Under the pieces are notes generated by a model. It had not been told where the DNA came from. It saw only the letters and a program-made list of their open reading frames with translations, and did no database searches. The position numbers were made by a program, and so were the translations under genes. From assembly GCA_947311475.1 (NCBI GenBank), contig CAMZLK010000064.1:1-49398 (forward strand): a DNA stretch of 49,398 nt. The letters are read 5' to 3'. This DNA comes from an uncultured Desulfocapsa sp. (GTDB lineage Bacteria; Desulfobacterota; Desulfobulbia; Desulfobulbales; Desulfocapsaceae). This document shows positions 1 through 49,398 of this stretch, piece by piece (within the stretch, counting starts at the first letter, position 1; each line of letters begins with the position of its first letter).

Positions 1-141
1 AAGCATTGGAATCTTTGTTTCTTGCCTTTTTCAAAGTGAGCATCAGTTAGCACGATAGATATTTGCCAAACATGTCGCCCTATATCACCACGTTACTGCG
101 GATTGCGAACTATACTTACCCACAGATTTGTCGGAAGAGGC
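1..141 (+). mobile_element. Right end of an ISL3-family insertion sequence (remnant)
   Basis: The 26-base terminal inverted repeat at 116-141 matches the right end of the element at 6041-6905 with one mismatch. The preceding bases around 77-88 would encode the Ala-Leu-Tyr-His stretch that also occurs near the C-terminus of the transposase at 6111-6899. A stop in that frame at 56-58 and low similarity further upstream suggest a degraded copy. The rest of the element lies outside the window. Both right ends point the same way. Confidence 0.65.
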
Positions 142-172
142 TAATTTATTTTACTTCAACCCCTCAATTTCC

Positions 173-201
173 TTGTCAGTATCCGCATAGACAGATATGA
201 T
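173..201 (+). promoter_or_regulatory. Candidate promoter of the first arsR
   Basis: A -35 like TTGTCA (173-178) and a -10 like TATGAT (196-201) are separated by 17 bases. Transcription would begin near 208, almost exactly at the ATG at 209, so the message would be leaderless or nearly so. This fits the absence of a Shine-Dalgarno sequence before arsR. It is a motif match only. Confidence 0.4.
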
Positions 202-208
202 AAATAGT

Positions 209-565
209 ATGGAAGCCACAGCTCGAATATTAAAAGCCCTTGGTGATGAGACAAGACTCAGAATACTTGCTCTGCCTAAGGACGGTGAACTCTGTGTCTG
301 TGATCTCATGGCGACGCTTTCTCTTCCCCAGTCCACTGCGTCCCGTCATCTTGCCTATCTGCGGAACAGCGGCTGGGTCAGCGGAACAAGAAAGGGCAAA
401 TGGATGTACTATCGATTCATTACAGACACGACGTTCACCGGTTCTGGCCTGGGAGAAGAGATCCTGTGCTACCTTTCCACCCTTGAACAGGCCCCAAAAG
501 ACCAGGAATCGTTGCGGGATTACCTTCTGACAAAAGATAAAGAGACTTGCGCTGCAACCAAATGA
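209..565 (+). CDS. arsR: ArsR/SmtB-family metalloregulatory repressor
   Basis: This is a small winged-helix repressor of the ArsR family. Such proteins block an arsenic-resistance operon until As(III) or Sb(III) binds. The ELCVCDL motif of ArsR-type As(III) sites begins near residue 27, and the recognition helix follows (PQSTASRHLAYLR). The length of 118 residues is normal. An in-frame ATG at 197 would lie inside the proposed -10 box, so 209 is preferred. The gene heads an arsR-acr3-arsC group whose other two members are broken. A short inverted repeat at 586-602 (CGTAT/ATACG), between this gene and acr3, could be an operator. Confidence 0.9.
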   Translation: MEATARILKALGDETRLRILALPKDGELCVCDLMATLSLPQSTASRHLAYLRNSGWVSGTRKGKWMYYRFITDTTFTGSGLGEEILCYLSTLEQAPKDQESLRDYLLTKDKETCAATK

Positions 566-623
566 TTTTTTATTTCTCGCCCTATCGTATCCCTCCTATA
601 CGGATAAGCAATAAAGGAGACCC

Positions 624-1711
624 ATGCATACAAAACCCAAAAAGCTTTCCTTTCTTGACCGGTTTCTTACCCTGTGGATTTTTTTGACGATGTTTGTCGG
701 GGTTATGACGGGTTATTTCTTGCCGGCTATTACCGATGTTATACATTCGTTCCAAATAGGAACGACAAATATCCCGATTGCCATCGGCCTGATCATGATG
801 ATGTATCCGCCGTTGGCAAGGTAAGGTATGAAGAGTTGGATCAGGTGTTCAAAAATGGAAAAATCCTCACTCTGTCCCTGTTACAGAACTGGATCATCGG
901 GCCTATCTTGATGTTTGGGCTGGCCATTACTTTTCTTTCAGGCTATCACGAATACATGGTCGGCCTGATCCTGATCGGTCTTGCCCGCTGCATTGCCATG
1001 GTCATTGTCTGGAACGATCTGGCAGAAGGAGATACCGAATACTGTGCAGGGCTTGTCGCCTTTAACTCCGTTTTTTAGGTCTTGTTCTTTTCTCTCTACA
1101 CCTGGATTTTTATCACAGTCCTGCCGACCTGGTTTGGCATGAGCGGTGCGGTGGTGGATGTCTCGATTTTGGATATTTCCAAATCCGTACTCATCTATCT
1201 CGGCATTCCCTTTTTTGGGGGTATGCTGACCCGCTACGTGGGACTCAAGATCAAAGGGAAGCAATGGTATGAAGAGAATTTTGTACCCAAAATTAGCCCA
1301 CTCACTCTGCTTTTTCTCCTTTTTACCATCCTGACCATGTTTTCCCTCAAAGGGAAATATATTGTCCAACTCCCTATGGATATGGTGCGCATTGCCATTC
1401 CGCTTTCCATCTATTTCCTGGTGATGTTTCTTTTCTCCTTTTTTATGTCCATGAAGGCAGGGGCCACCTATGAACAGACGGTGACCTTAAGTTTTACTGC
1501 CGCTTCAAATAATTTTGAATTGGCTATTGCCGTTGCCATTGCCGTGTTCGGTATCGACTCCGGCGACGCCTTTACCGCTGTAATAGGGCCGCTGGTGGAG
1601 GCACCTGTGTTGATCGGACTTGTCAATGTAGCCCTGAGGCTGAAAAATAAATATTTTCCGTATGCCGAAAAGACTTTGAGCGGTGTTTGTCATGTCCGCC
1701 GGAAAGAATGA
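624..1711 (+). pseudogene. acr3: Acr3-type arsenite efflux permease, broken by a frameshift and a stop codon
   Basis: Three collinear pieces together match an Acr3 (ArsB/Acr3, BART superfamily) arsenite exporter, a membrane protein of about ten helices. Recognisable parts are MMMYPPLA near the N-terminus, the [16 protein letters not shown] segment containing the family's conserved cysteine, and a C-terminal half with several membrane segments. Two lesions are visible. One base is missing at about 818-820, where restoring an A gives Leu-Ala-Lys-Val-Arg-Tyr-Glu-Glu. An in-frame TAG at 1076-1078 replaces the expected Gln between Phe and Val, which is a CAG to TAG change. Downstream the frame stays open to 1711. 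A Shine-Dalgarno (AAAGGAG) precedes the ATG at 624. As written, no full-length exporter can be made. Confidence 0.85.
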
Positions 1712-1761
1712 TTGAATCTGTATCCCAGACACATGAGCGGTTACAAAAAGAGGCAGCTCTT

Positions 1762-2186
1762 ATGAAAACAAAAATACTTTTTCTCTGTACCGGAAACTCC
1801 TGTCGCAGCCAGATGGCTGAAGGCTGGGCCTGCCATTTGAAGGGTGATGTGATTGACACCTGGTCGGGAGGTATTGAAAAACATGGTTTGAACCCGCTGG
1901 CCGTCAAGGCCATGGCAGAGGTCGGAGTGGATATTTCCGGGCACAACTCCAAGTTGATTGAAGAGTTACCGACGCTGGATTTTGATTATGTCATCACGGT
2001 CTGCGACAATGCCCATGAATCGTGTCCCTCTTTCCGGGCAAAACCAGGATTATCCATAAAGGATTTGATGACCCGCCTCGACTGGCAGCAAATTCTGCAA
2101 GCGGAAAAGAGGCAATTACCCACTACCGACGGGTTCGCGATGAAATCAGGGATTTTGTAAAACAGCTTCCGGGTAACCTTTCATAA
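1762..2186 (+). pseudogene. arsC: Thioredoxin-type arsenate reductase ArsC, frameshifted
   Basis: This matches the low-molecular-weight phosphatase type of ArsC, which reduces arsenate to arsenite. The P-loop CX5R is residues 9-15 (CTGNSCRS) and the downstream redox cysteines lie in VCDNAHESC. After the Cys-Pro at 2023-2028 the frame is lost. One missing base (a G between 2028 and 2029 would restore Cys-Pro-Val-Phe-Pro-Gly-Lys) moves the family's C-terminus, including FDDPPRLA and YRRVRDEIRDFV, into another frame that ends at the TAA at 2184-2186. The unshifted frame runs to 2160 with unrelated sequence. The ATG at 1762 is preferred because it begins the conserved MKTKILFLC strand. Confidence 0.85.
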
Positions 2187-2296
2187 GGTCAGAAATTTGC
2201 TTTAACGATACGACAGATTACGCATTGTTTGCAAAACAACCACCTTACCTGCCTCATTGTTAAGCCACCGTATGCTGGTTGCAGAAGTAAAAACAT

Positions 2297-2341
2297 TTGA
2301 CAAAAAAAAGAATAGCGTTATCTTAATCGTTAAATGGCGAT
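2297..2341 (+). promoter_or_regulatory. Candidate promoter and operator of the second arsR
   Basis: TTGACA at 2297-2302 is followed after 16 bases by TATCTT at 2319-2324. Just downstream, 2326-2341 has the dyad ATCG-N8-CGAT, a suitable place for a repressor dimer. The site is 25 bases before the arsR ATG at 2366, as expected for an autoregulated ArsR gene. The operator call is inference. Confidence 0.45.
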
Positions 2342-2365
2342 ATATGAATAATGAAAAAGGGAACA

Positions 2366-2716
2366 ATGAAAGCATTTATTCGGGTGATGAAAGCCCTGTC
2401 CGATCCAAACAGGGTCAGGGTACTCAAGCTGCTGCAGGGAGAAGAACTCTGCGTGTGCGAAATTCAGAATGTCCTGGGACTCGCCCAATCCACGGTATCC
2501 AAGCATATGAAGCTGCTTGAGGACGCAGGGTTGGTGGACAGGAAACGGCAGGGCACTTGGATCATCTACAGCCTTGCCAACGGCAGCGAGACAGAATACG
2601 CCGGAACCATTCTTGCCGAACTGCGTCACTGGCTGAACAGCGACGAAGAACTAGAACAGATGCGTAAGGCTTTGCCTGAGGCAGCGGTGCTGCGTGCCTG
2701 TCGTTTGAAAAATTAG
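2366..2716 (+). CDS. arsR: ArsR-family repressor (second copy)
   Basis: An ArsR/SmtB winged-helix regulator of 116 residues. ELCVCE starts at residue 27, giving the cysteine pair used by arsenic-sensing members, and the DNA-reading helix is AQSTVSKHMKLLEDAG. The ATG at 2366 has AAGGGA just upstream and is chosen over the ATG at 2351. It precedes a permease and a small redox protein and probably controls them. It is clearly different in sequence from the ArsR at 209, so it is not a recent duplicate. Confidence 0.9.
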   Translation: MKAFIRVMKALSDPNRVRVLKLLQGEELCVCEIQNVLGLAQSTVSKHMKLLEDAGLVDRKRQGTWIIYSLANGSETEYAGTILAELRHWLNSDEELEQMRKALPEAAVLRACRLKN

Positions 2717-2726
2717 GAGAAAAATC

Positions 2727-3818
2727 ATGGAACCTATTCAATCCTGCGGCTGAGTTAAGGCAGATGCCGGCCAGGCGGCTGGAAGCAAAATGAAAAATAT
2801 AAACATGGCCATAACCATTCTGGTCGGTCTGGTCGGCCTTGTGATATGGTATGTCATTTATAAACAGCTGGAGCCTTTCTCCTACTTTTTTGCCTATACC
2901 CTGCTCGGCATTGAAAAGGGGAGCCATCTTGGTGAGGCTATCCAGTTTTTTGTTTATGACACGCCCAAGGTCATGATGTTGCTGACTTTGATTGTTTTTG
3001 TTATCGGCATGCTCCGTTCCTTTTTTACCCAGGAACGGACTCGCAAATACCTGGCCGGGAAACGGGAAACTGCCGGTAACGTGATGGCTGCTCTGCTGGG
3101 TATTGTCACACCATTCTGTTCCTGTTCGGCTGTGCCACTGTTTCTTGGGTTTGTTCAGGCCGGTGTGCCGCTTGGGGTCACCTTTTCCTTTCTTATTGCC
3201 GCTCCCATGGTCAACGAGATTGCGTTTGTACTCCTTTATGGACTGCTTGGCTGGAAAGTAGCCGCTATCTACCTGACCACAGGACTGTTGATTGCCATTA
3301 TTTCCGGTTGGATTATCGGTCGCTTCAAACTGGAACATTGGATCGAAGACTGGGTTCAGGAACTGCGGGCGGCAGAGGCCGTGGTTATGGAGGAACAGCT
3401 GACCATACCCGATCGGATTGAACGAGGTAAGGATGCGGTTCGCGACATCGTGGGTAAAGTATGGGGTTATGTGGTTGCCGGTATTGCTGTCGGTGCGCTC
3501 ATTCACGGCTATGTGCCTGAAACCTTCATGGCCTCGATCATGGGTAAGGATGCCTGGTGGTCGGTGCCTGCCGCCGTTGTTGTCGGCATCCCCATGTATT
3601 CCAATGCGGCCGGGATAGTGCCGATTGTTGAGGCATTGCTCGGCAAGGGCGCTGCCCTGGGAACGGTGCTGGCTTTCATGATGAGCGTCATTGCCCTTTC
3701 CCTGCCCGAAATGGTGATTCTGCGCAAGGTACTCAAACCAAAATTGATCGCAGTGTTTATCGCTGTAGTTGGATCAGGAATCCTGTTTACCGGCTTTCTG
3801 TTTAATATGATTATTTAA
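2727..3818 (+). CDS. ArsP-type permease (UPF0718/DUF318), possible selenocysteine codon near the start
   Basis: A membrane permease of the UPF0718 family, which includes ArsP exporters of trivalent organoarsenicals. About eight to ten hydrophobic helices are visible. The family motif TPFCSCSAVPLF holds Cys110 and Cys112 (numbered from the ATG at 2790), and a second conserved loop reads GIPMYSNAAG. The uninterrupted frame starts at 2790, where the ribosome site is weak. The same frame extends upstream to an ATG at 2727 that has a very good AGGAG seven bases before it. Between the two lies one in-frame TGA at 2751-2753, right after Cys-Gly. The TGA may encode selenocysteine (see findings) or be a nonsense change bypassed by the internal ATG. 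The neighbours are arsR and a CXXC redox protein. Confidence 0.75.
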
Positions 3819-3882
3819 TCAGCATGGCTGGATCACCGGTCATAGTGAACAATGAGAACAATATATGCAGAGGAGATAAAGC

Positions 3883-4113
3883 ATGGAAATCAAAGTGTGC
3901 GGACCAGGCTGCGCGTCCTGTAAACAGGCGCAGGAAATCGTTGAGGCAGCCGTTGCCGCCAAGGGTGCTGATGCAACTATTACCAAGGTATCAGACTTTG
4001 CCGAGATTGCCAAACTCGGAATTTTTTCCACCCCGGCAGTGGTCGTTGATGGAAAAGTAAAATGTGTGGGCAGAGCCCCGAAACAGGCCGAGGTTGAAGA
4101 GTGGATCGGCTAA
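3883..4113 (+). CDS. Small thioredoxin-like redox protein (redox-active disulfide protein 2 family)
   Basis: A 76-residue protein of the MTH895-type thioredoxin fold. The N-terminal motif is CGPGCASCKQ (Cys6, Cys10, Cys13), and the cis-proline segment is IFSTPAVVVDG. Such proteins often sit next to UPF0718 permeases in arsenic clusters and probably supply electrons or handle the metalloid thiol. A good ribosome site (GAGGAG, 3870-3875) precedes the ATG at 3883. It follows the permease by 64 bases and is probably co-transcribed with it. The frame is intact. Confidence 0.85.
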   Translation: MEIKVCGPGCASCKQAQEIVEAAVAAKGADATITKVSDFAEIAKLGIFSTPAVVVDGKVKCVGRAPKQAEVEEWIG

Positions 4114-4167
4114 CTACCCCTTTGGACCTGTTTCCTTCTCAAAATTTTGCGGACGTTAATATCAATT

Positions 4168-4183
4168 ATCTTAATATTTAGAT
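4168..4183. promoter_or_regulatory. Dyad upstream of the third arsR, possible operator
   Basis: A 16-base AT-rich dyad, ATCTTAATATTTAGAT, with one symmetrical mismatched pair, lies 21 bases before the ATG at 4204. Its position suits autoregulation by the ArsR protein encoded next. No direct evidence of binding. Confidence 0.35.
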
Positions 4184-4203
4184 TGTTTAATTTATTGCTC
4201 ACT

Positions 4204-4530
4204 ATGGATACTTATCTTCGTTTGATTTCGGCACTTAATGACCCCACACGGATACGAATTATCAAATTTCTGGAACGGTATGGCAGGAGCTGCGTCTGTG
4301 AACTGCAGCACTCCTTTGATATGGGACAGCCCCGCCTGTCAAGGCATTTGAAAATATTAAAAGATGCGGGGTTACTTGATGTGGATCGTGAGGGGACCAA
4401 GGCCTTTTACGCCATTTCCCCTGTGAATAAATTGGCCGGTCAATTGTTGACAACGCTTAAGAATCTTTCTGTTCAATTACCTGAGAAAATTAGTATGGAA
4501 GAGATACAAAAACAAAAGGAGGCCGCATGA
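4204..4530 (+). CDS. arsR: ArsR-family repressor (third copy)
   Basis: A 108-residue ArsR-type winged helix. Its metal motif reads SCVCEL near residue 30, and the recognition helix is GQPRLSRHLKILKDAG. The ATG at 4204 begins the typical MDTYLRLISALNDPTR start; the frame extends upstream to 4147 without any ribosome site. Its stop overlaps the start of the next gene (ATGA, 4527-4530), so it was translationally coupled to the TolC-like gene, presumably as the regulator of a metal efflux operon that is now truncated. Confidence 0.85.
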   Translation: MDTYLRLISALNDPTRIRIIKFLERYGRSCVCELQHSFDMGQPRLSRHLKILKDAGLLDVDREGTKAFYAISPVNKLAGQLLTTLKNLSVQLPEKISMEEIQKQKEAA

Positions 4531-4886
4531 AAGGACTTGCTTATATTTGCCTTGTTCTGCTCTGCTGGATTTCTCCGGCAAGTGCTGTGACCATTGCGGA
4601 TCTTTTTACCGCCTTGCAGGAACATCCCGTCACCGAACTCGATGCCCTGCAGACCAGGTTTAGTGAACTCAACCAGCAGGTGGTGTATGACCGTTTTTAC
4701 CCCTCCATCAAGGGTGAACTCGGCTACCAGGGTTTTAGCTCTCCAACCAATTGGCGACCTGTCCTGCCCACGGAATCAGCTCAACTACTTGCCAATAATG
4801 AAGCTCTTCCCTTTAGTGATATTCTCAGCTGAGTGGGAGCAACCCTCTCGCTGCCCATATTTGTTAAAAAACTAAAACATAAAAAA
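4527..4886 (+). pseudogene. N-terminal stump of a TolC-family outer membrane efflux protein
   Basis: The reading frame starts with a signal peptide (hydrophobic core LAYICLVLLCWISPASA) and continues as the first part of an outer membrane efflux protein (FYPSIKGELGYQGFSS). An in-frame TGA at 4830-4832 interrupts it. The next codons, VGATLSLPIFVK, still match the family and would follow directly if the TGA were CGA (Arg). Similarity stops at about 4870, where unrelated sequence begins in the same frame. About 70 percent of the gene and any partner pump genes are missing. Its start overlaps the stop of the third arsR. Confidence 0.75.
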
Positions 4887-5828
4887 TTGCAGGTTCGAAA
4901 TAGTTCCACCAATATTCTTTTACTTTCCGCTGCTCTTTTTATTTCCTTATGTTTTGTTGGAAAGGAAGCTGTGGCAGAGCCCTTTATGTTTGGGGTAACA
5001 ATTGATAATCCCTGGGAACAACCCGTTGAGATTAAAGATGCTCTTTCAAGCCACGATATAAAGGCAACTGTCCGTATCGTTTTTGACGAGTGGGTAGCGG
5101 CTGCCGAATATACCGATTCTGTTGCAAACATAAAGTCTGTCAGTTTTGTCATGGGGGAGATCCTTGATAGTTTTTATGTAAAAGATTACACGGTTCAGCA
5201 ATATATTGACCGAATAACAGAGTATCTGGATGCATTTGGAGGGAGTGTCGATATTTGGGAAGTAGGAAATGAGGTTAATGGTGAATGGCTTGGAGAAACT
5301 GCAGATGTTGTCGCCAAAATAGAGGGAGCCTATGGGGCAGTGAAAGCTCGTGGACTGATCACCGCCCTCAATCTCTACTACAACAAATCCTGTTTTTATG
5401 ACAAGCCCGAACATGAAATGTTTACCTGGGTAAATGCAAATATCTCAGAGGAGATGAAAAGTGGTCTTGATTATGTCTTTTTCAGTTACTATGAGGATGA
5501 TTGTGAAAATGTAGTGCATACTCAGGCCCAATGGCAGCAGGTGTTTGATGATCTCCATGGTGTTTTTCCAAATGCAAAACTTGGTTTTGGTGAGGTTGGT
5601 ACAACGATTAACGCCAATAAAGCCCAATTTATGCACCGCTATTATGAGCTTGATATTCAAGGTGATTATTATGTTGGTGGGTATTTTTGGTGGTACTATA
5701 AACAGGATTGTGTACCCAAAACATCTGATTTATGGAGTACACTGAATACTATTGTCACATTGAAAAACAAGAATCCTCAAAAAAAAATGGCGCCCGTATT
5801 TGGCTTACTTCTATTGTCTGATCCGTAA
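4887..5828 (+). CDS. Secreted glycoside hydrolase-like protein (TIM barrel, clan GH-A type), start disrupted
   Basis: The protein has a signal-peptide core (NILLLSAALFISLCFVG followed by an AVAEP cleavage region) and a domain of about 280 residues. It resembles clan GH-A glycosidases: the acid/base Glu would be in IWEVGNEVNGEW and the nucleophile Glu in KLGFGEVGT. No ATG precedes the signal peptide. The first start-like codon is the TTG at 4887, without a ribosome site, and the frame continues upstream into the TolC stump. The native start was probably lost when the two sequences were joined. The substrate cannot be told. The length is short for an active enzyme of this type but plausible. 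Confidence 0.55.
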   Translation: MQVRNSSTNILLLSAALFISLCFVGKEAVAEPFMFGVTIDNPWEQPVEIKDALSSHDIKATVRIVFDEWVAAAEYTDSVANIKSVSFVMGEILDSFYVKDYTVQQYIDRITEYLDAFGGSVDIWEVGNEVNGEWLGETADVVAKIEGAYGAVKARGLITALNLYYNKSCFYDKPEHEMFTWVNANISEEMKSGLDYVFFSYYEDDCENVVHTQAQWQQVFDDLHGVFPNAKLGFGEVGTTINANKAQFMHRYYELDIQGDYYVGGYFWWYYKQDCVPKTSDLWSTLNTIVTLKNKNPQKKMAPVFGLLLLSDP

Positions 5829-6040
5829 ACAGGCATCTCTCCAATGAAAATTGTTAGACTGTATTTCTATTCTTTTAGTGAAGAACGTTAGAACGTTCCA
5901 TCGTCTTGTTTCTGTAGTTGTTTTGGTATTATCATCATGCATTCCCGGGCTGGAAGAATCCTTTAAAAGTATTGTGCGTTAGTTTAGTTGCCTCCATTTT
6001 TTGTACAATCCGTTTCCGGCTCACAAGAACAGGCTCTTCC
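5829..6040. other. Gene-free stretch with a 16-base palindrome
   Basis: No gene is supported here. A palindrome with 7-base arms, GAACGTT-AG-AACGTTC, lies at 5883-5898, 54 bases after the glycosidase stop. It lacks a T-tract and does not look like a terminator. The nine bases 6032-6040 (GGCTCTTCC) duplicate the first nine bases of the insertion sequence that begins at 6041. Confidence 0.4.
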
Positions 6041-6091
6041 GGCTCTTCCGGAAAATCTGTGGGTAATTTGATCACCGAATATCTTTTCTCT

Positions 6092-6125
6092 ATCAACTCC
6101 CCCTCTTTTTGTGAGGGGAGTTGAT
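6092..6125. repeat. Hairpin at the deletion junction inside the insertion sequence
   Basis: The left arm 6092-6105 (ATCAACTCCCCCTC) and right arm 6113-6125 (GAGGGGAGTTGAT) are complementary except for one extra C, with a loop of seven bases. The right arm includes the first codons of the remaining transposase. The perfect arms may have caused, or resulted from, the internal deletion. Confidence 0.6.
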
Positions 6126-6899
6126 GAAATCCAATATAAAAAAGGGCACAAGTACCTCACTCTCGTTTACCAGATAGACAAACATTGTCGTCGATTACTG
6201 TGGATTGGCAAAGACCATAAAAAGGAAACCCTCCATGCTTTTTGTGATTTCATGGGTGAACAACGATGCCAGGCTATTCAGTTTGTCTGTTCGGATATGT
6301 GGAAAGCATATATCACCGTCATCGCCGAGCGCCTTGGAAATGCAGTTCACATCCTGGATCGTTTTCACATTGTCATGAATCTCAATAAAGCCGTTGATAA
6401 TGTACGCCGCTCAGAGGCCAAGAGGCTCAAAGATGCCGGTAAACCAGCGTATCTAAAAAACAGCAGATGGTTTTTTCTAAAAAGGAAAAAGCGGGTGCGT
6501 GGCAAATCCAGAACAAAACTACGAGAGCTTCTTGGCATGAATCTACGCACAGTCAAAGCATACCTGTTTAAAGAAGATTTCGATCATCTCTGGACGTACA
6601 AATGTCCCGTATGGGCATGCTTATTTATAGATCAGTGGACCAAGGATGTCATGCGTCATCGCAGCCTCCCGGAACTGAAAAAATTTGCCCGTACTATTCG
6701 CAAACACAAGCCACTGATCCTCAACTACTTTCATGCCAAAAAGGAGTTTTCATCCGGCATCGTAGAGGGGTTCAACAACAAAGCTAAACTGACTATCAGA
6801 AAATCATTTGGATTTCGGAGTGACAAATTGCGTGAAATGGCACTATATCACTCGCTTGGGAATTTGCTTGTTCCTGAGGTTACCCACAGATTTGTCTGA
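6111..6899 (+). pseudogene. ISL3-family transposase, N-terminally truncated
   Basis: The 262 residues cover the DDE catalytic domain of an ISL3-type transposase. All three acidic residues are present: Asp in GVDEIQYKKGH near residue 4, Asp in FVCSDMWKAY near residue 63, and Glu in SGIVEGFNNKAK near residue 221. The usual N-terminal zinc-finger and helix-turn-helix DNA-binding region of about 150 residues is absent. The frame opens with GTG at 6111, directly at the first catalytic motif, without a convincing ribosome site. It may still be mobilised by a complete copy elsewhere, but this copy probably cannot bind its ends. Confidence 0.8.
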
Positions 6900-7086
6900 A
6901 GAGGCGGTTTTATCAGAAGTTCCTCAAAGTGATGCTGCTCCTGAAGCTGTTTTTCAGAGAGGGGTCAGCTTGTATAAAAGCACAGGTGATCCAAAACCGC
7001 TTAAAGAAGCGTATATGAAGCTACAGGACAAATATCCTGAAAGCCAGTGGACAAAAAGGTCTTACCCTTATCGGTTAATTCAGTAG
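6900..7086 (+). pseudogene. C-terminal fragment of a TPR/thioredoxin-type protein cut by the insertion sequence
   Basis: The open frame that runs out of the right end of the insertion sequence encodes about 60 residues. They include a YKSTGD motif followed by a helix ending YPESQWTKRS, the pattern of the last tetratricopeptide-like helix pair in thioredoxin/TPR-type periplasmic proteins. There is no start codon of its own; the upstream part is missing, replaced by the element. The stop is TAG at 7084-7086. Confidence 0.55.
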
Positions 7087-7114
7087 TTTTTGAGATTTTG
7101 TGATACAGGGTGAT

Positions 7115-7137
7115 GGGAGCAGCCACTGGCTTCTCCC
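7115..7137. terminator. Strong hairpin between convergent genes (terminator-like)
   Basis: The dyad is GGGAG, C, AGCCA, C, TGGCT, T, CTCCC: ten base pairs in two blocks. It lies between the truncated plus-strand gene ending at 7086 and the minus-strand HPP gene ending at 7147. No T-tract follows on either strand, so intrinsic termination is uncertain. Confidence 0.4.
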
Positions 7138-7146
7138 GTCAATCCA

Positions 7147-7881
7147 TTACAAGCCTGAATGGAACATTCTGTCTGAGAGTTGCTGCCAGTATCCCTGCTT
7201 GTTATTGGTTGTTCCTGCAAGAGTGCCATAGTTTGCGGCGACTTTTGGGTTATGTGCCCAAAATGAATAGGGCAGTCCTCCAAGTATTCGGTTAAACAAA
7301 CAGGCAAGAGTGATCAGCAGTATAACGGCCACGATTAAACCGAAGACATGGGCTGGAGAGGTGATATTCCCCATGGCAACAATCAAGGCTGTTGCAGCGG
7401 CAGGGGGATGGTTACACTCCATCCAGATCATTGCCAGACTGGACAATCCCATGGCCAGGGACAGAACAACAATGGAGCTAATGGTAACTGTTTCCGAGTT
7501 GTTGATTCCCCCTGAAGAGAAAAAGATGGAACCTGCAAAGAGTGCCATAAAGCCGGCAGTCAGCCCAATCATGTGAGCGAGAAGCACGGTACGTGGTGCT
7601 GCTGCTGCCGACATCGGCATCCTGAAAAGAATAAAGGCAGATGGTCCAAGCGGTGGGAAAAGAAGAGGAAACTGCACGAAATAAGCTACTGCTGATATAA
7701 CACCTAGAGCAAGTGAACCTTCAATAAAAACAAAGAGCCGGACAATCCGGTCCGGATGTTTTATTCGTGGCAGCAGATAGCGTAATTGCAGCCGCGAAAA
7801 AAATTTCACAATTTTAAAGAACAGACTACCTTGGGGGCCCATATTTTCCGGGCTGGTTGATGCGTGCTGTCCATTCTTCAT
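7147..7881 (-). CDS. HPP family membrane protein
   Basis: An integral membrane protein of the HPP family, with four or more helices. The family motifs FPPLGPSAFILF (near residue 75) and ECNHPPAAATALI (near residue 158) are both present. In some members this fold is implicated in nitrite transport; the substrate here is unknown. The length of 244 residues is slightly longer than the domain because of a charged N-terminal tail. It begins 10 bases after the stop of the HDOD gene and is probably co-transcribed with it. Confidence 0.85.
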   Translation of the reverse strand: MKNGQHASTSPENMGPQGSLFFKIVKFFSRLQLRYLLPRIKHPDRIVRLFVFIEGSLALGVISAVAYFVQFPLLFPPLGPSAFILFRMPMSAAAAPRTVLLAHMIGLTAGFMALFAGSIFFSSGGINNSETVTISSIVVLSLAMGLSSLAMIWMECNHPPAAATALIVAMGNITSPAHVFGLIVAVILLITLACLFNRILGGLPYSFWAHNPKVAANYGTLAGTTNNKQGYWQQLSDRMFHSGL

Positions 7882-7891
7882 AATGACACTT

Positions 7892-8839
7892 TCACTCCTC
7901 TGTCAGTACCCTTTTAACAGCTTCCAGGGTGGGCTGCTCCCCAACATGGCAAAGCCCAAGAATTTCATGAAACTCCAGAAATCCCTGTTCTGTTTCATCT
8001 ATTATAGTCGACAATTCTGCGCTACTTAAAGAAAAATGTTGCCGGGCTTCACGAACAAACAGTTCTGCCCTGTCAGTCTTTTCTCCCAGGCTGCTTGGCA
8101 GAAGGGATGCTATTATGAGTGGTCGGGCAATGGTATCTTCAAGTTGCAGATCATCAATACAATCTGGATCTGCATTGTGGATGCCAACAAAGCAAATCAA
8201 CTGTTCCGGAAAATTCCACTGCTGCATAATCCAGGCTCCAGCCTGGGCATGGGTCCAGCCGAAGTGATTTTTCTCTATTACTGAAAGGCGTTCCTGGGAC
8301 GTGAGCCATTCTTTCACAACAGGCTGGTAGTATTCCTTCCAATTCGTCAGTAACACAGGAAGAGCAACATCTGCGATCAACATTGCTGTAAATGCATCGT
8401 CACACTGTTCAGGGCAATAGTGATTGGCAAAACTTCTGGCAACAAGGGCACGAACAAGAGAGTCGGCCCAAAACGCCTGATGATTAAAGAAAGAAGCTGT
8501 TGGTCTGGGAATAGCGCTGACAGCTGCAAAGGACAGAATGGTGGCTCGGATATGGTTAAAGCCGAGCAGGTTAACCGCATGTTGTATGGAGAGCACAGGG
8601 GAGCGTAAACTATACAACGAGGAGTTGACCATTTTGAGAACCTGGGCCGAAATCTCCGGTAATGAAGTTATCAACAGGGAAATCTGCTTCATATCCACTT
8701 CAGGCTTATTTATCTCTTCCAGTAATTTCGTGATTGCAATGGGCAGGGGGCATATTTCGATATCTTTAAATAATATCTCGAAATTTCCTGTTGATATCGC
8801 GGCATGCCGACGAATACGTTTAAAAATGGTGAACGACAA
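7892..8839 (-). CDS. HDOD-domain signalling protein
   Basis: The HDOD domain, an HD-related output domain found in regulatory proteins, spans about residues 20-220. The typical segment reads MVNSSLYSLRSPVLSIQHAVNLLGFN, and the conserved HAQAGAW helix follows. The uninterrupted frame starts at a TTG at 8839 with only a weak ACAGG upstream. The previous 60 bases are open in the same frame, and a separate open frame at 8820-9026 overlaps the start. Either the TTG is real or the N-terminus was lost to a frameshift. It lies upstream of the HPP gene on the same strand. Confidence 0.75.
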   Translation of the reverse strand: MSFTIFKRIRRHAAISTGNFEILFKDIEICPLPIAITKLLEEINKPEVDMKQISLLITSLPEISAQVLKMVNSSLYSLRSPVLSIQHAVNLLGFNHIRATILSFAAVSAIPRPTASFFNHQAFWADSLVRALVARSFANHYCPEQCDDAFTAMLIADVALPVLLTNWKEYYQPVVKEWLTSQERLSVIEKNHFGWTHAQAGAWIMQQWNFPEQLICFVGIHNADPDCIDDLQLEDTIARPLIIASLLPSSLGEKTDRAELFVREARQHFSLSSAELSTIIDETEQGFLEFHEILGLCHVGEQPTLEAVKRVLTEE

Positions 8840-9026
8840 CGTGAATACCTGTGTTGGTAGAAGAGCGTTGCTCCTGAAATAACGATTTTGGCTGCAAAGG
8901 TGAATTTATTCGTATCAGTTCAGGTGCGAATATTTCCGTGAGTAGCCATGCTTTCAGCATACCGGGATCTTTTTCCAATTTCCTCCGATATTCTGCTAAT
9001 GAAAGCCTATCATGAATATATTTCAT
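8820..9026 (-). CDS. Short ORF overlapping the start of the HDOD gene, possible displaced N-terminus
   Basis: A 68-residue frame starting with ATG at 9026 and an AAAGGT about 13 bases upstream. It is rich in charged residues (LAEYRRKLEKDPGMLKAWLL) and looks coding, unlike a random shadow. It ends just inside the HDOD frame. A one-base insertion could have separated it from the HDOD gene. No family is recognised. Confidence 0.35.
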   Translation of the reverse strand: MKYIHDRLSLAEYRRKLEKDPGMLKAWLLTEIFAPELIRINSPLQPKSLFQEQRSSTNTGIHVVVHHF

Positions 9027-9088
9027 ATCAAAATGAAATTTTACCTTTTAGGCTGCCATCATAATTGAGAAACAGACAATGCGAGGAG

Positions 9089-9904
9089 TTATCCCAAGGC
9101 CACATCAAGTATCATCATCACCGAAAATCCACTCATTGTAGCCATGGTAACGACGTCGATGTTTTCATATTTTCTTTGAGATTCCGGGATGAGTTCCTCA
9201 ACCACCACAAAAATCATGGCACCGGCGGCAAAGCAGAGAGCATATGGTAAAAGGCCTTGCATTTTCAATACAAATATTGCACCAAGAACTCCGGCAATGG
9301 GTTCCACTATTCCTGAGGCCTGTCCCAGAAGAAAACTTTTTCCCTTGCTCATTCCTTCTCTTCTAAGCGGCATGGAAACGGCGGCACCCTCAGGGAAGTT
9401 TTGAATTCCAATACCAATTGCCAAAGCAATTGCCCCACCAATGGTGGCAGACGGGAGTTTTGCGGCCACTGCTCCAAAGGCGACACCAACGGCCAGACCC
9501 TCAGGGATATTATGCAGAGTTATGGCAAGTACCAGCAGGGTGCTTCGCTGCCATGAAGTTTTTACCCCTTCACTTTTGTCAATGCTCAGGCTGGGATGGA
9601 GGTGGGGTAAGAATCTGTCTATCACTCGCATAAATATCCCCCCACCCATAAACCCAAGAGCTGCTGTAAGCCACGGGGTCTGCCCGAACTGTTCGGCCAT
9701 TTCAATTCCAGGGGCAAGAAGTGACCAGAAACTTGCAGCAATCATTACACCAGCCGCAAAGCCAAGCATTGAATCCATCAGCTTATGGTTTACAGTGCGG
9801 GTAAGAAAAACAAGTGCAGCACCGGCTGCTGTTACTCCCCAGGTAAAGAGTGTGGCCATGATCGCCTGCATGACGGGGCTGAATTGTTGTATAAATTCTG
9901 TCAT
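9089..9904 (-). CDS. ZIP-family divalent metal transporter
   Basis: A zinc/iron permease of the ZIP family, about 271 residues with eight predicted helices. The metal-site helices read TLHNIPEGLAVGVAFG (helix IV) and GIQNFPEGAAVSMPLR (helix V), each with the His/Asn and Glu ligands. It resembles the ZupT/GufA branch. The ATG at 9904 lies six bases after the stop of the GGDEF-EAL gene, so translation is probably coupled. A cytoplasmic loop of about 25 residues between helices III and IV contains His-Leu-His. Confidence 0.9.
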   Translation of the reverse strand: MTEFIQQFSPVMQAIMATLFTWGVTAAGAALVFLTRTVNHKLMDSMLGFAAGVMIAASFWSLLAPGIEMAEQFGQTPWLTAALGFMGGGIFMRVIDRFLPHLHPSLSIDKSEGVKTSWQRSTLLVLAITLHNIPEGLAVGVAFGAVAAKLPSATIGGAIALAIGIGIQNFPEGAAVSMPLRREGMSKGKSFLLGQASGIVEPIAGVLGAIFVLKMQGLLPYALCFAAGAMIFVVVEELIPESQRKYENIDVVTMATMSGFSVMMILDVALG

Positions 9905-9909
9905 CAATA

Positions 9910-12639
9910 TTATTCTGTTGTTATGAGTTTTGCTGTGTGCTCAAAATGTCTATTCTCGGACAGGCTCCTAGGGCAATCCTCGTACAGAGAGCGACCTTGA
10001 ACCAGCCACTGTCTGGGAGTCAGATATCTTTTTTGCCAGTCAAGGAGATCTTTTCCCAGCATTGGCCTGGCTATGCCAAAGCCCTGGCCATACCTGCAAC
10101 CCAATTCCAGAAGCTTGCTCCCTATCTCCGTTGTTTCCACTCCCTCTGCAATGACTTCAAGCTCAAAGGCTTTTGCAAGATCAATCACACCTTTAACAAT
10201 ATGTAAATCGTCTTTACTGGCCAGCATGTCTCGAATGAATGATTGATCAATTTTCAGGGTTTGAACCGGTAAACGCCTTATATGCGTTAGTGTTGAGAAG
10301 CCGGTTCCGTAATCATCCAGGGAAAAACTAACCCCAAAATCGACACACTGTCGGATGATTGATGATATGGTATCCAAATCATTTAATATTCCATTTTCCA
10401 GTATTTCCAGTTCAATAAGACTGCCCTTCACCCCAAATTCGGCCAGGAGAGTTTTCAATTGATTGACAAAACCTGATTTTTGTAGATATTGGGCTGATAT
10501 ATTAATACTGACCACAAATTCAGTCATGGTGTTTTGCCATTGTGCAACCTGTCGCAGGGCACACCGCAGGACCCATTCGTCAAGCTTAGACTGCAGGGTG
10601 TGTCCCTCGATCAGTGGCAGAAAATGTATCGGTGAAAGTAGCCCTTTATCTGGGTGCTGCCACCGAACCAGAGCTTCCGCACCTATGATTTCTCCTGTTG
10701 CCATATCAATTTTTGGCTGGTAAAAAAGACACAACTCATCCTTACTGATGGCAGTTGCAATGCGGGCAATTTTCTCGTTCTTACGCCTGATTATTCGATC
10801 CTGTTCCGGATCAAAAAAATGATAACGGTTACGCCCCTGCTGTTTGGCGATATACATGGCCTGGTCTGCGTGACGGAGCAGCATATCCGGGTCACCAGCA
10901 TCTTTTGGGTAAAGGGTAACTCCAATGCTGGTTGTTACCTGGAAAATATTCCCATTGATTTCGTATGGTACAGTCAGATTTTCTATGAGCCTGGTTAAGG
11001 TTTGAGTACATTGTTGTCTATTCTTCTGATTATTGATAAGCAGGGAAAATTCATCACCACCCCAACGAGCAACGGTGTCTTCTGTCCGTAAATTTTCTAA
11101 CAGGCGATCACCAAATTGAATAAGCAACTGATCACCTGTCTCATGGCCATGAGCGTCATTGATCTCTTTGAATTTATCAAGATCCAGATAGCAGATCGCT
11201 ATTCCACTTTTTGTACGATTGACAAGGGGAAATGCGTGATTCAATCGGTCAATAAATAATCGCCTGTTCGCCAGACGTGTAAGAGGGTCGTAATAGGCCA
11301 GGGTTTCAAGCTGTTTATGGGCATCCTGCAGCGCCTGTTCGTTTTTGATTCTGCTGGTAATATCAGTTGCCACACGTAAATGGACATACCTGCCATCATC
11401 CCAGGGGATTGCACAATCCGCACTATGAAACCATCGCTTATTTTCACTATGCTGAAATTCCATGGTAAGGGTCGGGTTGGGATTACCGTTCTTATCCAGC
11501 AAGTCTGTATCGACACAAAAAGAACACGGCTTCCCCTGGTTCCTATAAAGAGCCTGCCAGCATATCTTCCCGGTTATATCTCCATAGAGGGCATTTGCTG
11601 CAGCATTTGAATAGAGTATTTTGCTAGTCTCTATATCCGTTACATAAACAATGGCATCGATACCGGCAAGTACAGCATTAACACGAATATTGGCTTGTTG
11701 TGCTAACTTTTTCTGTTGCTGTGAAGCAGAAAATTTTACCTGTAGTAGCAGGTGATTATTGTTGAGACGTACCAGTAATAGCAAGCCCCCCACAACCGGA
11801 AAAGAGAGTAAAGCTATTGCACCAAGAAACCAGGGAGAGGTCAGGAGTATCTTCTGGTTTTGAGCTATTTCCCCTTCCAGAAAATACCCTGATCTGCCCA
11901 GAGGGATGGAAATTGGTGTCTGGCTTCCAGTGGAGTTGAAATAGGACTTTTCCACAGGCTTTGTGGAGACCAGTACCTGTTTGTCCGGTCCTATGAGCAT
12001 CAGGCTATTATCGAGATCATCATTTTTGGAGTGCCGCAGCAAGGGAAGTATAACCCTGGCCAAATCAATATCGGCAATAATTAATCCGTTAAGTTGATGC
12101 CGATAGATAATACCAGCTGTGTATCTGGCACTGTATCCTCCGCCTGCATTTTGGTACAGGTGTAATGAAATCCCATCCAGTTCAGCAATATCTGTGGAGT
12201 TCATATCCACCCGATGTTTGTCTGTCTTTTTTGCAGAGGCCAGAATTGTTCCATCCCCATCAATAAAATAAATATTACTATACACAGGTTGATAGAGCAG
12301 TTTTTTTCGTTGGCACAAGTCTTTAAGCTCTCCCCGTATCATTTCCAGGCTGGCCCTCAGGCCATATTTCATGGACATACCCATGGCCCGATTGGCAAAA
12401 AATGCATTAACAGTTGGATTCTTTGTGAATTCTTTAATTTGATCCTGTTGCTCATTGAGAAAATAATTGATTGCGGTCGCCTGGTTTTCGATTGTTAGCT
12501 TGGATTGTTCCAGTAGCGACTGGCGAAGATGAATCTGGCCAAGATATACCAATCCTATCAATAAAGTAATATAGCTCCCGAGGAGAACAGCTCCCAGGCG
12601 GATGGCATTCGTTTTGGTCAGTATTGGCGAATCTTTCAT
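9910..12639 (-). CDS. Membrane sensor with PAS, GGDEF and EAL domains
   Basis: A c-di-GMP turnover protein of 909 residues. Order: a membrane helix near residues 12-32, a periplasmic double-Cache-like sensor, a second helix near 270-290, a PAS domain near 310-430, GGDEF near 445-605 and EAL near 625-870. The GGDEF motif is intact (RWGGDEF), with an RXXD inhibitory site (RTED) five residues before it. The EAL domain keeps EALVRW, DDYGTGFS and the AEGVET segment, so both synthesis and breakdown are possible. The last 20 codons include a half copy of a palindromic repeat (9951-9970). The ATG at 12639 follows the binding protein gene by 23 bases. Confidence 0.9.
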   Translation of the reverse strand: MKDSPILTKTNAIRLGAVLLGSYITLLIGLVYLGQIHLRQSLLEQSKLTIENQATAINYFLNEQQDQIKEFTKNPTVNAFFANRAMGMSMKYGLRASLEMIRGELKDLCQRKKLLYQPVYSNIYFIDGDGTILASAKKTDKHRVDMNSTDIAELDGISLHLYQNAGGGYSARYTAGIIYRHQLNGLIIADIDLARVILPLLRHSKNDDLDNSLMLIGPDKQVLVSTKPVEKSYFNSTGSQTPISIPLGRSGYFLEGEIAQNQKILLTSPWFLGAIALLSFPVVGGLLLLVRLNNNHLLLQVKFSASQQQKKLAQQANIRVNAVLAGIDAIVYVTDIETSKILYSNAAANALYGDITGKICWQALYRNQGKPCSFCVDTDLLDKNGNPNPTLTMEFQHSENKRWFHSADCAIPWDDGRYVHLRVATDITSRIKNEQALQDAHKQLETLAYYDPLTRLANRRLFIDRLNHAFPLVNRTKSGIAICYLDLDKFKEINDAHGHETGDQLLIQFGDRLLENLRTEDTVARWGGDEFSLLINNQKNRQQCTQTLTRLIENLTVPYEINGNIFQVTTSIGVTLYPKDAGDPDMLLRHADQAMYIAKQQGRNRYHFFDPEQDRIIRRKNEKIARIATAISKDELCLFYQPKIDMATGEIIGAEALVRWQHPDKGLLSPIHFLPLIEGHTLQSKLDEWVLRCALRQVAQWQNTMTEFVVSINISAQYLQKSGFVNQLKTLLAEFGVKGSLIELEILENGILNDLDTISSIIRQCVDFGVSFSLDDYGTGFSTLTHIRRLPVQTLKIDQSFIRDMLASKDDLHIVKGVIDLAKAFELEVIAEGVETTEIGSKLLELGCRYGQGFGIARPMLGKDLLDWQKRYLTPRQWLVQGRSLYEDCPRSLSENRHFEHTAKLITTE
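9951..9970. repeat. Half copy of intergenic repeat family B, inside a coding region
   Basis: TATTCTCGGACAGGCTCCTA matches the right arm of the palindromic repeat at 42389-42464 (TATTCTCGGACAAGCTCCT) with one mismatch. It lies in the 3' end of the GGDEF-EAL gene, where on the minus strand it encodes Arg-Ser-Leu-Ser-Glu-Asn. Confidence 0.6.
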
Positions 12640-12662
12640 CACAGTTGCTGGTTGTCGATTAG

Positions 12663-13547
12663 TTATTTGAAAAAATCTGCCGAGTAGCGAAAAACGGCCG
12701 GGTAATATTTTCGAACCATTTTGTTATAGCTTCCATCTTTCCGGATTCGCATAAAGTAGGTATGGAAGGCGGCCCGAAGCTCAGGGCTATCTTTACGGAA
12801 AGCAACTCCCATTAACTGATTAACGGAAATGGGCCCAATCACCTTGATGAGGCCGGGCCAGCGTTCAAGGGCAATGAGGGTATCCGGTACATCGAGAAGA
12901 GTGGCTTCAGCATCGTTATTGAGGATTGCCGGAACCATTTCGTTGAGTTTGCGTCCCTTCGGCTGCAGCTTGACATCTGCACCGGTGCTTTCCATTCCGT
13001 ACAGGCCGGGATCAAGACAGGTATTTGCCAGCGCAAGTACAACGTGGTGCACGAGTTTCTCCTTAACCCGAGCGATATCCCCCGCAGAAGTTCCTGTCGG
13101 AGTAATCGGAGTCAAAGGTGAGTCGGCACGGGCGATAAGCCACACGCCCGATGGAAATGTGGGAACGGAAAAATCTACAATCTGTGTTCGCCAGTCCAGC
13201 ATAGTCATACCATTGGCAACCAGATCACCCCGAATTGGAGCACGATCAAGTAATTCGGCGTTTTTTCCGGAACGTCTGGCATTAACGCCAGTCAGATCTC
13301 CAAAAACTGTTGCCCAGCTTGTTGGGATTAATTCATAGCGAACACCAAGTTCCCTGGCAAAACCTTTGATCATATCTACGTCCAGCCCATCCCCCTGACC
13401 GGTATAAAAATTGGCGTAGGGAATGGCAAGATGACGCAAAACTCCGGACTTTTTGATATCGGCAAGATCCTGAGCAATTCCATAAGTGCTCAGGAGTATG
13501 CAGGAGAGAGTAAAAAAGATTATTCGAGAAAAAAAAATTCTTGCCAT
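12663..13547 (-). CDS. Periplasmic substrate-binding protein (family 3 solute-binding)
   Basis: A secreted protein of 294 residues with a signal peptide (IIFFTLSCILLSTYGIA) and the fold of family 3 solute-binding proteins, which bind amino acids or similar small ligands. Typical parts are the GLDVDMIKGFARELGV lobe, the MTMLDWRTQIVDFS segment and the C-terminal VAFRKDSPELRAAF stretch. No ABC permease or ATPase is nearby. Instead it is followed by a membrane GGDEF-EAL protein, which suggests a sensory rather than a transport role. AAAAGGA precedes the ATG at 13547. Confidence 0.85.
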   Translation of the reverse strand: MARIFFSRIIFFTLSCILLSTYGIAQDLADIKKSGVLRHLAIPYANFYTGQGDGLDVDMIKGFARELGVRYELIPTSWATVFGDLTGVNARRSGKNAELLDRAPIRGDLVANGMTMLDWRTQIVDFSVPTFPSGVWLIARADSPLTPITPTGTSAGDIARVKEKLVHHVVLALANTCLDPGLYGMESTGADVKLQPKGRKLNEMVPAILNNDAEATLLDVPDTLIALERWPGLIKVIGPISVNQLMGVAFRKDSPELRAAFHTYFMRIRKDGSYNKMVRKYYPAVFRYSADFFK

Positions 13548-13572
13548 GGGCGGTCCTTTTAATGGTGTTAAA

Positions 13573-13719
13573 TTATTTTTTTGACATTTTTATGCTGTCG
13601 TGTCTGTATTCAATGTTTTCGAATGTCGCTGCAGCAATACACGGAATCAAGGCCACCAATGTTCCACCTGCAGCAGCAGTTTTAAATAGTTTTAGAAAAC
13701 GACGGCCCTCATATTGCAT
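13573..13719 (-). CDS. Small ORF with a twin-arginine-like signal sequence
   Basis: Forty-eight residues starting MQYEGRRFLKLFKTAAAGG, then a hydrophobic stretch and a short charged tail ending KMSKK. The arginine pair before Phe-Leu-Lys and the small hydrophobic core look like a Tat signal, but almost nothing follows it. A strong ribosome site (AGGGGGG) precedes the ATG by six bases. It lies 25 bases before the binding protein gene. It could be a short membrane-anchored or exported peptide, or the start of a larger truncated gene. No family is recognised. Confidence 0.5.
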   Translation of the reverse strand: MQYEGRRFLKLFKTAAAGGTLVALIPCIAAATFENIEYRHDSIKMSKK

Positions 13720-14303
13720 TTCTGCCCCCCTTCTGTTTGTTATTTAACTTCCATATAAAGTCAAAATTTTACTCTTGGAATAGCAATTGAAGCAAGAATA
13801 ATACTTAATACTTTATTGATGTTATCAAAATGCGATAACAGAAGTCAAAATATAAATCCAAATTAAACAGTTTGGACTGAAACAGCCTCGACATAGTTTC
13901 AAACAACAATAAGGACGCGAATAGTTCAAATATGGAATGTATTTGCCTTACTCCATGATTCCTGCAATAAAAAACAGGTAGCGTAGACTCCGAGAAACTG
14001 AGGAAGGTTAATCTAAAGATCTTACATTTTCTGCATCTCTTTGTGTATACTCCGTACCCCACTTTGCACCACCGCTCTCAACTGTTCTCCGTTTTAAGTG
14101 TTTTTTTTGTCTTTTTCAAAACATTCTATATTATCAGTATGTCCACCTAGTTATCCTTAATAATTCTCTTCTTGTTTTAAAAGGGTCAACACGCTGTACG
14201 CTACAATATATAGTGTTTCCGTAAAAGAGCCCCCCTCCTTATGGTGTGTCTGTTAGTTTCTGTGGAGGTCTCTTTAAAGTCTTGTGATTTTGAATAAGAT
14301 TTC
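13720..14303. other. Non-coding stretch upstream of the dcw cluster
   Basis: About 580 bases, AT-rich, without a convincing gene. It contains the dyad GTTATC-N7-GATAAC near 13819 and one copy of repeat C at 13949-13979 followed by GTAGCGTAGACTCCGAG. It separates the minus-strand operon from the division cluster, so it must hold the minus-strand promoter for the small Tat-like ORF. None was identified with confidence. Confidence 0.5.
13949..13979. repeat. Repeat family C, copy 1
   Basis: Thirty-one bases starting TACTCCATGATTCCTGCAAT recur at 38321-38350 with few differences. The bases just after it (AGGTAGCG, then AGACTCCGA) also occur, inverted, inside the repeat B copy at 37983-38148 and next to the hairpins at 42650-42682. 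Confidence 0.6.
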
Positions 14304-14331
14304 TTGACAAGAAGCTCAATCCTGCTATAAA
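14304..14331 (+). promoter_or_regulatory. Promoter of the dcw cluster
   Basis: A consensus -35 box TTGACA (14304-14309) and a -10 box TATAAA (14326-14331) are 16 bases apart. Transcription should start near 14338, just before the MraZ boxes. No other strong promoter was seen before the cell-division genes. Confidence 0.75.
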
Positions 14332-14342
14332 AGTTATATAGG

Positions 14343-14388
14343 TGGAGTAAAGTGGGGTGAAGTGGAAAACACGTGGCGGGGAATGGGA
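14343..14388 (+). promoter_or_regulatory. MraZ operator: five TGG boxes at ten-base spacing
   Basis: TGG begins at 14343, 14353, 14363, 14374 and 14384, so the steps are 10, 10, 11 and 10 bases. MraZ of E. coli binds direct TGGGN repeats separated by five bases, usually three of them. The array begins right after the predicted transcription start and overlaps both candidate mraZ start codons (14362 and 14383), so bound MraZ would block early elongation and initiation. Confidence 0.7.
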
Positions 14389-14853
14389 GAGAAGAAGGTC
14401 ATAAAAAGCAGATTTCGTAGCAAGTCTGACCATAGTCTGGATACCAAGGGGCGTTTACATTTCCCCAGCCGTTTCCGTGATGTCCTGGCTCAGTACGGCA
14501 CAGAGACTCTGATGATTGCTCCCTGGAAAAAGCATCTGCGCGCTTACCCCGTTTCTGAGTGGGAGATTATTGAGGACAAACTCATTGACCAGGGGAAAGA
14601 GCAGCCTCGTCTTGCAAGTTTCATTCGTCTGGTATTTTCCGGTGTTACAGAGTGTAACCTCGATAAACAGAGTCGTATTCTTCTTCCTTTGGCACTCCGC
14701 ACAGAAACTCGTATTGGCAAGGAAGTTGTCCTTACCGGTATGCGGGATTGGGTTGAGATATGGGATAAAGAGGCCTGGCAGCTGGAAGTTCAGACGACCC
14801 GTGAGAATTTTGATAGTTTTGATGAGGGCTTGTCCAAGCTTGGAATCCTCTAA
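14362..14853 (+). CDS. mraZ: Transcriptional regulator MraZ
   Basis: MraZ is a ring-forming SpoVT/AbrB-type regulator that represses the division and wall cluster. Two such repeats are visible: SLDTKGRLHFPSRFR and LDKQSRILLPLALR. The frame of 163 residues begins with GTG at 14362; an ATG at 14383 would remove seven residues and is equally possible. Neither has an ideal ribosome site, and the operator boxes cover both. The stop overlaps the rsmH start (TAATG). The basic N-terminal extension is longer than in most MraZ proteins, which usually start close to the F-R-x-S/K motif. Confidence 0.9.
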   Translation: MENTWRGMGEKKVIKSRFRSKSDHSLDTKGRLHFPSRFRDVLAQYGTETLMIAPWKKHLRAYPVSEWEIIEDKLIDQGKEQPRLASFIRLVFSGVTECNLDKQSRILLPLALRTETRIGKEVVLTGMRDWVEIWDKEAWQLEVQTTRENFDSFDEGLSKLGIL

Positions 14854-15752
14854 TGACTGGTCAAAACGAAGCAGCAAAAATTCATTGCTCGGTATTGCCT
14901 TTGGAGACCATTGAGTTTCTTGCTCCCAAAAGTGATGGCGTGTATGTGGATGGAACCCTTGGACTTGGCGGACACACGGAAGCAATTCTTCAAAACAGTG
15001 GTCCAAACGGACGTGTAATCGCGTTTGACTGGGATGAGGCAGCCATTGCAAAAAGCCGGGAGAGACTAAAATCTTTTGGTGATCGCTTGACCATTATACG
15101 AAGGAATTTTTCGGAGATTGCAGAAGGCTTAGACGAAGTAGGGCTTAATAAGGTAGATGGAATCCTTATCGATATAGGGTTGTCATCATTACAGCTTGAC
15201 CAGGGTGGGCGAGGATTTAGCTTTCAGCGGGATGAACCACTTGATATGCGAATGGACACACGGCGTGAAGTCACCGCCGCCTCCATCCTGAATAGAGGAA
15301 CAGAACAGGAGCTTGCCGATATTTTTTATTATTATGGCGAAGAAAAGCAGGCAAGAAGAATTGCATCATTCGTTGTTAAAGAAAGGCTGAAACAACCTTT
15401 TAAAACGTCCATGCAATTTGCGGATCTTGTAGCTGGGGCAGTGCCAAAAGCATTTCATCCCAAACGGATCCATGTTGCAACACGTGTATTTCAGGCCTTG
15501 CGAATAGCAGTGAACACAGAGCTTGAGAATCTTGCAGGTATCCTTGAAACCGGTGTCGATCGATTGCTGCCGGGGGCAAGATTTTGTGTCATATCTTTCC
15601 ATTCTTTGGAAGACAGAATGGTTAAGAGGAAATTTCGAGACAACAAGCAACTTAAGGTTCTTACGAAAAAACCCGTTGCTGCAGGTCATGAAGAGCAGGA
15701 AAAGAACAGAAGGTCACGGAGCGCCCGATTGCGGGTTGCTGAGAAACTTTGA
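14853..15752 (+). CDS. rsmH: 16S rRNA (cytosine(1402)-N(4))-methyltransferase
   Basis: RsmH (MraW) methylates C1402 in the ribosomal P site, using S-adenosylmethionine. The 299 residues show the SAM-binding VDGTLGLGGHTEAIL (near residue 30), the IDIGLSSLQLDQGGRGFSF motif (near 110) and the C-terminal VISFHSLEDRMVKRKFR. The start codon overlaps the mraZ stop by one base, so the two are translationally coupled. Length and motifs are normal. Confidence 0.95.
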   Translation: MTGQNEAAKIHCSVLPLETIEFLAPKSDGVYVDGTLGLGGHTEAILQNSGPNGRVIAFDWDEAAIAKSRERLKSFGDRLTIIRRNFSEIAEGLDEVGLNKVDGILIDIGLSSLQLDQGGRGFSFQRDEPLDMRMDTRREVTAASILNRGTEQELADIFYYYGEEKQARRIASFVVKERLKQPFKTSMQFADLVAGAVPKAFHPKRIHVATRVFQALRIAVNTELENLAGILETGVDRLLPGARFCVISFHSLEDRMVKRKFRDNKQLKVLTKKPVAAGHEEQEKNRRSRSARLRVAEKL

Positions 15753-15768
15753 TTGAAGAGGTGCTATT

Positions 15769-16134
15769 ATGATAATTAATCCTTCAGCCCATACAATGAT
15801 TCCCCGCAGGAATTCTTTTAGAAATCGTGCCTTGGGAAGACGTAGAAACACATTCTCTGTTCCAGGAGGGAAACAGTTCTGGTTAGGAGTCTCAAAGGTT
15901 CTTGTCGCAGCATCTGTTATTCTTCTCATTGCCTCATTGCTCCTCAATGGATCAAATGCAAAAGTTTCTGCTGAAATTGACCAGATGGAAAAGATTTACA
16001 ATGAACTGGCCAATACCAATGTTTTATTACGTGCCCAGAAGGCAAGGTTGTTTTCTCCTGAAGCAGTGGGTGAAATAGCGGGGAATCAGCTTGCTATTCA
16101 TATTCCGGTATCCGGGCAGTATCGAAAGTTTTAA
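15769..16134 (+). CDS. ftsL: FtsL-like division protein
   Basis: A 121-residue bitopic protein: a basic cytoplasmic tail of about 40 residues, one membrane helix near 45-62 (VLVAASVILLIASLLL), then a short coiled-coil-like stretch (AEIDQMEKIYNELANTNVLLRAQKA is the region, 65-90). Sequence alone is weak for FtsL, but position between rsmH and ftsI and this topology are typical. FtsL with FtsB and FtsQ activates the FtsW-FtsI synthase, which makes the state of its neighbours here interesting. Confidence 0.75.
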   Translation: MIINPSAHTMIPRRNSFRNRALGRRRNTFSVPGGKQFWLGVSKVLVAASVILLIASLLLNGSNAKVSAEIDQMEKIYNELANTNVLLRAQKARLFSPEAVGEIAGNQLAIHIPVSGQYRKF

Positions 16135-16171
16135 GTAAGCAGCCACCTGAAATTAAATTCGTGAAGAGTCA

Positions 16172-18058
16172 ATGGCCAGGAGATCTCGTCTCAATACAGC
16201 AAATAATAAAAGGAGACGTTTATGGATCTTGGCGCTCAGTCTTCTTTGTGTTGCGGTTGTTGTCTGGATATGGCTTGCCTATAAGAAACAGCTGATAAAT
16301 ATTGCGGCTATCTGGCAGGAAACTGTTTCGATTGAAAACTGGGAAACAGCCCCTGTTCGGGGAACTATTTACGATCGGAATTTCAAAGAGCTGGCCCAGA
16401 CACTTGAGCGTGTGTCCATTTATGTCAGACCAAGGGAAGTAAGGGATATATCGGGAACCGCAGCGACTTTGTCAGAATTACTTGGTTTGCCTGAGTCTGA
16501 ATTAATAGCTCAAATGAGAAGGGATTCTCACCTGGTCTGGCTTCGTCGGGATATAGGCCAGGAAGATGAGGATGCTGTGGGAAAACTGGATTTACCCGGG
16601 ATTTACCTGCATCGGGAGCTTGCAAGAAGCTACCCCATGCAGGAATATGCTTCCCACCTGATTGGAAATGCTGAAAACCAATTGGGGTTGTCTGGTGTTG
16701 AACACTATTACAATCGCCTCTTGAATCAGGATCGGGTTCTGCAGAGTGATTTTCCCGCCATTGATCTGAAGGGACTTGGACACACCAGCACTAACGGTCA
16801 TGATCTCGTTTTGACCCTTGACATGAAGATCCAGGCAATACTCGAAAAGTATGTGGCGGGTCTTGGTAAAAAGATGGGAAGTGGCCGCATTACTTCTCTG
16901 TTGCTCGATACTGTGCAGGGTGAGATCATAGCGGGTGTGAGCTACCCCTCCTATAACCTGAACAGTGTCTGGCAGACGGAGAATGAGGTCTTGGAAAATC
17001 TTTTTCTCGCTCCAATGGTTATTCCGGAGGAGATACGGAAATTCTTTCGGGATGCAGCACTTTTGCAAGGTGGTTGGGAACTTGGAAAGCAGGTGTACCC
17101 ATGGAGTCTGGTATCAGATAAAGTAAACTTTTCCAGGCAGCTCAGGCTTTGGGAACGTTTACAGTTGACAACTGATCTGCATGTTGATTTTTCAAGGAAT
17201 AAAAAAGAAGTTAGTGCCCTTGAACAGTATGTTGGTTGTCTGCCTGCTGCAGATCTGGGTACGGTTCCCAAAACAGCTTCTCCCTTAAAAGTGTTGTTGG
17301 GAATGGCTCATCTCTTAAATGGTGGGAAAAAGATACAGCCCCATATTTTAGATCACATCATGGAGAGGCCCGGGCAAAGAGAGTTCTTTTATGATGCTTT
17401 TCATGGGCAGAAGACTGGTAGGAATGTTTTCCCCTCTCTTGTTTCGGCTGAACTGAGAAAGATGTTAAAGGAAAGTGGACGGAAAGGAATCCTGGGCTCA
17501 ACAACCCTTTCCGGTGATACTGTTTCCCTGGTGATGGACAGTTCTGATGCGACAAAGAGCCATTATGTTCGGGATCAGATGTCGTTGGTCATGATTCCTG
17601 CCGAGAAACCGGAACTGATTTTACTTCTTGCTTCAAGGGTAACTGAACTGGAGCCAGCGCTAAGATCTCCGTCATTGAGCGGGAAAATTGATTCTGTTCT
17701 CCCATCAATGGTCGCACTGCAGCAGATTCATCAAAATCTGGCAGATGTGCTTGAGGTGGCAGGCGGGGACGAGCATAATTTTAAGGCAGCAAAAAGGTCA
17801 GAATTACCTCCTTCTGAAAGTTTGGCAGGAATGCTTGATAAGCAGATTAGGGTTATGCCTGATTTGAAAGGTTTGAGTCTGCGCAAAAGTTTACGCCTTT
17901 TGCAGCGTACTGAGGTGAGTATCACTGTAAAGGGAACTGGCCGGGTATTTTCTCAGACCCCAAAGGCCGGGAAGAAAATCAAAAAGGGTGAGCACTGCGT
18001 GTTGACTCTGAAAAGTGATGAGCCCCCTGAAGAAGGGTTGATAAAACACAAGCTATAA
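16172..18058 (+). CDS. ftsI: FtsI-like class B penicillin-binding protein with degenerate catalytic motifs and a PASTA domain
   Basis: The frame has 628 residues and the full plan of a class B PBP: membrane helix near 16-34, pedestal domain with APVRGTIYDRN near 59, LVLTLDMKIQ near 213, the SYPSYN strand near 256, a transpeptidase-like domain and a C-terminal PASTA domain near 558-618 (MPDLKGLSLRKSL). All three transpeptidase motifs are missing. The SXXK box aligns with E-E-I-R-K, Glu287 replacing the catalytic Ser and Lys290 kept. The SXN box aligns with S315-D-K. The KTG box aligns with G-D449-T-V. A KTG at 414-416 is in the wrong place. The frame is intact, so this is a maintained protein rather than a broken gene, probably structural. 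Confidence 0.85.
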   Translation: MARRSRLNTANNKRRRLWILALSLLCVAVVVWIWLAYKKQLINIAAIWQETVSIENWETAPVRGTIYDRNFKELAQTLERVSIYVRPREVRDISGTAATLSELLGLPESELIAQMRRDSHLVWLRRDIGQEDEDAVGKLDLPGIYLHRELARSYPMQEYASHLIGNAENQLGLSGVEHYYNRLLNQDRVLQSDFPAIDLKGLGHTSTNGHDLVLTLDMKIQAILEKYVAGLGKKMGSGRITSLLLDTVQGEIIAGVSYPSYNLNSVWQTENEVLENLFLAPMVIPEEIRKFFRDAALLQGGWELGKQVYPWSLVSDKVNFSRQLRLWERLQLTTDLHVDFSRNKKEVSALEQYVGCLPAADLGTVPKTASPLKVLLGMAHLLNGGKKIQPHILDHIMERPGQREFFYDAFHGQKTGRNVFPSLVSAELRKMLKESGRKGILGSTTLSGDTVSLVMDSSDATKSHYVRDQMSLVMIPAEKPELILLLASRVTELEPALRSPSLSGKIDSVLPSMVALQQIHQNLADVLEVAGGDEHNFKAAKRSELPPSESLAGMLDKQIRVMPDLKGLSLRKSLRLLQRTEVSITVKGTGRVFSQTPKAGKKIKKGEHCVLTLKSDEPPEEGLIKHKL

Positions 18059-18129
18059 TAGGAATAGTATCGAAATGGTTCTTCGGTCTTTCATTATTGT
18101 CAATCTTTACGACCGAAACAGGAAACAAA

Positions 18130-21100
18130 ATGTCCAATAAAGAACACAGCGCCATTGTTACGGACTGGGTTTGTGCAAGTCCCGGTACTGCTGTGTCATC
18201 TTCTAAAAAGTCCTCTTTGGCAAATCTGGTTGAATCCCTCTCTGTAGACGTTATATCGGGCAATCCAGTATGTTGTTTTATAAGTCAGGTCACCAATGAT
18301 TCGCGGAAGGCTCAGTCGGGCACCTTGTTTGTTGCTCTAGCTGGAAGTGGGAATGATGGTCATGATTTTGTTGCTCAGGCAATAAAGTCGGGTTGCTCTG
18401 CATTGCTACTTGAAGAAGGGCGTCTTAACACTTCTGAATATACGAGTGATGATCTCTGCATTTTGGAAATTAAAGATACCAGAAAAGCATATGCTACTCT
18501 TGCGGAAGTTCTTTTCTCTAATCCTGCAAAGGATATGTCACTACTTGCTGTCACTGGAACTAACGGAAAAACGACAATCACCTATCTGCTGGAAGGTGTT
18601 CTGCAGCAGTGCGGAAAACAGGTAGGAGTGCTTGGAACCATAAATTATCGTTATTATAATTTACAGGGCGAATTAATACATATTCCATCCTCCTTCACCA
18701 CTCCAGAACCAATACTTCTCCAGCAAACATTACGGGAAATGCGTGATAACGGAGTGAATACCGTGATCATGGAAGTCTCGTCTCACGGACTTGAGCAAAA
18801 TCGTATTGGGAATATTAAATTTGATGTTGCAGCTTTTACAAACCTTTCCCATGATCACCTCGATTATCATGGAAGCATGGAAGATTATTTTCTGGTTAAA
18901 TCGTCACTGTTCTCTGAACATTTGACTGACGCTGGAGTTGCTGTAATCACATTTGGTCAAGAAGATTTAACGTGGAGTACCCGGTTGCAGGCACTCTGTT
19001 TTAATCGGGGTTTATCTGTCATCAGTTGTGGAAACAAAACTGATAGTGATATCTTCCCAACAACTGTTACAGGTGGTTTAAAGGAGACACGAATCAATCT
19101 ACAGACACCGGATGGTACATGTGAGGTCGTTTCATCCCTTGTTGGTGACTTTAATGTGGAAAATATTCAGACAAGTTTTGCCATGGCCATGGCTCTGGGG
19201 CTTCCCATTTCTGCTATTAGTTCACATTTGAGTAATGCTACAGGAGCCCCCGGACGCATGCAGCGAATAGCTTCGAGTAACAGAGAAAAAAACTTTCGTC
19301 CCACTGTCTTTGTCGATTATGCACACACTCCTGATGCCTTGGAACAGGTGTTGAAAACCGTAAAAGCACTTCCCCACACAGCTCTATTTTGCGTTTTCGG
19401 TTGTGGTGGAGATCGCGATAAAGAAAAGCGGAAAGTTATGGGGGAAATAGCAGGGAAGTATTCTGATATTGTGATTCTCACAGATGACAACCCAAGATCT
19501 GAAGACTCCGCTGCTATCCTTTCATCAATTGTTGAGGGGATATCACAAACTGCTCTTTTGCAGCATGACAAGTCCTGGTTAAGTAAAAGAGAGAACGACG
19601 GGAAAGGGTATATGGTTTTAGCAGATCGTCATCAGGCAATAGTTGCAGCCATTGCAGCAGCAGGAAGTGATGACATTGTTCTTGTCGCAGGAAAAGGGCA
19701 TGAAAAGTATCAACTGACTCCTGAAGGAAAACATTTTTTTGATGACAGCCTTGAGGCTGCAGAAGCGCTCTGCAGCTGGAATGTTGAGTCACTTGTGAAG
19801 GCAACAAACGGGAAACTCACAGGGGCTGAAAATGAAAAGAAAAGTTTTGTTTCCATTAAAACAGATTCAAGGAATATCCAAGAAAATGATATTTTCCTGG
19901 CACTTGTTGGAGAACGCTTTGATGCTCACGATTATGTAGATCAGGTGGTTAGTTCCGGTGCCGGATGCCTTATCCTTGAACGTTTGCCCGAGGTATCTGT
20001 CAGCGTACCTGTTATTTTAGTGAACAATACAGAACAGGCACTGGGTGATCTTGCTTCCTATAGACGATTGTGCATGAAGGAAGTATCTCACCCCAAAGTT
20101 GTAGGCTTAACCGGCAGTAGTGGAAAGACAACCGTCAAAGAGATGTGTGCAGCCATCTTCAATGAACAATGGCCGAAGCAAATTGATACACCACGTAAAA
20201 GAGTTTTGAAAACTGAAGGGAATTTTAATAATCTGATTGGTTTGCCACTGTCGCTACTTCCTGTATCTCCCAAACATGAAGCAGTGATTTTGGAGATGGG
20301 GATGAACAAACCCGGTGAGATTAAAAGGCTTACTGAGATTGCAAAACCAGATATCGCATGTATTTTAAATGTTCATGGTGCGCACCTTCTTGGACTCGGT
20401 ACCATTGAAGGGGTAGCAAAAGCAAAAGAAGAGTTGTTTCAGACTTGTGACAAAGAAACTATTTTAGTAATTAATAAAGAAGATTTGAGAGTCATGGATC
20501 TTTCCAGGAAATACACCCAAAGGAAAATCTTTTTTGGTCTAAATAATGGCAATCATTGTTCCCTTGATATTCACGCGAGTGATATAAAAACCGGGAATCT
20601 GGAAGAGCAATCATTTAGGCTCCATGTGAAAGATCAGCAGGCTTCTGTTCGTCTTTTTGTACCTGGACATCATAATATTTTAAATGGGCTTGCCGCCGCA
20701 GCGATAGCCCATGTTGCTGGGATAGATATTGATTGTATAGCGAAGGGCTTGTCTTCTTTTGTTCCGGCAGATCGTCGTATGGAAGTGCTTGACGGTCCTG
20801 CCGGCAGCCGTATTATTAATGATACCTATAATGCCAATCCTGAGTCAATGAAGGCGGGTCTTTCTACTCTGGGCGCCCTTGGTAGTGGTAAACGTTTGGC
20901 AATCCTTGGTGATATGCTGGAACTAGGTATTAACAGCGAAGCTTTGCACAAAGAAATTGGTGAGCATGCTGCAGACTCAGGGATTGATTTTTTAGCTCTT
21001 GTCGGCGAGTTTGCATGCCATACAGCAGAGGGTGCCGTTTATAAGGGGATGGATACAAATTCAGTACATGTATTCTCAGATAAGGATACCTGTTATGACT

Positions 21101-21225
21101 GGCTTATTGAGATGCTTGCCGGAACCAGTAAGGAAAGGGGCGCATATGTCCTTGTGAAAGGCTCCCGTGGTATGCATCTGGATACACTTGTAGAACGACT
21201 AATCCGAGAAAAAAAGAAAAAGTAA
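18130..21225 (+). CDS. murEF: Fused MurE-MurF ligase
   Basis: One frame of 1031 residues carries two Mur ligases. Residues 1 to about 545 are MurE, adding meso-diaminopimelate to UDP-MurNAc-L-Ala-D-Glu: P-loop GTNGKTT, the SSHGLEQNR motif and the DDNPR box that marks diaminopimelate specificity. From about 547 comes MurF, adding D-Ala-D-Ala: a second N-terminal domain (VSIKTDSRNIQENDIFLAL), P-loop GSSGKTT, and NDTYNANPESM. There is no stop between them. The ATG at 18130 has AGGAAAC upstream; the frame also reaches a TTG at 18097. Fused MurE-MurF proteins are known in several lineages. Confidence 0.95.
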   Translation: MSNKEHSAIVTDWVCASPGTAVSSSKKSSLANLVESLSVDVISGNPVCCFISQVTNDSRKAQSGTLFVALAGSGNDGHDFVAQAIKSGCSALLLEEGRLNTSEYTSDDLCILEIKDTRKAYATLAEVLFSNPAKDMSLLAVTGTNGKTTITYLLEGVLQQCGKQVGVLGTINYRYYNLQGELIHIPSSFTTPEPILLQQTLREMRDNGVNTVIMEVSSHGLEQNRIGNIKFDVAAFTNLSHDHLDYHGSMEDYFLVKSSLFSEHLTDAGVAVITFGQEDLTWSTRLQALCFNRGLSVISCGNKTDSDIFPTTVTGGLKETRINLQTPDGTCEVVSSLVGDFNVENIQTSFAMAMALGLPISAISSHLSNATGAPGRMQRIASSNREKNFRPTVFVDYAHTPDALEQVLKTVKALPHTALFCVFGCGGDRDKEKRKVMGEIAGKYSDIVILTDDNPRSEDSAAILSSIVEGISQTALLQHDKSWLSKRENDGKGYMVLADRHQAIVAAIAAAGSDDIVLVAGKGHEKYQLTPEGKHFFDDSLEAAEALCSWNVESLVKATNGKLTGAENEKKSFVSIKTDSRNIQENDIFLALVGERFDAHDYVDQVVSSGAGCLILERLPEVSVSVPVILVNNTEQALGDLASYRRLCMKEVSHPKVVGLTGSSGKTTVKEMCAAIFNEQWPKQIDTPRKRVLKTEGNFNNLIGLPLSLLPVSPKHEAVILEMGMNKPGEIKRLTEIAKPDIACILNVHGAHLLGLGTIEGVAKAKEELFQTCDKETILVINKEDLRVMDLSRKYTQRKIFFGLNNGNHCSLDIHASDIKTGNLEEQSFRLHVKDQQASVRLFVPGHHNILNGLAAAAIAHVAGIDIDCIAKGLSSFVPADRRMEVLDGPAGSRIINDTYNANPESMKAGLSTLGALGSGKRLAILGDMLELGINSEALHKEIGEHAADSGIDFLALVGEFACHTAEGAVYKGMDTNSVHVFSDKDTCYDWLIEMLAGTSKERGAYVLVKGSRGMHLDTLVERLIREKKKK

Positions 21226-21234
21226 AAAACGAAA

Positions 21235-22314
21235 ATGCTATATCACTTTCTCTATCCTTTACATAACAGTTTCAGCGTATTTAATGTGTTCAGATATATC
21301 ACCGTTCGCTCCATCGGTGGTGCCGTGACCGCATTTCTACTTATGCTCTTCCTTGGCCCCTGGTTTATAAGAAAACTCAAACAACACCAGATCGGGCAGG
21401 TGGTTCGTGATGACGGGCCTGAAACGCATCTTGCCAAGCAGGGAGTTCCCACCATGGGAGGCGTCCTCATTCTCGCTGCCATCACCATGTCTACGCTGCT
21501 TTGGGCAAAACTCACCAATCCCCTGGTCTGGTTGTTGCTTTTTGTCATAATCTTTTTTGGCTTTATTGGTGGCATTGATGATTTTCAGAAAATTAGCAAA
21601 AAGACCAGTGCCGGGCTCAGCGCCAGAGGGAAATTGTTTTTACAGGTTTTTGGTGCATCTGTTGTAGGACTTTTTGTTTTGCTGCACCCTGGATATGATG
21701 GTTTGTTGAGCGTCCCATTTCTAAAAGATATCAACCCTGACCTCTCCTGGTTTTATGTTGTTTTTGCCATAATTGTCATTGTTGGATCATCCAATGCGGT
21801 GAATTTGACAGACGGCCTTGATGGATTAGCTGTTGGCCCCACAATTATTTCGGCATCCGTTTACCTTGTTTTTTCCTATCTGGCAGGTCATGCGATCCTC
21901 GCAGAGTATCTTCAGATTCCTTATGTTCAGGGAGCTGGTGAGCTGGCAGTGTTTTGCGGTGCGATGGTTGGGGCTTGTTTGGGTTTTCTGTGGTTTAACG
22001 CATATCCGGCTCAGATTTTCATGGGAGATGTTGGGTCGCTGGCACTTGGAGGCTCACTTGGCGGGGTTGCCATAATAATAAAGCAGGAGATTCTGCTGGC
22101 CATTGTTGGTGGTGTGTTTGTTATGGAGGCACTCTCTGTTATTATCCAGGTCGGCTATTTTAAGCTCAGCAAAGGAAAGCGGGTTTTTCTTATGGCTCCT
22201 TTTCACCACCATTTTGAAAAGAAAGGCTGGTGTGAACCCAAGATTGTTGTCAGGTTTTGGATTGTATCCATTATTCTTGGTCTGGTGGCTGTGGCAACAT
22301 TGAAATTACGTTAA
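21235..22314 (+). CDS. mraY: Phospho-N-acetylmuramoyl-pentapeptide transferase
   Basis: MraY transfers phospho-MurNAc-pentapeptide to undecaprenyl phosphate, making lipid I in the inner membrane. The 359 residues contain about ten helices and the conserved segments [17 protein letters not shown] (catalytic Asp region), [29 protein letters not shown] and [12 protein letters not shown]. It starts nine bases after murEF. A copy of repeat A begins ten bases after its stop. Confidence 0.97.
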
Positions 22315-22324
22315 TGATAATGGA

Positions 22325-22490
22325 CTCGTAAAAAGGTCAATTGAGAGATGGCTAAGTAGATAGCGCAGACTTCGAAAAACTTCAGATGCGAGGCGCGTAT
22401 TTTTTGTTTGATTTCGGCGTACCAGGGTACGTCGTAATTAAACAAAAAATGCAGCAACGAAGCAGGTGAAGAGTTTTTACGACGCCATCA
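22325..22490. repeat. Intergenic repeat family A, copy 1 (mraY-murD)
   Basis: This 166-base element begins CTCGTAAAAAGG and ends GAGTTTTTACGACGCCATCA. TCGTAAAAA and its complement form short terminal inverted repeats, and a strong central hairpin is built on CGGCGTAC-CAGG-GTACGTCG. It ends one base before the ATG of murD and so replaces the normal leader of that gene. Copies at 24972 and 36061 are its closest relatives here. Confidence 0.85.
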
Positions 22491-23888
22491 ATGATAATGA
22501 ATTGGAATCATAAAATAGAAGCCGGACAACGAGCTGTGGTTATGGGCATGGGAGTGTCCGGGCGTGCCGCTGTTGCCTTTCTGATATCTAAAGGGGCAGA
22601 GGTTTTTGTAACAGATAGCCGTGAGTTTACTGATCTCTCGGAGAAAGATCAGTTGTACCTGCGTGAAAATAAGATTTCTTTTGAAGGTGGTGCACATACA
22701 AAAAAGTTTATGTCGCAGGGCGACTTCATTGTAATAAGTCCGGGAGTACCAACGGATTTGCCTCTGTTGGATGAACTCAGGGAGGAAGGTATTCCAATTT
22801 TAGGAGAGCTTGCCCTTGCTGCTCCATATTTTACAGAGTGCGTGGTAGCCATTACTGGAACCAATGGTAAAACAACGGTAACATCACTTGTTGGAGAATT
22901 ACTCCAGGCAGCAGAAAAAAAAGTATTTGTTGGTGGAAATATTGGTACACCGGTTCTTGATTATTTACGGCTTGGTGAACGTGCTGAATTTCTGGTTCTT
23001 GAACTTTCAAGTTTCCAGTTGGAGTCGGCTGGTTCTTTTTGCCCTCATATTGGGATTCTGTTAAATATTACTCCGGATCACCTGGATCGCCATAAGAATA
23101 TGATTCAATATGCTGCTGCTAAAATGAAAATGTTTGTTCATCAAAAAGCTTCGGATAAGGCAGTGATCTGTAACGATGATCCGATGTGTCAGCAAATAAA
23201 ACCCCTGCTTAACGGGCAGGAGAAATATTGTTTTGGAAATTTTGAGAGTGGTTGTGCCGCAAAAGGGAGTGGACGTGAGTTCACAATCACCATCGACGGT
23301 CAGATCGATAACTATTCACTCAAAGGAACATCGCTTGATTCCCATACCGGATTGTTGAACAGCCAGGCAGCAGTACTTGCAGTTTCGCTTCTTGGCTGTG
23401 AACAGACAGATATTAAAAAAGGTTTACTTTCGTTTGCTCCAGCACAGCATCGTTTACAGCATGTGAGAACAGTGGATGGAGTTGACTATTACAATGATTC
23501 CAAGGCAACCAACACAGGAGCAGTGCTCAGTGCCCTTGCATCCTTTCCAGGCAATATTATTCTTCTTGCCGGTGGAAGAGATAAAGGTGAAGAGTATACA
23601 GTTTTAAGAGAGCTGGTCTCAGAGAAAGTAAAGGCACTGGTTTTATTCGGTGAGGCGGCGGAAACCATTGACTTGTCAATGGGAAACGTAAGTGTAAGCC
23701 ATCATGTTTCTTCCATGGAAGACGCTGTTAATAAGGCTGCTGACATTGCCAACCCTGGAGACATTGTTTTACTGGCTCCAGCATGTTCCAGTTTTGATAT
23801 GTTCGATAACTACTGCCATCGTGGTGATGTCTTTATGGAAAATGTGCAGAGCCTGCCGCAAAAATCGAAGGAGAAGGCGGCCAGATGA
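22491..23888 (+). CDS. murD: UDP-N-acetylmuramoylalanine--D-glutamate ligase
   Basis: MurD adds D-glutamate to UDP-MurNAc-L-Ala. The 465 residues show the Rossmann-like N-terminus VVMGMGVSGRAAV, the P-loop GTNGKTT, the NITPDHLDRHKN motif and YYNDSKATNTGAV. Starts are possible at ATG 22491 or 22497; neither has a ribosome site close by, because repeat A lies immediately upstream (the nearest AGGTGAAG is about 20 bases away). The stop overlaps the murG start by four bases (ATGA). ftsW, which usually lies between murD and murG, is absent. Confidence 0.95.
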   Translation: MIMNWNHKIEAGQRAVVMGMGVSGRAAVAFLISKGAEVFVTDSREFTDLSEKDQLYLRENKISFEGGAHTKKFMSQGDFIVISPGVPTDLPLLDELREEGIPILGELALAAPYFTECVVAITGTNGKTTVTSLVGELLQAAEKKVFVGGNIGTPVLDYLRLGERAEFLVLELSSFQLESAGSFCPHIGILLNITPDHLDRHKNMIQYAAAKMKMFVHQKASDKAVICNDDPMCQQIKPLLNGQEKYCFGNFESGCAAKGSGREFTITIDGQIDNYSLKGTSLDSHTGLLNSQAAVLAVSLLGCEQTDIKKGLLSFAPAQHRLQHVRTVDGVDYYNDSKATNTGAVLSALASFPGNIILLAGGRDKGEEYTVLRELVSEKVKALVLFGEAAETIDLSMGNVSVSHHVSSMEDAVNKAADIANPGDIVLLAPACSSFDMFDNYCHRGDVFMENVQSLPQKSKEKAAR

Positions 23889-24979
23889 ATTCTCCGATAC
23901 GACTTATGCTAACAGGCGGTGGTACAGGTGGACATCTTTTTCCTGCCATTGCAACAGCTGAAGCATTATGTGACAGGTTGCCTGGAAGTGAAGTACTTTT
24001 TGTGGGAACAAAGAGAAAGATGGACAAAGCAAGCCTTGAACAATATGGGTATGCCACACGTTCTATCCATTCAAAGGGGTTAAAGGGGAAGAATTTTTTA
24101 TCACTCCTTCAAGGGCTGCTTGTATTACCATTATCCTGCCTTGAAGCAATGTTTCACATAGTCCGCTTCAGGCCTCATCTGGTTGTGGGGGTTGGCGGCT
24201 ATGTGACCGGGCCGGTGGTTCTAGCAGCAAGGCTTCTTGGGAAAGCAACTCTTATCCATGAACAGAATTCGGTACCAGGACTTGCCAACAGAAAACTTGG
24301 AAGTTTGGTTTCAAGGATCTGTCTTTCCCTCCCTGGAAGTGAAAAAAGCTTTCCTGAAGAAAAAACAGTTTTGACAGGAAACCCTGTTCGCAAAGAACTC
24401 CTGGAATTATCTGAGAAGAGGAAGGTCACAAAGAAAAACACCTTTACCTTGCTGGTTCTAGGGGGGAGCCTTGGTGCCCATGGAATTAATAAACTGGTTA
24501 CAGGGGCCTTTGCACTGGGTTTTTCAGATATGGAGCAGATAAAGGTTATCCATCAAACAGGCCCTCTTGATGCTGATACTGTGAAAGCCGATTATAAAAA
24601 GAATAATATTAATGCCACGGTTGCTCCATTTTTTAATGATATGGCAGCGATCTATGGTGAGGCGGATTTACTGGTTTCGCGCGCAGGAGCCACAACTCTT
24701 GCAGAGCTCTCAGTTCTGGGAAAACCTGCACTACTTATTCCGTATCCTTATGCTGCAGATAATCATCAGGAAAAAAACGCAGAGTTTTATGTGCAGGGCG
24801 GCGGTGCAAAAATGTTAACCGAAAAAAATCTCACGGCCAAAACACTTGCTGAACAATTAGTAGAACTCGTCGGGAATCCGGAAGAATTAGAAAAGATGGG
24901 TACTGCTATGCGCAACAAGGCATTCCCAAAAGCAGCGGAACGAATAGTAGATGAATGTCTAAGGTTGATGAACTCGTAA
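23885..24979 (+). CDS. murG: Lipid II synthase MurG (UDP-GlcNAc transferase)
   Basis: MurG adds GlcNAc to lipid I at the cytoplasmic face of the membrane. The 364 residues include the glycine-rich GGGTGGHLFPA loop, LIHEQNSVPG, the GGSLGA segment, SRAGATTLAEL and the NHQEKNA donor site. The start overlaps murD. The last codons before the stop are Asn-Ser-stop, read from AACTCGTAA; repeat A begins within these bases, so the repeat supplies the stop codon. The C-terminus otherwise has normal length. Confidence 0.97.
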   Translation: MNSPIRLMLTGGGTGGHLFPAIATAEALCDRLPGSEVLFVGTKRKMDKASLEQYGYATRSIHSKGLKGKNFLSLLQGLLVLPLSCLEAMFHIVRFRPHLVVGVGGYVTGPVVLAARLLGKATLIHEQNSVPGLANRKLGSLVSRICLSLPGSEKSFPEEKTVLTGNPVRKELLELSEKRKVTKKNTFTLLVLGGSLGAHGINKLVTGAFALGFSDMEQIKVIHQTGPLDADTVKADYKKNNINATVAPFFNDMAAIYGEADLLVSRAGATTLAELSVLGKPALLIPYPYAADNHQEKNAEFYVQGGGAKMLTEKNLTAKTLAEQLVELVGNPEELEKMGTAMRNKAFPKAAERIVDECLRLMNS

Positions 24980-25137
24980 AAAGGGCAAAATCCCGATGGC
25001 TAAGTAGATAGCGCAGACTTCGAAAAGCTTCATATGCGAGGCACACATTTTTGTCTAATTTCGGCGTACTAAGGTACGTTGAAATTAAACAGAAAATGTA
25101 GCAACGAAGCAGAAGAAGAGTTTTTGCGACGCCATCA
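24972..25137. repeat. Intergenic repeat family A, copy 2 (murG-murC)
   Basis: The same 166-base length as copy 1, with CTCGTAAAAAGG at the left and GAGTTTTTGCGACGCCATCA at the right. The central hairpin uses CGGCGTAC-TAAG-GTACGTTG. The left end overlaps the last codons of murG. The next gene, murC, starts 46 bases after it without a clear ribosome site. Confidence 0.85.
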
Positions 25138-25182
25138 ACGTTAATAAAGTGAAACTTATAAAAATCTATATAGCCTAACTGT

Positions 25183-26562
25183 ATGTATAATAAGACTCAA
25201 AAAATACACTTTGTTGGAATAGGCGGCATTGGCATGAGTGGAATTGCCGAGCTTCTCCTTAATCTGGGATATGAAGTGTCCGGTTCCGACTTAAACGACT
25301 CTGTAACCACCCGTAAGCTACACTCCATAGGTGGCTCCGTTTTTAAGGGACACGACGGCAGATGGGTAAAAGATGCTGATGTTGTCGTTACATCTTCAGC
25401 CATCCGTGATGATAATCCTGAAGTTGTTACAGCACTGACATCTGGAATTCCTGTAATTCAGCGGGCAGAGATGCTGGCTGAACTCATGCGTCTTAAAAAG
25501 TATGGAATTGCCATAGCAGGGAGTCATGGAAAAACATCAACCACATCAATGGTGAGCTGGATGATGGCCGAAGCAAAACTTGATCCAACAATTGTGGTTG
25601 GTGGCAAGGTTGATAGTCTTGGAGGAAATGCCAAACTTGGGCAGGGTGAATTTTTAGTGGCTGAGGCTGATGAAAGTGATGGTTCTTTTTTAAAACTCTC
25701 ACCAGTGCTGGAAGTTGTAACGAATATTGATCTGGAACATATGGATCACTATGATGATATTGATCATATTAAAGAAACCTTTCTGGAGTTTATTGATAGA
25801 ATTCCTTTTTATGGAGCTGTGATTCTTTGCCTTGATGATGCAAATATTGCTGATATCCTGCCAAGAATAAAAAAACGAAAGCTCACGTATGGTTTCACAG
25901 CCCAGGCAGATTTATACGCCGAACATATTGAAACTGTGAATGGGCGAGTACAGTTTACTGTCTGGCACAAGGGAAAAGCTTTGGGTGATGTGAATCTTTC
26001 CCTACCAGGAAAACATAATGTCTACAATGCCTTGGCCGCAATATCTGTTGGGCTGGAGTTGGAGATATCTTTTAAAACAATAAGTACTGCACTTTCCGGT
26101 TTTCAGGGTGTGCAAAGACGTATGCAATTCAAGGGGGAAGGACGAGGTATAACGGTCATGGATGATTACGGACATCATCCAACGGAAATACGAGCAACGC
26201 TCTCAGCCATTAAAGAAGGATGGCCCGACAAGAGATTGATAGTACTCTTCCAACCACACAGATATAGCAGGACCCTGGCTCTGCTGGCAGAATTCAAGAC
26301 CTGTTTTCATCAGGCGGATTATCTGGTAATGACTGAGATATATGCTGCAAGTGAGCAACCTGATGGGACAATTTCCGGAGAGATTCTACTCGATGAAGTG
26401 AAGAAATACGGGCAGCGAAAGACCGGATTTGTATCTTCAGTTGATGCTCTGGCTGAAGCGTTGTTACCAGAACTGGAAGAAGGCGATCTGGTTTTGACCC
26501 TTGGAGCAGGAAACATCGTACAGGCCGGTGAAGATCTGGTTGAGTTAATAACCGCAAAGTAG
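25183..26562 (+). CDS. murC: UDP-N-acetylmuramate--L-alanine ligase
   Basis: MurC adds the first amino acid (L-Ala) to UDP-MurNAc. The 459 residues carry [16 protein letters not shown] at the N-terminus, the P-loop GSHGKTST, the [12 protein letters not shown] motif, [10 protein letters not shown], and FQPHRYSRT. It begins downstream of repeat A, has no clear Shine-Dalgarno, and is followed by murB after five bases. Length is normal. Confidence 0.97.
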
Positions 26563-26567
26563 ATAAA

Positions 26568-27494
26568 ATGAATCAACAGTTGAAAGAAAGATTGGAAGAG
26601 CTTGCTGAAAACCCTGTTGAATGGGACTGCAATCTTGCGCCTTTTACTTCTTTTGGCATTGGAGGGCCAGCAGATGCGATAGTTCAAGTGGAGAGTCCTG
26701 ATGAGCTGGGTAGTTTATTAGAATTCTTTGCAGAACATGGCCTTGCCTGGAGATTTATTGGAAAAGGAACAAATATCCTTGTTTCTGATAGTGGTTTTTC
26801 GGGTGTTATTCTTTTGTTTGGAAAAGCACTTTCAAGCATAGCGTTGCTTGAGGAATCAGGAACAGATTTGATTCATGTCCGTGTGGGTGCAGGTTGCAGC
26901 CTGGCGAGGCTTTTGAACTGGTGCGTTACCGGTGGCTATTCCGGTCTTGAGTTTAGTGCAGGAATTCCAGGATCCCTGGGTGGGGCAGTTGTCATGAATG
27001 CAGGTGCTTGGGGGGGGGAAATGTCTGACATTATAGATTCTTTATGTGTGCTTTCACAGAAGTCAGGTATAGAATATTTAGACCGTGACGAACTTGATTT
27101 TTGCTATAGAGTATGGAAAAATCAGGGTAATGCCAACAGTAAACGCTTGGTTCTTTCCGCCGATATTTGTTTGAAGCACGGCCAAAAAACAGAAATACAA
27201 CAAAAATGTATGGGCTATCTTTTACAACGAAAGGAAAAGCAGCCCAAAATTGACAAAAACGCCGGTTCTTTTTTTAAAAATCCCAAAGGTGATTCAGCTG
27301 GTCGTCTCATAGAGGCTTCAGGGTTGAAGGGAACACGATACGGAGGGGCTATGGTTTCGCCAGTACACGCAAATTTTCTTGTAAATACAGGAGAAGCCAC
27401 AGCAAACGATGTTTTCAAGCTAATGGATATTGTGACGACTCGGGTTGAAAAAGACAGTGGAGTTCAGCTGTTACCAGAAGTACACTTCCTTTAA
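26568..27494 (+). CDS. murB: UDP-N-acetylenolpyruvoylglucosamine reductase
   Basis: MurB reduces the enolpyruvyl group of UDP-GlcNAc-enolpyruvate, using FAD and NADPH. The 308 residues show the FAD-binding FIGKGTNILVSDSGF, the AGIPGSLGGAVVMNAGAWGGE segment, the YR pair of YRVWK and the catalytic Ser in NAGSFFKNP. The last Glu lies in LLPEVHFL. It starts just after murC, with GTAGATAAA upstream, and is separated from ftsQ by 15 bases. Confidence 0.96.
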   Translation: MNQQLKERLEELAENPVEWDCNLAPFTSFGIGGPADAIVQVESPDELGSLLEFFAEHGLAWRFIGKGTNILVSDSGFSGVILLFGKALSSIALLEESGTDLIHVRVGAGCSLARLLNWCVTGGYSGLEFSAGIPGSLGGAVVMNAGAWGGEMSDIIDSLCVLSQKSGIEYLDRDELDFCYRVWKNQGNANSKRLVLSADICLKHGQKTEIQQKCMGYLLQRKEKQPKIDKNAGSFFKNPKGDSAGRLIEASGLKGTRYGGAMVSPVHANFLVNTGEATANDVFKLMDIVTTRVEKDSGVQLLPEVHFL

Positions 27495-27509
27495 TACATT
27501 TGAATAAAC

Positions 27510-28517
27510 GTGAAAAAAAAATCATTGCTTGAGAAAATAAGAGATCTTTTTAAAAAGGGGGTAGCCACCGGCAAAAAGTCCTCTTCGGTTTTTGCACAAA
27601 AGTTTGGAAAACAACCACACTATAAATCGAATCATCAGGGATCCGGAATCGGCAAAAAAAGCTTTCTGGATAAGTGGAGGAGAAAGAGGGAAGATCGGAA
27701 ACATCTAAAAAAGACACGATCAAATGCGTGGAATAGGGAAAAGTCCCAACGGTCGCCCATAAAAGGAATAGTAGTCATGGGAGTGGTCTTGTCAGGACTC
27801 TTTTTTCTTGTAACCGGTCCCATGCAGAAGCTTTATGGAAATATTAAATATTTTCGCATTCAGGAGATTGAAGTCATTGGTTGTGTGAAAACAAATCCAA
27901 CGAGTTTACGAAAATTTGCAGACATCTCCTATGAGATGAATATGCTGACAATTGACTCTGCGGAGATACAAAATCGACTTGAGGAACACCCCTGGGTAAA
28001 GAAAGCAAGTGTCAGACGGATCTGGCCGTATGCGATAACTGTCGCAATTAGTGAATATCGACCCCAGGCCCTGGTTGTCCAGGAGGGGAAGGGTGAGTTT
28101 GAGTATCTTGATCGAAAAGGAAATGTCTTTGCTGCAGTAGGGCAGGGGCAGGAGATGGATTTTCCGGTAATTACAGGTCTTGATACGTTCGCTACAGATA
28201 TGGAAAAAAAGGAATTGTTGGGAAAGGCAATTTCATTTTTAAAGTTGGCTGGGCGGAATAATCCTAATTTACCCACTCAAAATGTTTCTGAAATTCATTT
28301 TAGCAGTGACGGCGGATTAATTTTATATCTGGTTGAACACCCTTTCCCCATTTATTTTGGCAAGGGGGAAATAAAACGGAAGTATTACCAGTTACGCAAA
28401 GTTTTAGAAGTTTTGTATAGGAAAAAGAGAGGGAGTGCCATAATCGATAATGTGGCATATATCCGTATGGATTATCAGAAAGATAAAGTTTTAGTGGCGC
28501 AAAGGCAGGCAGGGTAA
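27510..28517 (+). CDS. ftsQ: Cell division protein FtsQ
   Basis: FtsQ is the bitopic scaffold of the divisome. The 335 residues begin with an unusually long basic cytoplasmic tail of about 85 residues (many Lys and Arg), then a membrane helix near 87-104 (IVVMGVVLSGLFFLVTG), a POTRA domain (FRIQEIEVIGCVKTN, then EEHPWVKKASVRRIWP) and the beta domain. The start is GTG at 27510. It is intact and precedes ftsA by three bases. Confidence 0.92.
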   Translation: MKKKSLLEKIRDLFKKGVATGKKSSSVFAQKFGKQPHYKSNHQGSGIGKKSFLDKWRRKREDRKHLKKTRSNAWNREKSQRSPIKGIVVMGVVLSGLFFLVTGPMQKLYGNIKYFRIQEIEVIGCVKTNPTSLRKFADISYEMNMLTIDSAEIQNRLEEHPWVKKASVRRIWPYAITVAISEYRPQALVVQEGKGEFEYLDRKGNVFAAVGQGQEMDFPVITGLDTFATDMEKKELLGKAISFLKLAGRNNPNLPTQNVSEIHFSSDGGLILYLVEHPFPIYFGKGEIKRKYYQLRKVLEVLYRKKRGSAIIDNVAYIRMDYQKDKVLVAQRQAG

Positions 28518-28520
28518 GGA

Positions 28521-29798
28521 ATGGATGAGAAAGAAGATTTAAAACCAATTATTATAACTGACACCGAAAAAGACGATGAGTATTTCGACGAGCGGGAACC
28601 TGGCGAACTTGTAGTTGGTCTGGATATCGGCACCACAAAAATATGTTGTGTTGTGGGCGAAGTGTTTGACGACGGAATTGATGTGATTGGTGTTGGTACA
28701 GCTCCTTCAGTTGGCTTGAAAAAAGGAGTTGTTGTTAATATCGAATCCACGGTGAAATCAATCCGGCAGGCTGTCAGGCAAGCTGAAGAGGTCGCAGGGT
28801 GCGATTTGCGTACCGTTTATGTTGGGATCGCAGGTAATCATATTAAAGGTTTTAACAGCCCTGGGATCATAGCCATAAATGGACGGGAAATCAGGGAAGG
28901 TGATGTTGAGGATGTTATTGTTGCAGCCCGGACTGTGAAAATATCTGAGAATCAACAGATAATCCATGTTTTACCCCAGGAATATATGGTCGATGATCAC
29001 ACCGGAATTCAAAATCCTCTGGGAATGACAGGCGTTCGTCTGGTCACCAATGTCCATATTGTCACAGCGGATATGGCGGCAGTTCATAATCTATACACCT
29101 GCTGTGATAAAGCCGGTCTGGAAGTGGCAGATATGGTGCTTGAATCCATTGCATCTGCCCATGCGACACTTTCCCCTGATGAAATGGAGTTAGGCGTTGC
29201 ACTGCTTGATATTGGTGGAGGTACCACAGATCTTGCAGTGTTTTGTGATGGTACCATTCGTCATACCTGCGAAATAGGTCTTGGCGGGCATAACCTGACC
29301 AATGATCTTTCTGTCGGACTCCGCACGCCGCTGCAGGATGCCGAACGCTTAAAGGAAGACTTTGGATATGCAATTTCTTCAGTTGTTAAGCCAAATCATG
29401 TGGTGGATGTTCCTACTGTCGGTGACCGAGAGCCACGTAAAGTCACCCAGAAAGTTCTGGTTGATATATTGCAGGCTAGAATGGTCGAAATCCTGGAAAT
29501 GGTGAATCAGGATCTTATTAATTGTGGCTTAAAAAACAGGATTAATGGTGGCATTGTCCTCACAGGTGGAACAGCGCTTCTTGCAAATCTTGCAGATCTT
29601 GCCGAGCAGATTTTTGATTTACCGGTGCGTATTGGATACCCGGCTCAGATCGGCGGAAAAGTGGAGGAAGTTCAGACCCCACGCTGCACAACTGGTGTCG
29701 GTTTGGTGATGTATGGTCGTCAGCATCAGGTTGATAATCACTACAGCGACAGTTCCATGGTTGGCCGGATGAAAGATTGGCTCAGAAAAATAATGTAA
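28521..29798 (+). CDS. ftsA: Cell division protein FtsA
   Basis: FtsA is the actin-like membrane tether of FtsZ. The 425 residues contain the ATPase motifs VVGLDIGTTKI, LLDIGGGTTDLAVF and GGIVLTGGTALL, and a C-terminal amphipathic segment (MVGRMKDWLRKIM) for membrane binding. An acidic extension of about 28 residues precedes the actin fold. The ribosome site is AAGGAATGG-like just before the ATG, and the ftsQ stop is three bases upstream. Confidence 0.96.
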   Translation: MDEKEDLKPIIITDTEKDDEYFDEREPGELVVGLDIGTTKICCVVGEVFDDGIDVIGVGTAPSVGLKKGVVVNIESTVKSIRQAVRQAEEVAGCDLRTVYVGIAGNHIKGFNSPGIIAINGREIREGDVEDVIVAARTVKISENQQIIHVLPQEYMVDDHTGIQNPLGMTGVRLVTNVHIVTADMAAVHNLYTCCDKAGLEVADMVLESIASAHATLSPDEMELGVALLDIGGGTTDLAVFCDGTIRHTCEIGLGGHNLTNDLSVGLRTPLQDAERLKEDFGYAISSVVKPNHVVDVPTVGDREPRKVTQKVLVDILQARMVEILEMVNQDLINCGLKNRINGGIVLTGGTALLANLADLAEQIFDLPVRIGYPAQIGGKVEEVQTPRCTTGVGLVMYGRQHQVDNHYSDSSMVGRMKDWLRKIM

Positions 29799-29921
29799 TT
29801 ATTTTACGATTTTTGTAGAAATTGGTTTAAGTGCCAGGCTGTAAATGCTATAATTTGTTTGTTTAAATTCTATGATATTGTGAAGATAAGTGTTGCACAT
29901 TTCGTGAACACGGGAGATACT

Positions 29922-31157
29922 ATGCCGTTTAGAATGGCGGAAGAAAAAGAAAATTGTGTAGCAGTGGTAAAGGTTTTTGGTGTAGGTGGTGGTGGCGGAA
30001 ATGCCATTAACACAATGGTTGAGAACCGTCTTCAAGGTGTTGAGTTCATCACTGCAAATACTGATAAACAGGCACTTGATCAATCCCGCGCTGATGTATG
30101 CCTGCAGATCGGCCCGGGAATCACCAAAGGCCTTGGTGCGGGAGCTGATCCTGAAACCGGTGAACAGGCTGCACATGAATCCATTGATGAAATTACAGAT
30201 AGCCTCAAAGGTGCTGATATGGTTTTCGTGGCCGCCGGGCTTGGCGGTGGTACCGGAACGGGTGCCGCACCGGTTGTGGCCAAAGCTGCAAGGGAGCTTG
30301 GTGCTCTGACTGTTGCTGTGGTAACCAAACCTTTCCATTTTGAGGGTAAGTTCCGCATGCGTAATGCCGAACAGGGCTGGGAAGAGCTACGGAAATATGC
30401 CGACACTATTATTACTGTTCCCAATGATCGTCTGCTTTCTCTTATGCAGAAAAATTCCAAACTCTCTGATATGCTCAGCATGGCTGATAAGGTTTTGCTC
30501 CAGGCGGTGAAAGGAATTACCGATCTGATTAATGTGGCAGGATTAATGAATGCCGATTTTGCTGATTTACGTACAGTGATGCGTGAAGTGGGGCCTGCAA
30601 TCATGGGAACCGGTTTTGCTGTTGGCGAAAATCGTGCAACAGAAGCTGCCAATCGAGCAATTGACAATCAGCTCCTCGAAGATGTTGGAATTGATGGTGC
30701 ACGCGGTTTACTTATTAATATATCTGCCTCGGAAGAGTCCTTTACCATGGCTGAGTTTATGGAAGCATCTGCTCTTATCCAGGACAAGGTGGATGATGAA
30801 GCCAAAGTGGTTATTGGTGCTCTGTATGATGACGCACTCGGTGATGAACTTCATGTAACCGTAATTGCCACTGGTGTCGGTGAGTCAGTTCCAGAGAAAA
30901 AGAATCTTGTGCAGGTTGATATTCCTGCCCAAAACTCTCCCCAGCCAACTGAAGTTGAAGAGGCTCGTCCTGTTAATCAGACTCCGGCATCTCCTAACCG
31001 ACCAAGCGGGAATTCTATTTTTCCATCTTCAAATTTTAACGGTTTTGAAAATCACGGGATTTCGTCAGGCGATAAGACGCATTCTGTTAAAGAGTCAAAG
31101 CCCTGGAATGAAGAATATATGGAAACACCGACTTATTTGAGGAAAAAGGCAAATTAA
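29922..31157 (+). CDS. ftsZ: Cell division GTPase FtsZ
   Basis: FtsZ forms the Z ring. The 411 residues start MPFRMAEEKE at the ATG at 29922, preceded by GGGAGA; the open frame extends further upstream without a start signal. The tubulin signature GGGTGTG is in LGGGTGTGAAPVV, and the T7-loop aspartates lie in NADFADLRTVM. A linker of about 70 residues rich in Pro, Ser and Asn leads to a C-terminal peptide, TPTYLRKKAN, the usual partner-binding tail. The gap of 123 bases after ftsA holds no gene. Confidence 0.97.
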   Translation: MPFRMAEEKENCVAVVKVFGVGGGGGNAINTMVENRLQGVEFITANTDKQALDQSRADVCLQIGPGITKGLGAGADPETGEQAAHESIDEITDSLKGADMVFVAAGLGGGTGTGAAPVVAKAARELGALTVAVVTKPFHFEGKFRMRNAEQGWEELRKYADTIITVPNDRLLSLMQKNSKLSDMLSMADKVLLQAVKGITDLINVAGLMNADFADLRTVMREVGPAIMGTGFAVGENRATEAANRAIDNQLLEDVGIDGARGLLINISASEESFTMAEFMEASALIQDKVDDEAKVVIGALYDDALGDELHVTVIATGVGESVPEKKNLVQVDIPAQNSPQPTEVEEARPVNQTPASPNRPSGNSIFPSSNFNGFENHGISSGDKTHSVKESKPWNEEYMETPTYLRKKAN

Positions 31158-31314
31158 ACCTACGGTTTTCTCAGATAGATACGAACTGAAAACCTGAAAG
31201 GTCTTTGAAATTACAAGAAAAGAGTTTCTGCCAGGTTCGTTCCTCCCCTTCAATGGAGTATTAAAAAGAGTCCAGTGATACTAAAAAGTCTTTCGACTTG
31301 TCAGGGTAGGACAT

Positions 31315-33102
31315 GTGGCAAGAGCTAAGATAAAAAGAAAACGGTCTGATCATTCCAGTCTACTTGACCTGGAAAGAGGGACTTGTCTTAAAAAATGGAC
31401 AGGGCGACTTCCTGTTGCCCTTCTCTATCCAAATAAATATGCAGTAGGTGTCTCAAGTTTGGGCTTTCAGCTGGTATATGCCATGCTGAATAGTTTTAAC
31501 GATCTGGTCTGTGAACGGTTTTTTATTCCTGAAGAATCTGGAGTACCTTTACGTTCCTTTGAATCTGGCAGACCTCTTACTGATTTTCCCCTCCTTTTTT
31601 ATTCCATAAGTTTCGAACATGATTATGTGAATCTGGCCAGACTGTTACTGGGCGGGGCAATCCCGCTTTTTGCAGAAGATCGCAAAGATGATTTGATAAG
31701 GTCATCCAATCCACTGGTCATTGGTGGCGGGGTTGCAACATTTATGAATCCTGAACCCTTAGCACCATTTAGTGATCTTTTTCTCTTGGGAGAAGCAGAA
31801 GGGATCCTCCAGTCTTTGCTGACTTTATTGATTGAGCAGATTGACTCCACATCCCGTTCTGAGCTGCTGCTTGCCATTCAGAAAAACATAAAAGGTGCCT
31901 ATGTACCAAGTCTGCATACACCTGTCTATGATGATACAACAGGAAGGCTTTGTGGTTCCATTGCAGCAAAAGGCGTGAATTTAACAATCAAGAAACACGT
32001 GGTTGCTACTGTAACCAAAGCTGCTCACTCGCAACTCTTAAGTTCTGCCGCAGAGTTTTCCAATCTTTATGTTACTGAGCTTGGCAGGGGATGCTCCAGG
32101 GGGTGCAGGTTTTGTGCCGCAGGATTTATCTATCGTCCTCCAAGACTTTGGGATGCTGATGCTGTTGTTAAGGGGATTGCAGAGCGCGATAAAAACGTAA
32201 ACCGCATTGGATTGCTTGGAATGGAAATGGCACATCAGGGTGAGTTGGAAAGGCTTTCCTCCTATCTTCTTGAGAGCGGATGTTCCCTGTCATTTTCCTC
32301 ACTCAGGGCTGATAGGATTTCCGGCCCATTGCTTGATCTTCTGAGTAATAGCGGCCTTAAAAGTGTCGCTATTGCCCCGGATGGAGCATCAGAGCGATTG
32401 CGAAGAGTAATCAATAAGAATCTCACAGAAGAAGACATTCTGCTGGCTGCTGAACGTTTGGTTACTGCTGGATTGTATAAACTAAAACTCTATCTCATGA
32501 TAGGGCTTCCAACGGAGACTTTTGACGATCTTCAGGAAATGATTGATCTGATAAAGAAGATCAGGGAGAGAATGCTGCCAGTTGGTAGAGCCAGAGGACG
32601 ACTTTGTGAGATTAGCCTGTCAGTAAATTGCTTTGCTCCAAAACCCTGGACTCCATTCCAGTTCCATCCCTTCGGAGGCGAGAAACTTGAAGTCCATGAG
32701 GAAGGAGCAGCGATCACCGTCGTAAAGGAATTAAAAGCAAAGATCAGTTTTTTAAAAAAAGGTATTCGCAGTGAGGCAAACATCCGGCTGAATCATGATA
32801 AACCTGAGAATGTGCTCTTTCAGGCAGTTCTGGCCAGGGGAGACCGTCGTCTTGCATTTGTACTTGCCAGTATGGCACAGGAAGGAATCCCCTGGAAACA
32901 GGCCATGCGAAAACGTAAGATGTATCCTGAGTTTTATGCGATTCATCAATATGGTGCTGAAGATTATTTTCCATGGAATATAGTGGATCATTCCATTCAG
33001 CAGGAGTATCTTTGGAAAGACTATCAGAAGAGTTTTCTTGCCAAAACCACTGTTCCCTGCGACACGAAAGTCTGCAGAAAATGCGGAGTGTGTGGTGACT
33101 AA
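31315..33102 (+). CDS. B12-binding radical SAM protein, function unknown
   Basis: A radical SAM enzyme of 595 residues. The N-terminal part resembles a B12-binding fold (YPNKYAVGVSSLGFQ), the radical SAM cluster is CSRGCRFC (near residue 260) and the C-terminus ends with a small cysteine motif (CRKCGVCGD). This layout is common among uncharacterised B12-dependent radical SAM proteins of anaerobes; the substrate cannot be inferred. The start is GTG at 31315 with TAGGA upstream. It overlaps the next gene and lies 157 bases after ftsZ, in a region without a clear terminator. Confidence 0.85.
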   Translation: MARAKIKRKRSDHSSLLDLERGTCLKKWTGRLPVALLYPNKYAVGVSSLGFQLVYAMLNSFNDLVCERFFIPEESGVPLRSFESGRPLTDFPLLFYSISFEHDYVNLARLLLGGAIPLFAEDRKDDLIRSSNPLVIGGGVATFMNPEPLAPFSDLFLLGEAEGILQSLLTLLIEQIDSTSRSELLLAIQKNIKGAYVPSLHTPVYDDTTGRLCGSIAAKGVNLTIKKHVVATVTKAAHSQLLSSAAEFSNLYVTELGRGCSRGCRFCAAGFIYRPPRLWDADAVVKGIAERDKNVNRIGLLGMEMAHQGELERLSSYLLESGCSLSFSSLRADRISGPLLDLLSNSGLKSVAIAPDGASERLRRVINKNLTEEDILLAAERLVTAGLYKLKLYLMIGLPTETFDDLQEMIDLIKKIRERMLPVGRARGRLCEISLSVNCFAPKPWTPFQFHPFGGEKLEVHEEGAAITVVKELKAKISFLKKGIRSEANIRLNHDKPENVLFQAVLARGDRRLAFVLASMAQEGIPWKQAMRKRKMYPEFYAIHQYGAEDYFPWNIVDHSIQQEYLWKDYQKSFLAKTTVPCDTKVCRKCGVCGD

Positions 33103-34558
33103 AAAGAAAAATAAATATTCAGCAATAGATGATCCTGAACAGCTTGAGCGTCTTCGTGCCGGGCTCATGCCATTTCAGCTTGTGAAATATTTTTCTTTTA
33201 CCAGCCTTGGTGTTATTCTGATTTTCACGCTTTTTTTATCTCTTGTTGTTTCTAAACAATCCAGAAATGTAATGCTTGATCAGAGTGAGGCCTACTCACT
33301 TCTTCTTGCAGAGAACCTCAATCAACAGGTGTTCAGAGGCTTTGTTTTGCCAACTGTTGTGCGTTATGGAAAAATTGCCCTATCAAATCCGGAACAGTTT
33401 CAGCGGCTTGATCGGATTATTCGAAATGCCACCGCAAGTATGAAAATGGAAGCGGTAACCATCTACGATTCAAATGTAAATATTATTTCATACTCCACTA
33501 ATGATCAGTATGTGGGGAAGAAAAATATGGGCGGAATTGAATATGAAAAGGCACTAAAAGGGGAGCCAAATTCCCAAATTGTTTCAAGTGGTACTGTGTT
33601 GAGTTTTCTCCCGGGAACGAAGGCCGTTAGTTTTCGTATGAAAACTTTTATCCCGTTCAGGCAGGTGCGTGAGGATGCCAGTGTGGAAGGACAGATCATG
33701 GGGGTTATTGAGATTACACAGGACCTTTCGAGAGAGTACGGGGCGATCATTCGGCTTCAATGGCGTATCATTATGGTTTCTTCCATTGTTATGGCAACCC
33801 TTTTTCTGGTTTTGCTGGTTATTGTCAGTCGTGCCGGTAAAATTATGGGACAACGGGTTCGTGAACGTCTAAGACTTGAAGAAAAGCTCAGTGAGGCACA
33901 GCGTCTTGCACATCTGGGAACCATGGTTGCCACGGTCTCTCATGAAATAAAAAGTCCGCTGGGAATCGTTCGTTCCACTGCGGAAATCCTTATGAACAGG
34001 ATAAAAAAAGTCGCTCCCGGTAATGAGCATCTTGCCGAAATCATAATTTCAGAAACAACTCGTCTCAATAATATTGTGCTTGAATTTTTGGATTTTGCAA
34101 GGCCACAGAAACCCAAATTGTCCAATGTGGATATCAATCGTTCCATACGACAGGCTTTGCAGTTTATGGAGCCCAAATTCATTGAAAAAGATATTGCCAT
34201 TGAGACACACCTTGATCCACATTTGAAGCAAATTTTTATTGATTCTGATATGTTGTACCGGGCACTGCTAAATATTCTTGTCAATGGAACACAGGCCATA
34301 ACGAATGGCGGTGTGCTGCGGGTGAAAACAGGGCTTGTTGAATCTGACGGATCTGTCTTTATCTCTGTTCAGGATACAGGCATTGGAATGAGTAAAGAAA
34401 AAGCAGCTCAAATATTTAAACCCTTTTTTACTGATAAAAACAGAGGTACAGGTTTAGGGCTTGCCATTACAAAAAATATAATTGAAAAACATCACGGAAC
34501 CATCTCCGTGAAATCACAAGAAGGTAAAGGTTCCACCTTTACAATTATCTTGCCTTAG
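33092..34558 (+). CDS. Membrane histidine kinase
   Basis: A sensor kinase of about 488 residues. Two membrane helices (near residues 32-53 and 228-250) flank a periplasmic sensor of roughly 170 residues. The HisKA box is VSHEIKSPLGIV, followed by the ATPase motifs: N box LLNILVNGTQA, G1 DTGIGMS and G2 GTGLGLAI. No response regulator is adjacent, so the partner is elsewhere. The start is GTG at 33092 (or 33095), overlapping the radical SAM gene by about ten bases. The organisation resembles NtrB/ZraS-type kinases. Confidence 0.88.
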   Translation: MVTKKKNKYSAIDDPEQLERLRAGLMPFQLVKYFSFTSLGVILIFTLFLSLVVSKQSRNVMLDQSEAYSLLLAENLNQQVFRGFVLPTVVRYGKIALSNPEQFQRLDRIIRNATASMKMEAVTIYDSNVNIISYSTNDQYVGKKNMGGIEYEKALKGEPNSQIVSSGTVLSFLPGTKAVSFRMKTFIPFRQVREDASVEGQIMGVIEITQDLSREYGAIIRLQWRIIMVSSIVMATLFLVLLVIVSRAGKIMGQRVRERLRLEEKLSEAQRLAHLGTMVATVSHEIKSPLGIVRSTAEILMNRIKKVAPGNEHLAEIIISETTRLNNIVLEFLDFARPQKPKLSNVDINRSIRQALQFMEPKFIEKDIAIETHLDPHLKQIFIDSDMLYRALLNILVNGTQAITNGGVLRVKTGLVESDGSVFISVQDTGIGMSKEKAAQIFKPFFTDKNRGTGLGLAITKNIIEKHHGTISVKSQEGKGSTFTIILP

Positions 34559-34566
34559 GTGTATCC

Positions 34567-35184
34567 ATGGACGGTTTGTCTCTTGTAGATCTTTCTTTTC
34601 TGGGGAATGGCCCTTATGGGCTGAATGTTCAATCTGGCGAATGTGTCGGGCTGACAGGACGGTCAGGGGTTGGTAAAACACAACTTCTTCGGGCGGTGGC
34701 CGATGTGATTGCCCACAAGGGCGATTGTTTTCTAAATGGCACATCCTGTCTGGCTGTTCCACCGCAGGAGTGGCGACGTATGGTTGCCATGGTTCCTGCC
34801 GAATCTTTCTGGTGGTATGACATTGTCGGGGATCATTTCGACTCTAATGGCAAACATGACGATCCCATTGTGTTACTTGAAAAGTTAGGTTTTTCCCAAG
34901 ATGTGATGAGTTGGCAGATAAGCCGCCTTTCCACTGGTGAACGTCAACGTCTTTCACTTGTAAGGACTTTAATTACCCGCCCCAAAGTACTTCTTCTTGA
35001 TGAGCCGACAGCATCGCTTGACAAAAAAATGGTACACGTTGTTGAGGGGCTTCTAGCCAAAAGATGTGCTCAGGATAAAACTGCCTGTATCTGGGTAAGC
35101 CATGATCTTGAACAGTTGTCACGAGTGGCTGAAAGAGTTTTTCGTGTTGAGTCTGATGGCTTAGCCCTGGAGGATACCCAATGA
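34567..35184 (+). CDS. fetA: ABC transporter ATP-binding protein, FetA type
   Basis: A compact ABC ATPase of 205 residues: Walker A GRSGVGKT (near residue 33), a signature LSTGERQR, Walker B VLLLDEPTASLD, and the switch His in WVSHD. With the following membrane protein it matches the E. coli FetA-FetB (YbbL-YbbM) iron exporter. It begins nine bases after the kinase gene and its stop overlaps the fetB start (ATGA). Confidence 0.85.
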   Translation: MDGLSLVDLSFLGNGPYGLNVQSGECVGLTGRSGVGKTQLLRAVADVIAHKGDCFLNGTSCLAVPPQEWRRMVAMVPAESFWWYDIVGDHFDSNGKHDDPIVLLEKLGFSQDVMSWQISRLSTGERQRLSLVRTLITRPKVLLLDEPTASLDKKMVHVVEGLLAKRCAQDKTACIWVSHDLEQLSRVAERVFRVESDGLALEDTQ

Positions 35185-35984
35185 ATGTAATATCACTCTC
35201 CGCTTTTGATCTTTCGCTTGCTGCCCTGCTTGTTTTAATGCTGGCTTTCACCAGTTTTCGTATTGGTCTTGGCCTTGAAAAACGAATGCTTATCTCTGGG
35301 AGCCGGATGACGATCCAGTTACTGTTGATTGGAATTGTCCTGAAATATTTATTTGCCAATGCCAATTTTTTCTTTGTTGTTTTTATGTCATTCTGCATGT
35401 TGACAATTGCAGGATATGAGGTTTGGGCAAGACAGAAACGCAAATTACGAGGTCGCACAGGATATCTTATCAGTACCGGTTCCATGTTGGTTTCCTCTTT
35501 TGTTGTCGCATTTCTAGCGCTTATCTTAATGGTTGGTGTGGACCCCTGGTACACTCCACAATATGCCATTCCTCTTCTGGGGATGCTCTTAGGGAACACA
35601 ATGAACGGTGTCGCTTTGGCATCAGATAGATTAACAACTGAAATTTACAATCAACGCGGCATGGTTGAGCAGCGCCTTCTCCTCGGTGATACCTGGCAGG
35701 AGGCAAGTGGTGAAATCAGAAGAGATTGTATGCGTACAGGAATGATTCCAATCATAAATTCCATGGCAGCGGCAGGTGTGGTGAGTTTACCGGGCATGAT
35801 GACAGGGCAGATTCTTGGTGGTTCTTCACCTCTTGATGCCGTTAAATATCAGATTCTCATTATGTTTCTTATTGCAGCTGGTACTGGCTTTGGTGTGGTT
35901 ACAGCTATCTGGCTTATTAGTCGAAGACTTTTTGATGAACGCCAGCGTTTGGTTCTTGATTGTCTGCTAAGCCCAAAGTCTTGA
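35181..35984 (+). CDS. fetB: Membrane protein of the FetB/UPF0014 family
   Basis: The 267 residues contain about seven hydrophobic helices. Family segments include SRMTIQLLLIG and, in the middle, PLLGMLLGNTMNGVALASDRL, then a conserved LLGDTWQEA region and VVSLPGMMTGQILGG. FetB is the permease partner of FetA and exports iron in E. coli, protecting against oxidative stress. A repeat A copy begins 77 bases after the stop. Confidence 0.88.
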   Translation: MNVISLSAFDLSLAALLVLMLAFTSFRIGLGLEKRMLISGSRMTIQLLLIGIVLKYLFANANFFFVVFMSFCMLTIAGYEVWARQKRKLRGRTGYLISTGSMLVSSFVVAFLALILMVGVDPWYTPQYAIPLLGMLLGNTMNGVALASDRLTTEIYNQRGMVEQRLLLGDTWQEASGEIRRDCMRTGMIPIINSMAAAGVVSLPGMMTGQILGGSSPLDAVKYQILIMFLIAAGTGFGVVTAIWLISRRLFDERQRLVLDCLLSPKS

Positions 35985-36060
35985 TAATATCTTCTTTTAC
36001 TCGTGGTTTTCATGGTTTTATTGTTCATTTATCAATAACGTTTTTTTTATTAAAGATAAA

Positions 36061-36211
36061 CTCGTATAAAGGTTAAAATCTCGATGGCTAAGTAAAAAGC
36101 TTCATATGCGAGGCGCACATTTATTGTTTAATTTCGGCGTACTAAGGTACGTTGAAATTAAACAAAAAAATGTAGCAACGAAGCAGATGAAGAGTTTTTA
36201 CGACGCCATCA
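36061..36211. repeat. Intergenic repeat family A, copy 3
   Basis: A 151-base copy lacking about 15 bases relative to copies 1 and 2 (the GATAGCGCAGACTTC stretch). The central hairpin has arms of 17 bases, 36126-36142 and 36147-36163, with the loop TAAG and only two mismatches. It ends 49 bases before the next gene, which keeps its own ribosome site. Confidence 0.85.
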
Positions 36212-36260
36212 TTAAATACTATTGCGCCAGAGATTGGTTCACTTTTTGGAGGGTTGTTAG

Positions 36261-37985
36261 ATGGGGACAAAAATCGTTATTGTCGGAGGTGTTGCAGCAG
36301 GTCCAAAAGCTGCATGTCGAGTAAAACGGTTAATACAGGATGCTGACGTAACCATCATTGATCAGGATACGCTGTTTTCGTACGGAGGTTGTGGCATACC
36401 CTATTATGTGTCAGGTGATGTTTCAGACGAAGCAGAGCTTCGTTCAACGAGCTTTCATATGGTTCGTGATGAAGATTTCTTTGAAAATGCCAAAGGAATA
36501 ACAGTAAAAAGTGGAACCCGAGCCATGGCCATTGACCGGAAGGCCAAGACGGTAAAAGTGCAAAATGCTGCAAGTGGTGTAGAAGAGGATATTCCTTATG
36601 ATACCCTGATGATAGCCACTGGTTCGCGGCCTTTTATTTTACCTGTCCCTGGTGCTGATCTTGATGGCGTTTTCACCATTTCCGATTTGCATAAGGCCAT
36701 TGAAATAAAGGACCGCATAGCTAAAGGAAAAGTAGATAAAGCCGTTGTTATCGGCGGAGGGGCAATTGGTCTTGAAATGGCTGAGGCTTTTAAAGATTTA
36801 TGGGGAGTTAAAACCTCAGTTGTGGAGTTTATGCCCCAGGTCTTACCACGAATTGTTGATAGACCAATGGCTTCAATGCTTACAAAGCATATGCGTGACA
36901 ATGGCGTTGATATCTTTCTTAATGAAGGTGCAACTGAAATTCTAGGTGAAAATGGAAAAGTGACAGGTCTCCGTACGGCTAAACGAACCATTGAAGCTGA
37001 TATTGTAATTATGTCCGTAGGTGTGCGGCCGCGATCAGAAATTGCGGCAGAGGCAGGATTACAGATATCTCCCATGGGTGCCATTGTTGTCAATGAACGG
37101 ATGCAGACTTCAGATCCTGATATCTATGCAGCGGGTGATTGTATTGAAGTGATGAATCTGGTATCCGGTAAAAAGTTTTATGCTCCACTTGGTTCTCTTG
37201 CAAATAAAGAAGGGCGTATTGCCGGGGATAACATGGCAGGCATCCCGTCAAAATTTAAGGGAGCCGTGGGAAGTTTTATTATGAAGGGCTTCGACGTATG
37301 CATTGGTGCAACAGGTCTAAGCTTAGATGTCGCACTCGCTGAAGGTTTTGACGCTGATGTGGCACTGACCGCTCCTTCCGATCGCGCCCATTTCTTTCCA
37401 ACAGAGTCCATTGTCTGTTTTCAAATGGTTTTTGATCGACGTAGTCGTAAGGTACTGGGATTGCAGGGCTTTGGCCCCATGGGAGATGGGGTCTCCGCCA
37501 GAATTGATGCAGCTGCAGGCTATATTTCCATGGGAGCAAGTATTGATGACTTTGGAACCCTTGAGATGGCGTATGCACCGCCATTCTCAGCAGCTATTGA
37601 TTCAATTAATGCCGTTGCGTATGTGGCGGATAATATATGTGATGGGCGTTTACGCAAGATAAGTCTTGATTCATTCCTGGATTGGATGGATGATTTTTCA
37701 AACGAGCCAAATTGGATTGCACTGGATATCAGACATCCAAATGAAGCCGGGCCATTTGTAGAAAAATTTGGTTTTGATAAATGGCTTGCCATTCCCTACA
37801 ATGAAATCAGGAGGCGTTACAGGGAAATCCCTATGGATAAAACACTGATTATTCTCTGTGATGCCGGAACAAGATCTTTTGAGATGCAGAGTTTTCTTGA
37901 CAGCGTTGGTACAGCCAACACTTTTGTGCTGAGTGGAGGCTTTAATATGCTTCGACGTATGGGTGTTGATTGGTATCCACACTAG
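36261..37985 (+). CDS. CoA-disulfide reductase/polysulfide reductase-like flavoenzyme with rhodanese domain
   Basis: A flavin disulfide oxidoreductase of 574 residues. It has FAD-binding IVGGVAAGPKAACR at the N-terminus, the catalytic cysteine in SYGGCGIPYY (near residue 44), an NAD(P)H motif VIGGGAIGLEMAE, and DIYAAGDCIE. A rhodanese domain covers about residues 480-574 with the active-site loop CDAGTRSFEMQ. Such fusions reduce CoA-persulfide or polysulfide in sulfur-metabolising bacteria. GGAGGG precedes the ATG. The stop codon TAG (37983-37985) is part of repeat B. The family is certain; the physiological substrate is inferred. Confidence 0.88.
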   Translation: MGTKIVIVGGVAAGPKAACRVKRLIQDADVTIIDQDTLFSYGGCGIPYYVSGDVSDEAELRSTSFHMVRDEDFFENAKGITVKSGTRAMAIDRKAKTVKVQNAASGVEEDIPYDTLMIATGSRPFILPVPGADLDGVFTISDLHKAIEIKDRIAKGKVDKAVVIGGGAIGLEMAEAFKDLWGVKTSVVEFMPQVLPRIVDRPMASMLTKHMRDNGVDIFLNEGATEILGENGKVTGLRTAKRTIEADIVIMSVGVRPRSEIAAEAGLQISPMGAIVVNERMQTSDPDIYAAGDCIEVMNLVSGKKFYAPLGSLANKEGRIAGDNMAGIPSKFKGAVGSFIMKGFDVCIGATGLSLDVALAEGFDADVALTAPSDRAHFFPTESIVCFQMVFDRRSRKVLGLQGFGPMGDGVSARIDAAAGYISMGASIDDFGTLEMAYAPPFSAAIDSINAVAYVADNICDGRLRKISLDSFLDWMDDFSNEPNWIALDIRHPNEAGPFVEKFGFDKWLAIPYNEIRRRYREIPMDKTLIILCDAGTRSFEMQSFLDSVGTANTFVLSGGFNMLRRMGVDWYPH

Positions 37986-38148
37986 GAGCTTGTCCGAGAA
38001 TGCCCTTTCGGAGTCTCGTTCCTCGCTACCTGCCCAGACTCTTCAGAATTGTCAAAAAATAATCCTCGCAATATCAAACATATGGCTGTGTTTGTTTTTT
38101 AAAAAATTTCCGATTTTTAGCGGGATGCCCATACTCGGGCAAGCTGGA
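37983..38148. repeat. Intergenic repeat family B, copy 1
   Basis: The left end TAGGAGCTTGTCCGAGAAT matches the element at 42389, and the right end ATACTCGGGCAAGCTGG is a degenerate complement. In between, ACTCTTCAGAATTGTCAAAA also matches that copy, inverted. The first three bases are the stop codon of the preceding gene. Confidence 0.7.
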
Positions 38149-38165
38149 ATCTAATTGCATATGTG

Positions 38166-38190
38166 ATAAACTCGTAAAAAGGTTAAAATG
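38166..38190. repeat. Intergenic repeat family A, left-end fragment
   Basis: ATAAACTCGTAAAAAGGTTA followed by AAATG matches the left end of the copy at 36061 and its flank. The rest of the repeat is missing. Confidence 0.55.
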
Positions 38191-38486
38191 GTATTTCCTT
38201 TTTTTTATCCCATCCTAGACATAGTATTCTTATTTATGATATCCTTTATTTGTATCAGATAATCAATTGAATCATTCACTTCACCAATGTAGTGTGCTTT
38301 GGTGTAAGGATTTTAGTGTGTACTCCATGATTCCTGCAATAAAGAACAAGAATATGTGAGAGTGAAATAATATCAAAACGTTATGAATAGCAACAGATAG
38401 TGAAAGAAGGGAGACCTTCAAGGCACTTATTTTCTGTTTATCTGTGCTGGAAATCATAAGATTGAATTCAAAGAGAGGCTCGTTTC
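38191..38486. other. Non-coding stretch with a repeat C copy
   Basis: About 300 AT-rich bases with no gene. Repeat C occurs at 38321-38350. An AGAGAGG ribosome site lies just before the ATG at 38487. No promoter was identified with confidence. Confidence 0.5.
38321..38350. repeat. Repeat family C, copy 2
   Basis: Starts with TACTCCATGATTCCTGCAAT, the same 20 bases as at 13949, then AAAGAACAAG against AAAAAACAGG. Both copies lie in non-coding DNA upstream of genes. Confidence 0.6.
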
Positions 38487-40102
38487 ATGGCAGAACTAAA
38501 TACTCAGGATATGATCACTGAGATACGTGATAATATACAAACCGGAGATACTCTGAAGACTTAGCTGGTATTGTCTCATCTCGGAGATGTTGATAAGAAG
38601 ACACAGAATCGATTGATCTATGAAATTTCCCGCGGTGATGTGAGGTTTACTGTTCCAATTCTTCTTCATCTAATGGCAGAGCAAGTGGAAGTCGCAGATG
38701 AATTGCCGGTCATAAAAGAAACCCTTCTCTCCAATCTTCTTGCCTACCCTGAGCTTCTTGTTGAATTTCTCTCAGATCAATCTATTAAGGATAAAACACA
38801 TTTGATAAATGTAGCCGGGGAACTTCATCTTGAGGAGGCTGTGCCTGCTCTGTTGTATCTGGTTGCAAATTCGCAGGATGAATCTGAAATTAATATGATT
38901 GTTGAAACGCTTGGAATGATCGGCGATCCACTGGCTATTAATACTCTTACAGATTTTCTGTATGCGGCCAATAGAGACCTGATTGTTACTGCGATTCAGG
39001 CTCTGGGGCAAGTGGGGACTCAATCGGCAATGCACAGGCTTGCAGAGCGTATGGGTACTGATAATGAACTGGATCAAATGATTTTATCCATTTTTGCAGA
39101 TGTGCAGGATCCTGCTTCTCTTGAAAAACTAAATGACACCCTTGCCTCACATTATGCCTATTTGCGTGCTTGTGCCAAACAGGAACTGGTACGAATAGGA
39201 GCCAAATCCGTTCCAGCACTCATTGATAATCTGCCTCAGGATGATCCGGATTTTATCATTCATACTTTGAATGTACTTGGTGATATTGGTGATGAATCGA
39301 CAATAATGCCCATCAGGAAGCTTCTTGGAAAAGAGCCAAAGAGTGCCAATGTTCGTTTTGCTGCTTATGAAGCCCTGGCTCTTCTCCCTCTTCGCAAAGG
39401 TGCTTACACATTGACAGCAGGTCTCACTGACCCTGAAGACCATGTCTGCGTGGCGGCAGCCCGTGCCATTGATAAAAACTATTCAGATATTTTAACAACC
39501 GGAATCAAAAACTTACTGCGTAGTATGGATGATGAGGCGCGGAATATTACTAAGATTATCGTTAATGCCCAGGTGGATAAAATATTCTTAAGTCTGGTTG
39601 GGGAAGACTTTTTTCAGGAATTGTCCCTTATCTATTTGTCTCATACCCACAAGGATACAAAGGATCATTATATAAAAATTATTGAAGAAAATGGATTTAA
39701 TGATTTTGCCAATAAATTGAAGGGTGATGAAGCTGAGAACGATAAGGTAAAAGTTGTGGCTGATGATGATTCTCGTATGATTTTAAATATTTATAAGGCG
39801 ACTCTCCGTGAACTTGGGTGTGAGCCGATTCTTTTTGAATTCCCTGCAACAGCAATAGAGTGGTTGCAAAAAGAAAAACCAGCCATGGTACTCACAGATT
39901 TGAATATGCCTGAAATTACAGGTGTTATGCTCTCAGCTGAAATTCGTGAAAAATATACCCCGAAAGAATTACCTATTATTATGGTAACTACTCAGAATGA
40001 AGCAAATGATAATGATGCCGCGTTCACGGCAGGGGAAGCAAGGTTATACAAAAACCTTTTAATGCTGAATCTTTGAAGCTTGCGATGAGTGAATTTATAT
40101 AG
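38487..40102 (+). pseudogene. HEAT-repeat protein with C-terminal receiver domain, interrupted by a stop and a frameshift
   Basis: From the ATG at 38487 (good AGAGAGG site), the frame has 25 codons, then an in-frame TAG at 38562-38564, then about 500 open codons. HEAT-like helical repeats (for example ALGQVGTQSAMHRLAERMG) cover roughly the first 370 residues, followed by a response-regulator receiver: DDDSRM acidic pocket, phospho-acceptor Asp in VLTDLNMPEITG, Thr in MVTTQN. Just before the conserved Lys-Pro one A is missing from an A-run at 40050-40054; restoring it gives Lys-Lys-Pro-Phe-Asn-Ala and continues to TAG at 40100-40102. Translation without repair ends at 40076. Confidence 0.75.
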
Positions 40103-40106
40103 AAAA

Positions 40107-40931
40107 TCATCGGATTCCTGTCAGGTATTCCGGTAGCAAATCAAAACCTCTGCCCACATCTTCAGGCTTGTGGGCATCAGATCCGGGAACCAGGGGAATG
40201 CCAAGGGCTACTGCTTCCTGCAGGATAAATGGCGCAGGAAAGGGGATTCCTCTATAGGTAAACCCAGAGGTGTTTATTTCCAGTGACATTCCTTTCTTTT
40301 TGACCATTTCAAGCAGAGTTTTGATTTGCCCCATATGCTCTTTATTAATTGAAATACCCGGTTGAAAACGCAGGGCTGCATCAAGATGGCAAAGAACAGT
40401 ACCGGGAAGAACCTGGACAGCTTCGATGAGTGCTGAAAAATAATTCGTTAAGGTTTGCCTGCATCCAAAAGCTGCAATAGCCTGGATGCTTTTTTCTTTT
40501 CTGCTTAGAAGGTTAAGGTGCTGATCGCCATGAGCACCCGGCATGAAGTGATAGGATATTCCAATTCGATCCCATTTTCTTTTTGCTAAACGCTGTAGTA
40601 ATTCTTCTCTGTGGCTTAAGCTGTAGCCCACTTCCACCCCAAGTGATATCCTGATTTTATCGCTGTATTTTTCCTGCAATAAACGGCCTTTTGAAAAGTA
40701 TGTGTCAAAGTCAGTTTCATTGAGCCAGGTAGGCTCGGAATAGTGAACTCCGGCCTCCATGTGTTCAAGGAAAACAATACCCTCCAATCCCTTGGAGATA
40801 GCACTCAGGACATACTCTTCCATCTCGCCAACCGCATGATGGCAGTATTTTGTGTGGATGTGACCATCCGTATGCAGGGGTAATTTGCAAGGCGGGTGAG
40901 TTTTCATGGCGGAGTGAAATAGGTCAGGCAT
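40107..40931 (-). CDS. PHP-domain phosphatase (histidinol-phosphatase-like)
   Basis: A PHP-family metal-dependent phosphoesterase of about 274 residues. The metal motif HTDGHIHTKYC opens the domain, VFLEHME and GVEVGYS follow, then ISYHFMPG, and the C-terminal GSDAHKPEDVG. It resembles HisK-type histidinol-phosphatase, which acts in histidine synthesis; PHP proteins have other roles, so the substrate is open. Starts are possible at 40931 and 40907; the first overlaps the stop of a short upstream ORF. The tail ends five bases from the convergent HEAT-repeat gene. Confidence 0.8.
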   Translation of the reverse strand: MPDLFHSAMKTHPPCKLPLHTDGHIHTKYCHHAVGEMEEYVLSAISKGLEGIVFLEHMEAGVHYSEPTWLNETDFDTYFSKGRLLQEKYSDKIRISLGVEVGYSLSHREELLQRLAKRKWDRIGISYHFMPGAHGDQHLNLLSRKEKSIQAIAAFGCRQTLTNYFSALIEAVQVLPGTVLCHLDAALRFQPGISINKEHMGQIKTLLEMVKKKGMSLEINTSGFTYRGIPFPAPFILQEAVALGIPLVPGSDAHKPEDVGRGFDLLPEYLTGIR

Positions 40932-41118
40932 TCCCTTTGGGAAAGAAATGAACAACACCATCAATATCAGATGTGTCACAGACGTGACCGATGCTCAGTT
41001 CAAGTTCAAGAAATTCCTCAATACCTTCTGGAGGAAGTGCCAGGCTAGGGCCCTCAGGAAGGTGGTATACCAGTGTTTGAACTCTGGTGAAATCTACGGG
41101 CCGTACAAAAAGTTTCAT
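40924..41118 (-). CDS. Short ORF upstream of the PHP phosphatase gene
   Basis: Sixty-four residues with balanced codon content, beginning MKLFVRPVDFTRVQTLVYHLPEG and ending in VVHFFPKGNA. Its stop overlaps the presumed phosphatase start by eight bases, which suggests coupling. The ribosome site is weak (TGGA). No family is recognised. Without comparison to relatives it remains doubtful. Confidence 0.4.
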   Translation of the reverse strand: MKLFVRPVDFTRVQTLVYHLPEGPSLALPPEGIEEFLELELSIGHVCDTSDIDGVVHFFPKGNA

Positions 41119-41251
41119 GCAATATATCCAGTAAAGAAGAAAGTTAATCAATTGTTGAAACCGACTATAAGGGTGTTTTGGGTAAACCGCAAGAATTTTG
41201 AATAAAATTTAAGGATAATATGAAGTGCGGGAAACCTTAAGGGAAATAGGT

Positions 41252-41280
41252 TTGACACTGACCCGCTATGTGTTTATTAT
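41252..41280 (+). promoter_or_regulatory. Sigma-70-type promoter upstream of the YkgJ-type gene
   Basis: TTGACA (41252-41257), 17 bases, TATTAT (41275-41280). It predicts a leader of about 70 bases before the ATG at 41358, which has AAGGTG upstream. This is among the clearest promoters in the window. Confidence 0.65.
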
Positions 41281-41357
41281 GTTAGGTTCATTGAATAGGT
41301 ATTCAGTCCTCTATGTAGAGATGAAATAATATAACTTTTAGAATAAAAGGTGTTTGA

Positions 41358-42311
41358 ATGAGTGAGCAGGATATGTCAGCAAAGGAAAAAACATTATTTG
41401 GTAAAGGGCTTAACCCTTCCAATATACTTCCTAAAAAATTGACTATGGATTCCAAAATTAAATTTCGCTGCCATCCGGGAGTGGAATGTTTTACAGCCTG
41501 TTGTCGCGGAATTAAGATTGTTTTAACCCCTTATGATATTCTGATGTTGAAGAATCGTCTGAAGATACCGTCCCACGAATTTCTTCAAAAATACACAACT
41601 CCTGTATATCTTGAAAAGACTGATATGCCTGGCGTTGCCTTGAAGCTTCGTGAGGATGATGAAAATAAATGTCCTTTTGTTACACCAGAGGGGTGTACAG
41701 TATATACTGACCGCCCATCAGCCTGTCGTTATTATCCTGTAGGAATGGCTGACTTTCACGAAGGTCAGGGATCCATGGGTGAAGGAGCTGATAACAAAAA
41801 TGAAGAAAAGTTCTTTTTTATTGTTAAGGAAGATCATTGCAAAGGCTTTAAAGAAGACAAAGAGTGGACTGTTGAGGAGTGGCGTAAAGATCAGGGGGTT
41901 GATGTTCGTGACGAGATGAATAAAGAATGGCTGCGTCTTGTTATGCGCCGTAAATCTTTTGGTCATCAGGCATCGCTTTCAGAACAGGCGAAGCGCATGT
42001 TTTTTATGACATCCACCGATCTTGACCATTTTCGCAGATTTGTTCTTGAGAGTTCTTTTCTTGATACTTACATCATAGATGATGAAACAATTGAGAAGAT
42101 TAAGAATGACGATGTGGAGTTGATGCTCTTTTCTTTTAAGTATCTGGCCAATGCACTTTTTGGCGCTGAGGGCTTGTCCATCAGAGAAGATAAGATTCAG
42201 GCGAAGGTGGAAGAAATTAAACAGCGTCAGGATGATTCAGTGAAGGAATCTGTTCAAGCTTACAAAGATATCAAAAAGGCAAGAGGTGAAGAAGTAGATC
42301 CTGATTTGTAG
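41358..42311 (+). CDS. YkgJ/UPF0153-type cysteine cluster protein
   Basis: A 317-residue soluble protein with the putative Zn/Fe-chelating cysteine cluster: CHPGVECFTACCRG near residue 40, then CPFVTPEGCTVYTDRPSACRYYP near 98-120. In many bacteria this domain is annotated as iron- or zinc-chelating, but its role is unknown. The C-terminal 150 residues are helical and charged without a known motif. It has its own promoter and ends before a set of repeats and a strong terminator. Confidence 0.85.
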   Translation: MSEQDMSAKEKTLFGKGLNPSNILPKKLTMDSKIKFRCHPGVECFTACCRGIKIVLTPYDILMLKNRLKIPSHEFLQKYTTPVYLEKTDMPGVALKLREDDENKCPFVTPEGCTVYTDRPSACRYYPVGMADFHEGQGSMGEGADNKNEEKFFFIVKEDHCKGFKEDKEWTVEEWRKDQGVDVRDEMNKEWLRLVMRRKSFGHQASLSEQAKRMFFMTSTDLDHFRRFVLESSFLDTYIIDDETIEKIKNDDVELMLFSFKYLANALFGAEGLSIREDKIQAKVEEIKQRQDDSVKESVQAYKDIKKARGEEVDPDL

Positions 42312-42336
42312 GTTTTTCCAAGTCCATCTTGTTTTT

Positions 42337-42356
42337 GACCTTTTTACGACGCATCA
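42337..42356. repeat. Intergenic repeat family A, right-end fragment
   Basis: GACCTTTTTACGACGCATCA resembles the right end of repeat A (TTTTTACGACGCCATCA) with one missing base. Only this end is present, next to repeat B. Confidence 0.5.
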
Positions 42357-42388
42357 GTAGTGAGTTATTCGCATCGTGGTGACGCACT

Positions 42389-42464
42389 AGGAGCTTGTCC
42401 TAGAATAGGCATTTTGGAAAATTCTGAAGAGTTTGGATAAAAGGGTATTCTCGGACAAGCTCCT
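42389..42464. repeat. Intergenic repeat family B, copy 2
   Basis: A palindromic element: the left arm 42389-42407 (AGGAGCTTGTCCTAGAATA) and right arm 42446-42464 (TATTCTCGGACAAGCTCCT) are complementary with a single mismatch over 19 bases. The spacer contains ATTCTGAAGAGTTTGG, whose complement appears in copy 1. Confidence 0.75.
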
Positions 42465-42501
42465 GGAAAACTCTTTTGGTTCAGGAGTAGTTTAAGAAGA
42501 T

Positions 42502-42547
42502 AAAAAAAAAGGGCCTTGGAAGAATTCTTCCAAGGCCCCTTTTTTTT
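42502..42547. terminator. Bidirectional intrinsic terminator
   Basis: A perfect 28-base palindrome (arms GGGCCTTGGAAGAA and TTCTTCCAAGGCCC, 42511-42538) has a run of nine A on the left and eight T on the right. It lies between the plus-strand YkgJ-type gene and the minus-strand pyruvate:ferredoxin oxidoreductase gene, and can stop transcription from both. Confidence 0.9.
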
Positions 42548-42612
42548 GTTTTTTTTACAGCTTTTCTCTGAATTAAGCAGTTTAGCTGCACCTCAGGTTT
42601 GTTTGTTCAGGT

Positions 42613-42698
42613 CTTGTCGTAATAATGAAGCCCTACGACAAGTAAGCGTAGACTCCGATGCCTGAACGGACAGTCGGAGTCTCGTTGTACTCACTTAC
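42613..42698. repeat. Tandem hairpins in the 3' region of the PFOR gene
   Basis: Two perfect nine-base stems stand side by side: CTTGTCGTA/TACGACAAG (42613-42621 and 42634-42642) and AGACTCCGA/TCGGAGTCT (42650-42658 and 42674-42682). GTAAG at 42642-42646 also pairs with CTTAC at 42694-42698. Parts of the second stem recur near 13980 and 38010. The pair lies directly downstream of the minus-strand stop codon at 42720. Confidence 0.6.
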
Positions 42699-42719
42699 CT
42701 TGGCGCTGATGAACCGCGA

Positions 42720-45700
42720 CTATTTTTCGGGATCAAGGGATGCTGCCCTGGCCTGGAGAAACTTCCAGCCCTTAGTAACATCGTTCTGAGATTGTGCCAT
42801 AAGCTCATCGGCATGCTCGGGATTCATCATCTTCAGCATTCGATAGCGATTCTCGCCCATTGCGTACTCTTCAAAAGTCATTGTAGGCTCTTTAGAGTCA
42901 ATGGAAAGAGGATTCTTGCCAGCTTCCTCAAGGGCAGGATTGTAACGATACAGAGGCCAGTGGCCGCACTGTACTGCCTTCTTTTGCTGATGTAGACCTT
43001 GAGTCATGTTGATACCGTGGTTGATGCAGTGAGCATAGGCGATGATAAGAGATGGCCCATCATACGCTTCGGCTTCTGCAATTGCCTTTGCAACCTGAGT
43101 TGGATTGGCACCCATTGAGATTTTTGCTACGTAAACATTTCCATAGGTGGAGAAGATCATGCCAATATCTTTCTTTGGCATCTTTTTACCACCTGCTGCA
43201 AATTGTGCAGTTGCGGCACGCGGAGTGGACTTGGACATCTGACCACCGGTGTTGGAGTACACCTCAGTATCAAGGATCATAACATTTATATTTTCGCCGG
43301 ATGCGAGTACGTGATCAAGTCCACCGTATCCGATATCGTATGCCCAACCGTCACCACCGAAAATCCATACTGATTTCTTCACAAGATAATCAGCACAACC
43401 AAGTAGGCGTTTGGCTATAATATTGTCACCGGCTGAAGCAAGTTTGGCTTTCAGCTTACCAACACGGTCACGTTGTGCCTCGATTTCGATCTGGCTTTTT
43501 TGAGGAGCTTTATTGATGTCATTGGCCATTTTCTTGGGTATTAGCTTTTCGGCAACTGCTTTGTCCATCAGCTCCACAGCCTGGGAACCAAGTTTGTTCA
43601 CTGAAGCACGCATACCAAGACCAAACTCAGCATTATCCTCGAAAAGAGAGTTGGCCCATGCAGGTCCACGTCCATCTTCACGTTTACAATATGGAGTGGT
43701 TGGCAGGTTCGCTCCGTAAATGGAGGAACAACCGGTTGCGTTGGCAATCAGCATTCTGTCACCAAACATCTGGGTAACGAGTTTAATGTATGGGGTTTCA
43801 CCACAACCCGCACAAGCACCGGAGAACTCAAATAGTGGACGAAGCAGCTGGCTACCCTTGATTGTTGCAGGATTGACGTCAGCTGGAGCAGCCTCAGGTT
43901 GTGAGAGGAAGTAGGCAACGTTTTTGGCCTGAGTGCTACGGATTTTTTCAGAGTTTGGAACCATCTGCAGTGCTTTGTTGCCTTTCTTGCCTGGGCATAC
44001 ATCAACACATTGAGTACAGGAACAGCAATCCTCGGTGAATGGCTGGATGGCAAACTTGGAACCCTTAAAGGCTTTACCAACGGCTGGGATGGTTTTGAAA
44101 CTCTTGGGAGCTTTCACCATTTTCCCAACCTTCATACGGATGGCAGCATGGGGACAAACGAGAGAACATTGACCACACTGGATGCAGTTGTCTTCAATCC
44201 ATTCTGGTACATGGACACCAATATTACGTTTCTCGTATTGGGTGGTTCCTGTGGGCCAGGTACCGTCGTTTGGCATCTCAGATACTTTAACCTGATCGCC
44301 TAAACCTTCCATCATCTTTGCAGTAACGTTTTTAACAAAGTCAGGCGCAAAGTCAGGAACGGTTGGAGGCATCTCGTGGCCTGTGGTGGATTTTGCAAGT
44401 TTTACTTTAACAATGTTCTTCACAGCTGCATCAACGGCGTCATAGTTCATGTTGACAATCTTGTCGCCTTTCTTGCCATAGGTTTTTTTGATGGCAGTTT
44501 TAATGGCAGCAATGGCCTCTTTCTCAGTGATGATCCCGGAGATGAGGAAGAAAGCAGTCTGCATGATCATGTTAATACGGGCACCAAGGCCAAGTGCCTC
44601 GCCAAGAGACAGCGCATCGATGATATAGAATTTTGCTTTTTTGTTGATCAGATCTTTCTGAACATTAGCAGGCAGTTCTTTCCAGATCTGTTTTGCGTTA
44701 AAAGTAGTGGTGAGGAGAAAGGTTCCGCCCTCATCAAGGTTGCGAAGCATATCGTACTGATCAAGGAAAGTGAAGTTATGACATGCAATAAAGTTAGCCT
44801 TGTTAATAAGATAAGGAGCAACAACCTGATTTTTACCAAATCTCAGGTGAGAGGTGGTAATTGATCCAGATTTCTTGGAGTCATAAACAAAGTAACCCTG
44901 AGCAGAGTTATCAGTTTCAGTACCAATAATTTTGATGGTGTTTTTATTTGCACCAACAGTACCATCAGATCCTAAACCATAGAACATGGCACGGTACACA
45001 TCATCGCCTTCAATGGAGTAATCAGGATCATAGTCAAGGCTGGTTCCGGCAACGTCATCGTTTGGACCGACACAGAAATGATTTTTGGGAGCCATTGCTT
45101 CCATATTGTCAAAAACTGCTTTAGCCATGGCAGGAGTAAACTCAGCAGAGCCGAGTCCATAACGACCGGAAAGAATCAATGGCATGTATGCTGAGCTGTT
45201 TGCATCTATAGCTTCACCAACTGCATTACGTACATCAAGATACAGTGGCTCACCTGCACATCCTGGTTCTTTCGTTCTGTCAAGTACTGTAATACGCTCC
45301 ACAGTAGCAGGTAGAGCATTAACCATTGCTTTGCAGTCAAAAGGTCTGAACAATCGAACAATAACCAGTCCGACATTTTTGCCTTCACTAACCAGATGAT
45401 CGATGGTGGCGGAGACAGTTTCACAGCCGGATGCCATCATAACAACGACATCTGTTGCATCAGGTGATCCGTAGTAGTCAAAAAGATGGTACTGACGGCC
45501 GGTAATGCCAGCGAATTTGTCCATGGTGTCCTGGACAATTTTTGGAGTGGCGTCGTAAAATTTGTTTACAGTCTCACGACCTGTAAAATATACATCAGGG
45601 TTTTGAGCAGTACCTCGGATGGTTGGGTGATCAGGAGACAATGCACGTGAACGGTGGGCGAGGATCAGATCCTCATCAATCATTTCCCTCATATCATCCA

Positions 45701-46262
45701 TGGTTAGTTCTTCGATTTTCTGGATTTCATGGGAGGTGCGGAAACCATCAAAGAAATGAATAAAAGGAATACGGGAAGCAAGGGAGACCTGGGTTGTAAT
45801 CAGAGCCATATCCATACATTCCTGAACATTCTGAGAACAGAGCATTCCCCAACCGGTTTGGCGTGCAGCATAAATGTCAGCATGATCACCAAAGATGGAG
45901 AGTCCCTGGGCAGCCAGGGAACGTGCTGTTACATGAAAAACAGTGGGAGTCAGCTCACCTGCAATTTTGTACATGTTGGGGAGCATCAGGAGAAGCCCCT
46001 GAGATGCGGTAAAAGTGGTACACAGAACGCCTGTGGCAAGAGAGCCATGCAGAGATCCCGCAACACCACCCTCTGATTGCATCTGAGTAACAACCGGAAT
46101 GGAGCCCCAGATATTTTCCTGTTTTCCAGTGGCTTTTGTATCCGCCTCAGCGGCCATCGGTGAAGAAGGGGTAATGGGGTAGATGGTAATAACTTCGCTT
46201 GTGGCGTAGGCAACATGGGTACAGGCCTGGTTACCGTCGATAGTGACCATTTTTCTCGACAT
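42720..46262 (-). CDS. por: Pyruvate:ferredoxin (flavodoxin) oxidoreductase
   Basis: A single-chain PFOR of 1180 residues that converts pyruvate and CoA to acetyl-CoA, CO2 and reduced ferredoxin. The domain order is complete: pyrimidine-binding N-terminal domain (YPITPSSPMAAEAD), domain II, the gamma domain, two [4Fe-4S] motifs near residues 690-760 (CIQCGQCSLVCPHA and CCSCTQCVDVCPG), and the TPP-binding domain (GDGWAYDIGYGGLDHVL, then NTEVYSN-like DTEVYSNTGGQ). AAGGAG lies before the ATG at 46262. It follows the CBS-ACT gene by 53 bases and is probably co-transcribed. This is a key catabolic enzyme of anaerobes. Confidence 0.97.
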   Translation of the reverse strand: MSRKMVTIDGNQACTHVAYATSEVITIYPITPSSPMAAEADTKATGKQENIWGSIPVVTQMQSEGGVAGSLHGSLATGVLCTTFTASQGLLLMLPNMYKIAGELTPTVFHVTARSLAAQGLSIFGDHADIYAARQTGWGMLCSQNVQECMDMALITTQVSLASRIPFIHFFDGFRTSHEIQKIEELTMDDMREMIDEDLILAHRSRALSPDHPTIRGTAQNPDVYFTGRETVNKFYDATPKIVQDTMDKFAGITGRQYHLFDYYGSPDATDVVVMMASGCETVSATIDHLVSEGKNVGLVIVRLFRPFDCKAMVNALPATVERITVLDRTKEPGCAGEPLYLDVRNAVGEAIDANSSAYMPLILSGRYGLGSAEFTPAMAKAVFDNMEAMAPKNHFCVGPNDDVAGTSLDYDPDYSIEGDDVYRAMFYGLGSDGTVGANKNTIKIIGTETDNSAQGYFVYDSKKSGSITTSHLRFGKNQVVAPYLINKANFIACHNFTFLDQYDMLRNLDEGGTFLLTTTFNAKQIWKELPANVQKDLINKKAKFYIIDALSLGEALGLGARINMIMQTAFFLISGIITEKEAIAAIKTAIKKTYGKKGDKIVNMNYDAVDAAVKNIVKVKLAKSTTGHEMPPTVPDFAPDFVKNVTAKMMEGLGDQVKVSEMPNDGTWPTGTTQYEKRNIGVHVPEWIEDNCIQCGQCSLVCPHAAIRMKVGKMVKAPKSFKTIPAVGKAFKGSKFAIQPFTEDCCSCTQCVDVCPGKKGNKALQMVPNSEKIRSTQAKNVAYFLSQPEAAPADVNPATIKGSQLLRPLFEFSGACAGCGETPYIKLVTQMFGDRMLIANATGCSSIYGANLPTTPYCKREDGRGPAWANSLFEDNAEFGLGMRASVNKLGSQAVELMDKAVAEKLIPKKMANDINKAPQKSQIEIEAQRDRVGKLKAKLASAGDNIIAKRLLGCADYLVKKSVWIFGGDGWAYDIGYGGLDHVLASGENINVMILDTEVYSNTGGQMSKSTPRAATAQFAAGGKKMPKKDIGMIFSTYGNVYVAKISMGANPTQVAKAIAEAEAYDGPSLIIAYAHCINHGINMTQGLHQQKKAVQCGHWPLYRYNPALEEAGKNPLSIDSKEPTMTFEEYAMGENRYRMLKMMNPEHADELMAQSQNDVTKGWKFLQARAASLDPEK

Positions 46263-46315
46263 AGAGTAGTTCTCCTTTATTTTTTGTTGATAATAATATT
46301 TTATTTATATTTTCA

Positions 46316-46996
46316 TTACTTTTTAGGTAAATTTTTGAGATCGTCAACCGCCTGACTGACAAGATTGTAGCCTTCCATTTCTTCAAGTTCCTTAATAAGA
46401 TCCTCAACCTCACCATTATAAGGCATGATTCTGATGGAAACACGTTTTGATCCGGCAGGGGCGTCTTCGAAAGAAGTGAGAATAGAAAGAACCCTGGCTC
46501 GATTCTGACGAAGGACATCGATGAGTTGGGAAACGGTGCCTCCCTTATCTGACATATCCATAACAATTTGGAAAGCGCCATCCTGAATACCAGTGGCATG
46601 GATAAAGCCGCGTAGAACATCGGATTCGGAGAGTAAGCCCACAAGGTTTTCCTCATCATCAACGATAACCAGTCCGGAGATTGTTTCGTTCAGCATGACA
46701 AGTGCAGCTTTTTCCAGTGTATCGTTCTGCGTTAAACAGACAGGATTGTCGCTCATCACATCTTTAACCTTCATTTCAGAAAGAAGGTAGTACATCTCAT
46801 GCATATCCATCTCCGTTTTGGATGATGGAGATGCTTCTTTCAGGTCGCGGTCTGTGATGATACCTGCAAGCTTTCCCTGAGAGACTACAGGAAGACGTCT
46901 GATATTGTTATCTTTCATTGTTCTTCCGGCACGCATGACCGAGGTGTTGGCATCCACAGTAAGAATAGTGGTTGCCATCCAATCCTTAATTAGCAT
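46316..46996 (-). CDS. CBS-domain pair protein with ACT domain (AcuB-like)
   Basis: The 226 residues hold two CBS motifs (about 8-60 and 75-135; the first has NIRRLPVVSQGKLAGIITDRD) and a C-terminal ACT domain from about 145 (FQIVMDMSDKGGTVSQLIDVL). Such proteins sense adenine nucleotides and amino acids. The gene stands immediately before PFOR on the same strand, so regulation of pyruvate metabolism by energy state is plausible. The ATG at 46996 has a strong AAGGAGG. Confidence 0.88.
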   Translation of the reverse strand: MLIKDWMATTILTVDANTSVMRAGRTMKDNNIRRLPVVSQGKLAGIITDRDLKEASPSSKTEMDMHEMYYLLSEMKVKDVMSDNPVCLTQNDTLEKAALVMLNETISGLVIVDDEENLVGLLSESDVLRGFIHATGIQDGAFQIVMDMSDKGGTVSQLIDVLRQNRARVLSILTSFEDAPAGSKRVSIRIMPYNGEVEDLIKELEEMEGYNLVSQAVDDLKNLPKK

Positions 46997-47028
46997 AGGG
47001 CCTCCTTGTAAAATACAGATGAAAATAA

Positions 47029-47049
47029 ATTATATCGACAGCGCTGTCG
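47029..47049 (-). promoter_or_regulatory. Perfect palindrome next to a TATAAT box before the CBS-PFOR operon
   Basis: CGACAGCGCTGTCG at 47036-47049 is a perfect 14-base palindrome with ATAT on both outer sides. On the minus strand a TATAAT (47034-47029) follows it after one base, and the CBS gene starts about 33 bases later. The palindrome thus occupies the -35/spacer region of a likely promoter and is a good operator or activator site candidate. No known factor's consensus matches clearly. Confidence 0.55.
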
Positions 47050-47229
47050 GGATATAAAACGTTGCAGGCTGAATAATACTTTGTACAGAAATAATAACGA
47101 AGAATCAACTAATATAGAACATTTATTGCTCTGACGCAAGTGTAGAATGGTTTTCGATTTCATGAATTGGCACATTGTTTGAGTGCTTTTTTTCTTGTAA
47201 TTTCACCTTTAATTGATAGAAGAAGATGT

Positions 47230-49142
47230 ATGAGACCATTCATGGATAAACAACTAAAATCGCTGCTTTCTGCTCTTCAAGACCAACAGGAGTATGTCTT
47301 TTTTGATACTTCGCGCGTTGATTCTGAAAACAACCAGTCCTTTCTCTTTTTGGAGCCGAGCAAGAGCCTGGAATTCCTCACTGGAGAAGATCCGGAATCC
47401 TTTGTCGCTGAAATGGAGAAAATACTTGCTGACGGCTTTTATCTTGCTGGATGGTTAAGCTATGAATTCGGATATTTACTTGAACCGCAACTTGCAAATA
47501 GTTTACCGGTTGGTGCTAAAAAAGGGGAGCTTCTAGCTTCCTTTGGAGTGTTTGCGAAACCCTTAAGTTTTGATCATGATACCGGACAAACATTTTTGCC
47601 AACGGATGGGGCGGCAGTTTCTCTGCCCGAATTCAAAATTGATAACTTGCATTTTAGTCAGGAGAAAGAAAGCTACCTTGAAGCTATTTGTCGAATCAAA
47701 GAATATATCAAGGCTGGAGATACCTATCAGGTGAATTATACGATGAAACTTCTTTTTGATTTTTCCGGTTCACCCCTTGCTTTTTACAGAGATTTACGCA
47801 GGAATCAATCAGTTGCCTATGGGGCATTTGTAAGCCTTGGGGATGAGCAGATCCTCTCTTTATCTCCTGAGTTGTTTTTTAGAATAGAGACGAATTCTCT
47901 TCTTGTTCGCCCCATGAAGGGAACCATGAAACGTGGACGATCCAACGAGGAAGATTTGAAGTTTTGTGAATATTTACGGGAAGATAGTAAGAACCTAGTG
48001 AGAATGTGATGATTGTGGATCTTCTTCGAAATGACCTTGGCCGCCTGAATCGCCAGTTCGGAGATAAAAAGGTGGTGACAGAATCACTCTTTAATGTGGA
48101 ACGTTTTGAGAGTTTCCTGGGGATGACATCAACCATCATTGCCGAAACAGATGGGAATGTCTTGGCTAAGGTTTCGATGCTCGATTTTTTAAAGGCATTG
48201 TATCCCTGTGGATCTGTCATGGGTGCTCCCAAAATTCGAACAATGGAGATCATAAGGGAACTTGAGAAAATGCCGCGTGGGGTTTATACGGGGGCCATTG
48301 GATTTTTTGCACCAGATGGTACGGGGAGTTTTAACGTGCCCATTCGCACCATACGTCTAGCCGATGGCAGGGGAGAAATGGGGATAGGTTCTGGCATTGT
48401 GCATGATTCAGATCCTCAGCAAGAGTGGGACGAGTGCCTGCTAAAGGCCCATTTCTTAACAAAACCGATCCCTGAATTTGTACTTATTGAGACGCTTCTC
48501 CGGGAACCAGAAATGGGATACTGGCTACTTGATGAGCATCTTAAGCGCTTGGAGCAATCGGCTCGTTATTTTAGTTTTAGGTTTTCAAGGGAAGATGTCA
48601 CTGAAGCCTTGAATAGGTTGCAAGATAAAGAAAAGTGTAACAGGAAAAGTTATAGAGTTCGGTTGACGCTTCAAAAAGATGGGACCGTGGAAACCACTTC
48701 ACAACAATGCTCATCCCCCCTTCTGCAATGCCTTCCTGAGAATTCAACGCAGTCCAAAGAGGGGTTGCCCTGTATACGTCTCTCAGAAAAAAAGATAGAT
48801 TCAATGTCTCCCTGGTTCTATCACAAAACAAGTAATCGGGAATTGTTCCAGGATGAGTTTGCAGAGGCCAGTCGCCTTGGGCTTTTTGATATTATTTTTT
48901 GTAATGAAAAACACGAACTCACAGAAGGAAGTATTTCAAATCTCGTCGTGCTGCTCGGGGGGAAATATTATACTCCGCCAGTCTCTTGTGGGCTGCTTGC
49001 TGGAACCATGCGTAAGCATCTGTTGTGCAGTTCCATCATTAAACTCCATGAAAGAGTTATCACTTTGGAAGACCTTCGGCGGGCAGATGCTATCTTCTGC
49101 TGCAATTCTGTACGCGGTGTTGTGCAGGTGTCTTTAAAATAA
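47230..49142 (+). pseudogene. pabBC: Fused PabB-PabC (aminodeoxychorismate synthase component I and lyase), frameshifted
   Basis: The first piece, starting with ATG at 47230, matches the N-terminal half of PabB (IKAGDTYQVNYTMKL, LSLSPELFFR, VRPMKGTMKRG). The frame is lost at 47995-47996: adding one base restores Lys-Asn-Arg-Ser-Glu-Asn-Val-Met-Ile-Val-Asp-Leu, the conserved chorismate site. The second frame then continues through GAPKIRTMEIIRELE and GIGSGIVHDSDP. It goes into a fold-type IV PLP lyase (PabC), from about residue 435 of the joined protein, with ELTEGSISNL near the end. Both activities make p-aminobenzoate for folate. Without the missing base only a truncated PabB ending at 48009 is made. 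Confidence 0.85.
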
Positions 49143-49172
49143 ATTGTAAAAGGTTGAAGCTGGGGTGTCGCC

Positions 49173-49398
49173 ATGGAATACCGCCTACATAAACTTGCAG
49201 AGTATGTACAGGGCTGGATGAACTATTACGGGATTTCTGAGTATTATCGTCCAGTCCTTATAATAGATGAATGGCTCCGTCGCAGGATACGAATGTGTTT
49301 CTGGAAACAGTGGAGATACGCTCGATCTAAAGTGTATAACCTCCTCAAGCTGGGAACTTTCAAAAGACAGGCAATCATGACAGCATTAAGTCGTAAGG
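49173..49398 (+). pseudogene. Group II intron maturase fragment (C-terminal domain), runs off the window
   Basis: From an ATG at 49173 the frame matches the maturase-specific domain of group II intron reverse transcriptases: YVQGWMNYYGISEYYRP, then IDEWLRRRIRMCFWKQW, followed by a VYNLLKLG segment. The whole reverse transcriptase part is missing, and a stop in frame lies near 49155. The fragment begins about 30 bases after the pabBC stop codon. Its end lies outside the window. Confidence 0.8.

Follow-up and report, generated by a model that had tools for sequence, protein, structure and literature searches.

A conserved FtsI homologue without transpeptidase motifs in the dcw cluster of an uncultured Desulfocapsa and its relatives

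How is the septal wall made in a bacterium whose division cluster carries an FtsI with none of its catalytic motifs? FtsI is the septal transpeptidase and cross-links septal peptidoglycan, and it naturally binds a SEDS partner, in the pair FtsW-FtsI. The window, by which we mean the whole stretch of 49,398 nucleotides analysed here from an uncultured Desulfocapsa sp., holds a dcw cluster in which an FtsI-like protein, hereafter FtsI*, lies between ftsL and murE, as expected for FtsI. The genes of the cluster that matter here are the following:

15769..16134, forward strand: ftsL, 121 aa, named by its position in rsmH-ftsL-ftsI, the PF04977 match (17.5 bits) being below cut-off
16172..18058, forward strand: ftsI*, a class B PBP homologue without catalytic motifs, 628 aa
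18097..21225, forward strand: murE-murF fusion, 1042 aa, with two Mur ligase sets in a single frame
21235..22314, forward strand: mraY, PF00953 match of 125 bits
22491..23888, forward strand: murD, from the Pfam search of the window
23885..24979, forward strand: murG, identified by sequence and position and overlapping the murD end
27510..31157, forward strand: ftsQ (by Pfam) with ftsA and ftsZ (both identified by sequence and position)

The ftsL product is likely the partner of FtsI*. The slot after murD, which is the ftsW site in the clusters from outside the order that were read through ftsW, is empty here, with murD and murG overlapping. Across 80 named loci from relatives that include Desulfocapsa, Desulfofustis, Desulfopila, Desulfogranum and Candidatus Electronema (Desulfocapsaceae and Desulfobulbaceae), the usual order, where covered, is mraZ-rsmH-ftsL-ftsI*-murEF-mraY-murD-murG-murC-murB-ftsQ; ftsL was undetected in some of them, the Electronema locus shows the cluster only to rsmH-ftsI*, and a RodA-like match was found in none of the 80 dcw loci. 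The murE-murF fusion recurs in 62 of the 63 named relatives where both parts were found, and in genomes G119, G129, G257 and G294, the two genes being separate in the remaining clusters compared. Upstream of the cluster, on the reverse strand at 9910-12642, the window also encodes a 910-aa protein with GGDEF- and EAL-like stretches, recognised by eye.

The frame of ftsI* begins with ATG and has no stop inside, its 628 codons being open as an earlier note on this DNA had claimed. Four parts of the protein can be delimited:

16208..16279, forward strand: N-terminal helix, residues 13-36, from the AlphaFold2 model, a likely membrane anchor judging by its hydrophobic sequence
16349..16801, forward strand: pedestal domain, residues ~60-210, from the PF03717 match and conserved alignment columns
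16802..17731, forward strand: transpeptidase-like domain without catalytic motifs, residues ~211-520, from the AlphaFold2 model, structure comparison and motif columns
17852..17992, forward strand: PASTA domain, residues 561-607, from a PF03793 match above cut-off

The pedestal and PASTA domains, previously described as recognisable, are so by profile as well: PF03717 (PBP_dimer) matched residues 60-170 with 45.9 bits against a cut-off of 24.4, PF03793 matched with 36.6 bits, and the RGxIYDR, RxYP and GLxGxE stretches of the pedestal are conserved in the columns of two alignments (A1 and A2). The Pfam Transpeptidase profile reached 18.0 bits, below its cut-off of 22.1, over residues 367-439. 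The AlphaFold2 model predicts that the PBP transpeptidase-like fold is retained, in agreement with the fold proposed from the letters.

To read the catalytic sites, motif columns were set by alignment with 11 intact FtsI from the same phylum, in which SXXK, SXN and KTG were each present in all 11. In these columns FtsI* has:

17030..17032, forward strand: the codon of Glu287, where SXXK would have its acylated Ser
17132..17140, forward strand: S321-R322-Q323, in place of SXN
17516..17524, forward strand: D449-T450-V451, in place of KTG

The earlier note had reported the loss of all three motifs, with Glu287 where the acylated Ser should be and no KTG box, and the alignment agrees on each count; its SXN box, read as S-D-K at 315-317, has to be moved to S321-R322-Q323, the Asn/Asp being missing either way. 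The loss is common to the order. We compared 126 rows (121 distinct cores), which come from three partly shared sets (50 sequences of the family, 80 named ones and 40 of the order) after removal of identical sequences and of the fragments L087 and L123, and found the Ser of SXXK in 2 and its Lys in 9, both together in none, KTG in none, and an SXN-like pair (S plus N/D) in 4, against 11 of 11 for each motif in the controls. Additional members of families f10, f11 and f12 showed neither SXXK nor KTG. Lys290 is indeed kept in this genome, as had been pointed out, but with Lys in that column in so few rows it is not a conserved remnant. Normal motifs elsewhere in the proteins were also looked for, and none stood at the right place. 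P[GA]SxxK occurs somewhere in 4 of the 126 rows (at residues 98, 529, 596 and 678), a K/R-S-G-S triplet lies within residues 380-520 in two, and the loose pattern [KRH][TS]G, present somewhere in 68 of 126 and in all eight further rows (seven from outside the order and one of f11), never falls on the KTG columns. Since the predicted fold is kept, FtsI* could be imagined to act by an unusual route with another nucleophile; we consider this very improbable, since the nucleophile column is varied across the order (mostly E, G, L, K, T, P, A or V), which leaves no conserved replacement nucleophile, and the Lys of SXXK is itself as rare as stated.

With none of the 126 order rows keeping SXXK or KTG, FtsI* is neither a product of chance nor a local pseudogene. 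A local frameshift or assembly artefact was ruled out by clean relatives, 16 of the 19 genus relatives searched having a clean full-length match at 51-76% identity; of the other three, G021 matches over a stretch that contains a single TGA, contig ends interrupt G016 and G023 gave no match. In another genome, assembled as a single contig (G027), ftsI* is broken into a 240-aa and a 438-aa frame (L087). The gene is under purifying selection. Whole-gene dN/dS between congener pairs was 0.099-0.166 in seven of eight pairs, the dS of the eighth not being estimable and several other dS values lying near saturation; the safest two pairs (dS ~0.63-0.65) gave 0.166 and 0.118. Over 153 pairs, mean pN/pS was 0.37 for the gene and highest, at 0.56, in the N-terminal 59 residues. 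The strongest constraint lay at

17267..17371, forward strand: residues 366-400, mean pN/pS 0.178 over the 153 pairs

where dN/dS was 0.016-0.042 in the three pairs in which it could be estimated. The proposal of a maintained pseudoenzyme is in line with these dN/dS values of 0.10-0.17 and with a frame kept across the order. These values, and the kept frame, weigh against FtsI* being a decaying leftover of little function, held by its place in an essential operon. That reading would account for the disappearance of entire domains elsewhere in the phylum and for identity to our FtsI* dropping to 22% within the A2 rows, but we judge it improbable.

Does the SEDS partner of FtsI persist? We sought ftsW in the genome from which the window comes (95.6% complete, 220 contigs) and did not find it; the only SEDS match is RodA, whose gene adjoins that of an intact PBP2 with STYK, SCD and KTG. 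A misnamed FtsW was ruled out by model cut-offs and by a tree. The protein scored 412.3 bits against the RodA model TIGR02210 (cut-off 336.7) and 297.4 bits against the ftsW model, below its cut-off of 337.5; in the SEDS tree, which has several long outside branches and order rows all from one family, the 30 family rows fell on the RodA side and the 9 dcw FtsW rows formed a single clade (100/100). A second FtsI in this genome was equally ruled out, given that a PF00905 search, answering the suggestion to look for a second class B PBP, returned one full class B PBP, the PBP2 beside RodA; its other matches were three GT51 proteins, FtsI* itself, one frame that looked carboxypeptidase-like by eye and one weak hit. 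Two of the GT51 proteins were read as 631 aa and 784 aa long, and the third is a 1135-aa frame (L004 106-3363, G000:C143) whose transpeptidase part carries a long insertion; GT51 frames of ~1100 aa recur in many genomes of the order.

Across the order, for which we used 159 genomes each at least 90% complete, one SEDS match was found in 151, two or three in 5 and none in 3. The five comprise G006 (8% contamination), with two complete copies; G107 and G143, each with an additional fragment where a contig ends; G176 (7% contamination); and G113, in which one gene is cut into two frames. This last genome is a single contig, its rodA being split at L208 7656-8788. A true FtsI/FtsW pair encoded elsewhere or lost in assembly gaps might be suspected from the 220 contigs and 95.6% completeness of our own assembly, but it is hardly credible when, of the 14 order genomes on a single contig, 13 show one SEDS match and no more, the fourteenth having that split gene, and when PBP2 is the only full class B PBP that the PF00905 search gave in our genome. 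The A1 profile matched 158 of the 159 genomes and, as it also picks up PBP2, this number alone is no proof of FtsI* in each; the sample for the class-level search comprised the same order only.

Does the loss extend beyond the order? We sampled 119 genomes of the phylum, 112 of them outside the order, with at least two SEDS in 91 of the 112 and one in 21. We retrieved the clusters of nine outside genomes in which ftsW follows murD, and in each of them FtsI is intact. Among the 21 single-SEDS genomes, three have an intact dcw FtsI (G201, G202 and G236), G201 being also one of the nine. In the remaining 18, the ftsI slot between rsmH and murE could be read in 16 (all but G256 and G234, the dcw cluster of the latter not being located), and FtsI was motif-less or shortened in all 16. 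The single SEDS gene adjoins PBP2 in 10 of the 18 (G200, G205, G209, G225, G230, G234, G249, G253, G257 and G290), and it is by this neighbourhood that its RodA identity was read in those ten; in G208, G233, G275 and G294, murG comes next after murD, without an intervening ftsW. The state of the slot differs among families. In f25 FtsI is full-length, with a transpeptidase match of 101.8 bits in the G200 member, but has ELGELAG for the box that is EPGSTFK elsewhere; the slot contains frames of 457-569 aa in f56, f64, f68 and f69 and a protein of 440 aa in f34. By eye, the frames of 248-329 aa in f30 and f55 show a hydrophobic segment at the N-terminus, and a profile match (97.7% to FtsI*) reveals a remnant of PASTA in them; those of f33, at 334-340 aa, keep the pedestal (97.8%, FtsI* residues 58-257), with no PASTA found, and a hypothetical protein of Caldimicrobium thiodismutans has the same sequence as one of them. 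FtsI activity and FtsW have therefore disappeared, either at the same time or in succession, with the place of ftsI filled in all 16. In a tree of four dcw proteins FtsW loss needs two changes; a single origin may also hold, as keeping all 22 FtsW-less rows together was not rejected (p-AU 0.44).

Which enzyme, then, would build the septum? Class A PBPs are capable of both polymerisation and cross-linking. We hypothesise, with slightly more confidence than doubt, that FtsI* is a non-catalytic divisome adaptor which recruits or switches on another synthase, for which a class A PBP is the likeliest candidate; both the adaptor role and the partner are inferred. The N-terminal helix would anchor FtsI*, which would join FtsL/FtsQ at the Z-ring; the pedestal and PASTA domains could keep the synthase and its product in place or sense them, and a class A PBP would polymerise and cross-link the septum. 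The loss of FtsW may have preceded that of FtsI activity or coincided with it, and the idle transpeptidase domain could then erode freely. The divisome scaffold or regulator of a different synthase that the earlier note had in mind is supported, its function being predicted. GT51 proteins of the class A PBP type were found in 67 of 68 FtsW-less genomes (50 of the 159 order genomes, chosen mainly for completeness, and 18 from outside), with a single match, in frames of 614-733 aa, in nine of the 67; as they were counted in FtsW-less genomes alone, this speaks only weakly for the class A PBP reading. The exception, G129 (L239, 90% complete, 2.0 Mb), has a dcw cluster with FtsI*, and no SEDS, PBP2 or class A PBP was detected in it.

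The main rival is that RodA-PBP2, the last SEDS pair, is coupled to the divisome by FtsI* and makes both side wall and septum. It is the sole SEDS pair found in our genome, and with one SEDS kept in nearly all genomes of the order RodA may be the septal polymerase; FtsI, moreover, naturally pairs with a SEDS protein. A pair conserved for elongation, however, needs no septal role, and G119 (L240-L242), which is 99% complete, has three GT51 matches and FtsI* with neither SEDS nor PBP2 found, which favours class A PBPs over RodA-PBP2, although an assembly gap may explain their absence. On balance we regard septum synthesis by RodA-PBP2 as rather unlikely, yet the foremost alternative to class A PBPs. 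The remnants differ in the domain they keep, the pedestal in f33 and PASTA in f30 and f55, so no common binding surface is apparent. More tentatively, at somewhat less than even chances, a large branch of the phylum (the order and nine further families, including that of Caldimicrobium) may have abandoned FtsW-FtsI, with class A PBPs building the septum and FtsI a pure adaptor that is being dismantled domain by domain while its dcw place is kept.

FtsI* resembles FtsI/PBP3 in dcw position, pedestal, predicted fold and PASTA domain (present in four of five intact phylum FtsI tested), and differs from it in lacking SXXK, SXN and KTG and in having no FtsW partner that we could find. The closest known case is Clostridioides difficile, in which class A PBP1 is reported to replace FtsW-FtsI (PMC10693644), and the class B PBP3 to promote septum synthesis with no need of catalysis and to co-precipitate with PBP1 (PMC12539705). 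As judged from sequence, our genome likewise has no functional FtsW-FtsI pair and has class A PBPs available, and the non-catalytic division role of PBP3 resembles, by analogy, the one predicted for FtsI*. The two differ in that C. difficile keeps SpoVE-SpoVD in its dcw cluster, whereas here the dcw FtsI itself appears dead and no dcw SEDS is left, and in that PBP3 is catalytic, although the role does not require this activity, whereas FtsI* has none of the motifs. The absence of ftsW is already published for some taxa: one paper reports it in two cable bacteria and in two genomes of Desulfobulbus (PMC7873302), and another describes ftsW as lost from the cluster in Thermodesulfobacteria (PMC8871954). 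The first of these papers, in its accessible passages, lists FtsI with other proteins that the division plane recruits and does not question its activity; the two cover lineages overlapping ours, and loss or erosion of the FtsI motifs is not reported in those parts of them. FtsI inactivation in these bacteria was not found in the open PMC literature searched.

The FtsI finding, as far as gene sequences tell, is real, conserved and broader than first claimed. FtsW-FtsI was deemed universal for septal wall synthesis before the C. difficile work (PMC10693644), and the bacteria described here would be a second, broader exception, far from clostridia and visible from sequence alone. The lineages concerned include cable bacteria, whose division is under study. 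FtsI* would be a conserved pseudoenzyme left behind, offering a natural test of the non-catalytic roles of FtsI and, if our reading is true, beta-lactams specific for FtsI should not block division in these organisms, while moenomycin should.
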